From NCBI GenBank assembly GCA_947503575.1, contig CANNDZ010000001.1:186001-250000 (forward strand): 64,000 nucleotides of DNA, written 5' to 3'. Shown one piece after another: positions 1 to 64,000 of this stretch. The notes under the pieces are model-generated. The model did no database searches and was not told the origin of the DNA. It was given only the letters and a program-made list of their open reading frames with translations. Within the stretch, counting starts at the first letter, position 1, and each line of letters opens with the position of its first letter. This DNA comes from an uncultured Kordiimonas sp. GTDB taxonomy: Bacteria > Pseudomonadota > Alphaproteobacteria > Sphingomonadales > Kordiimonadaceae. A program made the position numbers and the translations under genes.

Positions 1-2199
1 AAATGGGGCCAAAACAGTCTGGAAAACTTCAATACCGTCCCGCCCGGCACCGGCATCTGTCATCAGGTGAACCTGGAGTATATCGCCAAAACTGTATGGA
101 CGACCGAAGGCACAGATGGCCGCATGCTTGCGTACCCTGACACCTGTGTCGGCACCGACAGCCACACCACCATGATCAACGGCCTTGCCGTTCTGGGTTG
201 GGGTGTTGGCGGTATTGAGGCCGAAGCCGCCATGCTGGGGCAGCCGGTGTCGATGCTGATCCCGGAAGTGGTGGGCTTTAAACTAACAGGCAAACTGCTG
301 GAAGGCATTACAGCCACTGACCTTGTCCTGACCGTGGTGCAAATGCTGCGGGAAAAAGGCGTGGTTGGCAAATTTGTCGAGTTTTATGGCAGTGGCCTTG
401 ATGAACTGACGCTGGCTGACCAGGCGACCATCGCCAATATGGGCCCTGAATACGGTGCAACCTGCGGCTTTTTCCCTATCTCCCGCCAAACAATTGATTA
501 CATGGAATTTACCGGCCGCGACCAAGACACCATTAAGCTGGTTGAAGCCTACGCCAAAGAGCAGGGCATGTGGCGCGACACCAATTCACCGGATCCCATT
601 TTCACCGATACGCTGGAACTGGATATTTCAACCGTCACACCGTCGCTCGCTGGTCCAAAACGCCCGCAGGATAGGGTTGAACTTGCGGTTGCAGACACAG
701 CCTTCAATGACGTGCTTGAAAGCTTTGGTAAGCTAGGCGACGAGGCCGGCTATTCGGTCGAAGGTCAGGATTACAGGCTAAACCACGGCGATGTTTGTAT
801 TGCTGCGATCACAAGCTGCACCAACACATCAAACCCCGGTGTACTGGTTGCCGCTGGTCTGGTGGCAAAAAAAGCCAACGAACTGGGCTTGCAGCGCAAA
901 CCTTGGGTGAAAACGTCGCTTGCGCCCGGTTCTCAGGTTGTAACCGACTATCTGGACAAGGCTGGCTTAACCGAACACCTGGATGCGCTGGGGTTTAACC
1001 TGGTGGGATACGGCTGCACCACCTGTATTGGAAACTCAGGCCCACTACAGGGCCCCATTAGCAGGGCTATCAACGAAAACGACATGGTCTGCACCAGTGT
1101 TTCGTCCGGTAACCGGAACTTCGAAGGCCGCATCAGCCAGGACATTAAAGCCAATTATCTGGCGTCACCGCCGCTGGTGGTTGCCTATGCGCTGGCCGGT
1201 TCCATGAAAATCAACATCACGAAAGACCCGATTGCACAAGACAAAAACGGTAACGATGTTTACCTGAAAGACCTGTGGCCATCAAATGCCGAGGTGGATG
1301 CGGCGGTTAATGCATCGCTGACACGGGAGATGTTCATAGACCGCTACGCTGACGTGTTCACTGGCACACCGGAATGGCAGGCCATACCGGTTGCCGAGGG
1401 CCAGACCTATAGCTGGAATGATAAATCCACTTATATTCAGCATCCACCGTATTTTCAGGGCATGAGCCCGAATGTAGATGCTACATCCAATATCATCGGC
1501 GCGCGGCCGCTGGCACTCTTGGGGGACAGCATCACTACGGATCACATTAGCCCCGCCGGCGCGATCAAGGCAGACAGCCCGGCAGGCGAATACCTCCAAG
1601 ATCACGGCGTGGACCGCAAAGACTTCAACAGCTATGGCTCCCGTCGCGGCAACCATGAAGTCATGATGCGCGGCACCTTCGCCAATATTCGCCTACGCAA
1701 CCTGATGGCACCGGGCACCGAAGGCGGCTGGACAACGCACCAGCCGTCGGGTGAAGTCATGAGCATTTATGAAGCCTCGATGAGGTACCAGGAAGCGGAC
1801 ACACCGCTGGTGGTTATTGGCGGCAAAGAATATGGCACCGGCTCCAGTCGGGATTGGGCCGCCAAAGGTACCAACCTTTTGGGCGTTAAAGCGGTTCTAG
1901 TTGAAAGCTTTGAACGCATCCACCGCTCCAATCTGGTGGGTATGGGGGTGCTGCCGCTGCAGTTCAAGGACGGCGACAACCGTGAAAGCCTGGGCCTGAC
2001 CGGCACAGAAACATTCGATATAACCGGTATTGAAGGCTCAATTGAGCCGCGCCAAGACGTAGCAGTTACCATTCATTATGCCGACAGCAGCAGCAAAAAC
2101 ATTACCGTCCTATGCCGGATCGATACGGAAAATGAGGTCGAGTACTTCAAAAACGGTGGGATTCTGCATTATGTGCTGCGACGACTGGCCGTGCAGTAG
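1..2199 (+). CDS. acnA: Aconitate hydratase A, 3' part (5' end outside window)
   Basis: Aconitase of the TCA cycle, which interconverts citrate and isocitrate using a [4Fe-4S] cluster in the cytosol. The frame is open from base 1, so the N-terminus (about 150-170 residues by comparison with the usual 890-900) lies upstream. Visible family signatures are [20 protein letters not shown], the first cluster ligand in [10 protein letters not shown] (Cys273 of the part shown), the paired ligands in [12 protein letters not shown] (Cys339, Cys342), and the C-terminal swivel-domain motif [19 protein letters not shown]. The reading frame is intact to a TAG stop and is followed within 20 bases by a hairpin terminator, so it is probably the last gene of its transcript. 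Length and the single continuous domain order favour the AcnA/IRP-like type over AcnB. Confidence 0.96.
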
Positions 2200-2218
2200 G
2201 CTTACAGCGTGAAGGTCG

Positions 2219-2248
2219 GAAAAGGCGGCCCATGGGCCACCTTTTTTA
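2219..2248 (+). terminator. Rho-independent terminator after acnA
   Basis: GGCGGCCC and GGGCCACC form a GC-rich stem with one mismatch, bracketed by AAAA on the left and followed by a run of six T. It begins 20 bases past the acnA stop. Confidence 0.75.
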
Positions 2249-2455
2249 TAATGATGCCTCATTTAACCGTCTTTTTTCACCTCTTTGCGGTTTTGTAAAC
2301 AGGCGTCCAAAACCTCACGTTGCTGTGACAGCCGATGATAATCGCTTCACAGATGCCAACATTTTTGATTAAAAAGCCCGGTAACGTCGCAAAACTTGCG
2401 GGCAATGGCTGTCACGCACAGGTGATTGGTATGTGACGGTTCGGCACCTTACGTT

Positions 2456-3199
2456 ATGAGCATGATGAAAAAAGTTATTGGCATTATTGCAAGTTTTGTT
2501 TTGACGGGCGCTGTTGTCGCACAAGATGCAACACGCCCGATTGTTATTGAGCTGTTCACCAGCCAGGGTTGCTCAAGTTGCCCACCCGCCGACACAGCCC
2601 TTAAAGCGCTTCGGGACAAGCCAGACATGCTCACGCTCTCGTGGCCCGTGGACTATTGGGATCGGCTTGGTTGGGAAGATACGTTCGCTCATCCACACAA
2701 CGCCATGCGGCAGGCGGCCTATAACAAGCGGTTTGGTCGTGGCGGCGTTTTTACCCCGCAAATGGTTTTTGATGGACGGTTCCAAAGTGTTGGGTCTGAC
2801 CAGCGTGCTATAAAGTCGGCAGTTGAAGACGCGCGCAAAGCTGACCGGTTAACAGTTAAACCTTCACTGACCATCGACGGTACCAGCATTCGCCTGGATT
2901 TGCCCGCAACAGACGTGCCGGGTGATGTTGCGATTGTTACGGCCTGGTATTTGGGCGACGCCACCGTTGAAATTGGTGACGGAGAAAACAATGGCCGCAC
3001 CTTGCATTATACCAATGTTGTACGCCTGTCGGATATGATGCCAGATTGGGACGGCTCGGCCACCAGCGTAACGCTGGATGCATCCACTGGCCTGGAGGCG
3101 GGCGCTGATAATCTGGCTGTTCTGTTGCACCAGAACTATTATCATGGGCCTATTGTTGGTGCCGCAACGGTAGCACTTGACACCAACACCAGTCGCTAA
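2456..3199 (+). CDS. DUF1223 family thioredoxin-like exported protein
   Basis: Protein of the DUF1223 (COG5429) family, predicted periplasmic and thioredoxin-like; no biochemical role is firmly established. The ATG at 2456 gives a typical signal peptide (MSMMKK, a hydrophobic core, then VVAQD). An upstream TTG at 2426 would add ten non-signal-like residues and is less likely. The mature part opens with the family motif ELFTSQGCSSCPPAD, a CxxC pair in a thioredoxin-like position, and later carries FDGRFQ and the conserved C-terminal HQNYYHGPIVGA. Total length of about 247 residues is normal. It is monocistronic between the acnA terminator and the helicase gene. The CSSC pair suggests redox activity, but that is inference from the motif. 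Confidence 0.85.
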   Translation: MSMMKKVIGIIASFVLTGAVVAQDATRPIVIELFTSQGCSSCPPADTALKALRDKPDMLTLSWPVDYWDRLGWEDTFAHPHNAMRQAAYNKRFGRGGVFTPQMVFDGRFQSVGSDQRAIKSAVEDARKADRLTVKPSLTIDGTSIRLDLPATDVPGDVAIVTAWYLGDATVEIGDGENNGRTLHYTNVVRLSDMMPDWDGSATSVTLDASTGLEAGADNLAVLLHQNYYHGPIVGAATVALDTNTSR

Positions 3200-3228
3200 A
3201 CACCTTCTTTCATTGACATTGGCGTGCA

Positions 3229-3249
3229 AAGGGCGCAAAAGCGCGCCTT
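3229..3249 (+). terminator. Weak hairpin between DUF1223 gene and helicase gene
   Basis: AAGGGCGC, loop AAAA, then GCGCGCCTT with a one-base bulge. It lies 30 bases after the DUF1223 stop but lacks a downstream T-run, so termination is uncertain. Confidence 0.3.
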
Positions 3250-3376
3250 CAGTTTCCGCGCGAGGTCGCGCAGACCATGGGTTTGTCCCCGGTTAAGGAA
3301 ATTGAACCGCTGGTGGAGCGCTTTTCCACCATAACGGTGACGGCCCTGTGGCCCAGCCTTAACAACTGGATAAGCT

Positions 3377-4954
3377 ATGTCTGACTTTTCGACCCTTGGC
3401 CTAAGCGCCGAGATGAAACGCGCGCTTGAGCACTGCAATTTCACCAAAGCCACTCCCATTCAAACACAATCGATCCCACTGATCCTGTCGAACCGGGATG
3501 TCATTGGTGTTGCTCAAACCGGTAGCGGCAAAACGGCGGCGTTTGTAATCCCGCTGCTGGAAAAGCTGGCACTGTTTGAAGGACGGGCCGAGCCGCATAT
3601 GCCACGCGCGCTTATCCTGGCCCCAACGCGGGAACTGGCGATCCAGACAACCGACCGCATAAAAGAGCTGTCCGTGGGCATGAAGGCCAGTTGCTGCACC
3701 ATCTATGGAGGTGCGCCTTACCGCACGCAAACGCATATTCTAAGGCGCGGTGTTGATATTCTGGTATCAACGCCCGGACGCCTGCTGGACCACATGAAAC
3801 GCGGCAATATCTACCTAGACTCGATCGAGTATTTTGTTCTGGACGAAGCCGACCGCATGCTGGACCTCGGGTTTGTGGACGATGTGCGCAAAATCAGCGC
3901 GAAAATCACCCGGCCCCATCAGTCGGTTATGTTTTCTGCCACATTGAGCGATGCGATCCGCGACCTAAAGTCGACGCTGCTTAATGATCCGGCGCAGGTC
4001 GAAGTTACCGTCAGCGCCACCGTTGCCGACAATCTGGATCATTATGTTCTGCATGTGCCGGGCCACCAAAAACGCGATTTGCTGCAGTTTCTGATTGAAG
4101 AAGAAGAACCCCACAAATCAATCGTCTTTGTTCGCACGCGGCGCGACGCGGAAGATATCGCTGACTATCTCAAAAGCTTGGGGCTGAAGGCAGACGCCAT
4201 CCATGGCGACAAAGCCCAAAAACTGCGTCAGCGCACCATTAATGGTTTCCGCGCCGGTGACTTTGATTTTCTGGTCGCTACCGATGTGGCCGCAAGAGGT
4301 ATTGATGTTAAAGACATCAGCCACGTGTTCAACTTCGATGTGCCGGTTGAGGCGGAAAGCTATGTCCACCGTATTGGGCGCACAGCACGCGGCGGCGCAA
4401 GCGGACGTGCCTTTACACTGTGCGGCAAAAATGAACCTCGGTTGTTGCGGGCCATCGAGAATATTTTAGGCGAGGAACTGGATGTTATTCAGGACCACCC
4501 GTTCCGCCTGATCCCCAAAAAGAAAGCGAGCCTTGCTGCGAAAAAGCGCCCGTCCGTTGCGGCGCGTAAGGCAAAGGCGGCCAAGCCGAAAAAGGCAAAA
4601 GGCAAGCGCGCTGATTTTTACGGCGACGCACCCAAAAAAACCGGCCCGAAAAAGCCCAGCAAAAACAAGGGTAAACCCAACAAAGGAAGCCCAAGACGCG
4701 AAGGGCAGCCCGCAGACCAGAGCGGTCCGAAAAAAGATCGTCGGCCTGGCGGTGGGCCAAAAACACACAGCAAGCCAAAAGCTGGCGGTGAAAACCAAAC
4801 GCGAGGCGGGGCAAAACCTGCGGGTGACCGAAAGTCCAAAAGCGGGGCAAAGGCAGGCGGTCGTCCTATGAACCGCGCAGCCAAAGCAGGTGGGCGCGCG
4901 AGGCCCGGCAATCGCGGTAAGGGCGGTGGCAACCAACCCCTGCGAAGACGGTAA
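3377..4954 (+). CDS. DEAD-box ATP-dependent RNA helicase, RhlE-like, with basic tail
   Basis: ATP-dependent RNA unwinding enzyme acting in RNA decay, ribosome assembly or cold adaptation. The helicase core spans roughly residues 1-380 with all motifs: F plus Q motif (ATPIQTQSIP), Walker A AQTGSGKT, PTRELA, TPGRLLDH, Walker B DEADRMLDLGF, SAT, FVRTRRDAEDIA, ATDVAARGID and HRIGRTARGG. From about residue 390 to 525 comes a low-complexity tail very rich in Lys, Arg, Pro and Gly, as in RhlE-type helicases, where such tails bind RNA without sequence preference. ATG at 3377 fits the conserved N-terminus (MSDFSTLGLS). The assignment to RhlE rather than another DEAD-box subgroup rests on overall resemblance. 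A perfect hairpin follows the stop. Confidence 0.93.
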   Translation: MSDFSTLGLSAEMKRALEHCNFTKATPIQTQSIPLILSNRDVIGVAQTGSGKTAAFVIPLLEKLALFEGRAEPHMPRALILAPTRELAIQTTDRIKELSVGMKASCCTIYGGAPYRTQTHILRRGVDILVSTPGRLLDHMKRGNIYLDSIEYFVLDEADRMLDLGFVDDVRKISAKITRPHQSVMFSATLSDAIRDLKSTLLNDPAQVEVTVSATVADNLDHYVLHVPGHQKRDLLQFLIEEEEPHKSIVFVRTRRDAEDIADYLKSLGLKADAIHGDKAQKLRQRTINGFRAGDFDFLVATDVAARGIDVKDISHVFNFDVPVEAESYVHRIGRTARGGASGRAFTLCGKNEPRLLRAIENILGEELDVIQDHPFRLIPKKKASLAAKKRPSVAARKAKAAKPKKAKGKRADFYGDAPKKTGPKKPSKNKGKPNKGSPRREGQPADQSGPKKDRRPGGGPKTHSKPKAGGENQTRGGAKPAGDRKSKSGAKAGGRPMNRAAKAGGRARPGNRGKGGGNQPLRRR

Positions 4955-4977
4955 GTCAGAAATGAGCCCAGAGTTTT

Positions 4978-4997
4978 GCGACGAAGCGTTTCGTCGC
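4978..4997 (+). terminator. Perfect hairpin after helicase gene
   Basis: GCGACGAA, loop GCGT, TTCGTCGC: an 8-bp perfect stem 23 bases after the helicase stop and 43 bases before the next start. No T-run follows on this strand; on the opposite strand four T follow. It could be an mRNA 3' end, an attenuator or a 5' leader element. Confidence 0.45.
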
Positions 4998-5040
4998 GAT
5001 CCTGTTGGCAGGCCTGATTGCTGTGCTTAAACTTTGGGGT

Positions 5041-6336
5041 ATGAAACAGGTTCTCGCCCTTTTGGTTTTTATGTGTTCCGCGTGTCACGCGGCGGCACAG
5101 GTCCCCTCAACCTATATCAGCGAAACCGAAGAACAATATGCCCGATCGCAAACCGCACGGGAAAACGCCGTTAACGCGTTTCGCGCCGGCGATATTGCGG
5201 TAGCGCTGGAAGGCATGAAAAAAGCGCTTTCAGACCGGCCAACCAATATAGCTGTTTTAGGCAATGCGATATTCCTGGCGGCAGAAATGGGAGCCGTTGA
5301 CGAGATGAAGACCCTGACGCACCGCTATCTTGCTCTCGGCGTTGTGCCACCGGCAGGTATCGTTGCTGCCCTAAAAGAAAAATTGCCCGCTGCTGTCTGG
5401 TCAGAACTAAAGACGGAAATTGATCGCCTGAATGCACCCTCAGGATCAGCGGAAACCCTTTATACCGTCCCCGTCCGTTACCGATTGGTGGAAGGTATTG
5501 CATCCGACGGCAAAGGCGGGTTTTTCTTAAGCACAGTGGTTTCCGGCTCTATCCACCACCTTAAAAATACAGGCGAAATTCAGCTGGTTTTAGACGGCAA
5601 AGTCCATGACGCACCCAGTTTTTTCGGCATCGCCTTCAACCCTGATGAAGACAGGCTTTACGCCACCTATGGCCGGGTTGAGCAAACACCAAACGTGCCT
5701 GCTGGCGCGGGCAAAACAGGCGTCTTGCGCATCAATGCAACAACCGGGTCTATAACCGGAAACTGGCCGTTACCCGGTGGCACCGACGGCCAACAGATAG
5801 CTGACATTGCCATCAACGCAAGCGGCGCGGTTGTTGTCTCAGAGGGGCAAGGCAGTGGCCTGTATCTTGTGGAGGCAAGTGGCTTGCGACGTCTTGAAAC
5901 AGGGGTGACTTTCCGCAGCCCACAAGGGCTGGCGTTTCTGCCAGACGGCACGCTGTTGATGGCTGATTATGGCCGTGGCCTGTGGAAAATTGATCTGGAA
6001 GCCGAGGCTGCAACCCTGCTTGGCGTACCGCAGTCCGTTTCCTTGATCGGGATTGATGGTTTGTTCGCGCACAAAGGGCACTTGGCCGCAATCCAGAACG
6101 GTGTTTCCCCGCACAGAATTATCGAGATTAGCGTTGATAATGCGCGCGAAAACGTGACAGGGATTACCGTATTGGCACAAAACCTGGATGGGTTCGATGA
6201 ACCCACTTTGGGCACGAGCACAGCGGCTGGTATTGCTTTTGTTGCCTCAAGCCAATGGCCGAAGTTTGGCGACGGCGGTGCTCTGCGCGACGGGCAGACC
6301 TACCAGCCCACCAACATTATGATGATCAGGGATTGA
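5041..6336 (+). CDS. Exported protein with N-terminal helical repeat and SMP-30/NHL-type beta-propeller
   Basis: Not recognised as a named gene. ATG 5041 gives a signal peptide (MKQVLALLVFMCSACHA-AAQ), so the TTG at 5005 is rejected. Residues about 30-130 form a short helical, TPR-like segment (AVNAFRAGDIAVALEGMKKALSDRP). From about residue 145 there are repeated propeller-blade signatures: LVEGIASDGKGGFFLST, FFGIAFNPDEDRLYATYG, GQQIADIAINASGAVVVSEG, SPQGLAFLPDGTLLMADYG. These are typical of the SMP-30/gluconolactonase/strictosidine synthase-like six-bladed fold. A hydrolytic or lactonase function is possible but metal ligands were not identified with confidence. It ends convergently, overlapping the 3' end of the minus-strand small gene by 11 bases. 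Confidence 0.75.
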   Translation: MKQVLALLVFMCSACHAAAQVPSTYISETEEQYARSQTARENAVNAFRAGDIAVALEGMKKALSDRPTNIAVLGNAIFLAAEMGAVDEMKTLTHRYLALGVVPPAGIVAALKEKLPAAVWSELKTEIDRLNAPSGSAETLYTVPVRYRLVEGIASDGKGGFFLSTVVSGSIHHLKNTGEIQLVLDGKVHDAPSFFGIAFNPDEDRLYATYGRVEQTPNVPAGAGKTGVLRINATTGSITGNWPLPGGTDGQQIADIAINASGAVVVSEGQGSGLYLVEASGLRRLETGVTFRSPQGLAFLPDGTLLMADYGRGLWKIDLEAEAATLLGVPQSVSLIGIDGLFAHKGHLAAIQNGVSPHRIIEISVDNARENVTGITVLAQNLDGFDEPTLGTSTAAGIAFVASSQWPKFGDGGALRDGQTYQPTNIMMIRD

Positions 6337-6640
6337 TCAGGTCGTTGGTGTCGTCCGGCGGCCCAACCAAATCCACAATATCAGGGAAAATACGGCGCTC
6401 ATAAACACCGACATATGCGCTGTAACCAACACGGTAAAAAAATGGCACCAGTGTTTTAACCCTAGTCTCTTGGCCATCGGGAAGTTTTAACCCGATCAGT
6501 CGCCAACCTTTGCCTTCGGGCGCATCCTCCACGGACAGCACCTCTGCTTGCAATACCCGGTTTGGGGTGTCCGGTCGCGGATAATCAAACGCAAACAGCA
6601 CAAGTCCCAGAACAAAAACAAATATCAGCTCTTTTTTCAC
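6326..6640 (-). CDS. Small membrane-anchored hypothetical protein
   Basis: 104-residue product starting at GTG 6640, whose GTGA overlaps the queG stop, indicating translational coupling as the last gene of gst-queG. One N-terminal hydrophobic segment (residues about 4-18, LIFVFVLGLVLFAF) is followed by a small soluble domain with a beta-rich look (RLIGLKLPDGQETRVKTLVPFF). No family recognised. Its 3' end overlaps the convergent propeller gene. The coupling makes it likely real; function unknown. Confidence 0.65.
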   Translation of the reverse strand: MKKELIFVFVLGLVLFAFDYPRPDTPNRVLQAEVLSVEDAPEGKGWRLIGLKLPDGQETRVKTLVPFFYRVGYSAYVGVYERRIFPDIVDLVGPPDDTNDLINP

Positions 6641-7692
6641 GGCGCACCGCCTTCGGTTTTCAGTTCATTCAGCGCCCACTCAGCCGCCTCAGCAACCACA
6701 TCGCTCGCATCAACCGTCAGCGCCTGCACTCGTGCCACAAGTGATGCATCGCCGGAGTTACCTGCCGCGATCAACGCATTGCGGACAAACCGGTCCCGGC
6801 CAATGCGTTTGATCGGGCTGCCCGAAAACACCTGCCGGAAGTCTGCATCTTTTAGGTCCAGCAGGTCGCCTAGGTGCGGGGCGTCCAGTTCCACGCGGGC
6901 GTGAAACGCTGCTTCGCTGGCCACTTGGGCAAACTTGTTCCAGGGGCACGCGGCGAGGCAATCATCACAGCCATAAATTCGGTTGCCCATGGCGCGGCGA
7001 AACTCATGCGGGATTGGGCCCTTGTGTTCTATGGTCAGGTAAGAAATGCAGCGCCGCGCATCAATTTTATAGGGTTCGGGAAAAGCATCCGTTGGGCATT
7101 CATCCAGACAGGCGCGGCAACTCCCGCACTGGTCAGTATGCGGTGTGTCGGCTGGCAGTTCCATGTCGGTATAAATCGCGCCCAGAAACAGCCAGCTGCC
7201 CAGCGTGCGGGACACCATGTTTGTGTGTTTGCCTTGCCAGCCAAGGCCCGCAGCAGCAGCCAACGGTTTTTCGGGCACCGGGGCGGTATCAACAAAGACC
7301 TTCAACTGGCAGCCATAGGCTTCCACCATCCAGCGCGCCATGGTTTTCATGCGCTTTTTGATAACATCATGATAATCTTTGCCGCGCGCATAAACCGAAA
7401 TATTGCCAAACGATTTTTCGTTAAGCAGCTGTCGCGGGTCCTCGTCCGGGCCATAATTCAGCCCCAGCATAATGACAGAGCGCGCGTCCGGCCACAGCGC
7501 CTGAGGATCAGAACGATGATGCAACCTGTCAGCCAGCCAATCCATCGACCCATGATGGTTTTTTGTGACAAATTCCTGCAATCCTTCGGCAATGTCGACA
7601 CCAACCGTGGCCGAGGTGATCCCAAACTGGTCAAAACCCAGCGCACTGGCTTTGTCCTGAAGCTGCGCCCGAATGTCAGCGCCGCCGGTCAT
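6637..7692 (-). CDS. queG: Epoxyqueuosine reductase
   Basis: Cobalamin-dependent iron-sulfur enzyme that reduces epoxyqueuosine to queuosine in tRNAs reading NAY codons (His, Asn, Asp and Tyr), the last step of queuosine synthesis. Two 4Fe-4S ligand sets are present, CGSCRACLDECP and CDDCLAACPWN, as in bacterial ferredoxin-like QueG, and the N-terminal flavin/cobalamin-type domain carries SVIMLGLNYGP and VDTAPVPEKPLAAAAGLGW. ATG 7692 (MTGGADIRAQL) is chosen over an upstream start at 7797 that would run inside the gst gene. It starts 2 bases after the gst stop, so the two are translationally linked. Length of 351 residues is typical. Confidence 0.93.
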   Translation of the reverse strand: MTGGADIRAQLQDKASALGFDQFGITSATVGVDIAEGLQEFVTKNHHGSMDWLADRLHHRSDPQALWPDARSVIMLGLNYGPDEDPRQLLNEKSFGNISVYARGKDYHDVIKKRMKTMARWMVEAYGCQLKVFVDTAPVPEKPLAAAAGLGWQGKHTNMVSRTLGSWLFLGAIYTDMELPADTPHTDQCGSCRACLDECPTDAFPEPYKIDARRCISYLTIEHKGPIPHEFRRAMGNRIYGCDDCLAACPWNKFAQVASEAAFHARVELDAPHLGDLLDLKDADFRQVFSGSPIKRIGRDRFVRNALIAAGNSGDASLVARVQALTVDASDVVAEAAEWALNELKTEGGAP

Positions 7693-7694
7693 GC

Positions 7695-8363
7695 TTAAAA
7701 ATCCAGGTCCTGATAATGCGCCGGCGGCTGCAGCCCGGTAATCCGGTCTTCCAGCAACGCGCGGATCGACCGGCGCGATTTCACCCGCATGTACCATTCT
7801 TTAACCAGCGGCCAGTCTTCAAAATGAATATCGCCAAAATAATCGATAACAGAGATATGCGCCGCTGCAGCCGCATCAGCCATCGTAAATTGCTGACCCG
7901 CCAGATAGTGGCGACGCTCGGCGAGGTATGAAATATATTTAAGGTGCGTTTTCAGATTATGCGCCGCACACCGCACCGCTTCCGAATCGGGTTCGCCCAA
8001 CCCTAAAAATCGCTTATACAGCTTTTCCGATACCACATGGCGCGACACCTCGCTGCCCAATTTGGTATGGAACCAGCCAACCAGCCGCCGCGCTTCATAG
8101 CGTTCGTCGGCAGTGCCCAAGAGCAATGGGGGTTCCGGCACCACTTCTTCCAAATACTCGGCAATCGCCATCACGCCTGAATAGGCATGGCCATCATCCA
8201 TCACCAAAACGGGGACTTCACCCGCCGGGTTAAGGGCCAAAAACGCCGGTCGGCGCTCCCATTCTTTTTCAAGCCTCAATGCAAAGTCGATGCGCTTCTC
8301 TGCAAGAAGCACACGCACAAAGCGAGCGGCGGGACTGAGCCAATGATGATACAGGATGGGCAT
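7695..8363 (-). CDS. Glutathione S-transferase family protein
   Basis: Cytosolic GST-fold protein of 222 residues: N-terminal thioredoxin-like domain (MPILYHHWLSPAARFVRVLLAEK, with the glutathione-contact region EVPVLV and the nearby SGVMAIAEYL) and an all-helical C-terminal domain (FTMADAAAAAHISVIDYF). The Ser/Pro-rich start suggests a bacterial class with a Ser or Cys-type active site, but substrate cannot be told. It lies 66 bases downstream of gltB on the same strand and 2 bases upstream of queG. Its start codon directly abuts a long hairpin that contains the likely ribosome-binding sequence, so translation may be modulated. Confidence 0.88.
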   Translation of the reverse strand: MPILYHHWLSPAARFVRVLLAEKRIDFALRLEKEWERRPAFLALNPAGEVPVLVMDDGHAYSGVMAIAEYLEEVVPEPPLLLGTADERYEARRLVGWFHTKLGSEVSRHVVSEKLYKRFLGLGEPDSEAVRCAAHNLKTHLKYISYLAERRHYLAGQQFTMADAAAAAHISVIDYFGDIHFEDWPLVKEWYMRVKSRRSIRALLEDRITGLQPPAHYQDLDF

Positions 8364-8364
8364 A

Positions 8365-8395
8365 ACCCTCTTGTCTTAGCGCAAGACAAGAGGGT
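8365..8395 (-). promoter_or_regulatory. Perfect 13-bp hairpin between gltB and gst, enclosing the gst ribosome-binding site
   Basis: On the plus strand ACCCTCTTGTCTT (8365-8377), loop AGCGC, AAGACAAGAGGGT (8383-8395). In the minus-strand transcript it follows gltB by 35 bases. Its last arm ends in AAGAGGGT only one base before the gst ATG, so the purine-rich stretch that should bind 16S rRNA is paired. No T-run follows. Confidence 0.6.
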
Positions 8396-8429
8396 CGCCA
8401 ATCGACAAACGACGCGTTGCAGATAATTT

Positions 8430-11400
8430 TTATGCGCTAAGCGTTTCAACCCCGTCTAAAGGTTTGTCAGACATGGGATGCTTGAGCCGGCTCAGCATTT
8501 CTTTGGGCACAACATGCCAGAAATCACCGCGCTTGGTTTCCCAATTTGCCAGCAGGGTCGCAGCCCAGCGCGAATGGGTTTCGTCAAAATGTTCCTGCAC
8601 CAAGGCCTTCAGATGTTCTTCCCAATAGGCGCTTGAAAGCCGGTCAAATACCACTGTTTCATCATTGACATATTCCCCGAACGTGCCTGCCTCATCATAA
8701 ATAAAGGCAGTACCCCCAGTCATTCCAGCACCGAAGTTGTCGCCAACGGCACCAAGGATAACAGCAGTGCCCCCGGTCATGTATTCGCAACCGTTAGCGC
8801 CGCAGCCTTCCACAACCACCGTTGCACCAGAATTACGCACGCCAAATCGTTCCCCGGCCTGCCCCGCCGCAAACAGTTTGCCAGACGTGGCACCATACAG
8901 CACCGTATTACCGATGATGGTATTATCGCGTGAGTTAAAAGAGGCCCGGTTCGATGGCCGCACAACAATGGTGCCGCCCGAGAGGCCCTTGCCAACATAG
9001 TCATTGGCATCACCAGACACTTCAATCTTCAGGCCTTGCATAGCAAACGCCCCGAGCGACTGACCCGCCGAACCGCGCAGCCGCACGGTCACATGGTCTG
9101 GCTTCAGGCCGTTCATGCCGAAGGTGCGGGTGATTTCGCTTGAAAAGCGGGTGCCAATGGCACGCAGGGTATTTTGCACAGAGTAGGTTAGCTGCATTTT
9201 TTCGCCGCGACTGAACACTGCCTGGGCGTCTATCAGCATTTGCGCGTCTAGCGTATCCGGCACCGGGTTGCGGCCTTCAATCGTGCAAATTGATTTGTTG
9301 CCTCTGCCGCCCACTTGCACCAGCAAGGGGTTAAGATCCAAGTCATCCAGATGGTCAGCGCCCCGACTAACCTGGTGCAACAGGTCGGTTCGACCAATGA
9401 TGTCGTTTAGTTTCGATACACCCAGTTCCGCCAAAATTTCGCGGGTTTCTTCAGCGATGAAACTGAACAGATTGACCACTTTATCCGCCGATCCATCAAA
9501 TTTGGCGCGCAGTTTTTCGTCCTGTGTGCACACACCGACCGGGCACGTATTGGAGTGGCATTGGCGCACCATGATACAGCCCATTGCCACTAGTGATGCC
9601 GTACCAACGCCGTATTCTTCAGCGCCCAACATGGCGGCAATCACCACATCACGACCAGTTTTGATGCCACCATCTGTTCTAAGAGTTACCCGGTGGCGCA
9701 GATTATTCAGCGTCAACACCTGGTTCACTTCGGCGAGGCCAATTTCCCACGGTGTGCCAGCATATTTGATGCTGGTTTGCGGGCTGGCACCGGTGCCGCC
9801 GGAGTGGCCCGAGATCAGGATAACGTCTGCATGGGCTTTGGCCACACCTGCTGCGATTGTGCCGATACCAGCGCTTGAGACCAGCTTCACACACACTTTG
9901 GCGCGTGGGTTGATTTGCTTCAGGTCGTAAATCAACTGCGCCAGGTCTTCAATTGAATAAATGTCATGATGCGGCGGCGGCGAAATCAGCGTAACACCCG
10001 GGGTGGAATGACGCAGTTTTGCAATCATTTCGGTTACTTTAAAGCCGGGAAGCTGGCCGCCTTCGCCGGGCTTTGCGCCCTGAGCAACCTTTATTTCCAG
10101 CTCGTCGCATGCATTCAGATATTCTGCCGTCACCCCAAACCGACCGGACGCAATTTGCTTGATCGGGCTATTGGCATTGTCACCATTATCGAAGGGCGTG
10201 AAGCGCCGCTTGTCTTCCCCGCCTTCGCCGGATACTGACTTGGCCCCAATGCGGTTCATGGCAATGGCCAGCGTTTCGTGGGCCTCTTTCGACAAGGCAC
10301 CCAGCGACATGCCCGGTGTGATAAAGCGTTTGCGGATTTCGGTGATAGACTCGACCTCATCCAGCGCGAGTGGTTCTTCCGGGCGGCGAAAATCCATCAG
10401 ATCCCGCAGGCTAACAGGCGGCAGGTTTGCAATGCCGCGCGAATAGGTCAGATATTTGGCATAATTATCGTTGGTCACCGCCGACTGCAGCAAGTGAATA
10501 AGCTGCCCATCGTGGCCATGCACTTCACCGTCACGGCGGTACCTGTAAAGCCCGCCAATCGGCAAGCTGCTGGTGCCTTGCAGGAAGGTTTTGCTGTGCT
10601 GCTCCAGCACCTTTTGCTGAACACCTGCCAGACCAATGCCTGATATTTTTGTCGGCATGCCGGGGAAGAATTCTGCTACCAGCGCACGGGACAGGCCCAG
10701 CGCTTCAAAGTTGTTACCGCCCCGGTAACTGGAAATAACCGAAATCCCCATTTTGGACATGATCTTCAGAAGGCCCTGATCAATCGCTTCAATGGCGCGG
10801 TTGACACATGTGGTCAGGTCATAATCGCCGAACAAGCCCTTGCCTTGGCGCTCAGCAATCGTGTCTTGCGCCAGATAAGCATTAACCGTTGTCGCACCTG
10901 CGCCAACAAGAACCGCAAAATAGTGCGGGTCCAGACATTCCGCTGACCGCACATTTAAACTGGTGAAAGTACGCAAGCCCTGGTCAACCAAATGCGTGTG
11001 CAAGCCACCGGTTGCCAAAATCATGGGCACAGGGGCACGATCGGGGCCGATGTTTTCATCCGTCAGGAAAATATGGCCCCGGCCTTCACGCACGGCGTCT
11101 TCAGCTTCGCGTTTGATACGGCGGATCGCGTTTCTGAGCGCGTTCGAGCCTTCACTAACATCAAAAGTACAGTCAATGACCTCTGCTGAGTCGCCAAAAT
11201 GATCAACAAGCGTTTGCCATTCCCGGTTGGAAATGACCGGGCTTTCCAGCACGATCGCACCGATCTGGGTATGGCCTTCATCGAGCACATTGGCGAAGTT
11301 GCCAAAGCGCGTTTTCAGGCTCATGACCCGATGTTCCCGCAAGCTGTCGATGGGCGGATTGGTGACCTGGCTAAAGTTCTGGCGGAAATAGTGCGACAGG

Positions 11401-12947
11401 TTCCGGTACTGGCTGGACAGGACAGCAAGCGGCGTATCGTCACCCATGGAACCGATGGCTTCTTTTCCGGTCATCACCTGGGGCTGTAAAATAAGTTCCA
11501 GATCTTCATGGGTCAGGCCTGCCATGACCTGGCGCTTGCGCAGTTCGTCGCCGGTGAAAGTTGTCGCCTCTGGGCCCTTGTAACCGGGCAGATCTTCGAT
11601 AAGCTTGATGTCTTCAACCCAGGTTTCAAAAGGCTGCGACGCTGCCAGCCGGTCTTTAATTTCCCGGTCGTGATAAAAACGACCTTCGGCAAGGTCGAGG
11701 GCTATCATTTGACCTGGGCCCAAGCGGCCTTTTTCCCGAACGGTATCTTCGTCAACAACAACCATGCCGCTTTCCGACCCAACAATCAGGAAGCCATCGT
11801 TGGTGACCGTATAACGCATCGGCCGCAGACCATTGCGATCCAGCCCGGCCATAACCCACCTGCCATCGCACGCCGCCAGCGCAGCCGGCCCGTCCCATGG
11901 TTCCATGACCGAGTTGGTATAGGCATACATTTGGCGGTGGGCTTCCGGCATCATGGTCTTTTTTGACCAGGCTTCAGGCACCAGCATGGTTTTCACCATC
12001 GGGGCAGACCGACCAGCGCGCACCATCACTTCAAACACCGCATCAAGCGCCGCCGAATCAGACGCACCCTTTGGTATGACCGGTTTGATATCTTCCGAAT
12101 TTTCGCCAAAAGCGATGGACGCCATACGCATCTGATGGCTTTTCATCCAGTTGACATTCCCGCGAATAGTGTTGATTTCGCCGTTATGGGCAATCATGCG
12201 GAACGGCTGGGCCAGCCACCACTGGGGGAAAGTGTTGGTGGAATAGCGCTGGTGATACACCGCAAAAGACGAGATGAAACCATCGTCCTGCAAGTCAGGA
12301 TAGAAAGTCGCCAGCTGCTCTGCCAAAAACAAACCTTTGTAGATGACGGACCGACATGAGAGCGAGCAGATATAGAAGTCAGCAACCTGGGCCTTGATCG
12401 CGGCGCGCTCGATACGGCGACGGATCAGATACAGGTTTCGCTCGAAGGTTTCTTCATCCACGCCCTTGGAATTTTCGATCATGATCTGTTCAATTTCAGG
12501 GCGCGTGGCTTCGGCCTTATCGCCGATAACCGACACATCCACCGGCACCTGCCGCCAGCCATAAATAGTGTAACCAAACGTCAGGATTTCAGTTTCAACG
12601 ATGGTGCGGCAGGTTTCCTGCGCGGCAAGGTCAAGCCGGGGTAAAAACACCATGCCCAGCGCCAAGCGGCTGTCTGATGGTTCGTGACCGGTTGCTTTCA
12701 CATGTTCTTTGAAAAATTCCTGCGGAATTTGCAGATTAATGCCCGCACCGTCGCCGGTTTTACCGTCTGCATCCACGGCACCCCGGTGCCAGATGGCTTT
12801 CAGGGCTTCAATGCCGCGCAGCACAACCTCCCGGCTGGGGCGGCCATCAAGGGCCGCTACCAGACCAACGCCGCAGGCATCGCGTTCTTCCGCAGGGTCA
12901 TAAAGGCCCATGGGGCCGGGGATGTGGTCTGTATGAGATGTTTTCAT
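8430..12947 (-). CDS. gltB: Glutamate synthase (NADPH) large subunit
   Basis: Large alpha chain of NADPH-GOGAT, which hydrolyses glutamine and transfers ammonia to 2-oxoglutarate to make glutamate; central in ammonia assimilation. The 1505-residue product has the expected order. An N-terminal Ntn amidotransferase domain carries the nucleophile in RDACGVG (Cys25, exposed by removal of a 24-residue propeptide). FMN/2-oxoglutarate synthase sequences follow (GEGGEDKRR, AKPGEGGQLPG, SGHSGGTGASP). A 3Fe-4S cluster binding set is seen in CIMVRQCHSNTCPVGVC (about residues 1122-1138), then a C-terminal GXGXG beta-helix domain. It lies 33 bases after gltD, which is transcribed first, so gltDB form an operon likely driven from the gltD-uppP intergenic region. 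Confidence 0.98.
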   Translation of the reverse strand: MKTSHTDHIPGPMGLYDPAEERDACGVGLVAALDGRPSREVVLRGIEALKAIWHRGAVDADGKTGDGAGINLQIPQEFFKEHVKATGHEPSDSRLALGMVFLPRLDLAAQETCRTIVETEILTFGYTIYGWRQVPVDVSVIGDKAEATRPEIEQIMIENSKGVDEETFERNLYLIRRRIERAAIKAQVADFYICSLSCRSVIYKGLFLAEQLATFYPDLQDDGFISSFAVYHQRYSTNTFPQWWLAQPFRMIAHNGEINTIRGNVNWMKSHQMRMASIAFGENSEDIKPVIPKGASDSAALDAVFEVMVRAGRSAPMVKTMLVPEAWSKKTMMPEAHRQMYAYTNSVMEPWDGPAALAACDGRWVMAGLDRNGLRPMRYTVTNDGFLIVGSESGMVVVDEDTVREKGRLGPGQMIALDLAEGRFYHDREIKDRLAASQPFETWVEDIKLIEDLPGYKGPEATTFTGDELRKRQVMAGLTHEDLELILQPQVMTGKEAIGSMGDDTPLAVLSSQYRNLSHYFRQNFSQVTNPPIDSLREHRVMSLKTRFGNFANVLDEGHTQIGAIVLESPVISNREWQTLVDHFGDSAEVIDCTFDVSEGSNALRNAIRRIKREAEDAVREGRGHIFLTDENIGPDRAPVPMILATGGLHTHLVDQGLRTFTSLNVRSAECLDPHYFAVLVGAGATTVNAYLAQDTIAERQGKGLFGDYDLTTCVNRAIEAIDQGLLKIMSKMGISVISSYRGGNNFEALGLSRALVAEFFPGMPTKISGIGLAGVQQKVLEQHSKTFLQGTSSLPIGGLYRYRRDGEVHGHDGQLIHLLQSAVTNDNYAKYLTYSRGIANLPPVSLRDLMDFRRPEEPLALDEVESITEIRKRFITPGMSLGALSKEAHETLAIAMNRIGAKSVSGEGGEDKRRFTPFDNGDNANSPIKQIASGRFGVTAEYLNACDELEIKVAQGAKPGEGGQLPGFKVTEMIAKLRHSTPGVTLISPPPHHDIYSIEDLAQLIYDLKQINPRAKVCVKLVSSAGIGTIAAGVAKAHADVILISGHSGGTGASPQTSIKYAGTPWEIGLAEVNQVLTLNNLRHRVTLRTDGGIKTGRDVVIAAMLGAEEYGVGTASLVAMGCIMVRQCHSNTCPVGVCTQDEKLRAKFDGSADKVVNLFSFIAEETREILAELGVSKLNDIIGRTDLLHQVSRGADHLDDLDLNPLLVQVGGRGNKSICTIEGRNPVPDTLDAQMLIDAQAVFSRGEKMQLTYSVQNTLRAIGTRFSSEITRTFGMNGLKPDHVTVRLRGSAGQSLGAFAMQGLKIEVSGDANDYVGKGLSGGTIVVRPSNRASFNSRDNTIIGNTVLYGATSGKLFAAGQAGERFGVRNSGATVVVEGCGANGCEYMTGGTAVILGAVGDNFGAGMTGGTAFIYDEAGTFGEYVNDETVVFDRLSSAYWEEHLKALVQEHFDETHSRWAATLLANWETKRGDFWHVVPKEMLSRLKHPMSDKPLDGVETLSA

Positions 12948-12980
12948 AACGGGTACTCTGCTGTTGGCTCTGCTGCGGGG

Positions 12981-14426
12981 TTATTCTGCTGCAATTGCGA
13001 CAGCGTGTTTCTTTTCATTCAAATGCTTGATCATGGCTGTCGCGGCGTCGCGACCATCCCGGATCGCCCACACCACCAACGACGCACCGCGCACAATGTC
13101 ACCGGCGGCAAAAACACCGTCCAGATTGGTCATCATGCTTTGGTGGTTAACCGTTACGGTTCCCCAACGACTGACCCGTAGTTCAGGCGCGCCAAACAAA
13201 GCGGGCAAATCTTCGGGTTCAAACCCCAGCGCCATAATCGCCAGGTCGCAATCAAGCGTGAACGCGCTTTCGGGCACTGGCTCTGGCGCTTGACGGCCCG
13301 TCGCATCAGACGCACCAAGCCGCATGCGGTACGCACGCACGCCCGAGACAGCATCATCACCCAAAAAGGCTTCGGGTCCTGCAAGCCAGACAAATTCAAC
13401 GCCTTCTTCTTCGGCGTTTTTCACCTCGCGTGCAGAGCCGGGCATGTTGTCCCGGTCACGGCGATAAAGGCACTTAACCGATTTTGCACCCTGACGAACG
13501 GCGGTGCGAACACAGTCCATCGCCGTGTCACCGCCCCCGATGACCACAACGTTTTTGCCGTTGGCATCAAGCGCCCCGCTGTCAAACTCCGGCACGGCAT
13601 CGCCGAAGCCTTTGCGATTGGACGCAACCAGATAATCCAGCGCTTCGCGGATGTTGCCCAGGCCAATGCCCGGCACCTTCAGGCCGCGCGCGCGGTACAC
13701 GCCGGTGGCGATCAACAGGGCATCATGCTTGTCGCGCAGGTCAGAAAGGGTTTCCTCCCGGCCCACCTCAAAATCCATATGGAATGTGATGCCGGATTGC
13801 TCCAGCCGCCCCGTGCGGCGACCGACAACGTCTTTTTCCAGCTTGAAACCCGGAATACCATATACCAGCAACCCGCCTGCACGGTCATACCGATCATACA
13901 CATGCACTTGAAACCCGGCCTCGCGCAGTTGCTCAGCAGCAGCAAGTCCTGCTGGCCCCGCGCCGATAATGCCAATGGTTTCTTCGCGCTCGACGGTGGG
14001 TGTGATGGGCTTGATCCAGCCTTTTTCCCAGGCGGTGTCGGCAATATATTTCTCTACACTCCCGATGGTGACAGACTCGAAATCCTTTTCGATCACACAG
14101 TTGCCTTCGCACAGTCGGTCTTGCGGGCAAATGCGGCCACAAATTTCCGGCATATTGTTGGTGCTGGCCGCCATTTCATAGGCGTCTTCCAGCCGTCCTT
14201 CGGCGGTCAGCTTCAGCCAATCGGGGATGTTGTTCCCTAGCGGACAATGGATATGGCAAAAAGGCACACCGCACTGGCTGCAGCGGCTGGACTGCTCCTT
14301 GGCTGCCTGCGGGTCATACTCGGCATAAATTTCGCTGAAATCCAACCGGCGCTGATCTGCTTCACGCTTGGAGGGCGTTTCCTGGTCGATGGCAACAAAT
14401 TTCAACAGTTCATCGGCCATGTTCAT
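12981..14426 (-). CDS. gltD: Glutamate synthase (NADPH) small subunit
   Basis: Beta chain of GOGAT; takes electrons from NADPH through FAD and iron-sulfur centres to the large subunit. N-terminal cysteine sets CSQCGVPFCHIHC (Cys49/52/57/61) and CGRICPQDRLCEGNC (Cys96/100/106/110) ligate the two 4Fe-4S clusters. The FAD Rossmann motif IGAGPAG is near residue 154 and the NADPH motif VIGGGDTAMD near residue 290, and the family C-terminal ATG-like motif GVFAAGDIVRG is present. 481 residues, normal. ATG 14426 follows AAAGGA by 5 bases; the second Met two codons later is an alternative. First gene of the gltD-gltB unit; the order gltD then gltB is the reverse of the enterobacterial one. Confidence 0.97.
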   Translation of the reverse strand: MNMADELLKFVAIDQETPSKREADQRRLDFSEIYAEYDPQAAKEQSSRCSQCGVPFCHIHCPLGNNIPDWLKLTAEGRLEDAYEMAASTNNMPEICGRICPQDRLCEGNCVIEKDFESVTIGSVEKYIADTAWEKGWIKPITPTVEREETIGIIGAGPAGLAAAEQLREAGFQVHVYDRYDRAGGLLVYGIPGFKLEKDVVGRRTGRLEQSGITFHMDFEVGREETLSDLRDKHDALLIATGVYRARGLKVPGIGLGNIREALDYLVASNRKGFGDAVPEFDSGALDANGKNVVVIGGGDTAMDCVRTAVRQGAKSVKCLYRRDRDNMPGSAREVKNAEEEGVEFVWLAGPEAFLGDDAVSGVRAYRMRLGASDATGRQAPEPVPESAFTLDCDLAIMALGFEPEDLPALFGAPELRVSRWGTVTVNHQSMMTNLDGVFAAGDIVRGASLVVWAIRDGRDAATAMIKHLNEKKHAVAIAAE

Positions 14427-14499
14427 GTCCTTTAATAGAGCATTGAGAAGTAAGGGACGCGCACTATAAGGCCAAAAACGATAAAATCTAAGCGAAAAT

Positions 14500-14525
14500 T
14501 GTCATATAGGTCAGTATATATGACA
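14500..14525. promoter_or_regulatory. 26-bp dyad, candidate operator between gltD and uppP
   Basis: TGTCATATA and TATATGACA are perfect 9-base inverted arms separated by 8 bases. The dyad lies 74 bases upstream of gltD and 202 bases upstream of uppP in a 300-base AT-rich divergent region (14427-14726) that otherwise holds no gene. The symmetry and spacing fit a dimeric helix-turn-helix regulator; which one is unknown. Confidence 0.55.
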
Positions 14526-14726
14526 TAAAATGAGGGAATTTATCGAAATTTGGCGGCTTTTTCTTATGAAGTCGGCTAATTTGGTACCATTTCGGTATTA
14601 TTATCTGTGTCGCCAGCGCCAAAACAGGCTGTTAAGGTGCCGCCACACTATAAACAACGCCCGGCCAAAGGGCGAATCAACGCATACCGTTTGTCTACAG
14701 GGCGTTCGGCGTTTCAGGAGGCGCAG

Positions 14727-15557
14727 GTGACCATCGTTCAACTTATACTTTTGGCGCTGGTGCAAGGCATCACGGAATTCCTGCCTATCAGCTCATCAGG
14801 TCATCTTGTGCTGGTGCCCGCGCTAACCGGCTGGCCGGATCAGGGCCTGTTGATGGATGTTGCTGTGCATGTCGGCACGCTGGTGGCGGTCTTGTTGTAT
14901 TTTTGGCGTGACACAAAAGGGCTGGCGCTCGCGGGGTTTGGCAGTATCGGCATCAAACCGGCGCGCCGGCTGGTTGAAGGCACCCCTTACCTGAAAATTT
15001 TTTGGGCACTGGTCATCGGCACCATCCCCATGGTGATTGTCGGCGGGCTGATGGTGGCCACCGACGCCAGCGACATGTTGCGCAGCGCAGAAGTGATTGC
15101 CACCACCTCAATCGTGTTTGGCATTCTTCTTTATATTGCTGACAAACGGGGCGACAGCCACAAAACCACTGATGACATCACGATCAAGCCTGCGTTGCTG
15201 ATCGGCCTTGCGCAAGTGTTGGCGCTCATCCCCGGCACCAGCCGCGCGGGCGTAACCATGACCGCCTCGCGTCTGCTCGGCTTTTCGCGCACCGAATCAG
15301 CGCGTTTTTCCATGCTGCTGTCGATCCCGGCAATCATTGCGTCCGGTACGGCAACAGGGTTGAAAGCCATGGAGGAAGCAACCGCGGCCCAGCTTGGCGA
15401 CGCGGCCATCGGCGCGGTGCTGTCGTGCGTGGCAGCGCTGGTGGCCATTCACTTCCTGATGCGATGGCTCACCCACGCCAGCATGACCGTGTTTGTCGTC
15501 TACCGGGTTTTGTTGGGGCTGGGCCTGTTTGCGCTCATTGGCGCTGGTATCCTGTAG
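14727..15557 (+). CDS. uppP: Undecaprenyl-diphosphatase
   Basis: Integral membrane enzyme (BacA family) that dephosphorylates undecaprenyl pyrophosphate, recycling the lipid carrier for peptidoglycan and glycan synthesis; overexpression of the family gives bacitracin resistance. Both catalytic signatures are present: QGITEFLPISSSGHLVL near the N-terminus and PGTSRAGVTMTASRLLGFSR in the second half, within about eight hydrophobic segments. The GTG at 14727 is chosen because AGGAGG ends 5 bases before it and the protein then begins at the first membrane helix; an earlier in-frame start at 14607 would add 40 unrelated residues. 276 residues, typical. Confidence 0.95.
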   Translation: MTIVQLILLALVQGITEFLPISSSGHLVLVPALTGWPDQGLLMDVAVHVGTLVAVLLYFWRDTKGLALAGFGSIGIKPARRLVEGTPYLKIFWALVIGTIPMVIVGGLMVATDASDMLRSAEVIATTSIVFGILLYIADKRGDSHKTTDDITIKPALLIGLAQVLALIPGTSRAGVTMTASRLLGFSRTESARFSMLLSIPAIIASGTATGLKAMEEATAAQLGDAAIGAVLSCVAALVAIHFLMRWLTHASMTVFVVYRVLLGLGLFALIGAGIL

Positions 15558-15655
15558 GCCCAAGAATCTGAATAGCCTGCACCGATGCCCCTTGACAGGG
15601 TCGCGGCAGCGGGCTAAATCCCGCCAACCAGTTTTAAAGCTGCCCTCAATGAAAT

Positions 15656-15743
15656 GCCCAGATGGCGGAATTGGTAGACGCGCTAGCTTCAGGTGCTAGT
15701 GTCCTTTATGGACGTGGAGGTTCGAGTCCTCTTCTGGGCACCA
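15656..15743 (+). tRNA. tRNA-Leu (anticodon CAG)
   Basis: 88-base cloverleaf with encoded CCA. Acceptor GCCCAGA pairs perfectly with TCTGGGC, discriminator A then CCA. Anticodon stem CTAGC/GCTAG holds loop TTCAGGT, giving anticodon CAG for CUG codons. A long variable arm (GTGTCCTTTATGGACGT) marks it as class II, and the T arm carries GGTTCGAGTCC. Confidence 0.97.
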
Positions 15744-15769
15744 TTTCTTCTTTTCTCTCTAACTTTCTT

Positions 15770-15890
15770 CATGTCATACCGCGACTTGATCGCCGTATCC
15801 ACTGGCACCAACTGAGCAGCCTGCATTGCTTATGGACCCCGTGGTCAAGCCACGGGGTGACCGCTTTGGGGTATCCGATAACGGGTGACA
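15770..15890. repeat. Alphaproteobacterial-type palindromic intergenic repeat
   Basis: Between the tRNA and the glycosyltransferase gene lie units resembling the dispersed palindromes common in alphaproteobacterial genomes. One begins GTCATACCGCGACTTGAT; a second has a perfect 9-bp stem ACCCCGTGG-TCAAG-CCACGGGGT (15836-15858); a third is a degenerate unit at 15869-15888 around CCGATAACGG. Dispersal elsewhere cannot be checked in this window. Confidence 0.55.
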
Positions 15891-15925
15891 AGTATGTATG
15901 ATGTAAAGCCGAGTTGGACCCTATC

Positions 15926-17092
15926 TTACGCGCTGTAACCATCCCTTGATGGGGCTTGGCGTATGGGGTGCGTAGTGATGGTCTGCGGGCTTGCGCCTGC
16001 CTGCAGGGCGGCAAGATTGGTTTTTGCGTCCAGATACGCGGGGTTAAGTGCCAGCGCCATTTGAAGGCTCAGCGTTGCCGCAGAGGGGTCCCCGCATGCC
16101 GCAAAACACACCGCGACATTATTATAAACCTCTGGGCGTTCCAGATGGTTGCCCAAGGGCTCCAGAATGTTTAGGGCATCCGAAAAATACCCGCATTTGG
16201 CCGCCGCAGTGCCAGCAAAAAATGCGCTGATGTGGCGGGCTGGCGCGCCGTAGGGCGCCACCATGTCTTCTGCCGCCGCCGCCTTTGTCGCGAATGTCAG
16301 TGCAGCATCAAAATCCTGCTCAAACATGGCTTTGCTTGCCAAAACGCAGGCCGCATCACCCGCTGAAAACCCTGACCTTTCCAGCGCGTCCTCAAGCCAA
16401 CCGGCCTTATGTTTCCGCAGGGCCTGTGCCGTGTAGTCCATCGTTTTTTCACGGTTGCGCGAAATCGTGTTGTCATAATGATAATAATGGTAGCTCGGGT
16501 CTGTGTTCAGGGAGATGGACAAGCCGCCCGCAATCGCCCGCAGTAAAAAATCATAATCCTCCACGCAGGTGAAGTCGGGGTCATAGCCTATGGCCCTTGC
16601 GGCTGTTGTGCGAAACCCGGCGTGCAGGGAGGGCAGCCAGTTGCGCTCAAACGAGCGGTATAGGGCGCCCGGCCCGCGCATAAAGTCGGGGATGCCTGTC
16701 GTCTTGATCACCTCGCCGCTGGCGCCGTCCAGCAAATCACAAGCGGCAAAAACCAAATCAGCACCCGCGTCCAAAGCGTCAACCATATTGTGAAGGTGGC
16801 TTTCACCAAACGCGTCATCCGCATCCAGCCACACACCATAGGGTGTTTTGATATGCTGAAGCGCGAGCGAGCGCACATGCCCCACCGACAGGGGCGTGTT
16901 GTTTTCGACAACCTGCAGCGCACCGCCGCCTGCGGCCTTGGCCAACTTGATGGTTGCGTCATCGCTGGCATCATCCACCAAAAGGATGGTAGCCGCCCCA
17001 GCCGCCAAAGCGCTTTCAACGGCACGAACAATGGTCGCTTCTGCGTTGCGGGCAACGATAGCAACCGTAATGCTGTCAAATGATTTTGGCAT
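15926..17092 (-). CDS. Family 2 glycosyltransferase with C-terminal TPR-like region
   Basis: Predicted GT-A glycosyltransferase of 388 residues. Residues 8-110 show the family 2 nucleotide-sugar fold: TVAIVARNAEATI, ILLVDDASDD and the metal-binding WLDADDAFG (DADD at 90-93). VEDYDFLLR near residue 180 is the usual acceptor/catalytic-base region. The last third (about 265-370) is helical with TPR-like spacing (PEVYNNVAVCFAACGDPSAATLSLQMALALNP), similar in layout to flagellin or surface-glycan transferases of this class. Donor and acceptor unknown. It is followed upstream on the same strand by the thioesterase gene, 45 bases away. Confidence 0.82.
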   Translation of the reverse strand: MPKSFDSITVAIVARNAEATIVRAVESALAAGAATILLVDDASDDATIKLAKAAGGGALQVVENNTPLSVGHVRSLALQHIKTPYGVWLDADDAFGESHLHNMVDALDAGADLVFAACDLLDGASGEVIKTTGIPDFMRGPGALYRSFERNWLPSLHAGFRTTAARAIGYDPDFTCVEDYDFLLRAIAGGLSISLNTDPSYHYYHYDNTISRNREKTMDYTAQALRKHKAGWLEDALERSGFSAGDAACVLASKAMFEQDFDAALTFATKAAAAEDMVAPYGAPARHISAFFAGTAAAKCGYFSDALNILEPLGNHLERPEVYNNVAVCFAACGDPSAATLSLQMALALNPAYLDAKTNLAALQAGASPQTITTHPIRQAPSRDGYSA

Positions 17093-17137
17093 CGTGCGCA
17101 GGTTTCCCCTCAGTGACCTGCAAAGGGTTATACCACC

Positions 17138-17935
17138 CTACTCAAAATACACCATGCACTGGCGCGACAAGGCAACCAAAGTGCCGTCTTCGGCAAAGAT
17201 TTTGCCCGATTGCTGCGAATACCCGTTTGCCGCCGCTTCCAGCGTGAAATCAAGGAAAAACCAATCGGTTGTGACCGTTTCTGGCGGCACAAGAAATTCC
17301 AGTGACCAGCTCATGGAGCTGGCGCGCACCAGCCGGTCATAATGGCACAGCATGATGGGCGGCGGCATGTCAGCGATACCGACAATTTTGGCGATGGGGT
17401 AGGCACTCATGTCCGATTTGTGGCGTACCCACATGTTGGTGGTGCGGTCTTTGGAGTTGGTCATAGGGATGCCGCCACCGGTCCAGTGGGTGTCAAAGTT
17501 CGACAGAAACCCAGGCAACAGCCGCGTACCCGATTGCATGGGCGGCACGCTGTCGCGCGCTGGCGGGTCAAACACCAGATCTGCAGGCACGGATATGGCG
17601 GGGCGGTCATCACCGAAGGCAGCGGTTGCCGTAAAGCATACCTGGTCGCCAGCCAGCACATCAGCGCGGGTTTGCACCACCGCGCGGCCTTCCCGCAGAA
17701 TGTCGGTTTTTATGGTCAGCTCGCTTTCAGGCGCGGGGGCAACAAAGTTACCCAGCAAACTGCGGATCGGACGGCGCGGATTAAGCTGCATGGCCATCGG
17801 CTCTGCCGCCAGCGCGGCTACCAGCCCACCATAAAGCGCCCGGCCTTGTGCCCACCCGGCGGTTACATCAACAGACTGTCCGTTGTTCGCCGCGAGGGCA
17901 TCCATGATGTGTTGAAAACTTGCTGTGTCGGTCAT
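17138..17935 (-). CDS. Thioesterase family protein (double hot-dog acyl-CoA thioesterase type)
   Basis: 265-residue protein resembling TesB-like, 4HBT_3-type thioesterases that hydrolyse acyl-CoA. The N-terminal hot-dog repeat contains the helix motif GWAQGRALYGGLVAALAAEP and the strand pair EGRAVVQTRADVL. The C-terminal repeat contains HYDRLVRASSMSWSLEF and the strand WFFLDFTLEAAANGYSQQSG, where TesB-type catalytic Asp/Gln/Thr residues occur. Physiological substrate unknown. Upstream is a 273-base divergent region shared with the RNase D gene. Confidence 0.8.
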   Translation of the reverse strand: MTDTASFQHIMDALAANNGQSVDVTAGWAQGRALYGGLVAALAAEPMAMQLNPRRPIRSLLGNFVAPAPESELTIKTDILREGRAVVQTRADVLAGDQVCFTATAAFGDDRPAISVPADLVFDPPARDSVPPMQSGTRLLPGFLSNFDTHWTGGGIPMTNSKDRTTNMWVRHKSDMSAYPIAKIVGIADMPPPIMLCHYDRLVRASSMSWSLEFLVPPETVTTDWFFLDFTLEAAANGYSQQSGKIFAEDGTLVALSRQCMVYFE

Positions 17936-18144
17936 ACCGGCCCCTATGTCATATGCCCTGCTTTATGCACGCTGCGTCATCTACATGCCAAGCTTGGCTG
18001 TGGCTCTTTAGACGCAAGATAGAGTGCATCAGATGATCAGCAAGGCACAGAAATGTATGGAGCCAATGCATCCGTGATATAGAGCCTAACCCGCTCATCG
18101 CACATCAATGAAAGAAGCATCCTTTATTCTGCCACAAGCTTGAC

Positions 18145-18150
18145 TATAAT
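18145..18150 (+). promoter_or_regulatory. Candidate -10 box for the RNase D-lpt transcript
   Basis: A perfect TATAAT 59 bases before the RNase D start, within the 17936-18208 divergent spacer. The -35 region (around 18122-18127) is poor, so this is only a suggestion. Nothing else was recognised in the spacer. Confidence 0.3.
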
Positions 18151-18208
18151 AGCGCCAAATAATGACGACCGGTAACGGCGATCTGGAAAAACAAAGGCGA
18201 CACACTTT

Positions 18209-18820
18209 ATGGCCATCCACTTTCACGAAGGCGACCTGCCCGACGGGCTTTCCTTTGGCAAAAGCGTTGCGGTTGACAGCGAAACCATGGGCCTGAACCC
18301 GCACCGGGACCGTTTGTGCGTGGTGCAATTGTCCGCCGGGGACGGGGATGCCCATCTTGTGCGCTTCCGCCAAGGCGATTATGACGCGCCCAATCTGAAG
18401 ACGCTGATGACCGACCCGGACGTGGTGAAGATATTTCATTTTGCCCGGTTTGATGTGGCGGTCATGAAACATTATCTGGGTGTTGATACAGCGCCGCTTT
18501 ATTGCACCAAAATTGCCTCCAAGCTGGTGCGCACCTACACCGACCGCCACGGCCTGAAAGACCTGTGCGCAGAGCTGGCGGGTGTGCAGCTTGACAAACA
18601 ACAGCAATCCAGCGATTGGGGCGCTGATGTGATTAGCGAAGCACAGATGGCGTATGCCGCGTCCGATGTGCTGTATTTGCACACGCTGAAAGCCAAGCTG
18701 GATGACATGCTGGCGCGCGAGGGCAGAGTGGACGCCGCGAAGGCTGCGTTTGCCTTTTTGCCAATGCGTGCTGACATGGACCTGGCCGGTTTTGGCGCGA
18801 TGGACATTTTTTCACATTGA
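18209..18820 (+). CDS. Ribonuclease D-like 3'-5' exonuclease (no HRDC domain)
   Basis: 203-residue DEDDy exonuclease domain that trims RNA 3' ends. Catalytic residues visible are Asp23 and Glu25 in VDSETMG, Asp82 in FHFARFDVAVM, and Tyr149/Asp153 in YAASDVLYL. Canonical RNase D has an additional C-terminal HRDC region and about 375 residues; this short form is common in Alphaproteobacteria, where it typically sits just before lptC, exactly as here (28 bases upstream). Such short proteins may process tRNA or 5S rRNA precursors; that role is inferred from the family. Confidence 0.9.
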   Translation: MAIHFHEGDLPDGLSFGKSVAVDSETMGLNPHRDRLCVVQLSAGDGDAHLVRFRQGDYDAPNLKTLMTDPDVVKIFHFARFDVAVMKHYLGVDTAPLYCTKIASKLVRTYTDRHGLKDLCAELAGVQLDKQQQSSDWGADVISEAQMAYAASDVLYLHTLKAKLDDMLAREGRVDAAKAAFAFLPMRADMDLAGFGAMDIFSH

Positions 18821-18848
18821 TGCCGTTTTACCCTGAAGGACGCATGGC

Positions 18849-19541
18849 TTGACCACGCCTGTCAAAGATCACTTTCACAGTGCAGAAACCGCCCGGCAAA
18901 TGGCCAAGGCGGCGCTAAAGCCTGGGCAAACTGCGGCCGCGCCCGCCTATTGGGATGGGTTTATCCGCTTTATGCAGATTTTTCTGCCCGTTAGCGCCGG
19001 AATTCTGGGCATTATTACGGTGGGATGGCCGTTTTTGAACGATACCGAGGTCAGTTTTACATTGTCGAAGGATGATGTGGCGCGCTCTGACGGGGTGATC
19101 CGCATGACCAACATGAATTATGTCGGCACCGACGCGAAGGACCGTTTGTTCCGAATCCACGCGACCACCGGCGAACAGGACAACCCCAACGCACCGCGCG
19201 TGCGGCTGGCTGACATTCATGCCGAAATGGAACTGAACGAGGGCCAAACAGCCACCGTGGATGCCCGGCGCGGCATATACCGCACGCAGGACAACAGCCT
19301 GTCGTTGGTTGGCGGGGTTAATCTGGAAACCGGTAACGGATATTTTCTGGAAATGGCCGGTGCAGAAATTGACTTGCGCACCCGTACCGCCACCGGCCAG
19401 GGTGACGTGAAGGGCCGCGCGGACCTGGGCACACTGGAGGCCGCGCGCATGAGCCTGAATGTCAGCGACAAGGAAGCCGTGTTTGACGGCGGCGTGAGCC
19501 TTCATATCAAGCCAAAACGCCCAACGGCCGGGAGCAATTGA
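18849..19541 (+). CDS. lptC: LPS export ABC transporter periplasmic protein LptC
   Basis: Bitopic inner-membrane protein of the Lpt bridge that receives LPS from LptB2FG and passes it to LptA. One transmembrane helix at about residues 38-62 (FIRFMQIFLPVSAGILGIIT) is followed by a periplasmic beta-jellyroll with repeated edge-strand patterns (IYRTQDNSLSLVGGVNLETG). TTG at 18849 is used as start because GAAGGA lies 8 bases upstream and an ATG just before runs into a stop in another frame. 230 residues, normal for alphaproteobacterial LptC. Ends 2 bases before the lptA ATG. Confidence 0.88.
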   Translation: MTTPVKDHFHSAETARQMAKAALKPGQTAAAPAYWDGFIRFMQIFLPVSAGILGIITVGWPFLNDTEVSFTLSKDDVARSDGVIRMTNMNYVGTDAKDRLFRIHATTGEQDNPNAPRVRLADIHAEMELNEGQTATVDARRGIYRTQDNSLSLVGGVNLETGNGYFLEMAGAEIDLRTRTATGQGDVKGRADLGTLEAARMSLNVSDKEAVFDGGVSLHIKPKRPTAGSN

Positions 19542-19543
19542 GC

Positions 19544-20095
19544 ATGCAATCTATTTTACCACCCGTCGCGCACCGCCTGCTGGCGTCCTTTGTGCTGTTA
19601 ATAGGGGTATCCTTGGCGGTCAGCGCGCAATCGGTCCTGAAAAACCATGACACCTACCAACCGCTTGATATTTCTGCCGAACGGCTGGAGATGCAACAGA
19701 AGCAGGGCCGTGCGATTTTTACAGGCGCTGTGCAGGTAACGCAGGGCAAGCTGACGCTGCGGTCAGACACCATCACGGTTTTTTATGACCTGAGCGACAC
19801 CGACAGCGACCCCGCCATTTCCCGGCTGGATGCGCAAGGCCAGTTTGAACTGTTTTCAGAAAGCGAAACCCTGGTTGGCGATTGGGGCATTTACGATGTG
19901 GACCGGCAACTGGTGACCGTAGGCGGAGACGTGGTGTTTCGCCAGGGCACGTCAGAGCTGAAAGGGTCGCGGCTTGAATTTGATCTGGTATCAGGCCTTG
20001 CCAAGCTGGACGGCGAAGACACCCGCGACAGCGATGGCCGGGTGCGCGGCAGCTTTACTGTGCCAAGCCAGCCCAAACCGGATACGCCAGACTAG
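19544..20095 (+). CDS. lptA: Lipopolysaccharide transport periplasmic protein LptA
   Basis: Periplasmic beta-jellyroll protein of the OstA/LptA family that forms the LPS conduit between inner and outer membranes. A signal peptide (LLASFVLLIGVSLAVSAQS) precedes the family motif PLDISAERLEMQQKQGRAIF and strands such as GAVQVTQGKLTLRSDTITVFY and VVFRQGTSELKG. The ATG at 19544 lies 9 bases after GGGAG; a TTG overlapping the lptC stop is too close to that site. The C-terminal tail (VPSQPKPDTPD) is acidic and proline-rich. Part of the lptC-lptA-lptB set. Confidence 0.92.
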   Translation: MQSILPPVAHRLLASFVLLIGVSLAVSAQSVLKNHDTYQPLDISAERLEMQQKQGRAIFTGAVQVTQGKLTLRSDTITVFYDLSDTDSDPAISRLDAQGQFELFSESETLVGDWGIYDVDRQLVTVGGDVVFRQGTSELKGSRLEFDLVSGLAKLDGEDTRDSDGRVRGSFTVPSQPKPDTPD

Positions 20096-20386
20096 CCTTA
20101 AAAGAAAAGCCAGCAGCCCCTGCTATAACGCAGGCCAGCGGCCAAAGCCTCCTGCGCATGGGTGCGACGACGCCACATTTTTGATGAAATTTTCTTTAAA
20201 TCGCTGGATCATGCCCGGCGTTCATGATTTATTGACATTTGGCATGCACAAATTGAGCCAAAGTGCACAACCGGGGGCCTGCTTTTTTATATGTTCCTGA
20301 ACGCACGCAAAAAAACGCAATGAAAACGGTAAAGTTAAAGACAAAAATACCTGAATAGACTTAACAGGAATGGCAAGAGACGCTGT

Positions 20387-21169
20387 ATGACAGCAGAAAA
20401 CCAATCAGCAACTGAGAGCGCCCGCGCAAACGGGGCCACCAAGGATACCGCAGGCCTGCATGTGCAGGGTATTGGGAAATCCTATAATGGTCGGCCGGTG
20501 CTGCGCGATATTTCCCTGTCGGTACACCGGGGCGAAGTTGTAGGCCTTCTGGGGCCAAACGGTGCGGGCAAAACCACGTGTTTTTATTCCATCACTGGCC
20601 TCATTGCCCCGGATCATGGCCGGGTTGAGCTGGACGGCTTTGATATCACGCACATGCCCATGTATCGGCGCGCGCGCTTAGGCATCGGATACTTGCCGCA
20701 GGAAACATCCATCTTTCGCGGTATGACCGTGGAAGAAAACATCCGCGCCGTGCTCGAGGTGGCCGAACCCGACCGCACGCTCAGAAACGCCATGCTGGAT
20801 GAGCTTTTGGACGAGTTTTCGATCACTCATTTGCGCAACACACCGGCGCTGGCGCTCTCGGGCGGGGAACGTCGCCGCTGCGAAATTGCTCGCGCGCTGG
20901 CGGCACGGCCCAACTTCATCCTGCTCGATGAACCGTTCGCCGGCATTGACCCGATCGCCATCGCTGACATCCGCGACCTGACCGCCCATCTTAAGGATCG
21001 CGGGATCGGGGTTTTAATCACCGATCACAACGTGCGTGAAACGCTGGATATTATCGACCGCGCCTTCATTATTTACGATGGCCATGTACTGTTTGAAGGC
21101 AGCGCAGAAGAAGTCCTGCAAAGTGAAGATGTCCGCCGGGTCTATCTCGGTGACAGCTTCAGCCTGTAG
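20387..21169 (+). CDS. lptB: LPS export ABC transporter ATP-binding protein LptB
   Basis: Cytoplasmic ATPase that powers LPS extraction with LptF and LptG (not in this window). Complete ABC domain: Walker A GPNGAGKTT (residues 56-64), Q-loop region YLPQETSIFRGMTVEENI, signature LSGGERRRCEIARALA, Walker B FILLDEPFAGIDP and H-loop ITDHNVRETL. About 25 extra N-terminal residues precede the usual start (LHVQGIGKSYNGRPVLR). The 291-base spacer after lptA (20096-20386) holds no gene; it contains TTTGGC/GCCAAA inverted arms around 20238-20262 and may carry an internal promoter. rpoN follows after 10 bases. Confidence 0.96.
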   Translation: MTAENQSATESARANGATKDTAGLHVQGIGKSYNGRPVLRDISLSVHRGEVVGLLGPNGAGKTTCFYSITGLIAPDHGRVELDGFDITHMPMYRRARLGIGYLPQETSIFRGMTVEENIRAVLEVAEPDRTLRNAMLDELLDEFSITHLRNTPALALSGGERRRCEIARALAARPNFILLDEPFAGIDPIAIADIRDLTAHLKDRGIGVLITDHNVRETLDIIDRAFIIYDGHVLFEGSAEEVLQSEDVRRVYLGDSFSL

Positions 21170-21179
21170 GAGCTAAGCC

Positions 21180-22799
21180 ATGGCGCTGACCCCCAGATTA
21201 GACTTACGCCAAAGCCAACAACTGGTGATGACGCCGCAACTGCAGCAGGCGATCAAGCTGCTGCAACTGTCTAATCTGGAACTCTCGGACTATGTCACCG
21301 AGGAAGTAGAGAAAAACCCGTTCCTGGAAGTTGGTGAAGCCGACACCGGCGGCGGCAGTGAAGGCGGCGAACAAGGCGGCACCATGACCGACGATGGCAT
21401 GCGTGAAGGCGGCGGCGAAAGCGCTGATTTCGATGGCTCCGGCACGGGCATCGACGCCGGCAGCGACGGCATGAATGATGGCCTGATCGCGGCGGACAAA
21501 TCCATTGAAAGCGGGCTCGACACCTCCAACACCAGCGACAGCGCGCTGGATGCCAACATGGATACCAACATCTATAATAATGACGCGGCGCCAGACCGGG
21601 CAGACGCATCAGGCGGCCTGTCGTCCGGGCTGACGTACGAAGGTGGCGGCACCATCAAGGGGTCTGGCGGCGGCTATGATGAGCGCGGGCTGGATCAAAC
21701 CCTCGAGGGCGAAGAAAACCTGCATGACTATCTGGCGCGCCAGATGGCCGTTTTGTATGAGGGCGCTGCCGAACGGTTGGTCGCCACCCACATCATTGAT
21801 GCAGTGGACGAGTCTGGCTATGTGCCTGCCACCATCGTTGGCGACATCGCGGACCGGCTGGGCGCTGACGATCACGCCGTTGAAGGCATTCTTGCCGGTC
21901 TGCAGACGCTTGAGCCATCCGGTGTTTGCGCCCGCAGCCTGTCCGAGTGTCTGGCGATCCAGCTCAAGGATCTGGACCGCTACGATCCGGCGATGCAGGC
22001 CCTGGTTGAAAACCTGGAACTGCTGGCCAAACGTGAAATGACCACGCTGAAACGGCTGTGCGGCGTAGACCAGGAAGACATGACAGACATGATCCACGAA
22101 ATTCGCGCCCTGGACCCGAAGCCGGGGCTGGCGTTTGGCGGGGTCGATGTGCAACCCGTTGTCCCGGATATTTTTATTCACAAAAGCCCGGCAGGAACCT
22201 GGGTCGTCGAACTTAACAGCGACACGCTGCCAAAGGTTCTTGTCAACTCCCAATACGTCAGCGAATTGGGTGGCCTGGGCGAAAACAAAGAAGCAAAAGC
22301 CTTTGTTACGGACTGCATGTCAAACGCCAACTGGCTCGTGAAAGCACTGGACCAAAGGGCACGTACCATCCTTAAAGTGTCTACCGCGCTCGTGAAAAAG
22401 CAGCAGCAGTTTTTCGAGCACGGCGTGCGGTTCCTGAAACCCCTGACGCTCAAGGACATCGCCGAAGAAATTGATATGCACGAATCAACCGTATCGCGCG
22501 TGACCAACAACAAATTCCTGTCATGCCCGCGCGGCATGTTTGAGTTAAAGTATTTCTTCACCTCGTCGATTTCCGCTGCTGATGGTGGTGATGCCCATTC
22601 AGCAGAGTCGGTCAAATACCGGCTCAAGGAACTGATTGACGCCGAGGAGCCGAAAAAAATTCTATCCGACGACAAGCTTGTTGTGATGATGAAAGCAGAA
22701 GGCATCGACATCGCCCGTCGCACCGTCGCCAAATACCGCGAAGCCATGAAAATTCCATCGTCTGTCCAAAGACGGCGTCAAAAGAACATGGCATCCTGA
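21180..22799 (+). CDS. rpoN: RNA polymerase sigma-54 factor
   Basis: Alternative sigma factor for nitrogen-related and other enhancer-dependent promoters. Region I is the glutamine-rich activator-interacting segment (RLDLRQSQQLVMTPQLQQAIKLLQLS, start to about residue 50). Region II is unusually long and acidic/glycine-rich here (about residues 52-180). The core-binding domain follows, then a helix-turn-helix (DIAEEIDMHESTVSRVTNNK) and the invariant RpoN box ARRTVAKYR near residue 515. 539 residues. The neighbourhood lptB-rpoN-hpf-ptsN is the classic proteobacterial arrangement, and a cognate-type sigma-54 activator is encoded at 29.7 kb. Confidence 0.97.
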   Translation: MALTPRLDLRQSQQLVMTPQLQQAIKLLQLSNLELSDYVTEEVEKNPFLEVGEADTGGGSEGGEQGGTMTDDGMREGGGESADFDGSGTGIDAGSDGMNDGLIAADKSIESGLDTSNTSDSALDANMDTNIYNNDAAPDRADASGGLSSGLTYEGGGTIKGSGGGYDERGLDQTLEGEENLHDYLARQMAVLYEGAAERLVATHIIDAVDESGYVPATIVGDIADRLGADDHAVEGILAGLQTLEPSGVCARSLSECLAIQLKDLDRYDPAMQALVENLELLAKREMTTLKRLCGVDQEDMTDMIHEIRALDPKPGLAFGGVDVQPVVPDIFIHKSPAGTWVVELNSDTLPKVLVNSQYVSELGGLGENKEAKAFVTDCMSNANWLVKALDQRARTILKVSTALVKKQQQFFEHGVRFLKPLTLKDIAEEIDMHESTVSRVTNNKFLSCPRGMFELKYFFTSSISAADGGDAHSAESVKYRLKELIDAEEPKKILSDDKLVVMMKAEGIDIARRTVAKYREAMKIPSSVQRRRQKNMAS

Positions 22800-23109
22800 G
22801 TCGTAACTTTTTCTTACCTGTCCTCAAAATCACCACAATCAAAAGCGACTATTTTTCAGATGCTTGATTAAAATGCAGACGCATGTGACAGTTTTGAGTA
22901 AGCTGTTTACACAGGGGAAATACACTGGCTGCAACAGCCAGACAGATCGGCGATTGGGGACTATCAAAATCACAATCTTTCGCCGGTGGAGAGTGCCTAC
23001 TCACAGGATGGCATGTCTCGTTTTCTCAGTTGGCTGACCGCAAAAACGGGTAGGTCAGTCGCAGTTCCGCAGCCGCCCGGGCTGCCTGCAGAAAGGAAGA
23101 TTGGCACAT
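22800..23109 (+). promoter_or_regulatory. Long leader/promoter region of hpf with two perfect hairpins
   Basis: 310-base gene-free stretch. CTGGCTG-CAA-CAGCCAG (22925-22941) is a perfect 7-bp stem without T-run. GCAGCC-GCCCG-GGCTGC (23069-23085) lies 6 bases before the AAAGGAAG ribosome-binding site of hpf. No sigma-54 consensus (GG-N10-GC) was found. The stretch suggests separate transcription and a structured 5' leader for hpf. Confidence 0.4.
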
Positions 23110-23709
23110 ATGGATATCAATGTAACTGGCCGTAAAATGAATGTTGGCGAAGCCTTAACTGCCCACGTGGAAGACAGACTGGCTCTCGTGTCCGACAAAT
23201 ACTTCAACCGCTCCATTGATGCTTCAACCACTTTTGCCAAAGAAGGCCACAGTTACCGAACCGATATATCAATGCACCCCAATCAGGGGATCAACCTGCA
23301 TAGCCGCGCAGAAGCAGAAGACCCCTACGCCGCCTTCGAGCTGGCAGCAGAAAAAGTGGAAAAACAGTTGCGTCGCTACAAACGACGCCTTAAGAACCAC
23401 CATAATTCGCCGAGCCGTGACGTTGTCATGGAAATGGTACGGGATGTTGTTATTGCTCCAGAGCCAGACAACGATACCGATAGCGATAGCGATTCTGGCG
23501 ATGCGGCTGCAAATGGGCAGGATGATCAACCAATCATCATTGCCGAAAGCAACCGCGAAATACCGACTGTCTCTGTTGGAGACGCGGCAATGTTGATGGA
23601 TCTGGCGGATACAAATGCTTTTGTGTTTCGCAACATAAAAACCGATGCCCTAGAGGTGGTTTATAAACGGACAGATGGCAACATCGGCTGGATTTGCCCC
23701 GAAGCCTGA
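23110..23709 (+). CDS. hpf: Ribosome hibernation-promoting factor, long form
   Basis: Binds the ribosomal decoding region in starvation and drives 100S dimer formation. N-terminal HPF/YfiA domain (MDINVTGRKMNVGEALTAHVEDRL to about residue 100, with the basic stretch KQLRRYKRRLKNHH). An acidic linker (NDTDSDSDSGD) follows, then the C-terminal dimerisation domain of the long form (AAMLMDLADTNAFVFRN...GNIGWICPEA). ATG 23110 is favoured over TTG 23101 because AAAGGAAG ends at 23099, giving correct spacing only to the ATG. 199 residues. Upstream of ptsN as in most proteobacteria. Confidence 0.95.
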   Translation: MDINVTGRKMNVGEALTAHVEDRLALVSDKYFNRSIDASTTFAKEGHSYRTDISMHPNQGINLHSRAEAEDPYAAFELAAEKVEKQLRRYKRRLKNHHNSPSRDVVMEMVRDVVIAPEPDNDTDSDSDSGDAAANGQDDQPIIIAESNREIPTVSVGDAAMLMDLADTNAFVFRNIKTDALEVVYKRTDGNIGWICPEA

Positions 23710-23785
23710 TACCAGGCTTTCCCTGCATGTGATGCAGACGGCAAAAAGCCAAACACTGAACGATGAACCATAAGTGTGTAATGCA

Positions 23786-23806
23786 TGCCGCGGCCTGGCC
23801 GCGGCA
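23786..23806 (+). promoter_or_regulatory. Perfect 9-bp GC hairpin between hpf and ptsN
   Basis: TGCCGCGGC, loop CTG, GCCGCGGCA, 76 bases after the hpf stop and 17 bases before the ptsN ATG. No T-run follows, so it may be an attenuator, a processing or decay barrier, or a translation-modulating element rather than a terminator. Confidence 0.5.
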
Positions 23807-23823
23807 CAGGCAAGAGAGTTGTA

Positions 23824-24285
23824 ATGGATATCGAAGACCTTTTGGCAACAGACCTGGTATTTGCCGACTTCAAGGCATCGAGCAAAAAGCAAACCCTGCA
23901 GGCGCTGTCCCGCAAGTGGGCTGCTGCAAACGGTGTTGATGAACGCCTTGCATTTGAAAAAATCCTGGACCGCGAACGGCTGGGCAGCACGGGCGTTGGC
24001 AAAGGGGTTGCCATTCCTCATGCACGTATCGAAGGCCTGACAGAAATTACCGGTGTTTTTGCACGGCTCACCACACCGGTTGACTTTGACGCTGTGGACG
24101 ATGTCCCCGTTGATCTGGTGTTCATGCTGTTTGCGCCTGAGGACGCGGGCGCTGACCACTTGAAGGCATTGGCAAGGGTATCCCGGCTCCTGCGTGACAG
24201 CGCAACCTGCGACAAGCTTCGCCAGACGTCGGATGCCGCTGCGCTCTATGCCATGGTTGCGCAGCCATCCAGTAACGCCGCCTAA
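23824..24285 (+). CDS. ptsN: PTS IIA-like nitrogen regulatory protein PtsN
   Basis: Phospho-acceptor of the nitrogen PTS (PtsP-PtsO-PtsN), a regulator of potassium transport, carbon/nitrogen balance and stress. Fructose-type EIIA domain of 153 residues: active-site His66 in VAIPHARIEG, preceded by RERLGSTGVGKG, and the core LVFMLFAPEDAGADHLKALARVSRLLRD. ATG 23824 gives the normal length; the upstream in-frame ATG at 23785 lies inside the hairpin region. Ends 12 bases from the convergent truA stop. Confidence 0.95.
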   Translation: MDIEDLLATDLVFADFKASSKKQTLQALSRKWAAANGVDERLAFEKILDRERLGSTGVGKGVAIPHARIEGLTEITGVFARLTTPVDFDAVDDVPVDLVFMLFAPEDAGADHLKALARVSRLLRDSATCDKLRQTSDAAALYAMVAQPSSNAA

Positions 24286-24297
24286 GGCAGCAAGTCG

Positions 24298-25044
24298 TTA
24301 ATCAGGATAATCAACTTTAACAAAATACAGGCCGTCTGGTGGTGCGTTGAACCCTAGCGCGGCTCTGTCGCGGGCGTGCAAGGCATCTCTGAGATTTGCC
24401 TTTGTCCACTTGCCTTCCCCAACCATTTTAAGCGTACCGGTGATCGAACGAATTTGATGATGCAGGAACGACCGCGCCCCTGCGTACAGGTGAACCTCGT
24501 CGCCAATTTGCTCAACGCGCAAATAATCCATGGTTTTCACCGGGTCTTTGGCCTGACAGTTCACATGGCGAAAAGTGGTGAAATCATGCCGACCCACCAA
24601 CACCTGCGCCGCATCATGCATGGCGGCCACATCCAGCGGCGGTTTGACATGCCACTTCAGCCCGCGGTCGAACGTTAGCGGCGCCCGCCGGTTGCAGATT
24701 TTATAGACATAATGGCGGCTTTTAGCTGAAAAGCGGGCATTGAAATCCTGGCTAACTTTTTCTACCGCCAGCACACAAACCGGGTGTGGCTTAATGTGGT
24801 AATTAATCGCCCCTTGCACCTCGTCGGTTGTCATGTCGCGCGCGGTATCGAAATGCGCGACCTGACCGTAGGCATGGACACCGGCATCCGTGCGGCCAGA
24901 CCCCGTAACCGTAACTTGATCTTCCGGCACAAACCCTCGGATTGCCTGTTCCAGCGCGCCCTGCGCCGATGGCCCATTATCCTGCCGCTGCCATCCGACA
25001 AAGGGCCTGCCGTCATATTCTATAGTCAGTTTAAAGCGTTGCAT
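24298..25044 (-). CDS. truA: tRNA pseudouridine synthase A
   Basis: Converts U38-U40 of the tRNA anticodon arm to pseudouridine. 248 residues with the catalytic Asp in [17 protein letters not shown] (about residue 52), start signature [18 protein letters not shown], and the conserved [16 protein letters not shown] motif near the C-terminus. It is the usual downstream partner of def and fmt in Alphaproteobacteria, but here two unrelated genes are inserted between fmt and truA. Confidence 0.96.
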
Positions 25045-25147
25045 ACATCAAAACACCGTTGGTGCGCCGGAAATGCGCAGCGCTTTCTTAGGCGCAACAA
25101 GCAGCGAATTGCAACGACCAATCGTTATCTCTTGTACCACAGCCGCC

Positions 25148-25759
25148 CTAATCACCTGCACGCAGATAAGGTCGAAGGGCGGGGTAAAACTGGGTAAAAA
25201 CACTATCAGTTGCGCCGTGTTTTATGTGGCAATTGGTGCAATCATTGGGCAGGGCAGGTGCGCTGGCGTGCTTGTCGTCCGGGCCAAAGAAGAAGAAATT
25301 AAACCCGGTTTCCGGGAAACGGTCCTTGTCCTTCAGATGAATTTCCAGCGCCAGTTCTTCGTCCATGACAAACCCGGACGTATTAATGGATACATTGGTT
25401 CGGGACCCATGAAAATATAGCGCAAACATTGTCCCATCCGGAAACGTGCCGGTTTCTTTGAAAACGTTATACGCAGTGGGCTCCATCAAAACTGTTTGAA
25501 AATTACCTGGCGTATCCGGGTCAAATGGAACCTGCGCATTATACCCCATGCCCAGCGACGCGCCCAAAAACACCCATTCGTCGATGTTGGCCGGACGCCG
25601 AAGATCGCCAGTGTCACCAAAGCGGGCGACTTCAACGCTCTCAACAAGCACCGGGCCTGCAAGCGCCGCGGCAGCAGACGCATTTTTTTGCCACACGCCA
25701 ATGGCCCCAACGCCTGCCACCAACAACGCAGCCCCTGCCATCATTGTCCATCGTTTCAT
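25148..25759 (-). CDS. Cytochrome P460 family protein
   Basis: Predicted exported c-type haem protein of 203 residues. A signal/anchor sequence (MKRWTMMAGAALLVAGVGAIGVW) precedes a beta-rich domain with family landmarks EWVFLGASLGMGYN, EPTAYNVFKETGTFPDGTMFALYF and a single C-terminal haem attachment site CTNCH (Cys174, Cys177, His178) followed by SVFTQFYPALR. Members oxidise hydroxylamine or bind NO, or detoxify reactive nitrogen species; the exact reaction here is unknown. ATG 25759 follows AGGAG by 8 bases, so the longer frame to 25915, which would overlap the divergent regulator, is rejected. Divergent from the GlxA-type regulator, which likely controls it. Confidence 0.8.
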   Translation of the reverse strand: MKRWTMMAGAALLVAGVGAIGVWQKNASAAAALAGPVLVESVEVARFGDTGDLRRPANIDEWVFLGASLGMGYNAQVPFDPDTPGNFQTVLMEPTAYNVFKETGTFPDGTMFALYFHGSRTNVSINTSGFVMDEELALEIHLKDKDRFPETGFNFFFFGPDDKHASAPALPNDCTNCHIKHGATDSVFTQFYPALRPYLRAGD

Positions 25760-25858
25760 GTATCGCTCCTGCATTGCTAAATCCGTGACATGCTGAAGTG
25801 TATGAAGTCCTGCTGACTTTCTAAGGACAAATGAACGGCACATTCTGCCAACTCGCTG

Positions 25859-25912
25859 GGTAACCTTGGTGCGGGTATTGGCATGCCTGTCTGGGCCGTG
25901 CGATAGGTAACC
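25859..25912. promoter_or_regulatory. Direct GGTAACC repeats in the P460-regulator spacer
   Basis: GGTAACC occurs at 25859-25865 and again at 25906-25912, 47 bases apart, the second copy just before the regulator start codon. AraC-type proteins usually bind directly repeated half-sites, so these are candidate operators. Confidence 0.3.
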
Positions 25913-25913
25913 C

Positions 25914-26897
25914 ATGAACCAAAAGACAATTGTTGCCCTGTTGTATTCCGGGTGCCTGTCGCTGGATGTGACCGGCCCACTGGAGGCGTTTAATTACGCC
26001 AACATGCAGGCCACACGCTTTAAACCCTATAAGATCATTCTTGCTGCGCAGACCGCAGGCCCCGTTGAAACACTGTCAGGGATCCAACTGATAGCCGACA
26101 CCAGCCTCAGCGAGATAGGGGACGGAATTGATACGCTTCTGGTGCCGGGTATGCGCACCGGAGATAACGGTTACCTGCAGTGCGGCATCGTTGATTGGAT
26201 CGTGGAGTGCGCCCCCTCCATACGCCGCGTTGCATCGGTATGCTCGGGTGCCCTGGTACTTGGGGAAGCCGGGCTTCTTGACGGTAAACATGTCACAACA
26301 CATTGGATGGACAGCAAAATCCTGGCTCAAAAAATACCTTCAGCCAATGTGGCGGCTGACCAAATTTATCTGCGCGACGGCCAGATTTATTCGTCTGGTG
26401 GGGTTACGGCGGGCATTGACCTTGCCCTGGCCCTGATAGAGGAAGACCTTGGTCACGCTGAAGCTCTGAAAGTGGCCAAACGCATGATCGTTCCCCTGAA
26501 ACGGGCAGGCGACCAGTCTCAGTTCAGCGACTTGTTGCTGGCTCAGGAAAAAGCGTCCCGCTTTCATGGGTTGCTGGAATGGCTGGAAGCAAACCTGACT
26601 GAAAACCTGTCGGTTTCCAGCATGGCGCAGTACTGCGCGATGAGTAACCGCAATTTTAGCCGCAAGTTCACGTCAGAACTGGGAGTTTCACCCATGATTT
26701 ATGTGCGCAACAGGCGACTGGAGCGCGCAAAAATGTTGTTGGAGGACACAGAAAAGACCATTCAGACCATTGCCAGGGATGCGGGGTTTGGTTCCATAGA
26801 CCAGTTTCGGCGGCTCTTTGAAAAAGCCTGTAGCATCGGGCCAAAGGAATACCGCGAAAGGTTTGGGCGGCGCACCGAAACAAATGAAGGGCCTTAG
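25914..26897 (+). CDS. GlxA family transcriptional regulator (DJ-1/PfpI plus AraC HTH)
   Basis: 327-residue regulator. The N-terminal half is a DJ-1/PfpI-like amidotransferase fold ([22 protein letters not shown]; nucleophile-elbow Cys in [42 protein letters not shown]). Residues about 225-320 are a two-helix-turn-helix AraC domain ([21 protein letters not shown] and [20 protein letters not shown], ending in the typical GPKEYRERF). Relatives control choline, carnitine, arginine or NO-related catabolism. Divergent from the cytochrome P460 gene (154-base spacer), its probable target; 3' end overlaps the fmt stop by 4 bases. Confidence 0.9.
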
Positions 26898-27814
26898 GTC
26901 AGCAGCGTTCCGGCTGGCACCGGAAACCCGCGCAGAAAATCCTTCAGGTCCATTGGCCCCTTGCCTGCCCGCTGGGCGCGGGTGATTCGGTAACGGCCGT
27001 CGCCGCACGCGATTAATAAATCACTATCCAGTGCACTGCCGGGCTTTGTGCCCGCTGGGGCATCAAACGCTTCACCGGCCAGAACTTTCACCCGTTGCCC
27101 GTCAATCAGTGTCCAGGCACCGGGGAAGGGAAAAAGGCCGCGCACCTGCCGGTCTATTGCTGCTGCATCATCAGACCAGTTGATACGAGCTTCCGCCTTC
27201 TCGATTTTGTGGGCATAGGTCACGCCCTCATCTGGCTGGTGTTCAGGCACCAGAGTGCCGGAGTGCAGGCCCTCAAGCGCGCCATTAATCAGCGAAGCCC
27301 CAAGGTCCGCAAGCGTGTCATGCAGGTCTGCGGTTGTAGCTTTTGGGCCGATCGGCACAGCCGCGCGCGACAGCACAGGGCCTGTATCCAACCCGGCTTC
27401 CATTTGCATGATGCAGACGCCGGTTTCTGTGTCACCCGCCATAATAGCCCGGTGAATGGGCGCAGCACCGCGCCACCGGGGCAACAAGGACGCGTGCACA
27501 TTCACACACCCAAGCCTGGGGGCGTCCAGCACATCCTGCGGCAAAATCTGGCCGTAAGCGACAACCACCGCGCAGTCTGCCCCCAGGGCGGCTAACGAGG
27601 CTTTCTCTGCAGGGTCCTTAAGAGATTTGGGCGTGCGCACCGGCAAGCCGATCTGGTCGGCTATTTTGTGGACGGGGGTTTTTTGTTCTTTTTTGCCGCG
27701 ACCCGCCGGGCGAGGGGGTTGCGTGTAAACCATGGCCACATCATGCCCGGCATCAACAAGCGCGGTTAGCGTCGGGACAGCAAAATCGGGCGTACCCATA
27801 AAGATCAGCTTCAT
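26894..27814 (-). CDS. fmt: Methionyl-tRNA formyltransferase
   Basis: Formylates initiator Met-tRNA using 10-formyltetrahydrofolate. N-terminal start [14 protein letters not shown], catalytic segment [22 protein letters not shown] with the Asn-His pair, and [22 protein letters not shown]; the C-terminal OB-like domain follows from about residue 205. ATG 27814 lies 8 bases after GAGGAG; the TTG at 27829 overlaps that site. 306 residues. 48 bases after def on the same strand. Confidence 0.96.
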
Positions 27815-27862
27815 CGAAACGCTCCTCAAACGGGTCTGGTTTTAGCGGACAAACGGGCGCGG

Positions 27863-28381
27863 CTAGAGAATGACCGAATCCTTTGTGGCTTTCTGTACTT
27901 TTTTGATGATCATATTGCGCTTGAGGCGCGACAGATAATCAATAAACACAACACCGTTCAGATGATCGATTTCATGTTGAACACAGGTTGCCGTCAGGCC
28001 TTCCATCAGGTCTTCCTGCATCTGGCCGTTATAATCAAGATATTGGACGCGTACCGCCGCTGGTCGCTCGACATCGGCGTAATGCTCGGGCACCGACAAG
28101 CAGCCTTCACTGTATGTGTTGCGTTCTTCCGATTCCCAGGTGACCTCGGGGTTTATGAGGAAAAGCGGTTCATTTTCTTCCTCTTCCGTTGAGGTGTCCA
28201 GTACGATCATACGCTTTGCCACTGCCACCTGAATGGCGGCCAGGCCAATGCCCGGCGCGGCATACATGGTTTCCAGCATGTCATCCAGAAGCTTGCGCAC
28301 CTGATCGTCTACCTTATCAACAGGGGTTGATTTGGTTTTTAAGAGCGGATCGGGCACGTTGATGATGTCAAGCTTGGCCAT
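27863..28381 (-). CDS. def: Peptide deformylase
   Basis: Metalloenzyme removing the N-formyl group from nascent proteins. The three family motifs are present: GIGLAAIQ (44-51), EGCLS (92-96, metal-binding Cys94) and QHEIDH (135-140, His136 and His140 metal ligands, Glu137 catalytic). Motif 1 has Ile where Pro is more common (GxGLAAPQ), a variant seen in the family. 172 residues. First gene of def-fmt; a 183-base spacer separates it from the upstream DUF1491 gene. Confidence 0.96.
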   Translation of the reverse strand: MAKLDIINVPDPLLKTKSTPVDKVDDQVRKLLDDMLETMYAAPGIGLAAIQVAVAKRMIVLDTSTEEEENEPLFLINPEVTWESEERNTYSEGCLSVPEHYADVERPAAVRVQYLDYNGQMQEDLMEGLTATCVQHEIDHLNGVVFIDYLSRLKRNMIIKKVQKATKDSVIL

Positions 28382-28514
28382 AAGCGTAAGGTTCCGTCAA
28401 ACTAAGGTGTGGCAAGGGTCTGCGGTTTATCTATGGTTCACGGGGCCTGACGTCAAGCCCCGACAGACGGGAAGCGCCCATCGGACACCGTAAATGGATG
28501 CCCAGACTGTATAG

Positions 28515-28565
28515 AAGGGCCGGTTACTAGACTGGTTACCCGACTGATTGCCAGAACCGGCCTTT
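28515..28565. repeat. Three imperfect 12-bp tandem units inside an inverted repeat
   Basis: Units 28521-28532, 28533-28544 and 28545-28556 share the pattern TGGTTACCCGAC with changes, and are bracketed by AAGGGCCGGTT (28515-28525) and AACCGGCCTTT (28555-28565). It sits at the 3' end of the DUF1491 gene. It may fold as a 3'-end hairpin, but no T-run follows. Confidence 0.4.
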
Positions 28566-28900
28566 CAAAAGTCGACGACGGGGGCATCGGGCACATAGGT
28601 TTGACGCAGGTCTTCAACCTCCAACACCCACAAATCCTCATCAAAGGCGCGTTTTTTCATAATAGTTTCCGAAACGGTGTCTGGCGACGCGCCAACAAGC
28701 AGTTGCCGCCACACCCGGTTGCCATCAAAATCAAGGGTGCGCTCCAGCACCGTAATTCCGGCCGAAAACCGGTCGATTTTCAGCAAAACACCGCCCCGGT
28801 CAGCGTCGCCGCGCACCACCACGAAAGCCGGCTGGTCAGCCGCAAAGCAAGTGCGTACATGAGCTTCAACCCACAGCGATGTTTTAATGCGATCCGTCAT
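28565..28900 (-). CDS. DUF1491 family protein
   Basis: 111-residue cytosolic protein matching the alphaproteobacterial DUF1491 pattern: KTSLWVEAHVRTC at the start, FVVVRGDADRGGVLLKI in the middle and a Trp-containing C-terminal part (RVWRQLLV, FDEDLWVLEVEDL). Function of the family is not known. It is transcribed toward def but is separated from it by 183 bases containing the tandem/inverted repeat, so cotranscription is doubtful. Confidence 0.8.
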   Translation of the reverse strand: MTDRIKTSLWVEAHVRTCFAADQPAFVVVRGDADRGGVLLKIDRFSAGITVLERTLDFDGNRVWRQLLVGASPDTVSETIMKKRAFDEDLWVLEVEDLRQTYVPDAPVVDF

Positions 28901-29003
28901 CCGACCTTTAGGTCATGGAATATCGGTGCGGTCAAGGGCTGCACTGGCTTGCGCTGGGTTTTGAGTTAAGGTGGCCTGAATTAAGGTGGGTTGGGGTTCA
29001 GCC

Positions 29004-29258
29004 ATGGAGCCCAACACAAAAGACCCCTCAGGCGGGAAACTTGCTGTTGCTGATTTTGCGCCCGAAAAACTGCACCAGTATTGGGTTTTGTTTCACGAGG
29101 CGTTTTCCAGCACCTTTCACTGGAAGCAGTTTACAACTCTCATTTACTATTTCAGAATCTCTGTTCTCGCGAGCGGTAGCAGCTATTTAAGCAACAGGCA
29201 TTTCAAGACCCAGGGTTTGCAACCGGTCCATAAACATCACTCGGACTTCTTCTACTGA
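29004..29258 (+). CDS. Possible small hypothetical or remnant ORF
   Basis: An 84-codon frame in the 286-base gap 28901-29186, running into the 3' end of the opposite-strand PilZ gene. The first 50 residues look protein-like (ADFAPEKLHQYWVLFHEAF), the rest is the antisense of PilZ coding sequence. GGTTGGGG upstream is a weak ribosome-binding site. It may be a decayed gene or chance; no family recognised. Nothing else was seen in this gap. Confidence 0.2.
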   Translation: MEPNTKDPSGGKLAVADFAPEKLHQYWVLFHEAFSSTFHWKQFTTLIYYFRISVLASGSSYLSNRHFKTQGLQPVHKHHSDFFY

Positions 29259-29567
29259 GACCTTAAACTCCAATCCCGTTGCACTGTCTTCGCTCCAGCG
29301 CACCGCTGCCGGGATATCACCGCGCCCTACGATGGACAGCACAACATCAACGCCCTCTTTGAGGGGCATGTCCAATCGCACCCGCGCGCCCCCAAGGGAC
29401 ATATTCCAAATCTGGCAATCAAAGTCGTGCCGACCGACTTTAAGCTTTGCGGGCCATAAAACCGATCTTCTACGGTATGCCCGTGCGTCCGCCGTTCCAC
29501 CGACAAATTCTGCCGTTGATGATTTTTTTTCGTCTGTTTCCGTATCTTTTTCGCGTGTTTTCGTCAT
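29187..29567 (-). CDS. PilZ domain protein
   Basis: Predicted cyclic-di-GMP receptor. The PilZ motifs are RAYRR (RxxxR) and NMSLGGARV ([D/N]xSxxG), followed by strands ending in WSEDSATGLEFKV and a short C-terminal helix (VRVMFMDRLQTLGLEMPVA). The N-terminus is a charged Lys/Glu/Thr-rich linker. Start is uncertain: ATG 29567 follows GGGG by 6 bases and is chosen; ATG 29600 and TTG 29642 are in frame upstream. Divergent from the sigma-54 response regulator gene. A role in motility or surface attachment is likely from the family, not from sequence. Confidence 0.82.
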   Translation of the reverse strand: MTKTREKDTETDEKKSSTAEFVGGTADARAYRRRSVLWPAKLKVGRHDFDCQIWNMSLGGARVRLDMPLKEGVDVVLSIVGRGDIPAAVRWSEDSATGLEFKVSVEEVRVMFMDRLQTLGLEMPVA

Positions 29568-29750
29568 TTTTTGCCCCGTCCGCGCACTTTTTTGCAACAT
29601 ATCTGCATTTGTAGCAGTCGGCAGTAAAACTTTTCTCACCAAGAGGATAAAATTTTAGCGGTACCTGTTGCTTTTTGCGACATAATGCTGGGGCAGTGAC
29701 GCGTTTTGCATTAAGCTGTCCACATACACCCAATGGGAGTTTGCTGCGCC

Positions 29751-31235
29751 ATGTCCGGGCCTGAACAAAATATCCTGATTATTGAAGACAGCCCTACGCT
29801 GGCATTAACCTACCGGGAATACCTGAAACCGCTTGGTGTCGTCACCAGACTGGCGGAAACCGGGGCCGAAGCCCTGAGTTTCATTGACGCGCAGATGCCA
29901 ACGGTTGTGTTGCTGGACCTGAAACTGCCGGACATGGATGGGATCGATATCCTGAAACGGATTAATCAGGAAAAGCTGGCATCCAGGGTTATTGTCATCA
30001 CGGCCCACGGGTCGGTCACGGTTGCTGTTGAAGCCATGCGCGAAGGGGCGTCAGACTTTTTGCTGAAACCCTTTACGGCCGAACGATTAACCACCACGGT
30101 CAACAATGTCCTTGAAATTTCAAGGCTTTCCAGCCTGGTTGAGCGATACAGCAGCGGCACACCCAAAAAGTTTGACCGCTTCATTGGCGACAGCTCTGTG
30201 ATGCAGGCGGTGTACCGGATGATAGAAGACAGTGCGCCCTCCAAGGCCAGTGTCTTTATCATGGGACCATCGGGCACCGGCAAAGAACTGTGCGCAGAAG
30301 CAATCCATCAAATGGGTGCCCGAAAAGACAAGCGGTTTGTTGCCCTCAACTGTGCCGCAATCCCGGAAAACCTGATCGAAAGCGAGATTTTCGGTCATGT
30401 AAAAGGTGCGTTCACCGGCGCGTCAGCAGATCGTGACGGCGCAGCTGTCGCCGCCGATGGCGGCACCCTCTTTCTGGACGAAATTTGTGAGATGCCTCTT
30501 GATCTGCAAACCAAGCTGCTGCGCTTCATTCAGACAGGCCAGGTTGTTCCTGTCGGCAGCAACAAAGCGGTGAAAGTAGATGTTCGTTTCGTTTGCGCAA
30601 CGAATAGAATCCCTGCAGAGGAGGTTGCTGCCGGGCGGTTCCGCGAAGACCTGTATTACCGACTGCATGTTGTGCCCATCCATATGCCCCCCTTGAAGGA
30701 CCGCGGCGCAGATGTGCTCGATATCGCCAAACATATGCTGATCCAATTCTCAACTGAAGAAGGCAAAAACTTTGCAGACCTATCGGATGATGCGCGCGCC
30801 AGATTGCTAGCCCACAGTTGGCCCGGTAATGTGCGCGAGCTTGGTAACGTGATCCAGAGCATAGTTGTCTTGAACGACTCTGAACTGCTAACCGCCGATA
30901 TGTTAAAGCCAATTTTGGGTGCAATGCCAACACAGCCATCAAATGGGGCGCATTATGATGGCACTGCATCTGCTACCGTGACGGCACCCGTTGCGCATTC
31001 ATCTACACCGCATTCACAGGTGTCACACCTGCCAGAACCCTCTTCTGCTAGCGGTATCGAACCGTTGGCAAGCGTTGAACGGCGCACAATTGAAAGGGCC
31101 ATCGCCCTGTCCGGCGGACGGGTGCGGGCAGCCGCCAAAGCCTTGGATGTTAACCCGTCGACCCTCTATCGCAAGATAGCCGCCTGGGAAGCCGAGGCCG
31201 ATAAAACGGTACAGCAAGGGCCTGATGCGGGCTAA
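29751..31235 (+). CDS. Sigma-54-dependent response regulator (LuxO/NtrC type)
   Basis: Three-domain enhancer-binding protein of 494 residues. The receiver domain has acidic pocket Asp13 and phosphoacceptor Asp56 (LLDLKLPDMDG), with VITAHGS and LLKPF. The AAA+ domain has Walker A GPSGTGKE, sigma-54 contact loop GAFTGA, Walker B GGTLFLDEI and HSWPGNVREL. After a Ser/Thr/His/Pro-rich linker comes a Fis-type helix-turn-helix (VRAAAKALDVNPSTLYRKI). ATG 29751 has GGGAG 11 bases upstream; ATG 29733 is in frame but lacks a ribosome site. No histidine kinase lies nearby, so it is an orphan. The domain set resembles LuxO but could equally be an NtrC-family regulator of another process. Its sigma factor, rpoN, is at 21.2 kb. 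Confidence 0.92.
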   Translation: MSGPEQNILIIEDSPTLALTYREYLKPLGVVTRLAETGAEALSFIDAQMPTVVLLDLKLPDMDGIDILKRINQEKLASRVIVITAHGSVTVAVEAMREGASDFLLKPFTAERLTTTVNNVLEISRLSSLVERYSSGTPKKFDRFIGDSSVMQAVYRMIEDSAPSKASVFIMGPSGTGKELCAEAIHQMGARKDKRFVALNCAAIPENLIESEIFGHVKGAFTGASADRDGAAVAADGGTLFLDEICEMPLDLQTKLLRFIQTGQVVPVGSNKAVKVDVRFVCATNRIPAEEVAAGRFREDLYYRLHVVPIHMPPLKDRGADVLDIAKHMLIQFSTEEGKNFADLSDDARARLLAHSWPGNVRELGNVIQSIVVLNDSELLTADMLKPILGAMPTQPSNGAHYDGTASATVTAPVAHSSTPHSQVSHLPEPSSASGIEPLASVERRTIERAIALSGGRVRAAAKALDVNPSTLYRKIAAWEAEADKTVQQGPDAG

Positions 31236-31236
31236 G

Positions 31237-31280
31237 GGGCCTTTTGCGGGCTAAACCTAGGGCTCTAAGCCTAAAGGCCC
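31237..31280. terminator. Possible bidirectional terminator between convergent genes
   Basis: GGGCCTTT (31237-31244) and AAAGGCCC (31273-31280) are perfect inverted arms around a 28-base loop with further internal pairing (GGCT/AGCC). The right arm overlaps the maeB stop. Lies between two converging genes. Confidence 0.35.
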
Positions 31281-33583
31281 AGCTCTTTCTGTTCGTCATG
31301 GCTATTGCGCGTTTGCTCAAGCGCAACAGCGTTTGTTGCCGCCAAAGCCGCCATATTGATCAGGTCTGTTGCAGTTGACGTCAGTCTTGCAATTTGAATC
31401 GCGTGGCTCATGCCCAAAAGCATCGGCCCAATAATTCGGCCACCGCCCAGTTCGCTCAATAGTTTATAACTGATGTTAGCTGAATGCAGCGTCGGCATAA
31501 TCAACAGGTTGGCGGGACCAGAAAGCCGCATGAACGGGTATTTCTCCATCAAATCCCTGTTGAGCGCCACATCTGCCTGCATTTCGCCGTCAAATTCAAA
31601 ATCCACGTCGCGGTCTTCCAACACGGAAACCGCTTCCTGAATATGTTTGGTGCGATCAGAGGGCGGATTGCCAAAATTAGAAAATGACAAAAACGCCGCC
31701 CGCGGCTCATGACCCAGCCTGCGCACAAATGCTGCCGCCGCAATTGCAATATCCGCCAATTCGGTGGCGCTGGGGCGCTCATTAACAGTGGTATCGGCCA
31801 AAAATACCGTGCGGCCGCGCATCACCATAACCGAAAGCCCAAAAGGGCGCTGGCCCGGCAGCGGATCAATCACCCGCCGAACGTTCTTGAGCGCGCGCCA
31901 ATAATGACGGGTCACGCCCGTGACCATGGCATCCGCATCCCCGCTGGCGACCATCAGGGCAGAAAACACATTCCTGTCCCGCTTTACCAGGCGGTTCACG
32001 TCTCGCAACAAAAAGCCACGCCGGTTCAAACGTTCATATAGTTTTTCCACATACTGCTTGAGGCGCGGGTTATTAGCTGCGTTCGATATTTCAAACTCCA
32101 TATCGTCAGCACCCATTTCGCGCAGCTTTTCGCGGATCGGCGCTTCATAGCCCACCAACACAGGAATGCCGTATCCGGCGGACTTGAACCCAACCGCCGC
32201 ACGCAACACTCTGTCTTCTTCGGCTTCAGCAAACACCACGCGGCGCAGGGGACGGCGCTTCAGGTCTTCAAATATGGTGGACAGCGTGTCTACTGTCGGG
32301 TCAAGCCGGGCGGACAATTCCTGCTCGTAGGCTTCAAGGTCTTCAATAGGTTTGCGCGCAACGCCAGTATCCATTGCAGCTTTGGCAACCATTACTGGAA
32401 TTTTGCGAATAAGCCGCGGGTCAAACGGTGCCGGAATGATGTAGTCCGGCCCATAATGCGGCTGTTCACCGCCGTAGGCTGCCGCCACTTCATCCGGCAC
32501 ATCCTCGCGCGCCAGTTCTGCCAGCGCCTTTGCCGCCGCAATTTTCATCTCGTCATTGATGGTGCGCGCCCGAACGTCCAACGCCCCTCGGAAAATGTAC
32601 GGAAAGCCAAGCACATTATTGACCTGGTTGGGATAATCCGACCGTCCGGTTGCAATAATGGCGTCGGGCCGGACAGACCGTGCATCTTCCGGTGTAATTT
32701 CAGGGTCCGGGTTCGCCATCGCAAAAATAATCGGTTTGGCCGCCATAGATGCAACCATATCCTTGGTGATCGTACCGGCAGCCGCCAAACCGATGACCGC
32801 GTCTGCACCCTTAATGGCATCCTCCAGCGTGCGGGCATCGGTTTTTACCGCATGAGCCGACTTCCACTGGTTCATGCCTTCGGTGCGGCCAGCGTAAATC
32901 ACGCCTGTGCGATCAATCATTGTAACCTGATCATGAGGCAGGCCCATGGATTTCAACAATTCAATACAGGCGATACAGGCTGCACCCGCACCCACTGCAA
33001 CCACGCGGGTTTTTGTGATGTCGCGGCCCGTCAGATCAAGCGCGTTCAGAAAACCCGCCGCCGTGATAATCGCTGTGCCATGCTGATCGTCGTGAAAGAC
33101 CGGAATATCCATCAATTCGCGCAGACGCTGCTCGATAATGAAACATTCAGGTGCTCGGATATCCTCCAGGTTTATGCCACCAAAGCTTGGGCCCAGCAGT
33201 TTTACGCAGTTAACAAACTCGTCGATGTCGGTGGTGTCCACCTCTAGGTCAATCGAATCAACGTCGGCAAAGCGCTTGAACAGGACTGCCTTGCCTTCCA
33301 TCACAGGCTTTGAGGCCTGCGCCCCCAAGGCACCCAGCCCCAGTATGGCAGTACCATTGGAAATAACAGCCACCAAATTGCCTTTGGTGGTGTAATCATA
33401 GGCCGTGTCGGGGTCATCTGCGATGGCTTTAACAGGCACAGCAACGCCGGGGCTGTAGGCCAGCGACAAGTCGCGCTGGGTTGCCATCGGCTTTGATGGT
33501 GTGATCTCAAGTTTGCCAGGACGACCCACTGCATGGAACCGCAATGCTTCAGCGTCTGTGAACCTGGATGACTTCTCGGTCAT
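31271..33583 (-). CDS. maeB: NADP-dependent malic enzyme with phosphotransacetylase-like domain
   Basis: Decarboxylates malate to pyruvate with NADP+. Residues about 1-425 are the malic enzyme: SLAYSPGVAVPVKAI, DYTTKGNLVAVISNGTAILGLG, NLEDIRAPECFIIE, DDQHGTAI and VGAGAACIACIELL. From about 440 to 770 is a phosphate acetyltransferase-like domain (RRVVFAEAEEDRVLRAA...MVTGVTRHYWRALKNV...GPANLLIMPTLHSANISYKL), which in this class regulates rather than acetylates. ATG 33583 with GGGGA upstream is preferred to a start at 33658. 770 residues, as in rhizobial Dme/Tme and E. coli MaeB. Divergent from mutS. Confidence 0.95.
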   Translation of the reverse strand: MTEKSSRFTDAEALRFHAVGRPGKLEITPSKPMATQRDLSLAYSPGVAVPVKAIADDPDTAYDYTTKGNLVAVISNGTAILGLGALGAQASKPVMEGKAVLFKRFADVDSIDLEVDTTDIDEFVNCVKLLGPSFGGINLEDIRAPECFIIEQRLRELMDIPVFHDDQHGTAIITAAGFLNALDLTGRDITKTRVVAVGAGAACIACIELLKSMGLPHDQVTMIDRTGVIYAGRTEGMNQWKSAHAVKTDARTLEDAIKGADAVIGLAAAGTITKDMVASMAAKPIIFAMANPDPEITPEDARSVRPDAIIATGRSDYPNQVNNVLGFPYIFRGALDVRARTINDEMKIAAAKALAELAREDVPDEVAAAYGGEQPHYGPDYIIPAPFDPRLIRKIPVMVAKAAMDTGVARKPIEDLEAYEQELSARLDPTVDTLSTIFEDLKRRPLRRVVFAEAEEDRVLRAAVGFKSAGYGIPVLVGYEAPIREKLREMGADDMEFEISNAANNPRLKQYVEKLYERLNRRGFLLRDVNRLVKRDRNVFSALMVASGDADAMVTGVTRHYWRALKNVRRVIDPLPGQRPFGLSVMVMRGRTVFLADTTVNERPSATELADIAIAAAAFVRRLGHEPRAAFLSFSNFGNPPSDRTKHIQEAVSVLEDRDVDFEFDGEMQADVALNRDLMEKYPFMRLSGPANLLIMPTLHSANISYKLLSELGGGRIIGPMLLGMSHAIQIARLTSTATDLINMAALAATNAVALEQTRNSHDEQKELGL

Positions 33584-33782
33584 GTCATTCCCCAATCTAA
33601 TGCCCTGATCTAATGCTTGGCAGTTTGTGCATGAATGCACTAAACCTGAAAGCGTCACGTCAATATGTTGAAACGGCGCATACTATCGCATGAAGCGGCA
33701 TGCAATCGAAAATCAATTTCTTTTGTTGCCTGGACGCCGCATGACTATTGGTTCGACCGGTAAATGTTGAGGAACATGAGTT

Positions 33783-36596
33783 TTGGACGCCAACGCCCTA
33801 AAAAAAGAAACCCTGAAAGACCAAGCAGCAAATGATGGCGGCAAAGCGCCTGGTGCGCCCGATACCTCTGATGCGCCGGATAGCAAAGAGCAGCAGCCTG
33901 AAACGGGCGCCAATAAATGGCATCGTGCGCTAAAGGCACCCGGCCTTACGCCGATGATGGCCCAGTTCCTGGAGATCAAGGCCGATCACCCGGACTGTTT
34001 GCTGTTTTACCGCATGGGTGATTTTTACGAATTGTTTTTCGAGGACGCAGAACAGGCTTCTGTCGCGCTTGATATCACGCTGACCAAACGCGGCAAACTG
34101 TTAGGGGAAGACATTCCCATGGCAGGCGTGCCGGTGCATGCAGCAGAAAACTATCTTGCCCGGTTGATAAAACGCGGCTTCAAGGTCGCCGTTTGCGAGC
34201 AAACCGAAGACCCCGCAGCCGCGAAGGCGCGCGGGTCAAAATCGGTCGTGCGGCGCGAAGTTGTTCGGCTGGTAACACCCGGCACACTGACGGAAGACAC
34301 GCTTCTTAATCCCAAAAGCCATAACTATCTGGTCGCTGTTGGACGCGCGCACAAAGACCTTTCATTGGCGGTCGCCGACATCTCGACGGGCGAATTTTTC
34401 ATTCTGCCAACCAAAGCCGGACGATTGGATGCAGACCTTGCACGCCTGCAACCCGGCGAAATTTTGGTTGGTGAAAGCACGCTGGAAGACGACACAATTT
34501 CAGCTGGCCTTTTTGATTGGCGCGGCAGCATAAGTGAGCTGTCTGATGCTTTGTTTGACAGCACATCCGGGAAGCGCCGTGTGCAAGACCTGTATGATGT
34601 GGCAACCTTAGACGGGTTTGGCAATTTCAGCCGGGCCGACCTTGCTGCTGCAGGGGCTTTAATCGACTATCTGGAAGATACACAAAAAGGCAACCTGCCC
34701 GCGCTGGCACCACCCGCCCGCCTGTCGACAGACAGCACCATGATGATTGACGCAGCAACCCGCCGCAGCCTTGAATTGACCCGGACACAGACCGGGGACA
34801 CGCAGAGCAGCCTGTTATCAGTCATTGACCGCACCATCACAGGTGCGGGTGCACGATTGCTGGCCAAACGTCTGGCAGGGCCGCTGACAGACCCTGTGCG
34901 CATCGGCGAACGGCTGGATTGTGTCAGTTATTTTCTGGACAATTCCGGGGTACAGGACGACGTGCGCGCCGCTTTAAAAACTGCACCTGATATAGAACGA
35001 GCGGCGATGCGCTTGTCGATGGGGCGCGGTGGTCCCCGCGACCTTGGGGCGATTCATGCAGGCATGACAGTTGCAGGCATGATCAAATCCAGGCTTTTAG
35101 TGCAGGCAGGAGCGCTTGATGAAACGCCCATGCACATTGAAGACGCCGTCAGCGACCTCGGGGACCATGAAGCAACATGCGCTGAACTGGCAGCGGCATT
35201 GGTTGACGAACCGCCCGTGCTGGCACGCGACGGCGGGTTTATCCGGGAGGGATATAATGAAGCGCTGGACGAGTTTCGTATGCTGCGCGACCAAAGCCGC
35301 CGCTTGATTGCAGGGCTGGAACAGGAATACCAGAAGCTGACCGGCATCAATGGCCTGAAAATAAAGCACAACAACGTGCTTGGGTATCATGTTGATGTTA
35401 CCGCCAAGTATGCTGATACCATGATGTCCGCACCGCTCAATGAAACATTTATCCACCGGCAAACACTGGCGAATGCCGTGCGTTTTTCGTCTGCTGAACT
35501 GTCGCGGCTGGCAGGGAAAATCTCCGAAGCAGGCGACCGCGCGCTAGCGCTAGAGCAGGATTTGTTCACGCAGCTAACGGCGCTGGTTATGGAACAGGCG
35601 GGGCCTATTTCACTGGCGGCGGATGCGCTGGCCATGCTGGATGTCACATCATCACTGGCGACGCTTGCATTAGAGGCCAACCTGACCCGCCCTGACGTGG
35701 ACGATAGCCAAGCCTTTGACGTAAGCGCCGGGCGCCATATGGTGGTAGAACAAGCGTTAAAGAAAACCAGTAACGCCAGCTTTGTCGCCAATGACTGCTC
35801 TCTGGGACCGGACGACCGTTTGTGGCTGCTAACCGGCCCCAACATGGCCGGGAAAAGCACGTTTTTGCGGCAAAACGCGCTTATTGCCGTGCTGGCACAA
35901 ATGGGGTGCTTTGTCCCCGCGGCAAGCGCTCACATTGGTGTGGTAGACCGTTTGTTCAGCCGGGTCGGCGCATCGGACGACCTAGCCCACGGCAGGTCCA
36001 CTTTCATGGTAGAAATGGTCGAAACGGCGGCTATCCTTAACCAGGCCGGGCCGAGGTCTTTGGTTATTCTGGATGAAATTGGCCGTGGGACTGCGACCTA
36101 TGACGGCTTGTCAATTGCCTGGGCGGCGGTGGAGCATTTGCATAATATCAACCAGTCGCGCGCCCTGTTTGCGACGCATTACCATGAACTGACGGCGCTG
36201 AAGGAAACGCTGGATGCGGTTTCCCTGCGGTCGATGAAAGTAAGGGAGTGGAAAGGTGATGTAGTGTTCCTGCATGAAGTGACGCAAGGGGCGGCTGACC
36301 GGTCATATGGCATTCAAGTTGCCAAACTGGCGGGATTGCCAGCGGCCGTTGTGGCGCGGGCGCGTCAGGTATTGGATCACCTGGAAACCAGCGACAAAAG
36401 TGGCGGTGGTGCGGAACGATTGATCAGTGATCTGCCGCTTTTCCAGTCCATGCCGACACCGGGGGCCACGCCGAGGGACGACGGCCCATCGGAGCTTGAC
36501 CAGAAATTGGCCGATATCAACCCGGATACCCTGTCGCCAAAAGAAGCGCTTGACCTCTTGTATGCGCTGAAAGACCTTCAGGACGAACGCGCATAA
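33783..36596 (+). CDS. mutS: DNA mismatch repair protein MutS
   Basis: Mismatch recognition ATPase. Mismatch-binding motif GDFYELF (Phe81-Tyr-Glu83), connector and lever domains, then the ATPase with Walker [14 protein letters not shown], Walker [22 protein letters not shown] and the signature around [10 protein letters not shown]. The start is TTG 33783, 9 bases after GAGGA; no in-frame ATG or GTG gives a complete N-terminus. That leaves an N-terminal extension of about 45 residues rich in Asp, Ala, Pro and Lys compared with E. coli (Phe36). 937 residues. First gene of mutS-glnD-murJ-trpS. Confidence 0.97.
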
Positions 36597-36627
36597 GGGC
36601 ATAATGCCCATAACCAGATGAAACCGC

Positions 36628-39411
36628 ATGAAACCAGTTCGTAACAAACGCGCCCTTATCAACCGTAAAGAGCTGATAGCAGCCCTTGAGGATATTGCTG
36701 CAACCAAACCTGAAAGCGAGTGGCAGCCTTTGCTGGTACAAACGTTGAAGGACGCGCATCAGGCTGGGTGGGATGAAGTAAAGCGCCGTTTTTTTGAAGA
36801 GGCGGACAAGGGCCTTGTGTCAGCGCGGGCGTTATCTTACGTGCTGGATCAGGTTATGCGGGTTTTGTATGACTTTGTGACAGAACATGTGTACCCGCTA
36901 GCAAACCCGACATCTGGCGAAAAACTGTGTCTGGTGGCAACGGGAGGATATGGCCGCGGTGAACTGGCGCCCTTTTCAGACATAGATTTGCTGTTTCTTA
37001 TTCCTTACAAAGCCACAGCCTGGGCGGAAAATGTTGCAGAATACATGCTGTATGTTCTGTGGGACCTGGGGTTGAAAGTGGGGCACGCGACCCGCACCCC
37101 GGATGAGTGTGTCCGGCTTGCCAAAGAAGACCTGACCATCCGCACATCCCTTCTTGAAGCCCGTTATATCTGGGGTGAGCAAAAGCTGTTCCGGGTTGCC
37201 GCCAGCCGTTTTATCAAACGGGTCGTGACCGGCACCGGGCAAGACTTTGTTGCTCAGAAACTTAAGGAGCGGGACAACCGTCATAAGAAAATGGGCGACA
37301 GCCGTTATGTGGTTGAGCCCAACATAAAGGACGGCAAAGGCGGACTGAGAGACCTGCAGACCATGTGGTGGATCGCGCGCTACCTGTACGGCGTAAACCG
37401 CACTCATGTGGTGCAGGATGATATTCTGACCGCGGCGGAAAACCGGCAATTCAACAAAGCCGAAAACTTTTTATGGACGGTGCGCGTGGCCCTGCATTTT
37501 TTGGCGGGCCGGGCCGATGAACGGCTAACGTTTGATATGCAGCGCCGCCTGGCGGAGGAACTGCAGTATCAAGACCGTGCTGGGGCATCGGATGTTGAAC
37601 GCTTCATGAAACACTATTTTCTGGTGGCGAAACAGGTTGGTGACCTGACCAGAATTTTTTGTGCTGTCCTGGAAGCGCGGCAGCAGATCACCTTTTTCTC
37701 GCGTCTGAAACGCACACGCAAACTTCAGGGGTTTGGTGTGCAGGACCAGCGCCTGATCGCGCTGAATGACGATGACTTCGAGCGGGACCCGACGTTAATG
37801 GTCAAAATCTTTGCTGTCGCAGACAAAAATGGCCTGGATATCCACCCGGCCACATTGCGACAAATCAAGCAAAACTTGAAGCGCATGACCCTTGCGGTGC
37901 GGCGAAGTCCGGAAGCCAACAAGCATTTCCTGGATGTTTTGACGTCAAAAAATAAAGGCGAAATAAACCTGCGCCGAATGAACGAAGCCGGGGTTTTTGG
38001 AAAATTTTTGCCAGACTTCGGGCGCGTTGTCGCGCAGATGCAATATGACATGTACCATCACTATACGGTGGACGAGCACACGATCCGCGCGGTCGGGCTG
38101 GTTGCCAAAATCGAAGCCGGGGAATTGGCGGACGATCACCCGTTATCAACCAAAGTGATCCAGCAAATTCAGTCCCGCAATGTGCTGTATGTCGCTGTAT
38201 TATTGCACGATATTGCCAAAGGCCGCGGCGGTGACCACTCGCTTATCGGCGCTGATATTGCCCGCCGCGTTTGCCCGCGCCTTGGCCTTAGTCCCGCAGA
38301 AACACAGACCGTTGCCTGGCTGGTGCGCTGGCATCTGCTGATGAGCAACACAGCGTTCAAGCGCGACTTGGCGGACCCCAAAACAATCCAGGATTTCTGC
38401 GACATTGTAAAAAGCCCAGAGCGGCTGCGCCTATTGGTGGTGTTGACCGTAGTGGATATCCGGGCGGTTGGCCCCAATGTCTGGAACGGCTGGAAAGGCC
38501 AACTTCTGCGCGAGCTCTATTATGCAGCGGAAGAAGTGTTGCTGGCTGGTCACGTAACACTGGGCCGTAATGAGCGGGTTGCCCGCAAAAAAGAACTGTT
38601 GGCGGGGGCTTTGGATGACTGGTCTGCCGGAGCGGTTGAAAAACATCTCAACCGCATGGTTGATGCATACTGGCTGGCAGAGGACGAAGTAACTTTGGTG
38701 CAAAACGCCCACTTGATGCGCCGTGTTGACAAGGCCGGTGATCTTATCGGTGTGGCGGCACGCGTGGAAGAATGGCAAGCCATGACCAACATCGCACTCT
38801 ACACACAGGATCATCCTGGGCTGATTGCCCGCGTTGTTGGCGCAATTGGCGTAGCGGGCGCTTCTATTATGGGGGCGAAAATCCACACCTCCCGGGATGG
38901 TATGGCAATGGATAATTTCATTGTTCAGGACCTGGAAAACACCGCCTTTGACAGTCGGGATCAACTTAACCTTATGGAAGAGACGATCCTGAAAACCCTG
39001 AAAGGCTCAGTGCGCCCCAAAGAACGCCTGGGCAAAAAACGGTTGTTTGGCACGAAGGACGCAGCCTTCAATATTGAGCCCGTGGTTCTGATCGACAACA
39101 AAGCGTCAGGACGCTCTACAGTCATGGAAGTCAACGCCAAAGACAGGCCCGGCCTTTTGTATGACCTGACCTATGCGCTGTACCGGCTGAAACTGTCGAT
39201 CACATCAGCCCATGTGGCAACCTACGGCGAACGCGCCGTTGATGTTTTTTATGTCACCGATCTAACCGGCAGCAAGGTCAGCAACAAATTGCGATTACGT
39301 AATATTGAAGAAAAGCTGCTGCGCGCGGCACGGGGCCAACCAATATTCAGCAAACGCGAAGAAGAAAAACAGGATATTGAACGCACAGAACGCACAGGAA
39401 GCGCCGCGTGA
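36628..39411 (+). CDS. glnD: Bifunctional [protein-PII] uridylyltransferase / uridylyl-removing enzyme
   Basis: Primary glutamine sensor that uridylylates PII when nitrogen is short and deuridylylates it when glutamine is high. The nucleotidyltransferase motif GGYGRGELAPFSDIDLLF is at 106-123. The HD domain has VLLHDIAKGRGGDHS near residue 525. Two C-terminal ACT domains (LYTQDHPGLIARVVGAIG near 722 and VNAKDRPGLLYDLTYALYRL near 834) bind glutamine. 927 residues, normal. 31 bases after mutS; GTGA overlap with murJ. Together with gltBD, rpoN and ptsN this makes the window rich in nitrogen-control genes. Confidence 0.97.
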   Translation: MKPVRNKRALINRKELIAALEDIAATKPESEWQPLLVQTLKDAHQAGWDEVKRRFFEEADKGLVSARALSYVLDQVMRVLYDFVTEHVYPLANPTSGEKLCLVATGGYGRGELAPFSDIDLLFLIPYKATAWAENVAEYMLYVLWDLGLKVGHATRTPDECVRLAKEDLTIRTSLLEARYIWGEQKLFRVAASRFIKRVVTGTGQDFVAQKLKERDNRHKKMGDSRYVVEPNIKDGKGGLRDLQTMWWIARYLYGVNRTHVVQDDILTAAENRQFNKAENFLWTVRVALHFLAGRADERLTFDMQRRLAEELQYQDRAGASDVERFMKHYFLVAKQVGDLTRIFCAVLEARQQITFFSRLKRTRKLQGFGVQDQRLIALNDDDFERDPTLMVKIFAVADKNGLDIHPATLRQIKQNLKRMTLAVRRSPEANKHFLDVLTSKNKGEINLRRMNEAGVFGKFLPDFGRVVAQMQYDMYHHYTVDEHTIRAVGLVAKIEAGELADDHPLSTKVIQQIQSRNVLYVAVLLHDIAKGRGGDHSLIGADIARRVCPRLGLSPAETQTVAWLVRWHLLMSNTAFKRDLADPKTIQDFCDIVKSPERLRLLVVLTVVDIRAVGPNVWNGWKGQLLRELYYAAEEVLLAGHVTLGRNERVARKKELLAGALDDWSAGAVEKHLNRMVDAYWLAEDEVTLVQNAHLMRRVDKAGDLIGVAARVEEWQAMTNIALYTQDHPGLIARVVGAIGVAGASIMGAKIHTSRDGMAMDNFIVQDLENTAFDSRDQLNLMEETILKTLKGSVRPKERLGKKRLFGTKDAAFNIEPVVLIDNKASGRSTVMEVNAKDRPGLLYDLTYALYRLKLSITSAHVATYGERAVDVFYVTDLTGSKVSNKLRLRNIEEKLLRAARGQPIFSKREEEKQDIERTERTGSAA

Positions 39412-40979
39412 GTTTGGTAAAACGCATTTCTACGGTAGGTGGTTTTACCCTGTTGAGCCGGGTTTTCGGTCTGATACGTGACTTTTTAATGGCGCGCTAC
39501 CTGGGGGCCGGCATGGCGTCCGATGCCTTTTTTATCGCCTTCAAACTCCCAAATTTTTTCCGGCGACTCTTTGCTGAAGGGGCATTTTCGGTTGCTTTTG
39601 TGCCACTGTTTTCGCGCGCACTAGGCAAAGACATAACACCAGAAAGCCAAGCAGCCGCTGAAGCGTTCGCAAGTCGCGTTTTTAGCTGGCTTTTGCCGAT
39701 CCTTCTGGCTCTTTTGGTTCTGATGGAAGCGGCCATGGTGCCCGTTATGCTTGGCCTGACCGGCGGGTTTGAGGGTGATGGTGCCTCTGCAGAAAAGTTT
39801 GACCTGGTGGTTGAACTGGGGCGTTACACATTTCCGTATCTGGTGCTTATTTCAATCGTTTCTTTCTACGCTGGCATGTTGAATGCTGTTGGCCGGTTTG
39901 CAGCAGCCGCGTTTTCGCCCGTCTTGCTGAATATCCTGATGATTAGTGCGCTTTTATTTTTCCACGACACTGACGTGCAGGCCGCGCGCTACCTCGCTGG
40001 AGCTGTGTCACTGTCAGGTGTGGCCCAGCTGTTGTTGTTATATGCGTCTGTCAGGGGCGCCGGGCTGAAGGTGGCTCTGCCGCGCCCGCGCCTGACAGAT
40101 GATGTACGCGAGCTGTTGCGCATTATGGCCCCAGCCGCCATTGGGGCTGGTGTGATGCAGATTAACCTGCTCGCTGATGTCATCATTGCCGCGCGTCTGT
40201 TGCCAGAAGGGTCTGTTTCCTGGTTATTTTACGCTGATAGGTTAGCGCAATTGCCGCTGGGCGTTATCGGTATTGCCGCTGGCACCGTTTTGTTGCCCGG
40301 CATCTCGCGCATGCTAGCGGCGGGTGACAGCGACGGCGCCCAGGTACAACAAAACCGCGCACTTGATTTTTCCATGATGCTGACAATTCCATCAGCGGCG
40401 GCTCTTGCAATTATCGCTGGGCCAGTGATTGCGACAATTTTTGAACGCGGGGCCTTTGTGGCGGCAGACACACAGGCAACCGCCCTGGCGTTATTTGCCT
40501 ATGCCTTTGGCTTGCCCGCCTATGTCGTCCAGAAAACCCTGACACCGGCATACTTTGCCCGCAGCGACACCCGAACGCCAGTTATATACGCCAGCATTTC
40601 CTTGGTCGTTAATCTGGTACTGAACCTGATTTTAATCCGTTATATGGCGCATGTTGGCCTTGCCGCAGCAACCGCCATAGCTGCCTGGCTGAATGTTGGT
40701 TTGCTCTATTACGGACTGCACAAGCGCCGCCATTTCAAGGTTAACGGACAAGTTCTGATGGGGTTTGCAAAATATAGCCTGTGCAGCGGTATTATGGTTG
40801 GCGGACTGCTTTGGGCGTCGGACCACTGGGCGTATTTGTTTGCTAGTGACAGCGCTTTACGAATTGGTGCGCTGGCTGCGTTAGTCATTTTAGGGGCCAC
40901 GCTCTACTTTTGTGCGCTGGCGTTGATGGGCGGCCTGAAAGTCCAGCAAATCCGGACTTTGCTCTCAAAACAGGGCTGA
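39408..40979 (+). CDS. murJ: Lipid II flippase MurJ
   Basis: MOP-superfamily membrane protein with about 14 hydrophobic helices that flips lipid II across the inner membrane. Start signature KRISTVGGFTLLSRVFGLIRDFLMAR, the helix-2 region FFIAFKLPNFFRRLFAEGAFS and ALFAYAFGLPAYVVQKTLTPAYFAR in the C-terminal half are characteristic. GTG 39408 overlaps the glnD TGA (GTGA), with AGGA upstream. 523 residues. Cotranscribed with glnD. Confidence 0.97.
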   Translation: MSLVKRISTVGGFTLLSRVFGLIRDFLMARYLGAGMASDAFFIAFKLPNFFRRLFAEGAFSVAFVPLFSRALGKDITPESQAAAEAFASRVFSWLLPILLALLVLMEAAMVPVMLGLTGGFEGDGASAEKFDLVVELGRYTFPYLVLISIVSFYAGMLNAVGRFAAAAFSPVLLNILMISALLFFHDTDVQAARYLAGAVSLSGVAQLLLLYASVRGAGLKVALPRPRLTDDVRELLRIMAPAAIGAGVMQINLLADVIIAARLLPEGSVSWLFYADRLAQLPLGVIGIAAGTVLLPGISRMLAAGDSDGAQVQQNRALDFSMMLTIPSAAALAIIAGPVIATIFERGAFVAADTQATALALFAYAFGLPAYVVQKTLTPAYFARSDTRTPVIYASISLVVNLVLNLILIRYMAHVGLAAATAIAAWLNVGLLYYGLHKRRHFKVNGQVLMGFAKYSLCSGIMVGGLLWASDHWAYLFASDSALRIGALAALVILGATLYFCALALMGGLKVQQIRTLLSKQG

Positions 40980-41093
40980 TCGCCGCTTGACCATACCCGG
41001 CATGCTTGTCATAACGCGTTTCGCGTCTGAGAAACATTGCTTTGAAACGCCGCATTGAAAACCATCAACCTGACGTAACCGGAGACCCACCTC

Positions 41094-42107
41094 GTGACAC
41101 CCTCGCCCATGCCGACCAAGCGGATATTTTCTGGTGCCCAGCCTTCTGGCAATATGCACCTTGGTAACTATCTGGGTGCGTTCCGTAATTGGGCGCGGCT
41201 GCAGGATGATTATGAAGCACTTTACTGCGTGGTTGATATGCATGCAATTACGGTCTGGCAGGACCCTGCCGACTTGCAGGGGCAGATCAGGGAAGCGGCT
41301 GCCGCCTATATGGCGTCTGGCGTCGATCCGGAACGCTCGATCCTTTACAATCAAAGCAAGGTTGCGGGCCATGCGGAACTGGCGTGGATATTCAACTGCG
41401 TTGCCCGGTTGGGTTGGTTGAACCGGATGACCCAGTTTAAAGATAAAGCGGGCAAAAACCGTGAGAAGGCGTCTGTGGGGTTATATATATACCCAAACCT
41501 CATGGCTGCCGATATTTTGCTGTATAAAGCGACGCATGTGCCGGTAGGCGCAGACCAAAAACAGCATCTGGAGCTGACCCGCGATATCGCGCAAAAGTTC
41601 AATAGCGATTATGGCATTGAGCTGTTCCCGCTAACAGAACCTGTGATTATGGGGGAAGGCGCGCGGGTGATGAGCTTGCGCGACGGCAGCAAAAAAATGT
41701 CCAAGTCCGAGCCATCTGACATGACACGCATCAACCTGAACGATGATGCCGACACGCTGGCCAACAAAATCCGCAAGGCGCGCACGGATGCCGAGCCCCT
41801 GCCAGGCAACGCGGACGCGCTGGAAGACCGCCCCGAGGCCGCGAACCTAGTTGGTATTTATGCCGCCTTAATGGATGTCAGCCGCGATAGTGTGTGCGCA
41901 GAGTATGAAGGCAAAGGGTTTGGCGACTTCAAAAAAGCCCTAACCGACGTGGTTGTGTCAAAGCTGGCTCCTATCACTGAAGAAATGGCGCGCCTGCAAA
42001 AGGACCCCGCTTATATCGATTCGGTTCTCAAGGATGGTGCAGAGCGCGCATCGGCCATGGCAGAGCCCGTTTTGGCTGACGTTAAGCGGGCCGTGGGGTA
42101 TCTGTAA
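41094..42107 (+). CDS. trpS: Tryptophanyl-tRNA synthetase
   Basis: Class I aminoacyl-tRNA synthetase charging tRNA-Trp. The HIGH-type motif is in [17 protein letters not shown] (residues 13-29), KMSKS is present as [10 protein letters not shown] near residue 200, and [15 protein letters not shown] is typical. GTG 41094 is preceded by GGAG at 9 bases; ATG 41109 is an alternative start five codons later. 337 residues. 114 bases after murJ. Confidence 0.97.
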
Positions 42108-42363
42108 GGTTGATACCCAGCGATAGAGGAACGGTAGAGGTAAGAACCTTTCGTTCAGATACGGTTCAGACTTGGGGGCTTAGCATTCGACAGACATCTT
42201 GGGATATCGCCTGACTAGGGTGACAATCCTTAATGCGGTGATGCGATGCGCGAAAACCGCCCTTTGGGCGATTAAGCAAAAATGGGGGTCGCGGAACCGT
42301 TTGTTTGATCTTAGAGTGGGGTGCGGCGAAATTGAGGCGCGCCAGCAACACAAGGATTTGAGT

Positions 42364-43026
42364 ATGAACCGACAGTTTTTCCGAATGGCTTCCGTAACGC
42401 TGATGGCAATGGCCCTGGGGGCCTGTGCGTCCAGCTTTCGAAGCGATGTAACCAGTTTCCATGTGGCAACGCCCGCAGCCGGCGCAAAAGTTGTGCTGGT
42501 TCCTATTGACGAATCGCGCCAAGACAGCCTTGAGTACCGGCAATATGCAAGCTCAATCCAGGGTGTTCTGGAACAGAATGGCTTTGTTGGTGCCCGCGAA
42601 GATGAACCAGACTATATCATCGGCTTTGGTATTGAAGTCAGCGACGGGCGCGAAAAAATCAGATCATTTGGCGGCGCAGGCTTTGGTGGCAACATCTGGT
42701 GGCAGCGCGGCTACGCTTGGGGCGGATGGTGGGACCCCTTCTTCCCGGGTGCTGGGTTTGGACCCGGCTTTGGTGGTGGTTTTGGTCCAGGGTTTGCCGG
42801 TGGCGGTGTAACGTCGCGCACAGTGTATCTGGCGCAGTTGCATGTGGAAATCCGCGAACGTGATGGCACCATGATTTTTGAAGCCAATGTAGAAAGCGAA
42901 ACACGCTCCCGGCGCTTAACCGAGCTGGTACCGTTGCTGGCAGAAGCCTTGTTTGAGGACTTTCCGGGCGCGAACGGCGTGACCCGCCGGGTGAAAATTG
43001 ACCTGGATGGCCGCAAGCGACCCTAA
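42364..43026 (+). CDS. DUF4136-type lipoprotein with glycine-rich insert
   Basis: 220-residue predicted lipoprotein. A signal peptide with lipobox ALGAC precedes a DUF4136-like domain: TSFHVATP start, QYASSIQGVLEQNGFVGAREDEPDYIIGFGIEV, and the C-terminal FEANVESETRSRRLTELVPLLAEALFEDFPG. Between them a Gly/Phe/Pro/Trp-rich low-complexity loop (about residues 105-150, GFGPGFGGGFGPGFAGGG) is inserted. ATG 42364 has AAGGA 7 bases upstream; the longer frame from 42199 is rejected. Function unknown; such lipoproteins face the periplasm. The 256-base spacer before it holds a small CGCCC-TTT-GGGCG hairpin (42258-42270). A strong terminator follows. Confidence 0.8.
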   Translation: MNRQFFRMASVTLMAMALGACASSFRSDVTSFHVATPAAGAKVVLVPIDESRQDSLEYRQYASSIQGVLEQNGFVGAREDEPDYIIGFGIEVSDGREKIRSFGGAGFGGNIWWQRGYAWGGWWDPFFPGAGFGPGFGGGFGPGFAGGGVTSRTVYLAQLHVEIRERDGTMIFEANVESETRSRRLTELVPLLAEALFEDFPGANGVTRRVKIDLDGRKRP

Positions 43027-43052
43027 CCAGATAAAGTGCAAACTATGATACC

Positions 43053-43078
43053 AAACGGCCCTCAGGGGCCGTTTTTTT
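43053..43078 (+). terminator. Rho-independent terminator after DUF4136 gene
   Basis: AAACGGCC, loop CTCAGG, GGCCGTTT followed by further T: a perfect 8-bp stem with T-run, 26 bases past the stop. It also marks the left border of the glycan region. Confidence 0.9.
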
Positions 43079-43329
43079 GCAGGTAGTGCAACAGTTGTAT
43101 ATATCGCCACCAAACTTATGTACCCGACCTAAGGGTCAAGGCCTTTCATCTTTCAATAAACCTGCACCTGGCGTGGGCTTGCTTTGCCAACTGCTAGCTG
43201 ATACCCAAACGAGGGTATGCTGAAACGGGCCCGATTCCCGCATCATGGAGACTGTTTATTCGCGCTTCTGGAAAATTCCGACGTGCCCATACTGCGGCCA
43301 ATAATGGTGATGCTGATGAGTGCGTTGCA

Positions 43330-44886
43330 TTGTTGCAGGAAGTATGGGCGCTGAACAAAAAAAATCCGGATGCTTTTGCAGCTGTCACATCCCTTCTGAT
43401 CGACATTGGTCATGACGCGGACGCCATCACTATCATTGAAGAGGCGGTCGTTCATCAGGGCGAGAACGAACGAGTCTGCCAGATAACTGGTGAAATTGGG
43501 GTTCGATTGGAAATGCCCCACATTGCAGAGAAGTCTTTTGCAAAAGCCTGCCAACTCAACCCCAAAGAACCCAGCCATTTTTTACATCTGGCAAACGCCT
43601 ATGATGCCCTGGAAAAACAGGACCAAGCGATAGACCTGTTGAAAACCAGTCTTGAATTTTTCCCAGACTACGCCGCCTTATGGGATGCTATCGGAACCCT
43701 TGTTTGTAACTATCAAAGAGACTTTGCCAACGGTCGATTGTTTTTAGCGGAAGCCATACGATTAGCACCGGAAAACGCCAAATATCATCATAATCTGGCT
43801 TTAACTTTTGGAAAGCACCCAGCTGGCGAACAGCATTATAAAAATGCTTTGGCGTGTGATCCACAAAACCCACAAATTCGACTGAGCTACGCATTGTACT
43901 TGCTGACCAATCATCGCACAGATGAAGCATGGCCCCTTTATGAAGCGCGGCTTGACCCGTCATTGGGGCCCAAAAAAGTGGCGACATACACGCACGACTT
44001 ACCCTGCTGGCAAGGCGAAGATCTTACCGGAAAGTCAATATTGGTGTGTGCAGAGCAAGGCATAGGCGACGAAGTATTCTTCTCTGTGTTTTTGCCAGGC
44101 CTGATTGAGCGAGCAGCACATGTTTACATAGGTTGTGACCCGAGGCTCGTAGGCTTGTATGAGCGTTCTTTCTCAGGCTGCAGTGCCTTTGGTTTTGAAG
44201 ACACTCAAAACTTCCAGAAGCGCTTGAGGCAGTTTCCGGAATTTGAGCAGCAGATCGAAAACCAGTCTGTTGCGGTAGACTATGCTGTAGCCATCGGCTC
44301 CCTTCCTCTGTTGCTGAAACCCTACTTAAACGACTTCCTTCAATTGAACGGGGCGATATTCAGCGCTGATCCGCCGCAGGTTGAAAAGGCCGCCGCTTTT
44401 TTCCGGGTCGCCACAGGCAGGAAAAAGATAGCTGTGTCATGGCGAAGCGGCAACCTATCGGGGGTTCGGCGTTTCTATTACATCAGCGTTGACCTGATAG
44501 AGGCGCTAGCACGACACATCAATGCGGATTTCTATGTGGTGCAATACAGCTATTCGCCAGCAGAAAAGGCCCGTCTGGCAGAGTTGGATAATGTCTATTT
44601 CTTTGATGGGATAGACATGAAACAGGACATTGAATTCAACTGCGCTGTGCTGTCGCAAATGGATACATCGATCGGACCACCTACGGCAACCCAGATGTTT
44701 GCAATGGCGAGTGGTTGCCCGATATGTTTGGTGAATAATGGCGCGCCCTGGACGGTGATGCAAGATCAACCAAGTCCACCACTATTTCATAAAAACAGCA
44801 AATTGATTTTGCTTAAACAGGATGACCAATTCAAAACAGACGACATGCTGATTAAAGAAATTTCCACCTATGTCGATAGTCTTTAA
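43330..44886 (+). CDS. TPR protein with GT9-like glycosyltransferase domain
   Basis: The N-terminal half (to about residue 200) is tetratricopeptide repeats (PSHFLHLANAYDALEKQDQAIDLLKTSLE and several more). The C-terminal part (about 230-510) resembles a GT-B/heptosyltransferase-like domain with the family start SILVCAEQGIGDEVFF, ISWRSG-like KIAVSWRSGNLSG, and SIGPPTATQMFAMASGCPICLV. Such fusions are common in flagellin or surface-glycan glycosylation loci. The start is unclear: TTG 43330 is the first standard start in frame but lacks a ribosome site, and the frame is open and TPR-like back to 43198. The upstream 303-base stretch 43027-43329 holds the terminator and this open extension. TAATG overlap with the next gene. 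Confidence 0.78.
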   Translation: MLQEVWALNKKNPDAFAAVTSLLIDIGHDADAITIIEEAVVHQGENERVCQITGEIGVRLEMPHIAEKSFAKACQLNPKEPSHFLHLANAYDALEKQDQAIDLLKTSLEFFPDYAALWDAIGTLVCNYQRDFANGRLFLAEAIRLAPENAKYHHNLALTFGKHPAGEQHYKNALACDPQNPQIRLSYALYLLTNHRTDEAWPLYEARLDPSLGPKKVATYTHDLPCWQGEDLTGKSILVCAEQGIGDEVFFSVFLPGLIERAAHVYIGCDPRLVGLYERSFSGCSAFGFEDTQNFQKRLRQFPEFEQQIENQSVAVDYAVAIGSLPLLLKPYLNDFLQLNGAIFSADPPQVEKAAAFFRVATGRKKIAVSWRSGNLSGVRRFYYISVDLIEALARHINADFYVVQYSYSPAEKARLAELDNVYFFDGIDMKQDIEFNCAVLSQMDTSIGPPTATQMFAMASGCPICLVNNGAPWTVMQDQPSPPLFHKNSKLILLKQDDQFKTDDMLIKEISTYVDSL

Positions 44887-46286
44887 TGCAGTACCCAAAA
44901 GGGCGCAACGCTGTGAGTGAAGACCTTTTAATATTTACCACATGCAAACCTGTTAAAGGTGAGTTTGCAGTCCTTCAGCGCAATGCAATCTTTAGCTGGC
45001 GCGCTTCCGGGTTCGATGTTCTGATTATTGGCGATGAGCCTGGTAGCAAAGAAGTTGCAGCAGAATTGGGCTGCTTTTTTGTCGCGAACGTTGAGCGCAA
45101 TGAAAAGGGAATTCCTTACGTAAGCGGCCTATTTAATATTGCGTCCGGCTATTCTGACCACAAGCATATAGCATATGTTAATGCTGACATTCTGATACAA
45201 CCTGAAACGGCCAGAAACCTCAAAAATGTCCCCGGGTTGTCGCAGGAACTGGGCGACTATCTTTTCGTGACCCGGCGGCGCAGCATTCCGCTTTTTGAAG
45301 ACATAACAAACACACCACAGACGGGTGCCGACCATATCAGAGACCTTGATGATAGGTTCGGTGTTTGGGACCCGCCTTTCGCCATTGACCTTTTCCTGAT
45401 TAACAAAGGGTGGTTGGGCGAAATCCCGAACATGACCGTCGGACGCGCAGGATGGGACAACTGGATGCTGCAAAATGCCAGACGGCATGGTGTTGCAGTG
45501 ATTGATGGATCGCTGGATTGCCCGGTTCATCACCCGTCACACGGCTATGCCCTAGAAGCCGGTGGTCTTGAGGCTGTCACAACCGGTCCCCAGGCGGCTC
45601 AAAACCGGGCGTTTCTAGATGCGGCGGACGGCAGAATTGACACTAGCGCAACCCATCGTCTCAAAGACGGCAAATTGCTTTCCGGCGCGGCAAGCAAAAC
45701 TGATAGTTTCGGCAATAACCTAGGGCGGCGGGTTTTGTCTGATCTGATGATGGTCAGCCACTATCAGGATGAAAAAAGCGAGCGCACAGTGCAAGATCTG
45801 CGCACCCTTTTGTGGCGTGCGGATTGCTGGGTACCGCCCATAATGTCTGCGGACCTTTATCCGGCTGCCTTGGGTCGCGTGATACAGCAAGGCCTTAAGG
45901 CAGCGAAGGAGAATAAAGCCAACTACGCGCTAGACATGATCCAGACTGTGCTCGCTCAGCCCTATAAAGCGTGGTTAAACCGCGAACTCCAGAATAGTCG
46001 GCCATTGTACGTTTGGGGTCTCGGTGGAGCGGCAAAACGGTTTTGCAACTATGCCCACCGGCACAGAATCAGGGTGGACGGGTTTGTCGATGGCACCGCA
46101 CAGCAAGAAAGTTCAACGCCGGATTTTATGGATGGACGGCTCAGGCCGGTTCTAACGCATAAAAAAGCTGCGGAGTTGTTTAGCGGAAACACGCAGCCGG
46201 TGTTTCATATTGCTTCCATCCACCGGCAGGCAATTATAGAACAATTGCAATCATTCGGTGCTGAGCTCGGCGTGGATTTTCAATAG
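44886..46286 (+). CDS. Putative sugar-transferase-like protein with C-terminal Rossmann-like domain
   Basis: 466 residues, translationally coupled to the TPR-glycosyltransferase (TAATG). Residues about 12-260 look like a GT-A nucleotide-sugar fold: DLLIFTTCKPVKGEF, a variable middle, HIAYVNADILIQ (a DxD-like NAD) and GRAGWDNWMLQNARRHGVAVID. The C-terminal about 90 residues start with LYVWGLGGAAKRFCNYA and VDGFVDG, a nucleotide-binding-like beta-alpha-beta unit of the type seen in sugar-modifying proteins. The same architecture ends the convergent gene at 46301. Not a named family; a glycan role is inferred from context. Confidence 0.6.
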   Translation: MQYPKGRNAVSEDLLIFTTCKPVKGEFAVLQRNAIFSWRASGFDVLIIGDEPGSKEVAAELGCFFVANVERNEKGIPYVSGLFNIASGYSDHKHIAYVNADILIQPETARNLKNVPGLSQELGDYLFVTRRRSIPLFEDITNTPQTGADHIRDLDDRFGVWDPPFAIDLFLINKGWLGEIPNMTVGRAGWDNWMLQNARRHGVAVIDGSLDCPVHHPSHGYALEAGGLEAVTTGPQAAQNRAFLDAADGRIDTSATHRLKDGKLLSGAASKTDSFGNNLGRRVLSDLMMVSHYQDEKSERTVQDLRTLLWRADCWVPPIMSADLYPAALGRVIQQGLKAAKENKANYALDMIQTVLAQPYKAWLNRELQNSRPLYVWGLGGAAKRFCNYAHRHRIRVDGFVDGTAQQESSTPDFMDGRLRPVLTHKKAAELFSGNTQPVFHIASIHRQAIIEQLQSFGAELGVDFQ

Positions 46287-46300
46287 GCTGGGGCTAGCGG

Positions 46301-48046
46301 TCACAAACCAACCAGATAGGATTGCCCCTCAGTAAAACCGGCGTCTATCAGGCCGGCACGAATATCCTCTGCAAAGACGCTCGCAATAATTACCAGGCTG
46401 GTGTTCGGGTCAAGGTGAACAGCACCTGTCTTTACGGGCAGAGCTTGAAGGTCACCCTGTAAGGCGGCGGCGTTGGTGCAAAAACCTGAGACTTTGACTC
46501 TGTGTTTTTCGAGAATGTGATGAAGGTAACGCCCGCGCCCACCTGTACCCCATATCCATATATCGCGCGCAGCGTACTTGCGTCGCACATAACGTGCAAA
46601 AAGCGCCTGACCATGCCGGGCTTGCTCGATAATTTTTTCATAAATCCGGATATTCGCGCCCACAACCTGTTCGGGTAAAACCAGACAAGACTTTTGAAAA
46701 CCATCCCTGCAGGGGTCAGGCACAGCAGACAATGTTTCTGATTGCTGCCATGGTGACACGGTGACTTCTTCAACCGGAACCTCCGCTTTAGAACAGCCCC
46801 AATGTTGATCGTTAAAGGTCAAAGCACCGCCCTTAAACACCATATATCGCTCAAAGGCCCAAAGTTCATAGATGGAAAGATGAGTCAGCGCTTTTCCTGA
46901 CCCAGATTCATAGAATCCCGGCTTCACCTCCACACCCATTTTATGATCGATATGATAATGGAGACAGTCATCATCAAAAACATGTTCTGAAATGCCAGCG
47001 TTTTTTGCTGTGATGGCCAAAAGACTGTCCAAATGAAAAATAAAGCCGTCCAGTTCCATATAACCACGAACAGTGTGCCAGTCATTCCGGTGCATTAACT
47101 GAAAATCACCGCACTGCTGATAGTGCAGATTTGGCAAAGACTGCCAACCGACTCGGTATACCTCTTTGGCTACACGCAGCGTTATAGTTTTAACCCCCTG
47201 CTGCCAGCTCAGGTCATCGGCACTAAAAAGGTCGTAAAGAGACGTCAAGGCCGTACGATTCGAACCTGGCGTCACAGGGCCTTCCTGATAGTGGGTGCGC
47301 AGGGCTTTTTCGTCCGCAACAGCAAGCACATTAGCCGGATCTGTCAGATCAAGAATATCGTCGTTCACATCACAGCGATGCGACCGATACAGATGACCTG
47401 ATTTCAATGCTTCAGAGGTCATCGCCAAAAATAGCTTTTCCGAGAAAAGAACGTCAATATTGGTCGCTAAAATAAAGGCTCCGCGTGCCCTGCGAATACC
47501 GACGTTTTTCGCAATCATCTGATACAAAGGCGTCACATCAGCCATGCCGTAGTTGTCGTGCGTTTCCTTCCCCACTGTCACAACAACAACAGATAAAAAA
47601 TGGTGGTCGGCAGGAAAAACAAAAGCATCCCGCAACGGTGCGCGCTCGACAGGCGGGTTCCACTCAACAATGACCAGTTCCACCCGGGTTTTAGTTTTTT
47701 CCGAAAGATACAAAATGTTGTCGATGAAACTCTGCGTGCGCTCCTGCATGCGATGCGAATGATTGTCGTTGCGGGTAGTCACAACAATAGAAAGCGGCAA
47801 GCCTGTGGTTTGCTCAACCAGCATACCATCACTACCAGCATCTCTTTTTGCTGACTCGCTGGCCATAGGCAAAAGGGGAATCTGGATTTCCATGGGCTGG
47901 AAGTAGGTTCTAAAAACACGATTATAAAGCTTGGAAACCTCGGTATTCATATGGCGGGTGCGGGTTAGCGTGGCATTCACAAAACTATGTGGCCACATCA
48001 CCTGGCTTTCGAGCTTTTCATGTTCCCGTGCAGAGAGGATTGGCAT
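46301..48046 (-). CDS. Glycosyltransferase-like protein with the same C-terminal domain
   Basis: 581 residues, last gene of the minus-strand glycan operon (20 bases after the fucose synthase gene). Residues about 80-330 resemble a family 2-type GT-A domain (LPLSIVVTTRNDNHSHRM, ELVIVEWNPP, ARGAFILATNIDVLFSEK with an N-D pair in place of the usual DxD, and FHLDSLLAITAKNAGI). The C-terminal unit DIWIWGTGGRGRYLHHIL...VKVSGFCTN matches that of the convergent gene at 44886. Substrate unknown. The two genes end 14 bases apart, tail to tail. Confidence 0.68.
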   Translation of the reverse strand: MPILSAREHEKLESQVMWPHSFVNATLTRTRHMNTEVSKLYNRVFRTYFQPMEIQIPLLPMASESAKRDAGSDGMLVEQTTGLPLSIVVTTRNDNHSHRMQERTQSFIDNILYLSEKTKTRVELVIVEWNPPVERAPLRDAFVFPADHHFLSVVVVTVGKETHDNYGMADVTPLYQMIAKNVGIRRARGAFILATNIDVLFSEKLFLAMTSEALKSGHLYRSHRCDVNDDILDLTDPANVLAVADEKALRTHYQEGPVTPGSNRTALTSLYDLFSADDLSWQQGVKTITLRVAKEVYRVGWQSLPNLHYQQCGDFQLMHRNDWHTVRGYMELDGFIFHLDSLLAITAKNAGISEHVFDDDCLHYHIDHKMGVEVKPGFYESGSGKALTHLSIYELWAFERYMVFKGGALTFNDQHWGCSKAEVPVEEVTVSPWQQSETLSAVPDPCRDGFQKSCLVLPEQVVGANIRIYEKIIEQARHGQALFARYVRRKYAARDIWIWGTGGRGRYLHHILEKHRVKVSGFCTNAAALQGDLQALPVKTGAVHLDPNTSLVIIASVFAEDIRAGLIDAGFTEGQSYLVGL

Positions 48047-48066
48047 AATCGTATAGAACCCTTAGC

Positions 48067-49002
48067 TTATTCAGCGGCCTGACTTGACAAATACCAGCGG
48101 TACATCTGTTTAAGCCCAGAGTTTAAATCTGTTGGAGCGCACCAACCAGTAGACTTCAAAATACTATTGTTCATTAATTTCCGGGGCGTGCCGTCTGGTT
48201 TTGTATGGTCAAATGACAACGCCCCTTCAAAACCAACTACAGATCGAATTTGGTCAGCGAGATCAGCCACAGAAACTTCATGACCTGAACCCACATTCAC
48301 CATGCCACCCTCTGTGTAGCTGCTCATTAAATGGATACAGGCATCTGCCAGGTCATCAGCGAAAATCAGCTCCCGCAGCGGACGCCCGGTGCCCCAAACA
48401 ACCACCGACCGGTCGTTGGCGACCTTCGCTGCATGAAAGCGCCGCATCATACCGGCCACGAGGTGCGAATGCTCGGGGTGGAAATTGTCATTGATGCCAT
48501 AAACATTGGACGGCATCACTGTAAAAGCATCGAAATCATGCTGCGCACGCAATGCATCGCACATAACCTTACCCGCAATTTTTGCCACCGCATATGGCAG
48601 GTTTGTTTCCTCAAGAGGGCCTGCTAAAAGGTCCTTTTCGTTAATCGGTTGAGGAGCTTCACGCGGGTATATGCAGCTTGAGCCCAAAAAAAGCAGTTTT
48701 TTTACACCTGCCCTAAATGCCTCGCCAATAACATTAGTTTGAATGCGCAGATTGGCTTCAATAAAATCACCACCAAACTGGACATTGGCCAGGATGCCGC
48801 CCACCTTTGCGGCCGCCAAAAAAACATATTCAACCTTATTGGATGAAAAAAACGCCTCTACATCCTGCTGGCGGTCAAGGGGAAGTTCAGCGTGCGTTCG
48901 TAACACCAGATTGTTGAAACCAGCGGATTGCAATTGACGGACAATTGCTGACCCAACCATTCCGGTATGCCCCGCTACATAAATGTTGCTATCTTTTTTC
49001 AT
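48067..49002 (-). CDS. fcl: GDP-L-fucose synthase
   Basis: Epimerase-reductase making GDP-L-fucose from GDP-4-keto-6-deoxymannose with NADPH. SDR motifs: VAGHTGMVGSAI (9-20), catalytic Ser in GSSCIYP (107-113), Tyr137/Lys141 in YAVAK, and family-specific VMPSNVYGINDNFHPEHSHLVAGMMRR. 311 residues. The partner GDP-mannose 4,6-dehydratase (gmd) is not in this window, so the substrate must be supplied from elsewhere or differs. Confidence 0.9.
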   Translation of the reverse strand: MKKDSNIYVAGHTGMVGSAIVRQLQSAGFNNLVLRTHAELPLDRQQDVEAFFSSNKVEYVFLAAAKVGGILANVQFGGDFIEANLRIQTNVIGEAFRAGVKKLLFLGSSCIYPREAPQPINEKDLLAGPLEETNLPYAVAKIAGKVMCDALRAQHDFDAFTVMPSNVYGINDNFHPEHSHLVAGMMRRFHAAKVANDRSVVVWGTGRPLRELIFADDLADACIHLMSSYTEGGMVNVGSGHEVSVADLADQIRSVVGFEGALSFDHTKPDGTPRKLMNNSILKSTGWCAPTDLNSGLKQMYRWYLSSQAAE

Positions 49003-49015
49003 ACAGGATCACCGA

Positions 49016-50011
49016 TCATAAAATATCGTTTTGACCGCTGCTGGCGGTATTTGCCAAATACCAATCGATAGTTCTTGACAGCCCTTCGTCAAGCGGGACC
49101 TCCGGCTGGTATCCCAAAGTGCGCATTTTACCGATATCGGGGCAGCGGGTAGGAGTTTCACCTGCTGGAGGCGCACTGGGGTCTGGCACCAACGACAGAT
49201 TCATTCCTTCACCAATTTTGGAAGCCAGTAGACCAATGGAAATCATGTCGTCATTGCCGATGTGATAAACATTGCGGTGATCGCCTTTTTCATACATGCA
49301 CAAGATGCCATCCACCAAATCATCAACATAGCAAAAGGCGCGGGTTTCTTCGCCGGACCCCTGAATTGGAAACACAAGTTTACTGCTATTTTGCTGCCGT
49401 GACAGGTCTTTAGCTCTCACTATGAACTGTGGAATTACATGCTTGAAGCCCATGTCCGGCCCATACACATTGTGAGGCCGGAAAACCTGCACTTTACGAA
49501 AATGATCTCGTCCGTAATTAAACGCAATAAGCTCTGAAATGATTTTCGAGCCGCCGTAAGAATATCGGGGATTCAGACTATCCGGCAACATCAGCGCTAC
49601 GCCCTCGCCCGTGGGCACGGTTGGTGGTGTTTGATATACCTCTGCAGACGAGGCAACAACCAAATCTGGCACATTTGCTTTCTGGCACGCTTCAACAGCA
49701 GCCAAGGCACCACGCAAACCAACATCAAGCACCAACTCGGGGTGTTGGTAGAAATTCTCGGTGCCGTTTACGGCGGCCAGATGAAACATCACGTCACACC
49801 CGCGAGCCGCATCCGTAAGTCTGTCAGTGTCCCGAACATCAACCTCTTGCAGGTTGATGTCTTGTTGCACGTGTTTCAGTCGGGCAGGAGCGCCCCTGGT
49901 CATGTTATCGACAACAGTGACCGACCAACCGAGCGACACCATTTTCCGGGTAAGGTACGACCCGATAAAGCCGCTGCCGCCCGTGATAATAACTTTTAGC
50001 GGTACGGGCAT
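49016..50011 (-). CDS. NAD-dependent nucleotide-sugar epimerase/dehydratase
   Basis: Extended SDR protein of 331 residues. Rossmann motif TGGSGFIGSY (10-19), HLAA at 77-80, catalytic Ser/Tyr/Lys in ASSAEVYQ and YGGSK (Tyr152, Lys156), FRPHNVYGPDM and the C-terminal RCPDIGKMRTLGYQPEVPLDEGL. The last is typical of UDP-glucuronate decarboxylases and 4-epimerases, so a UDP-sugar substrate made by the adjacent dehydrogenase is plausible. ATG overlaps the dehydrogenase TGA by one base (TGATG), indicating coupling. Exact product unknown. Confidence 0.85.
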   Translation of the reverse strand: MPVPLKVIITGGSGFIGSYLTRKMVSLGWSVTVVDNMTRGAPARLKHVQQDINLQEVDVRDTDRLTDAARGCDVMFHLAAVNGTENFYQHPELVLDVGLRGALAAVEACQKANVPDLVVASSAEVYQTPPTVPTGEGVALMLPDSLNPRYSYGGSKIISELIAFNYGRDHFRKVQVFRPHNVYGPDMGFKHVIPQFIVRAKDLSRQQNSSKLVFPIQGSGEETRAFCYVDDLVDGILCMYEKGDHRNVYHIGNDDMISIGLLASKIGEGMNLSLVPDPSAPPAGETPTRCPDIGKMRTLGYQPEVPLDEGLSRTIDWYLANTASSGQNDIL

Positions 50012-51324
50012 CAGGTGTTCCCCACGGCGTAGTATAATCTGCCGCCATTGCTCAGGTTATTGGTCGAGAAATGGTTCCAATAGTCATATATAAAGCCATC
50101 GCCGGTCATTTCTTCGACCATCTGATTGGGTGCCCAGGTCTTGAAGCGAGGGTGATTGTTAGTGATAACAGCAATGTCGGCACCAGCAATGACTTCCCGG
50201 ATTGACCCACTTGCCGAACAGTCTTTAAAGCCCGCCTCCAGCTTCGCAGGTTCAATAACCGGATCAAACAAGCGGATGGTGGCTTTCGGAAATTTTCGGC
50301 GCAAGCTTTCGATCACACGCACAGACATAGCGCCGCGCAAATCATCTGTTTCGGGCACACCCTTAAAAGCTATACCCATAACCGCAATTATGCCTGTTTC
50401 CTCAACCCCGCGGCGGTTCGCTTCAGCGTGGATAAAGTCTACTGTTTCGTCAGGTTGGCGTTCGTTCACCAATCGGGAAGCCGACGTTATTTCAAGCGTC
50501 AGCCCTTTCTCGAATGCACTCGCAGCCAATATATGAGGGTCCTTTTCAAGGCATGGCCCTCCTACCAGACCGGGCAACGCGACATTGGTGCGTTCATACC
50601 CAAGCTTACCTCCATTGATAACTTCCATGGCGTTAACCGAATAGGCTTCACACAACCGCGCCACTTCATTGGCAAAAGCAAACTGAACGTCCCTGTAGGT
50701 GTTATCAACAAGTTTTAGAATCTCCGCCGCCTCCCATGAAGACAGTCTAACAATCGCATTGGTCAGCTTGGAAAACAACGCCTCAGCTTTTTCGTGGGCA
50801 CCCGCGCTCTCGGCGCCAATAACCTGAGGAAGCCGACCAAGCTCTTCCATCGCCCTACCTTCAAGGGTTCGCTCCGGGCACATGGCCAGGTGAAAGTCTT
50901 TTCCTGTTGTCTGCAGCAACGGGAAGACAATGTTGCGGCAGGTGCCTGCTTGCACTGTAGACCGCAATACAACCAGCGAACCATCGGTAAGATGATCAAG
51001 GACATCGCATGTTGCCGACCGAATAAAGTCCAGGTTGATGTCGCCTTTCCCATTAAGCGGCGTACCGACAGTGATGATAAAAATACCGTCGATTTCATCG
51101 TCAGCATCAATAGCGGTTTTGGCGACCAGATCACCCCTCGCAACACGATGCGACATCACTTCCGCCAGCCCGTCCTCTTGAAAGTGAGGCACGCCCCGGT
51201 TGGTTTTCTCCACAACGTCAGAGCGTTTTTCAACGCCCAAAACCTTCATGCCTTTGTTTGCGAAAGCTGTGGCGAGGGTGAGGCCGACGTAACCAAGACC
51301 AACAATACAAATGTCAAACTTCAT
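50011..51324 (-). CDS. Nucleotide-sugar dehydrogenase (UDP-glucose/GDP-mannose dehydrogenase family)
   Basis: 437-residue NAD+-dependent four-electron dehydrogenase that makes a uronic acid nucleotide sugar. N-terminal Rossmann motif GLGYVG (9-14), TVGTP (85-89), STVQAGT (122-128), central helix EILKLVDNTYRD (Lys204, Asn208) and catalytic Cys258 in GGPCLEKDPH. The C-terminal domain carries IAVMGIAFKGVPETDDLR. Resembles WecC/WbpA-like UDP-HexNAc 6-dehydrogenases more than Ugd, but the donor cannot be decided from motifs. Upstream of the epimerase, which likely acts on its product. Confidence 0.88.
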   Translation of the reverse strand: MKFDICIVGLGYVGLTLATAFANKGMKVLGVEKRSDVVEKTNRGVPHFQEDGLAEVMSHRVARGDLVAKTAIDADDEIDGIFIITVGTPLNGKGDINLDFIRSATCDVLDHLTDGSLVVLRSTVQAGTCRNIVFPLLQTTGKDFHLAMCPERTLEGRAMEELGRLPQVIGAESAGAHEKAEALFSKLTNAIVRLSSWEAAEILKLVDNTYRDVQFAFANEVARLCEAYSVNAMEVINGGKLGYERTNVALPGLVGGPCLEKDPHILAASAFEKGLTLEITSASRLVNERQPDETVDFIHAEANRRGVEETGIIAVMGIAFKGVPETDDLRGAMSVRVIESLRRKFPKATIRLFDPVIEPAKLEAGFKDCSASGSIREVIAGADIAVITNNHPRFKTWAPNQMVEEMTGDGFIYDYWNHFSTNNLSNGGRLYYAVGNT

Positions 51325-51342
51325 GCTTACTAAACCCCCGCA

Positions 51343-52164
51343 CTAAGTACGCGGGGTGTCCTTTGATAAAAAGCGATGTTTCGGCAAACATACCAAATCC
51401 CAACTTCCACCCGACATTGGGCGCTCGAAGGTGTATGGTGTAAGGCTTGTTACCTTGCCTTTGTCTTGCTCATCGTCACAGTTGATCTCGAAAAAGATAT
51501 AGTTATCGTCAAATAATGGAAGAAAGTCTTTTGGGTCCACACCGATATGCCGCATCCGGCCCTCGACCCACTCCATAATGATAATCGGCTGGAACCTGTT
51601 AAGAAGACCCAGTCCACCGCGCAATACTTCAATCTCAAACCCCTCAACGTCAATCTTAATGAAGTCAAGGCGGTCCAACCCCAGCAAAACGTCATCCAAA
51701 CGGCGAACCTGAACTTCTGTGGGCACCACTTTATCTTTCAAAGTGCCTTCGATTTTTTCATTGGCTGCAAGTGAGTGATTTCCTTGCTCAAACTCACCCT
51801 CACGTATGACATTCATCATCTGTTTTTGATTGACGTTACCGAGGGCATACGGATGGGTGCGCACATTTTCAATGCCGTTCAGGTGCAAGTTGGTCACCAG
51901 CTTATTGTAGTTAAAGACCACAGGCTCAAAAGCATGGACCAGCCCTTCTTCACCAACAATTTGCGACAGACAAACAGTATGGAACCCGCTGTTCGCGCCG
52001 ATATCAAGCGCCGTATCTCCCGGTCGCACAAACCGGCGAAAAAGATACTGAAGTTTTGGCTCCAACCGTCCACGCATACCGATCACAGCGCGGTCTTCCA
52101 GCGAGTTCACATGGAGGTTGTATGCTGTGCCATCATATTCATGAAATTCATATTCGCGTTTCAT
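51343..52164 (-). CDS. FkbM family methyltransferase
   Basis: 273-residue SAM-dependent methyltransferase. Motif I DIGANSGFHTVCLSQ (54-68), acidic motif VHAFEPVVFNYNKL, motif FIKIDVEGFEIEVLRGG and IIIMEWVEG are diagnostic of FkbM, whose members O-methylate sugars or polyketides. A long N-terminal lead (about 48 residues, EYEFHEYDGTAYNL) precedes the fold. In the middle of the glycan operon, so it probably methylates a sugar of the surface polysaccharide. Confidence 0.9.
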   Translation of the reverse strand: MKREYEFHEYDGTAYNLHVNSLEDRAVIGMRGRLEPKLQYLFRRFVRPGDTALDIGANSGFHTVCLSQIVGEEGLVHAFEPVVFNYNKLVTNLHLNGIENVRTHPYALGNVNQKQMMNVIREGEFEQGNHSLAANEKIEGTLKDKVVPTEVQVRRLDDVLLGLDRLDFIKIDVEGFEIEVLRGGLGLLNRFQPIIIMEWVEGRMRHIGVDPKDFLPLFDDNYIFFEINCDDEQDKGKVTSLTPYTFERPMSGGSWDLVCLPKHRFLSKDTPRT

Positions 52165-52191
52165 GTTTGTCCCTGATTAACTGAGCTTTGA

Positions 52192-53445
52192 TTAAACTTT
52201 GTAATACCTTAGCAATTCCTGTGCCGAAAAGATGCCTTCATCACTAAAGAACGCTGAACTTGGAGAGTTCAACTGATCGACTTGGTCAACCACTTTAGAT
52301 AGATAGGCCTCCAAGGCACCTCTACGGCACATCAATGATGACGGAAAGGCATAGCGATGAAAAACCCAATTCAGAAAAGCCTTTGCCTTCATAGAGGGTG
52401 GGTTGTCAATTGACTGGCCAATATGTTCGTAGGTCGGCGTATAATGTCGATAATAGCATTCCGGACTGGTAAACCAATGCTTGCCCCAGAAAACCGCCTG
52501 TTGTCCAACCGTTGATGTCACCGCGATCACACCGTCCGCGTAGGGAACCAGCATTTGGGTATAATATGCCTCATATAAATGGCCCGGCACCAACACAAGG
52601 TTGGAATACGCTGATTGCAGCTTCTGCACCCGATGCTCAGAAATGCCATGATCTGGTCGATTGTGCACTCTAGGACAAAACACAATTGCCACGTGAGGTG
52701 GGGTATGCCGAAGCACGTCTTCCAGCAAATCCCCTATCCTTTCAAACCGGGTGTACGGCGAGTAGAAAAAGTTTTGATACTGAGCAGCAAACAGCAGAAC
52801 ACCGCCGCCAAACTGCATACGAACTGACCTTATAAACTGCTCCCATGGACCGTCGAATTGATAAAATGCTGGCTTCAGTGCCGCCCGGATATCTGAGATC
52901 ACGCCTTCAAGGCGATGACCGCTATCAAGGATACTTTTTGAGAACTTACCGACAACGCTATCTGCTCCGTATGCCAAAGGGTCGAAAAAAACTGTTGGGG
53001 GGTAGGGCATTCGATTTAAAGGACCTACTTCCATGTAAAAAGCATGGGTTGACGGCAACATAGCCTGAACCCAGGGTTCCGGCATACGGTGAACTACAGC
53101 GTCAGGCCAAAACCCGCACGGGAATACACGCGCCAATATGATATTGATCCTCGACTTTTGCTGATTACGACTGCGAAGATAAACAACATCCTCATCGCCA
53201 ATATAATGTATATTTTCGCTCGAAACCGCCTTCATGGGGCCAACCTGAGTAGCTTCTTCCACTAGTGGCGCCAACGCATCACCAAATAGAAAATGTACCT
53301 CAAGACCGCTGTTTGTGTTGTTTGAGGCCACTTGATTCCAGAATGGAACAAAAGCCCACAGGTTCATTTCCTGGCCGCGACGATGATTGTCCAAGTGGAA
53401 CTGAATAACGCTCCTAGGCATATAATGAATAATCAGGACTTTCAT
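52192..53445 (-). CDS. Capsule-type transferase-like protein, paralogue B
   Basis: 417-residue protein of unknown exact family, paralogous to the adjacent upstream gene. Shared features: start MKVLIIHYMPRSVIQF; YSPYTRFERIGDLLEDVL; AIVFCPRVHN; and YYTQMLVPYADGVIAVTSTV followed by G-QAVFWGKHWFTSPECYY. The last resembles the donor-binding signature (STVG...A...GK) of capsule-synthesis GT-B proteins such as KpsS/KpsC and related CDP-glycerol or sialyl-type transferases. ATG 53445 is chosen because AGGA lies 9 bases upstream; earlier frames start at 53490. Inferred role: adding a residue to a surface glycan. Confidence 0.62.
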   Translation of the reverse strand: MKVLIIHYMPRSVIQFHLDNHRRGQEMNLWAFVPFWNQVASNNTNSGLEVHFLFGDALAPLVEEATQVGPMKAVSSENIHYIGDEDVVYLRSRNQQKSRINIILARVFPCGFWPDAVVHRMPEPWVQAMLPSTHAFYMEVGPLNRMPYPPTVFFDPLAYGADSVVGKFSKSILDSGHRLEGVISDIRAALKPAFYQFDGPWEQFIRSVRMQFGGGVLLFAAQYQNFFYSPYTRFERIGDLLEDVLRHTPPHVAIVFCPRVHNRPDHGISEHRVQKLQSAYSNLVLVPGHLYEAYYTQMLVPYADGVIAVTSTVGQQAVFWGKHWFTSPECYYRHYTPTYEHIGQSIDNPPSMKAKAFLNWVFHRYAFPSSLMCRRGALEAYLSKVVDQVDQLNSPSSAFFSDEGIFSAQELLRYYKV

Positions 53446-53493
53446 TTCAGGCATTCCTAGCTGTCGGGGTCTTGTGCCCAAAGCGCGCAAGTA

Positions 53494-54795
53494 TCACAGT
53501 GAGATAATCTCAATCACTTGCCCACGATTATGCCGATCATCGATGCGCGCGTAGCAGGAAAGGACCTGATTAAAGAAGCCGGGGACACCCTCTAGTTCTT
53601 CTCGCAACAAGCGCAGATAGCTGGCGGGACTTTCAGCCCTGCTTATATGCGCTACTGACAATATAGCGGCCAGCAGTTCCGGATTTGATAACATCAGATT
53701 TGGTATCCAGAAATACTGGGTCATCCAATTGACATAGTCGACTGTGTCCTTTGATACGCCGGTTTTAAGGCTGCTTTTGATGTGCTCATAACTTGGAGTA
53801 ATATCAACATAAAAGCATTCTGGGCTTGTAAACCAGTGCTTACCCCACAACGCAGCCTGGAGGCCAACTGTTGACGTAACAGCAATCACGCCGTCCACAT
53901 GCGGCACCAGCATTTGCGTATAGTATGGCCACATCAGGTCTTCGGGAAACACCAGAACATTGTCATGGCGGGCTTGCAGGTCTGCCCAGTCGGCATACGA
54001 TATGGGGAAGGCCCGGAAGTTGTGCGCGCGCGGGCAAATGACTATGGCGGTATCGGTGGGGCAGTGGTCCAGGGCATCCTGCACCAACTCCAGCAAAGAC
54101 GGGTGTCGTGTATAAGGACTGTATCGCGGTGATGCGTACTGTACTGCTAACAGTAAAGTATTTTTGTAGCGGGCCCCTATCTGATCCAGATACTCTCGCG
54201 CGCCTGCTGGTATGGCATCGAACGCTGGAGTAGCGAGAGAGCGTATTTTATCCAGCAAATCAGGAAGGCCAGATGTTAGGTCGTTCTTCGCCTCCACAAA
54301 ACCTGGCACAATTTTCTCACAATCGAATGAGTAAGGGTCGAAGAAAAAGGTGCCAGGATAAGGAGGCCGCGAATAAGCTCCGACCTCAATCCCGAGTAGG
54401 GCTGCATCTGGAAACAGACTGCGCAACCTTTTCAGGTCGTCGTGCGCCACAATAATGTCAGGGCAATAATCGCCCATTCCGAAAGACGTAAGAAGGCAAG
54501 CATTATCATCTGCGTTGGAAGCGTCATCCCAAAGGGCATCGAAATCCTGCTCCATAAGGCAGTATTTTTCAGCCCTTCTTACATTCTGCAGTTTTTCTAG
54601 TGCTTTTTGCCGGTCAAGAAGGGGAAGAAAGGCCTCGCTCAGCAAATACCGGATTTCTATGTCAAATGATTCCAACTTTGGGGACATCCGGTTCCAAAAC
54701 CCCAAGAAACCCCAATAGTTTTCTTCCTGCCCTTCAACACTGAGCATTTGGTTGATCGTCGAAGAATGCATTGTATGAACAACCAACACTTTCAT
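53494..54795 (-). CDS. Capsule-type transferase-like protein, paralogue A
   Basis: 433 residues, first gene of the minus-strand operon (GAGG 6 bases before ATG 54795). It matches paralogue B along its length: MKVLVVHTMHSSTINQ, SPYTRHPSLLELVQDALDH, AIVICPRAHNF, YYTQMLVPHVDGVIAVTSTV then G-QAALWGKHWFTSPECFY. The middle parts differ more, so the duplication is old. GT-B-like donor-site signature as in capsule polysaccharide proteins; no transmembrane segment. Function inferred only from the motif and from sugar-nucleotide neighbours. Confidence 0.65.
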   Translation of the reverse strand: MKVLVVHTMHSSTINQMLSVEGQEENYWGFLGFWNRMSPKLESFDIEIRYLLSEAFLPLLDRQKALEKLQNVRRAEKYCLMEQDFDALWDDASNADDNACLLTSFGMGDYCPDIIVAHDDLKRLRSLFPDAALLGIEVGAYSRPPYPGTFFFDPYSFDCEKIVPGFVEAKNDLTSGLPDLLDKIRSLATPAFDAIPAGAREYLDQIGARYKNTLLLAVQYASPRYSPYTRHPSLLELVQDALDHCPTDTAIVICPRAHNFRAFPISYADWADLQARHDNVLVFPEDLMWPYYTQMLVPHVDGVIAVTSTVGLQAALWGKHWFTSPECFYVDITPSYEHIKSSLKTGVSKDTVDYVNWMTQYFWIPNLMLSNPELLAAILSVAHISRAESPASYLRLLREELEGVPGFFNQVLSCYARIDDRHNRGQVIEIISL

Positions 54796-54973
54796 GGCTC
54801 ACCTCTTGCATTCTGGAAGAAACATCAAAAAACAAATTTGTTTTAGAAGGTGGCAGCTTAGACCGGGCTTGTTAATTTTTGCAAAACCTATGTAAGCTAC
54901 CGCAATATAAAAATATTTTTTTGCTTGCTAAGCCACTTTTAAAAGCCGCCACAGAGATCAGAAAAGACTACAC
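54796..54973. promoter_or_regulatory. AT-rich divergent region between two glycan operons
   Basis: 178-base spacer, clearly richer in A/T than its surroundings, that must hold both promoters. It contains AATAT-AAAA-ATATT (54904-54917). No convincing -35/-10 pair was found. Confidence 0.35.
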
Positions 54974-56023
54974 GTGAAAATATTCATTAACGGGTTTGGA
55001 CGCATCGGAAGAACAGTCGCCAGAATCATCCTTGAACAGGACGGCGTCGACCTTGCCGGCATCAATGACATTGTCGATAGCCCACAAAATCTCGCCTATT
55101 TGTTGAAGTATGACAGTGTGTATGGTCGCTTGAACAGTGATGTGTTTGCCTCAGGTGCGCAAAATCAACTTCAAATAGGCGGACAAGCCATTCCTGTTTT
55201 CTCCCAGAAAAGCATGACTGATATAGACTGGGGGGCGCTTGACGTTGACATCATCATCGACAGCAGCGGCGTTCAGTCCAACGTGGACTGTGCTGCAAGA
55301 TTGTCTGCTCTGTCTGGCCTAAAGGGTGTTGTCATCACCCATGCACCGTCCAGCGGCATCGACCGCACCATTATTATGGGCGTGAATGAGTCTGACTATC
55401 GGCCAATGACAGACTTTGTGGTTTCCAGCAGTATCTGCGATGCCAACGCTATCGCTCACCCACTCAAAATGGTGGAAGAGCAGTTTGGCATTGAGACTGG
55501 CTCCGTTACGACTATGCACCCCTGGCTTGCATACCAGAATCTTACAGACTCCGCGGTTGCAGGACAGTCTGACCCAGGGCATTTCTGGCCTGATTATTCC
55601 CTGGGGCGCAGCAGCGTTGGCGCTCTCATCCCCAAAAACACAACAGCAGTAAAAGCGCTTAGGCCAGTGCTGCCAAACTTAACCGACCGTTTAAGCAGTT
55701 TCTCCTACCGAATTCCTACGTCTGTTGTCACGAGCGCAGATCTGACTCTTGTGTGCAAAAGGCCGGTGAGCCAAAAGGCTCTGGTAGACGCATTCACAAA
55801 CACATTTACCGGCTCGCGGTATGTGGGCCTTAACTATGAAAGCCTAGTTTCCGTTGATTATGAACGTAGTCCCTATTCCGCAACCATAGATATGCAGTGG
55901 CTTGAGGCTGGGGCCGGCAATTTAGCAAAAATAATTGTCTGGTATGATAATGAATGGGGTTATGCGCAGCGGGCGTTAGATACAGCAAGACTTATGGTCT
56001 CCAAAAAGGGTAATGCATCATGA
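54974..56023 (+). CDS. GAPDH-like dehydrogenase with altered active-site loop
   Basis: 349-residue type I glyceraldehyde-3-phosphate dehydrogenase homologue (INGFGRIGRTVARI at the start, YLLKYDSVYGR, WYDNEWGYAQRALDTA at the end). The catalytic Cys155 and His182 are kept, but the normally invariant SNASCTTN loop reads SSSICDAN, losing the Thr pair that contacts the substrate phosphate. It is the first gene of a tight operon with sugar-activation enzymes, starting at GTG 54974 and overlapping the next gene (ATGA). I infer a changed aldehyde substrate (erythrose-4-phosphate-type or unphosphorylated) rather than glycolysis. Confidence 0.8.
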   Translation: MKIFINGFGRIGRTVARIILEQDGVDLAGINDIVDSPQNLAYLLKYDSVYGRLNSDVFASGAQNQLQIGGQAIPVFSQKSMTDIDWGALDVDIIIDSSGVQSNVDCAARLSALSGLKGVVITHAPSSGIDRTIIMGVNESDYRPMTDFVVSSSICDANAIAHPLKMVEEQFGIETGSVTTMHPWLAYQNLTDSAVAGQSDPGHFWPDYSLGRSSVGALIPKNTTAVKALRPVLPNLTDRLSSFSYRIPTSVVTSADLTLVCKRPVSQKALVDAFTNTFTGSRYVGLNYESLVSVDYERSPYSATIDMQWLEAGAGNLAKIIVWYDNEWGYAQRALDTARLMVSKKGNAS

Positions 56024-56766
56024 TCGTTGGTTTGTTGATCGGCAAAGACAAAAGCACAGGCGTGCCAGGCAAAAACTACCGCGAAATTGTTGGTAGGCCT
56101 ATGTGTGAGTATGGCTTTATAGCAGCGGAAGCTGTAGGGCTTGACAAGGTCTTTGTGTCTACCGACAGCCCCACAATCAAGGCGGTGGGCGAACGTCACA
56201 AAGCCAGCATCATTGATCGCCCTGCAGAGCTCGCACAGCCGGACAGCCTAACCGAAGATGTGTTGAAACATGCCACCCATGAAATTGAGGCAAGCTTGGG
56301 CGAAAAGCCTGACATCGTTGTTCTGTTGTTCGCTAATAACCCGGCCGTTGATGTTGACTTGGTGCGGGAAGGCATAGAAAGTCTTAAAGCAGACTCCTCG
56401 CTTGATTCTGCTTTCTCTGTCAGCCGCTACGATATGTTTTCGCCAGTGCGCGCCAGAACAGTTAGTGCGGAAGGTATGATTGAAAACTATATTCCGCAAT
56501 CCGAACTGTCGGAAACCGCAAGCTCCATACGGTCCAGCGAGGGCGGCATCTATTTTTGTGATCTATCTGTGCAAGTTATGCGTTGGTCATGCTTTGAAAA
56601 CATGGATCAAGGCCCCCAACCTTTCCAGTGGATGGGACATCGTTCCAAAGCACTATTCAATAATTACGGCTTCGATGTTGACAGTGAGTGGCAGTTTGTC
56701 GTGATTGAACACTGGTTAAAGGAACGTGGTTTTACGGCAAAAGCAGTTCCTAATGGTTATGAATAA
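56020..56766 (+). CDS. Acylneuraminate cytidylyltransferase family protein (CMP-sugar synthetase)
   Basis: 248 residues, NeuA/KdsB-type fold that activates a ulosonic acid with CTP. N-terminal P-loop-like GLLIGKDKSTGVPGKNYREI and the next strand VFVSTDSPTIKAVGERH match the family; LLFANNPAVDVDLVREGI replaces the more usual LQPTSPLR sequence, and FDVDSEWQFVVIEHWL resembles the C-terminal IDT/E-D region. The variation suggests a substrate other than sialic acid or Kdo. Overlaps the upstream gene by ATGA; the aldolase follows after 9 bases. Confidence 0.8.
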   Translation: MIVGLLIGKDKSTGVPGKNYREIVGRPMCEYGFIAAEAVGLDKVFVSTDSPTIKAVGERHKASIIDRPAELAQPDSLTEDVLKHATHEIEASLGEKPDIVVLLFANNPAVDVDLVREGIESLKADSSLDSAFSVSRYDMFSPVRARTVSAEGMIENYIPQSELSETASSIRSSEGGIYFCDLSVQVMRWSCFENMDQGPQPFQWMGHRSKALFNNYGFDVDSEWQFVVIEHWLKERGFTAKAVPNGYE

Positions 56767-56775
56767 AGGGCCTTT

Positions 56776-57558
56776 ATGATGGCAAACCAAAGCCCCACGC
56801 AGACATTACGCGATCGCATGAAAGAAAGCGGTATAGTGATCGGCACATGGAACCTGCTGGATGACCCTGATGCGGTCGAAATTATGTGCAATGCAGGCAT
56901 GGACTATATCATTCATGATATGGAGCATGGCACGCACTCGTTGCATAACATAAAGAACATCGTTCGAGCGGCCCATACACAAGATGCTGCAGCACTGGTG
57001 CGACCGCCAGGTATTGATTTTGGCCTAATTCAGAGGGTGTTAGACGCCGGGTGCGATGGCCTGATGGTGCCGAACATACAGTCTGTTGCAGATGCTGCAG
57101 CTGTTATTGACGCAGCATTATACCCACCGGAAGGCAACCGAGGACTATCCCCCTACACACGTGGTATGGGATATGATGGCAAGAACGTTGGGGCGCGGAT
57201 GCAAGCACGCAACTCGGCCTGCTTCATTGGCCTATTGATTGAAGGACACTCTGGTATTGCCTCCCTCAGCGACATTCTGGATCAGTATGGCGACCAAATA
57301 GATGTTATTTATATTGGCCTTTATGATCTCGCGAAACAGATCAACTCCACCGACGACCTGATGTCGGAGCAGATGCAGGCACACATCAAAGACATTATTC
57401 AGCAAGCGGATAAAATGGGTGTAGGTGTAGGTATGCTCGCAAATACGCCAGACATGGTTGGTTTTGCAAAGCAGCATGGTGTGCAGTTCATCGCCTTCAA
57501 GAATGATACGGCCATTTTACATGGTGCTGTCGAATCTATCGTTAAGGCGTGTCAGTGA
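56776..57558 (+). CDS. HpcH/HpaI-family class II aldolase
   Basis: 260-residue metal-dependent pyruvate aldolase of the HpcH/HpaI/CitE superfamily. Conserved elements: GTWNLLDDPDAVEIMCNAGMD, IIHDMEHGTHS with the base His, AALVRPPG (substrate Arg), a metal-ligand Glu in LLIEGHSGI, and IYIGLYDLAKQI with the Asp ligand. Homologues cleave or form 4-hydroxy-2-oxo acids such as 2-keto-3-deoxy-rhamnonate or -glucarate. Set between a CMP-sugar synthetase and a phosphatase, it probably builds a 3-deoxy-2-ulosonic acid from pyruvate and an aldehyde. Either ATG at 56776 or the next codon can be the start. Confidence 0.88.
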   Translation: MMANQSPTQTLRDRMKESGIVIGTWNLLDDPDAVEIMCNAGMDYIIHDMEHGTHSLHNIKNIVRAAHTQDAAALVRPPGIDFGLIQRVLDAGCDGLMVPNIQSVADAAAVIDAALYPPEGNRGLSPYTRGMGYDGKNVGARMQARNSACFIGLLIEGHSGIASLSDILDQYGDQIDVIYIGLYDLAKQINSTDDLMSEQMQAHIKDIIQQADKMGVGVGMLANTPDMVGFAKQHGVQFIAFKNDTAILHGAVESIVKACQ

Positions 57559-57571
57559 AGGAACGACGTGC

Positions 57572-58558
57572 GTGAAAATTGGTATCACAGACTATATTCC
57601 GGCACCTTTTACAATTGAGCGCGATGTCTTTGGAGAGGACGCTGAGCTTGTTTTTCTTGATGCGCTTAATGATGACGACTTCGATGCTGAAAAAATCGTT
57701 GACTTAGACGCGCTTCTTGTTTGGCACGCGCACATATCGAAAAATACGGCAAACGCCCTCAAGCGCTGCAAAATTGTCGTGCGGTACGGCGTCGGTTTTG
57801 ACAATATTGATGTGGCCGCCCTTGAGCAAAATGATATCCTCTTTTGCAACACCCCGGACTATGGAACCGAGGAAGTCGCTGACACAGCAGTTGCTATGGC
57901 TCTGGCGCTCTCTCGGGCCATTTTGGCTTATGACAATTTGGCAAGAACACTTCGGGACAATTGGCAGGAAAATACCATAGGCGGCATCAAACGGCTCGCC
58001 TACAGCACTGTCGGTATCGTTGGCGTTGGTAGAATAGGCTCTGCTGTTTTGAGGCGGTTCCGCCCCTTCGGACCGAGGTTACTGGGATACGACCCCTTCC
58101 TGCCAAGCGGCCATGAAAAAGCGCTAGGGTACAAACGCACCGATACGCTTACCGACCTTTTAGCTGAGGCCGATATCGTATCGCTGCATTGCCCGCTATC
58201 GTCCAAAACCGAGGGGTTGGTAGACGCAGAATTTTTGTCGCACATGAAAAAGGGGGCGATTTTGGTGAACAGTGCGCGGGGTGGCTTGACTCAAGACCTC
58301 GATAGCCTGCATGCAGCACTAAGAGAAGGTAGGCTGGGCGGTGTTGGCCTTGATGTTTTACCGCAGGAGCCACCAAAGAACGGTAGCCTTATCGACGCTT
58401 GGCGGGCGAATGACGCTGCGATAGCAGGGCGCGTTATTATCAACCCACATACTGCGTACTTTTCCGAGCAGGCATGGATGGAAATGCGCCAGAAAACAGC
58501 CGAAACAGCGCTATCTTACCTGCAACACGGACACATCAGAAACCGGATAAGCGTGTAG
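57572..58558 (+). CDS. D-isomer-specific 2-hydroxyacid dehydrogenase
   Basis: 328 residues, NAD-dependent reductase/oxidase of the phosphoglycerate dehydrogenase superfamily. NAD motif GVGRIG (151-156); catalytic Arg236 in NSARGGLTQ, Glu in LPQEPP near 266 and His293 in NPHTAYFSEQ; substrate loop VVRYGVGFDNIDV. Start GTG 57572 has AAGGAA 8 bases upstream; a longer frame from 57458 lies within the aldolase gene. The combination with a GAPDH-like enzyme recalls the Epd-PdxB pair of pyridoxal synthesis, here in a sugar operon. Confidence 0.88.
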   Translation: MKIGITDYIPAPFTIERDVFGEDAELVFLDALNDDDFDAEKIVDLDALLVWHAHISKNTANALKRCKIVVRYGVGFDNIDVAALEQNDILFCNTPDYGTEEVADTAVAMALALSRAILAYDNLARTLRDNWQENTIGGIKRLAYSTVGIVGVGRIGSAVLRRFRPFGPRLLGYDPFLPSGHEKALGYKRTDTLTDLLAEADIVSLHCPLSSKTEGLVDAEFLSHMKKGAILVNSARGGLTQDLDSLHAALREGRLGGVGLDVLPQEPPKNGSLIDAWRANDAAIAGRVIINPHTAYFSEQAWMEMRQKTAETALSYLQHGHIRNRISV

Positions 58559-58567
58559 TAGGCTGAT

Positions 58568-59278
58568 ATGCAAAAAACCAGTACGCAACGAAACTGGGTG
58601 TTTGATTGTGATGGGGTATTGCTGAACTCGAACGAAGCAAAATACCAAGCAATGTTTGACGCGACCAGACCCTTTGGTGAAAAAGAGGCTCATGCGCTGG
58701 TTACTTACCATAGAGCACGCGGCGGCGTCGGGCGCGAGGTAAAGTTTAGGCATTTTTTTAAAACCATACTGGGCCGGGAAGACGATTTTACCCAAGACTA
58801 TGAACAGCTTTTAGCGCGCTATAGCCAGCTTGTTCAGGAATCATTGAAGAGCTGTGATGTAGCGCCCGCGCTTGATGAGGTAATGTCTGCTCTCAAACAG
58901 CTCAACGTTCAATCTTTTGTCATATCCGGAGCTGAACAAACTGAATTGCGCAGCCTCTTGAGACAAAAGAGCATCGACCAATATTTTGAGCGTGTTTTCG
59001 GTAGCCCACGGAGCAAAACACATTGGATGAAACGCATCTCAGACCAATACGGACCTGTTCAGGTATGCATTGGTGACAGCCAGCATGATTACGACGTTGC
59101 CCTGGAATGGGGCGCGCACTTCGTATTTATGTCGCGGTGGACTGAATGGCAAAACGGCGCGTCATTTCTGAAAGACCATGCCGCCATCACTGTTTTAGAC
59201 GACACGCGCGCACTTCTCAACCTGCTGCGGGAGATGCCGGAGACATTGGATCAAATCCCGGATCAAGGAACCCTGTAA
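58568..59278 (+). CDS. HAD-family hydrolase (sugar phosphatase-like)
   Basis: 236 residues with the four HAD motifs: I VFDCDGVLLNSN (nucleophile Asp13, Asp15), II VISGAEQTE, III Lys in RSKTHWM, and IV IGDSQHDYDVA. A helical C1 cap (about residues 20-90) is of the beta-phosphoglucomutase/phosphatase type. Position between ulosonate-type enzymes suggests dephosphorylation of a sugar acid phosphate before CMP activation, as KdsC and NeuB-pathway phosphatases do. TAATG overlap with the next gene. Confidence 0.85.
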   Translation: MQKTSTQRNWVFDCDGVLLNSNEAKYQAMFDATRPFGEKEAHALVTYHRARGGVGREVKFRHFFKTILGREDDFTQDYEQLLARYSQLVQESLKSCDVAPALDEVMSALKQLNVQSFVISGAEQTELRSLLRQKSIDQYFERVFGSPRSKTHWMKRISDQYGPVQVCIGDSQHDYDVALEWGAHFVFMSRWTEWQNGASFLKDHAAITVLDDTRALLNLLREMPETLDQIPDQGTL

Positions 59279-60054
59279 TGCCAGATGTGGCATGCATAAT
59301 TCAGGCTCGACGTCAGTCTTCGCGCTTACCCGATAAGATTTTCAAGACCTTAGGTTCAAAGCCTGCGCTTAAGCATGTGATTGACCGCTGCCATGCAATC
59401 GACGGGGTATCTCACGTCATTGTTGCTTCACCGGACGACCCGATAGAAGACCCGGTTGAAGAGCTTGCCCTGAAAGCCGGTGCCTTAAGCTTTCGTGGCG
59501 ATCCGCAGGACGTTTTGTCCCGATACTTTCACGCCCACCAGCTCGTTGACACCCCGCTTGTCATGCGCGTCACGGGGGATTGCCCGTTAATTGATCCAAC
59601 CTTGTGTTCCGAACTCATAAAAAAGGTGCACCAAGAAGGTGCCGATTACGGTGTCCTAGTGAATTGGCCGCACGGCCTTGATTGTGAAGTTTTCACGCGG
59701 GACCTGTTGCAGCGCGCGCACACTACCGCGCATCTAGACGTGGACAGAGAGCATGTGACGCTATGGATGAAAAAACAACCAAACCTTAAGCGCACAAACG
59801 TTGCCGCGCCTAACGGCGAAATGCATACCGGTAACCGCTGGGTTCTTGATTATCCAAAAGACCTCAAGTTTCTGCAGGCGCTTTTTGCGCAGTTTGACGG
59901 CCTGGGCTCAATGCCGGGGTGGCAGGAGGTAACTGATGTCCTGGAAAGGAACCCACACCTACGCGAGATCAACGCGGAATGCGAGCAAGCATGGGCCAGG
60001 CAGACGAAGCAGGTATATCACAAATCCAAACAACCTGCGCCGCGCAACTATTAG
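59278..60054 (+). CDS. SpsF-like cytidylyltransferase family protein
   Basis: 258 residues resembling SpsF/3-deoxy-manno-octulosonate cytidylyltransferase-like proteins: start IIQARRQSSRLPDKIFKTLG, VIDRCHAIDGVSHVIVASPDD, LSRYFHAHQLVDTPLVMRVT followed by GDCPLIDP, and RWVLDYPKDLKFLQALF. The frame extends upstream to 59146, but the ATG at 59278 overlaps the HAD stop and begins exactly at the family start. A second cytidylyltransferase in one operon is unusual. Last gene of the six-gene operon; no terminator hairpin was seen after it. Confidence 0.85.
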   Translation: MPDVACIIQARRQSSRLPDKIFKTLGSKPALKHVIDRCHAIDGVSHVIVASPDDPIEDPVEELALKAGALSFRGDPQDVLSRYFHAHQLVDTPLVMRVTGDCPLIDPTLCSELIKKVHQEGADYGVLVNWPHGLDCEVFTRDLLQRAHTTAHLDVDREHVTLWMKKQPNLKRTNVAAPNGEMHTGNRWVLDYPKDLKFLQALFAQFDGLGSMPGWQEVTDVLERNPHLREINAECEQAWARQTKQVYHKSKQPAPRNY

Positions 60055-60130
60055 CTGAAATACATTTACCTCTTTTGAAACCTGCAAGGCGTTTCCGTGA
60101 ATCTCATACAGGCTAGCTAATTACTACCTA

Positions 60131-60171
60131 TTGACAATCGCAAAATAATTTCTACTTTGTATTTCAAAGTA
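60131..60171 (+). promoter_or_regulatory. Promoter with overlapping dyad upstream of membrane protein-regulator pair
   Basis: TTGACA (60131-60136) is a perfect -35; TACTTT (60153-60158) is a possible weak -10 at 16-base spacing. Over it lies the perfect dyad TACTTTG-TATTT-CAAAGTA (60153-60171), 22 bases before the start codon. This is a good operator candidate for the winged-helix protein encoded second in the operon. Confidence 0.6.
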
Positions 60172-60192
60172 CTTTTCAAATAGGAAAGAGTT

Positions 60193-60813
60193 ATGAACTC
60201 AATAACCGCTCACAGTGCCGCCGAAGATTTAGCGCTTATTCGCAGCATGATGGAGGCCGGAAGGCAGAAGGCTGCGTTTGACGGGGCGCATCTTGTTGTG
60301 TGGGGCGCGGTGCTGATGGTTTGCTACTTTATGCAATATATGCAGGTGTTTGGTTACATTCCGGGCACACCACTGTGGATATGGCTTCCCGCTTTTGCCG
60401 TTGGGTGGGGGTTTTCCCTTCTATACCGGCGGGGTGCCTGCGAACCAGCCAGTGTGCCTAATATTGCTGTCAGAGCCTACAATGCGGCATGGCTGGCCGT
60501 CGGCATTACAATGCTGCTGCATTTTGGTGCAGCAGTGGTCTCAGGCGTTTTCGACGCCAAAGCCATCACCGTTCTTGCGTGCGGCGTATTTGCCTGCGCT
60601 TTCTATGTCATTTCCATAGTGACAGAATTACGAGCCTTGCGGCTGGCGTCCGTTGGCTGGTGGGGCGTGCTCGTCTATGCGACAATACAGGCACAGTATG
60701 ATGCAGAAATGCTGCTGGTGCTGGCTGCAGCCAGCGCGCTACTTGTTTTGCTGCCTGGTCAGATGATGCGCCGGCTTGCCAACCAACATAACACGACGGC
60801 AGTGACCGCATGA
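60193..60813 (+). CDS. Six-helix hypothetical membrane protein
   Basis: 206 residues; after a soluble 30-residue lead (SAAEDLALIRSMMEAGRQKA) come about five to six transmembrane segments (LVVWGAVLMVCYFMQYMQVF, WIWLPAFAVGWGFSLLY, WLAVGITMLLHFGAAVV, ITVLACGVFACAFYVISIV, LLVLAAASALLVLLPG). AGGAAAGAG precedes the ATG. It overlaps by ATGA the gene of a small winged-helix regulator, a pairing seen for uncharacterised membrane proteins in many bacteria. No function known. Confidence 0.78.
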   Translation: MNSITAHSAAEDLALIRSMMEAGRQKAAFDGAHLVVWGAVLMVCYFMQYMQVFGYIPGTPLWIWLPAFAVGWGFSLLYRRGACEPASVPNIAVRAYNAAWLAVGITMLLHFGAAVVSGVFDAKAITVLACGVFACAFYVISIVTELRALRLASVGWWGVLVYATIQAQYDAEMLLVLAAASALLVLLPGQMMRRLANQHNTTAVTA

Positions 60814-61112
60814 CCTTTGATTATCGTGTCATCAACGATGTCATCCACTCGCGGGTAAGGCTGGCAATTATGTCCTATCTCGCAACAGCGCGTGACGCCG
60901 ACTTTGTGGAGATGAAAAAAGCACTCAAGGTGTCGGACGGCAACCTCAGTACACACCTTAAGAAGCTGGCAGACAAGGCCTATATTTCAATCAGCAAACA
61001 GTTTGTCGGCAACAAGCCCTTGACCCGCATCAGAATAACCCCAGAGGGCGAAGCCGCCTTCCGCGCTTATGTTGATGGCCTGGCCACCTTGATTGAACCG
61101 GCAAGAAAATAG
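60810..61112 (+). CDS. Winged-helix transcriptional regulator (HTH_27-like)
   Basis: 100-residue single-domain DNA-binding protein: HSRVRLAIMSYLATARDADFVEMKKALKV is helix 1-2, SDGNLSTHLKKLADKAYI the recognition helix, and KPLTRIRITPEGEAAFRAYVDGL the wing and dimerisation helix. Matches the small family often encoded beside a membrane protein gene. Likely represses its own operon through the dyad at 60153-60171. Confidence 0.88.
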   Translation: MTFDYRVINDVIHSRVRLAIMSYLATARDADFVEMKKALKVSDGNLSTHLKKLADKAYISISKQFVGNKPLTRIRITPEGEAAFRAYVDGLATLIEPARK

Positions 61113-61156
61113 ACGTACCGCACGCGCAACCTATTGCAAAAAAACAGAGGTGAAAG

Positions 61157-61651
61157 ATGCACGAAGTCTTTGCAAATCTGCACATTTTGGGGGCTGTTTC
61201 AGCCTACCTGACAGCTTTTCTGATTTTTACGCAGCGTGTCGGCAGCCCGCGCCACCGTATTATCGGCATTGGCTATGCTGTTGCCATGCTGACCACGGCG
61301 CTATCAGGCTTTGGTATCTATACGTGGGGCCACCTATCGGTTTTCCATATCTTTTCGATCATCACGTTTCTGACCATCAGTCGCGGATGGTACGCAATTT
61401 ATCAGTTCAGAAAGACCAATGATCGCAAGCATTTGGCCAATCATTATTTTAACATGGCCTACAGTTTTATGGGGCTCAACCTCGCCGCTCTTGGCCAAAC
61501 AATGCGCTTTTTCACATTTGAAGGCATGATGCATTACATCACGGTCATCACCACTATCTACCTCGTGGCCTATCTGGTGGCCAACCGTTTGATACAAGGG
61601 GTTTTCTTCCGGCGCTTTGCGCATTGGTTCGCTGCAAACCCCGCAGAATAG
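61157..61651 (+). CDS. DUF2306-like predicted membrane protein
   Basis: 164 residues with about four transmembrane helices, beginning HEVFANLHILGAVSAYLTAFLIFT and containing HRIIGIGYAVAMLTTALSGFGIY, the conserved pattern of the DUF2306 family (COG5395). His residues near the helix ends (HILG, HRIIG, HIFS) might bind haem or metal, but that is speculation. GAGGTGAAAG lies just before ATG 61157. Follows the regulator gene by 44 bases and may be cotranscribed. The 238-base spacer to ddl shows no further gene. Confidence 0.7.
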   Translation: MHEVFANLHILGAVSAYLTAFLIFTQRVGSPRHRIIGIGYAVAMLTTALSGFGIYTWGHLSVFHIFSIITFLTISRGWYAIYQFRKTNDRKHLANHYFNMAYSFMGLNLAALGQTMRFFTFEGMMHYITVITTIYLVAYLVANRLIQGVFFRRFAHWFAANPAE

Positions 61652-61889
61652 ACACATGGCAACTGGTCCGCATTTCTGTGACAGATATGACGGCGTATGA
61701 TTGTATGCCTGCGCGGCACTAGGGCGGATGGATATTCTTGTCAACGTCATGATCCTGCCATGCTTGTGGATTTTCATGTTTTTGCTTTGCTGACGGGACG
61801 GTTTTGGCTACACCGGGGTCAAGCGTCGGCTTGCTTGTCAATGCATGCCACCCGGCTGTTGCAAACCCAATTGTTACAAAGAGGTATCC

Positions 61890-63113
61890 ATGACGGACAA
61901 GAAAGTGATCGCCGTTGTTTTTGGTGGACGCAGCGTAGAGCATGATGTCAGCATCCTGACCGGGTTACAATTCATCGAAGCGCTTGACCCAACACTTTAC
62001 GATGGGGTGCCATTGTATGTGGACCCGCTGGGTCAATGGTGGACGGGCGATGCCTTAAAAAGCCGCAAAAACTACCCTGTTTCTGTACAGGACGCCGGGC
62101 TTGTTCAGGTAACACTGGACCTTGCGGCACCTGCGGCGGCGCGGCCCCGGCTTGGGTTTCAAAAAAAGAGCCTTCTGGCGGAGAAAACACAGTTCATTGA
62201 ATTTGACCTGATGGTCCCGGCCATCCATGGCTCAAACGGCGAAGACGGCACCCTCCAGGGTTTGCTTGAGTTTGCTGGCATCCCTTATGCCGGTTGTCGA
62301 ACCCTTGGTGCCGCTGCAACCATGAACAAGCAATTTGCCAAAGCCGTTGCCCGCAGGGAAGGTTTGAATGTCCTGCCAGAATTGACCGTTACAAAGCCTA
62401 AAAAAGGCCAGTTTATTGACCCCGGCGAGCTATCCAAGGAACTACAGGCCGCTCTAGGCGACGCCCCCTTTCCGGTGATCGCCAAACCCAGCAACCTGGG
62501 GTCCAGCGTTGGCGTCTCGAAAGCAGATGATATGGACAGCCTGGTCGCATCTCTAATGGCTATTTTCCGGTTGGACGGGTCTGCGATCGTTGAGCCCTTC
62601 GTGCAAAATTTAGTTGAATATAATGTCGCTGTGCGCCGCAACCCCGCGCAGCAGATTGAAACGTCGGCAATTGAGCGCCCCTTAAGCAAAACCGACGTAC
62701 TGGATTTTAAAAACAAGTATCTGGCCGGCGGCGCGCCCGGCGGCCCAAAACTTGATACCGGCCCAAGTGAAGGCATGGCATCCCTGAACCGTGTATTGAA
62801 CCCGGAAGACCTGACACCCGAACAAGAGGCCCAGATGCGCGACACTTCAACTCGCCTGTTTGATGCCTTGTCGCTTGCTGGCAGTGTGCGGATAGACTTT
62901 TTATGTAACAGCGAAACCGGCGAAATCTGGTTCAATGAAGCCAACACCATTCCCGGCTCTTTCGCCTACTTTCTTTGGGAAGCGGCGCCAACACCCCTAA
63001 GCTTTCTGTCACTCACCAGCGACATGATCGCAGAGGGTTTCCGGCTTTCAAGCGACCGGTTGGGCGCTACAGACGCTGCCAGTGGCGGCGCTACAATTTT
63101 CAGTCAGCGCTAG
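61890..63113 (+). CDS. D-alanine-D-alanine ligase-type ATP-grasp enzyme
   Basis: 407 residues. Ddl signatures: VIAVVFGGRSVEHDVSILTG, the Glu/His region HGSNGEDGTLQGLLEFAGI, PYAGC, ATP-grasp lysine strand FPVIAKPSNLGSSVGVSKA, metal site VRIDFLC and FNEANTIPGSFAYFLWE. It is longer than most housekeeping Ddl (about 310-370), with an extended region after the N-terminal domain. In many Alphaproteobacteria Ddl is in the division cluster; this copy instead heads a small operon with an alpha/beta hydrolase and a further gene, so it may be an accessory or D-Ala-D-X ligase. ATG 61890 is preceded by GAGG at 6 bases. Confidence 0.9.
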   Translation: MTDKKVIAVVFGGRSVEHDVSILTGLQFIEALDPTLYDGVPLYVDPLGQWWTGDALKSRKNYPVSVQDAGLVQVTLDLAAPAAARPRLGFQKKSLLAEKTQFIEFDLMVPAIHGSNGEDGTLQGLLEFAGIPYAGCRTLGAAATMNKQFAKAVARREGLNVLPELTVTKPKKGQFIDPGELSKELQAALGDAPFPVIAKPSNLGSSVGVSKADDMDSLVASLMAIFRLDGSAIVEPFVQNLVEYNVAVRRNPAQQIETSAIERPLSKTDVLDFKNKYLAGGAPGGPKLDTGPSEGMASLNRVLNPEDLTPEQEAQMRDTSTRLFDALSLAGSVRIDFLCNSETGEIWFNEANTIPGSFAYFLWEAAPTPLSFLSLTSDMIAEGFRLSSDRLGATDAASGGATIFSQR

Positions 63114-63145
63114 ACCGAAAGCAAAAGCAAACGGAGGCGTTGACG

Positions 63146-63913
63146 GTGGCAGAAGACAAGACCATTACAAACTGGCACAGCGAAACCAAAGGCAGCGGTG
63201 CGCCAAGTTTTATCTGGCTGCACGGCTGGGGTCAGGACTTAACCGCCTTTAGCCGCCTGTCTGACATTCTGGCGGCAACTGGCACGCACCAGCTTTTTGA
63301 CCAGCCCGGATTTGGCAAAACGCCAATTATTACCAAAGATGATGGTACGCGCGATTATGCCGACAAACTGGCCACTCTGCTTGAAGGGTCGGGCCCTCAT
63401 ATTTTTGTAGGCCACAGTTTTGGCGTCCGCGTCTCTATTCAGCTTGCAGCCAATCACCCTCATCTCGTGAAAGCGATCGTGGGCATCGCAGGCGCAGGGC
63501 TGAAACGCAAACGCTCGCTCGGTTTCAGGGCAAAGGCAAAACTGATACGGTTGTGGGGGCAAATGACAAAGCGCCTGGACCGATTATTCGGCACCAGGAT
63601 GCGCGACCAGTTTGAAAGCCGTTTTGGCAGCGCAGACTACCGAAACGCGGGTGATCTTCGCACCACGTTTGTCAAGGTCGTGAACGAGGACCTGAGTAAT
63701 GAAGCCAAAACGGTTACCTGCCCAACATGCCTGATTTACGGCGAACATGACACTGAAACACCGCCCGAATTTGGACAGCGATACCAGACCATGATGAAAG
63801 ACGCTGAATTTCATCAACTGGCGGGGTATGATCACTGGGATATCTTGACGCGCGGCGCGTATCAATGCGAAGCCGTGATCAAACGATTTCTAAAGAGTAA
63901 AGACCTGCTATGA
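63146..63913 (+). CDS. Alpha/beta hydrolase
   Basis: 255-residue serine hydrolase with oxyanion region FIWLHGWGQD, nucleophile elbow GHSFG, acid in YGEHDTET and His in YDHWDI. A helical lid with many basic residues (KRKRSLGFRAKAKLIRL) lies between. GTG 63146 is favoured because GGAGG lies 8 bases upstream; a TTG six bases earlier is too close. Between a Ddl-type ligase and the next gene (ATGA overlap), so a role in cell-wall peptide metabolism is plausible but unproven. Confidence 0.88.
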   Translation: MAEDKTITNWHSETKGSGAPSFIWLHGWGQDLTAFSRLSDILAATGTHQLFDQPGFGKTPIITKDDGTRDYADKLATLLEGSGPHIFVGHSFGVRVSIQLAANHPHLVKAIVGIAGAGLKRKRSLGFRAKAKLIRLWGQMTKRLDRLFGTRMRDQFESRFGSADYRNAGDLRTTFVKVVNEDLSNEAKTVTCPTCLIYGEHDTETPPEFGQRYQTMMKDAEFHQLAGYDHWDILTRGAYQCEAVIKRFLKSKDLL

Positions 63914-64000
63914 CTTCTATCTCAACTCTTGATCCATGGGCCTTGGCTATCCCGGCCCTGCTTGCATTGGGCATGTTGTGGTTTGCCGCGGCCCGCGGGG
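63910..64000 (+). CDS. N-terminus of a membrane-anchored protein, cut by window end
   Basis: ATG overlaps the hydrolase stop (ATGA). The 30 visible residues form one transmembrane helix (LAIPALLALGMLWFAAA). Given the Ddl and hydrolase before it, a Mur-ligase-like or other wall-related protein is possible, but nothing after the helix is visible. Confidence 0.6.
   Translation, partial: MTSISTLDPWALAIPALLALGMLWFAAARG

Follow-up and report, generated by a model that had tools for sequence, protein, structure and literature searches.

The window, by which we mean the whole 64,000-nucleotide stretch analysed here (C1:186001-250000 of the source genome), contains six open reading frames between positions 54974 and 60054, all intact and all on the + strand. 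They encode a GAPDH-like dehydrogenase (54974..56023; Pfam Gp_dh_N/C), a NeuA/PseF/KdsB-like cytidylyltransferase referred to as CMPS (56020..56766; CTP_transf_3, 48 bits), an HpcH/HpaI-family class II 2-keto-acid aldolase (ALD; 56776..57558; PF03328, 77.6 bits against a cut-off of 25), a D-2-hydroxyacid dehydrogenase with a GTG start (2HADH; 57572..58558; PF02826, 153.6 bits), a HAD hydrolase which is likely to be a phosphatase of the HAD1 type (58568..59278; HAD_2, 47.5 bits) and an SpsF-like cytidylyltransferase (59278..60054; CTP_transf_3, 86.9 bits). The first four genes constitute the core. The GAPDH and CMPS genes overlap by 4 bases, gaps of 9, 13 and 9 bases follow CMPS, the aldolase and 2HADH, respectively, and the HAD and SpsF-like genes overlap by 1 base. 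The initial annotation had described a tightly spaced six-gene operon, with which the reading frames, strand and spacings agree. Its family assignments are upheld for all six genes by Pfam and NCBIfam profiles, although none of the six proteins reaches an NCBIfam cut-off.

The GAPDH-like protein scores 245 bits against the NCBIfam model for GAPDH-I, the cut-off of which is 367. It retains Cys155, His182, Arg212 and Arg246, with Ile154, Asp156 and Leu185 replacing the Ser, Thr and Thr of most other GAPDHs examined. The catalytic C155 and H182 are present in the window protein and in all 34 loci with the same GAPDH type. The residues around the catalytic cysteine are I-C-D in each of these 34 (hereafter the ICD loci) and S-C-T or S-C-N in 46 of 47 control GAPDHs. 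At the columns of Ser148, Thr150 and Gly209 of type I GAPDH, which we take to be the inorganic-phosphate-site residues of GAPDH and erythrose-4-phosphate dehydrogenase in role and numbering, all 34 ICD loci have Ile, Asp and Thr/Ser. The catalytic Cys and His expected of these two enzymes are thus found, but their phosphate-site residues are not. A tree of 46 sequences did not show a strictly monophyletic ICD-GAPDH clade, as the controls join it on long branches in several places; for this reason we term the ICD-GAPDHs a signature group.

The initial annotation had proposed a search for the same six-gene order in other genomes. The full order was found in none of the 34 fetched ICD loci, but the four-gene core recurs in the order GAPDH-CMPS-ALD-2HADH in seven of them (L008, L015, L016, L018, L019, L023 and L037), which come from at least three phyla. 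Between GAPDH and CMPS there is a HAD gene in L015, L018 and L019 and, by our own reading, a methyltransferase-like gene in L023; L020, L021, L029, L034, L039 and L040 also have a HAD homologue no more than 6 kb from the ICD-GAPDH. A 2HADH gene is located within 6 kb of GAPDH in 24/34 ICD loci, compared with 1/47 control loci (other GAPDH genes), and a cytidylyltransferase in 25/34 (one of them, in L040, a fragmentary CMPS) compared with 0/47; likewise, CMPS, ALD or FAH occurs at this distance in none of the 47 controls. Since the component profiles were built from the same 34 loci, these presence counts are biased upward; identical profiles were applied to the controls, and the L020 cytidylyltransferase falls under the 60-bit limit. 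Related and control loci were divided by E value and not by identity, the controls L048 and L053 also reaching 37%. No matching description of such a cassette was found in the literature searched.

Residues expected of each enzyme family are conserved in the remaining core proteins. Asp48, Glu50, His51, Arg76, Glu156 and Asp184 are invariant in all ten cassette aldolases; we take these Asp, Glu, His and Arg residues to be the catalytic residues plus metal ligands and, together with the PF03328 score, they support membership of the HpcH/HpaI family. The closest PDB sequence is 3qz6, an HpcH/HpaI aldolase. The operon aldolase resembles HpaI, GarL and the KDR aldolase YfaU in fold family and catalytic residues, but differs from them in lying in a polysaccharide island and in scoring below all four equivalog cut-offs listed, those three families being among the ones matched. 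CMPS scores 75.4 bits against the PseF model TIGR03584 (cut-off 205.7) and so falls outside PseF. In an alignment of 22 rows K18-N19 and D221 are invariant and D219 nearly so; the D-x-D and K-N motifs and a CTP_transf_3 score over the cut-off suggest a CMP synthetase of the NeuA/KdsB type. Its closest PDB sequence is the NeuA 9ftb (58.6 bits), and CMPS forms a subfamily of its own among the NeuA/PseF/KdsB-like cytidylyltransferases. In 2HADH, taken for the homology searches from position 57578, two residues shorter than from the GTG start at 57572, Arg234, Glu264 and His291 (numbered from 57578) are invariant in 25/25 sequences. This Arg-Glu-His set, presumably the catalytic set of the SerA/PdxB-like D-2-hydroxyacid dehydrogenases, marks 2HADH as a member of that family; it scores 201 bits against the PGDH model (cut-off 454) and reaches no NCBIfam cut-off.

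An aldolase had been proposed to occupy the place of the PEP-dependent synthase. This describes the core of seven loci, but across the ICD set an aldolase is present in only nine of 34, and an FAH-like (fumarylacetoacetate-hydrolase-like) enzyme stands in for it, or once accompanies it (L020), in 12 of 34. The remaining ICD loci, for example L014, L035, L041 and L042, contain neither by profile, which indicates that the C-C enzyme is sometimes missing from the locus. By our own reading L013 contains an extra FAH-like protein that the FAH profile missed.

The choice between the two enzymes was compared with the gene trees over 16 loci, eight with ALD (the window included) and eight with FAH. 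Outside this comparison are L013, L014 and L035 (neither by profile), L020 (both), L021, L034, L038 and L039 (another cytidylyltransferase type), and L040-L042, L011, L012, L026 and five loci of the dehydroquinate-synthase type. In the CMPS tree a single branch (100/100) parts the ALD from the FAH loci, so that one change suffices, and none of 500 shuffles was as low. The ICD-GAPDH tree of the 16 loci needs three changes (15/500 shuffles as low) and the 2HADH tree four (64/500). In a larger CMPS tree the ALD state takes two changes because L014, which lacks ALD, nests inside. ALD stands beside a different cytidylyltransferase type in L021, and FAH beside that same type in L034, L038 and L039, so the link is restricted to CMPS-bearing loci. 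Within these, the split of the CMPS tree connects the aldolase with CMP activation in the making of a single product and speaks against catabolism.

The operon sits at the end of a polysaccharide island of low GC3 (0.48-0.58 in the island genes, compared with 0.57-0.63 across six measured genes that flank it), in which a GDP-fucose synthase-like gene scores 429 bits (cut-off 500). From our own reading of the open reading frames, the island also contains epimerase, UDP-sugar dehydrogenase and FkbM-type genes. A scan of 58 further genomes from the same genus, family and order gave no orthologue at an E value of 1e-20, with two distant relatives at 29% and 25%. In plasmid and phage collections the identity is at most 35.5% for the aldolase among the matches listed (20 of 674 records) and at most 37.3% for the GAPDH among those listed (15 of 266, 15 of 26 and 10 of 264), the latter either carrying the names of ordinary gap or epd genes or having no annotation. 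No match came from viral contigs.

CMP-linked acidic sugars are a feature of the surfaces of many bacteria, and those best known start with a PEP-dependent synthase. In our view the chances are about even that the six genes form a surface-glycan cassette spread by horizontal transfer, which produces a 2-keto sugar acid of the ulosonic type and activates it with CMP, and which does not itself encode a PEP-dependent synthase of the NeuB/KdsA kind. What is directly supported here is the gene families, the retained catalytic residues, the recurrence of the core and the co-segregation of the cytidylyltransferase type with ALD or FAH. In the scheme that we infer, in its every reaction, direction and substrate as well as its product, the ICD-type GAPDH would turn a phosphorylated aldehyde into a free acid without inorganic phosphate, by analogy with Epd, and 2HADH would take a 2-hydroxy acid to the 2-keto acid, by analogy with PdxB/SerA, or the reverse. 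Phosphate would be removed by the HAD enzyme, the HpcH aldolase would couple the enolate of a 2-keto acid (pyruvate or hydroxypyruvate) with an aldehyde to give the final carbon skeleton, and the NeuA-like CMPS would attach this 2-keto acid to CMP, ready for use by a glycosyltransferase. In other lineages the FAH-like enzyme would fill the aldolase slot and yield a different product. A second activating role is probable for the SpsF-like enzyme, whose substrate may be made by a NeuB from another part of the genome.

The pairing of the two dehydrogenases may parallel vitamin B6 synthesis, in which Epd (GAPDH family) and PdxB (D-2-hydroxyacid dehydrogenase family) act. Unlike that pair, the cassette is coupled to a cytidylyltransferase, its phosphate-site residues differ and the equivalog cut-offs are missed (213 of 539 bits for erythrose-4-phosphate dehydrogenase and 94.8 of 434 for PdxB). 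With the CMP-Kdo and CMP-nonulosonate pathways (KdsA-KdsC-KdsB; NeuB-NeuA; PseI-PseF; LegI-LegF) it shares a NeuA/KdsB-family cytidylyltransferase, a HAD hydrolase and a polysaccharide setting, but in place of the PEP-dependent synthase the core has two dehydrogenases and either an HpcH aldolase or an FAH-like enzyme.

The absence of such a synthase was the strongest point of the initial annotation. No match to NeuB (PF03102) or to the KdsA/DAHP type (PF00793) was found in the window, and there is none in the core; the one PF00793 match of the source genome lies at C2:525181. The argument is weakened by two NeuB-family matches elsewhere in that genome (C1:2273979 and C4:81125), which has a PseI that exceeds its cut-off (454 bits against 340) and a second PF03102 protein, and by the NeuB that directly follows the core in two of its seven relatives (L008 and L015). 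NeuB homologues adjoining the cluster in relatives, together with a catabolic aldolase, had been named as evidence against the proposal; the former exist in these two loci, whereas the latter is unsupported. The initial interpretation is supported in part: the cassette recurs in polysaccharide loci and its CMPS is linked to the C-C enzyme by phylogeny.

The two NeuB-family synthases of the genome could provide a nonulosonate from outside the operon. The cassette would then make a small hydroxy- or keto-acid substituent for this sugar, such as an acyl or ether group, and both cytidylyltransferases would activate that nonulosonate. We regard this as unlikely, although several observations fit. 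No PseF over the cut-off was found in the source genome, the best match being CMPS at 75 bits; L008 has LegB (513 bits, cut-off 475) and two NeuB, with CMPS and SpsF as its only activating enzymes by profile; and a clear NeuB occurs somewhere in 24/34 genomes. On the other hand, NeuB lies within 6 kb of GAPDH in only three of the 34 loci (L008, L015 and L024), and ten genomes lack a clear NeuB (six have no match and four only matches at E values of 7.5e-8 to 1.8e-11), including those of two core loci, L019 and L037, though many of the genomes are incomplete. The second NeuB of the source genome has its own neighbour with SpsF-like and PseG-like halves, and the CMPS type follows ALD or FAH. The idea that CMPS is the missing PseF of this genome is itself weakened by the flagellin-side locus, which holds an SpsF-like/PseG-like protein, NeuB and PseB. 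The operon's SpsF-like gene resembles those of what we take to be SpsE-SpsF pairs, NeuB beside an SpsF-like cytidylyltransferase, but no NeuB adjoins it in the 64 kb window. Of its four matches in the fetched loci, those in L008, L024 and L010 (own genome) adjoin NeuB and the weakest, in L020, does not.

It is still less probable that the substrate of the cytidylyltransferase is a phosphorylated (or phosphonate) acid and not an ulosonate, in which case the product would be a CDP-type donor of a residue attached through a phosphodiester. L020 points in this direction, as its aldolase gene is immediately followed by genes for a phosphonopyruvate decarboxylase (492 bits against a cut-off of 312.5) and for an Fe-alcohol dehydrogenase (183.5 bits to Phn_Fe-ADH, which has a cut-off of 423.7), as do a weak glycerophosphotransferase-like neighbour in L018 (19.5 bits, cut-off 22.1) and proteins after the core in L019 and L023 that we read as GDPD-like (that in L019 has no NCBIfam match). 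CMPS, however, retains the NeuA-type motifs and has a NeuA as its closest solved structure by sequence, and the L020 cytidylyltransferase is of another type. The phosphonate pathway prompted by L020 was rejected, since there is no PEP mutase at that locus and the only PEP_mutase-family match of its genome is a 446-aa frame on another contig. That the aldolase and dehydrogenases serve sugar-acid breakdown and lie near cytidylyltransferases by chance is very improbable, for although HpaI, GarL and KDR aldolase are catabolic, the gene order recurs across phyla and CMPS co-segregates with the aldolase.

Returning to the sugar-acid cassette, we tentatively suggest, as a broader and less secure proposal, a third general route to CMP-ulosonates in bacteria and perhaps archaea. 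A phosphate-independent GAPDH and a 2HADH would oxidize an aldose phosphate, an interchangeable HpcH or FAH-like enzyme would extend or adjust the 2-keto acid, and a matched NeuA subfamily would activate it, giving acidic sugars not yet chemically described. If true, a PEP-independent cassette with two interchangeable C-C enzymes would define an unrecognized class of surface sugar and a new GAPDH function. The I-C-D motif beside a NeuA-like gene would be a simple genome marker for producing strains, and many of the candidates are uncultured marine or subsurface microbes.

Two genes on the - strand are divergent from the operon. The product of 53494..54795 may be a capsule-type glycosyltransferase (Capsule_synth PF05159, 16.6 bits, cut-off 20), and that of 52192..53490, with no Pfam match at E ≤ 1, may also be a glycosyltransferase. 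They were rejected as cassette partners, as neither matches the open reading frames of L008-L090 at an E value of 1e-3. The two proteins are paralogues, with 35% identity over 398 aligned positions.

The operon at window 54974-60054 consists of six genes arranged head to tail on the + strand, with intergenic gaps of at most 13 bases. Pfam and NCBIfam indicate, in order, a GAPDH-like dehydrogenase, a NeuA/PseF/KdsB-like cytidylyltransferase (CMPS), an HpcH/HpaI aldolase (ALD), a D-2-hydroxyacid dehydrogenase (2HADH), a HAD hydrolase and an SpsF-like cytidylyltransferase; no NCBIfam cut-off was attained by any of the six proteins. Upstream lies a polysaccharide island which includes a GDP-fucose synthase-like gene (NCBIfam) and, by our reading of the open reading frames, epimerase, UDP-sugar dehydrogenase, FkbM-type and glycosyltransferase-like genes. 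The genes of the island have a GC3 of 0.48-0.58, and the six measured genes that flank it 0.57-0.63. Beside the operon, at window 52192-54795 (- strand), are two paralogous proteins of about 430 residues (35% identical) with no confident match in Pfam or NCBIfam. One gave a sub-threshold match to Capsule_synth, and the pair is a candidate new glycosyltransferase family. A full-text literature search, mostly without subscription papers, showed no description of this gene set among the papers listed, and an earlier description is possible.

A search of the genus, family and order (58 other genomes) gave no ALD orthologue, only two distant relatives (29% and 25%). For the GAPDH-like gene, the class (288 other genomes) yielded a single close relative at E 1e-75 (50%, genome G059), and the phylum (397 other genomes) nothing above the threshold of E 1e-110. 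A wide GAPDH scan covered 84,980 species with one genome each, from which the best 80 loci among the matches listed were taken. Thirty-three of these with E <=8e-71 (37-50% identity), together with that of G059, form a related set of 34 loci (L008, L011-L042 and L044); the remaining 47 (E >=3e-64, 31-37% identity) served as controls. By record label, Pseudomonadota, Bacteroidota, Verrucomicrobiota, Myxococcota, Bacillota and Chloroflexota are among the phyla of the related set. Together with the absence from close relatives, such a spread points to a cassette that has probably moved horizontally. One archaeal record, the 'Heimdallarchaeota' MAG L036, may be a misbinned contig, since its GAPDH gene is near-identical to that of the SAR86 genome L032 and the gene order is shared.

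The catalytic cysteine and histidine and two arginines are conserved in the window GAPDH and all 34 related proteins. In each of these the cysteine lies within I-C-D, compared with S-C-T (40), S-C-N (six) or T-C-D (one) in the controls. A further position, which we take to be Thr179, is threonine in 40 of the 47 controls and leucine in the other seven and in every related locus. The altered residues are presumably those known from GAPDH enzymology to contact inorganic phosphate and the substrate phosphate; from these roles we infer a phosphate-independent dehydrogenase, the product of which would probably be a free acid. The I-C-D group is delimited by its signature and not by a tree, which did not show a single clean clade. 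A third signature, S-C-N with H-P-L-L, occurs in six controls, mostly Campylobacterota (L057, L058, L065, L081, L083 and L086), five of which were placed in the tree and form a supported group. The cyanobacterial control L055 (T-C-D with H-P-Y-L) is near the cassette signature and has a very long branch.

Neighbours were counted as profile presence within 6 kb of the GAPDH gene in related versus control loci: 2HADH in 24/34 versus 1/47, ALD in 9/34 versus 0/47, a fumarylacetoacetate-hydrolase-like enzyme (FAH) in 12/34 versus 0/47 and a HAD of either of two types in 17/34 versus 0/47. A cytidylyltransferase was present in 25 of the 34 related loci (one a fragment), and CMPS in none of the 47 controls. 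A whole-locus first pass with the window proteins as sole queries gave 2HADH, CMPS and ALD in 24, 19 and nine related loci and in three, zero and zero controls. The core order GAPDH-CMPS-ALD-2HADH recurs in L008, L015, L016, L018, L019, L023 and L037; L020 is the single related locus carrying both ALD and FAH. The one FAH-like protein scanned, from L022, resembles HpaG (157 bits against a cut-off of 276), and an E-x-E motif and a later aspartate are invariant in the 12 aligned.

Trees of CMPS, 2HADH and GAPDH were compared on the same 16 loci, with 500 shuffles. One branch of the CMPS tree divides ALD from FAH loci (100/100; 0/500 shuffles as low), whereas ALD/FAH needs three changes on the GAPDH tree (15/500) and four on the 2HADH tree (64/500). 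The simplest reading is that CMPS would recognize a molecule whose form depends on ALD or FAH, with GAPDH and 2HADH as a shared front end. CMPS is also distant from the NeuA-like proteins of three related loci (22-23% identity to the window CMPS). The rule is broken by L021 (ALD) and by L034, L038 and L039 (FAH), which lie outside the 16-locus comparison and have another cytidylyltransferase type.

We favour a five-step scheme from aldehyde oxidation to CMP activation. The GAPDH-like enzyme would oxidize a phosphorylated aldehyde, 2HADH would interconvert hydroxy-acid and keto-acid, the HAD enzyme would remove phosphate and ALD would form the carbon-carbon bond before CMP activation. Titles of studies cited in a review (PMC7610986) indicate that hydroxypyruvate can serve HpcH aldolases as donor. 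A hexulosonic acid of the E. coli K3 capsule, named in the title of a study cited in PMC10433991, points to the occurrence of short ulosonic acids in capsules.

The initial annotation had argued for an undescribed CMP-activated sugar acid partly from the absence of a PEP-dependent NeuB/KdsA synthase, and here it overreached. Elsewhere in the same genome a PF00793 match lies less than 600 bases from a strong CTP_transf_3 match, likely a KdsA/KdsB pair, and PseI scores above cut-off. A second NeuB is found at a locus (L010) near flagellin-like genes, by our reading of the open reading frames, with a protein having SpsF-like and PseG-like halves (the latter 41.5 bits, below the PseG cut-off) and PseB above cut-off; a pseudaminic-type pathway may be arranged here in an unusual way. 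At L010:8133-10741 (- strand) the two-part protein (587 residues) adjoins this NeuB, which is short, and PseB is at position 2264558 of the window's contig (C1:2264558). NeuB is present in five of the 34 related loci and is next to the core in L008 and L015. Among the related-set genomes, 24/34 have a clear NeuB, 6/34 no match and 4/34 matches of E 7.5e-8 to 1.8e-11 only; of the seven with the same core, those of L019 and L037 are without a clear NeuB. Such absence is weak evidence because many of these assemblies are incomplete. The SpsF-like gene has four matches, three of which (L008, L024 and L010) adjoin a NeuB, so this enzyme may act on the product of a synthase encoded elsewhere.

The I-C-D GAPDH may serve more than one pathway, because in five loci (L028, L031, L032, L036 and L044) it is accompanied by a 3-dehydroquinate synthase-related enzyme (257 bits against a cut-off of 305 for the one scanned, from L032) and an SDR. 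Four of the five also carry an NTP transferase, and the set suggests a second pathway with perhaps a cyclitol or carba-sugar as product. In the Balneolales cassette (L020:14710-17000) the HpcH aldolase is directly followed by a phosphonopyruvate decarboxylase above its curated cut-off and then an Fe-alcohol dehydrogenase, the best match of which is phosphonate-type and below cut-off; no PEP mutase was found at this locus. TIGR04326-type surface carbohydrate proteins immediately follow 2HADH at L013:5619-7517 (436 bits; cut-off 250) and L022:16273-18264 (only 64 bits), and are candidate transferases for the cassette product.
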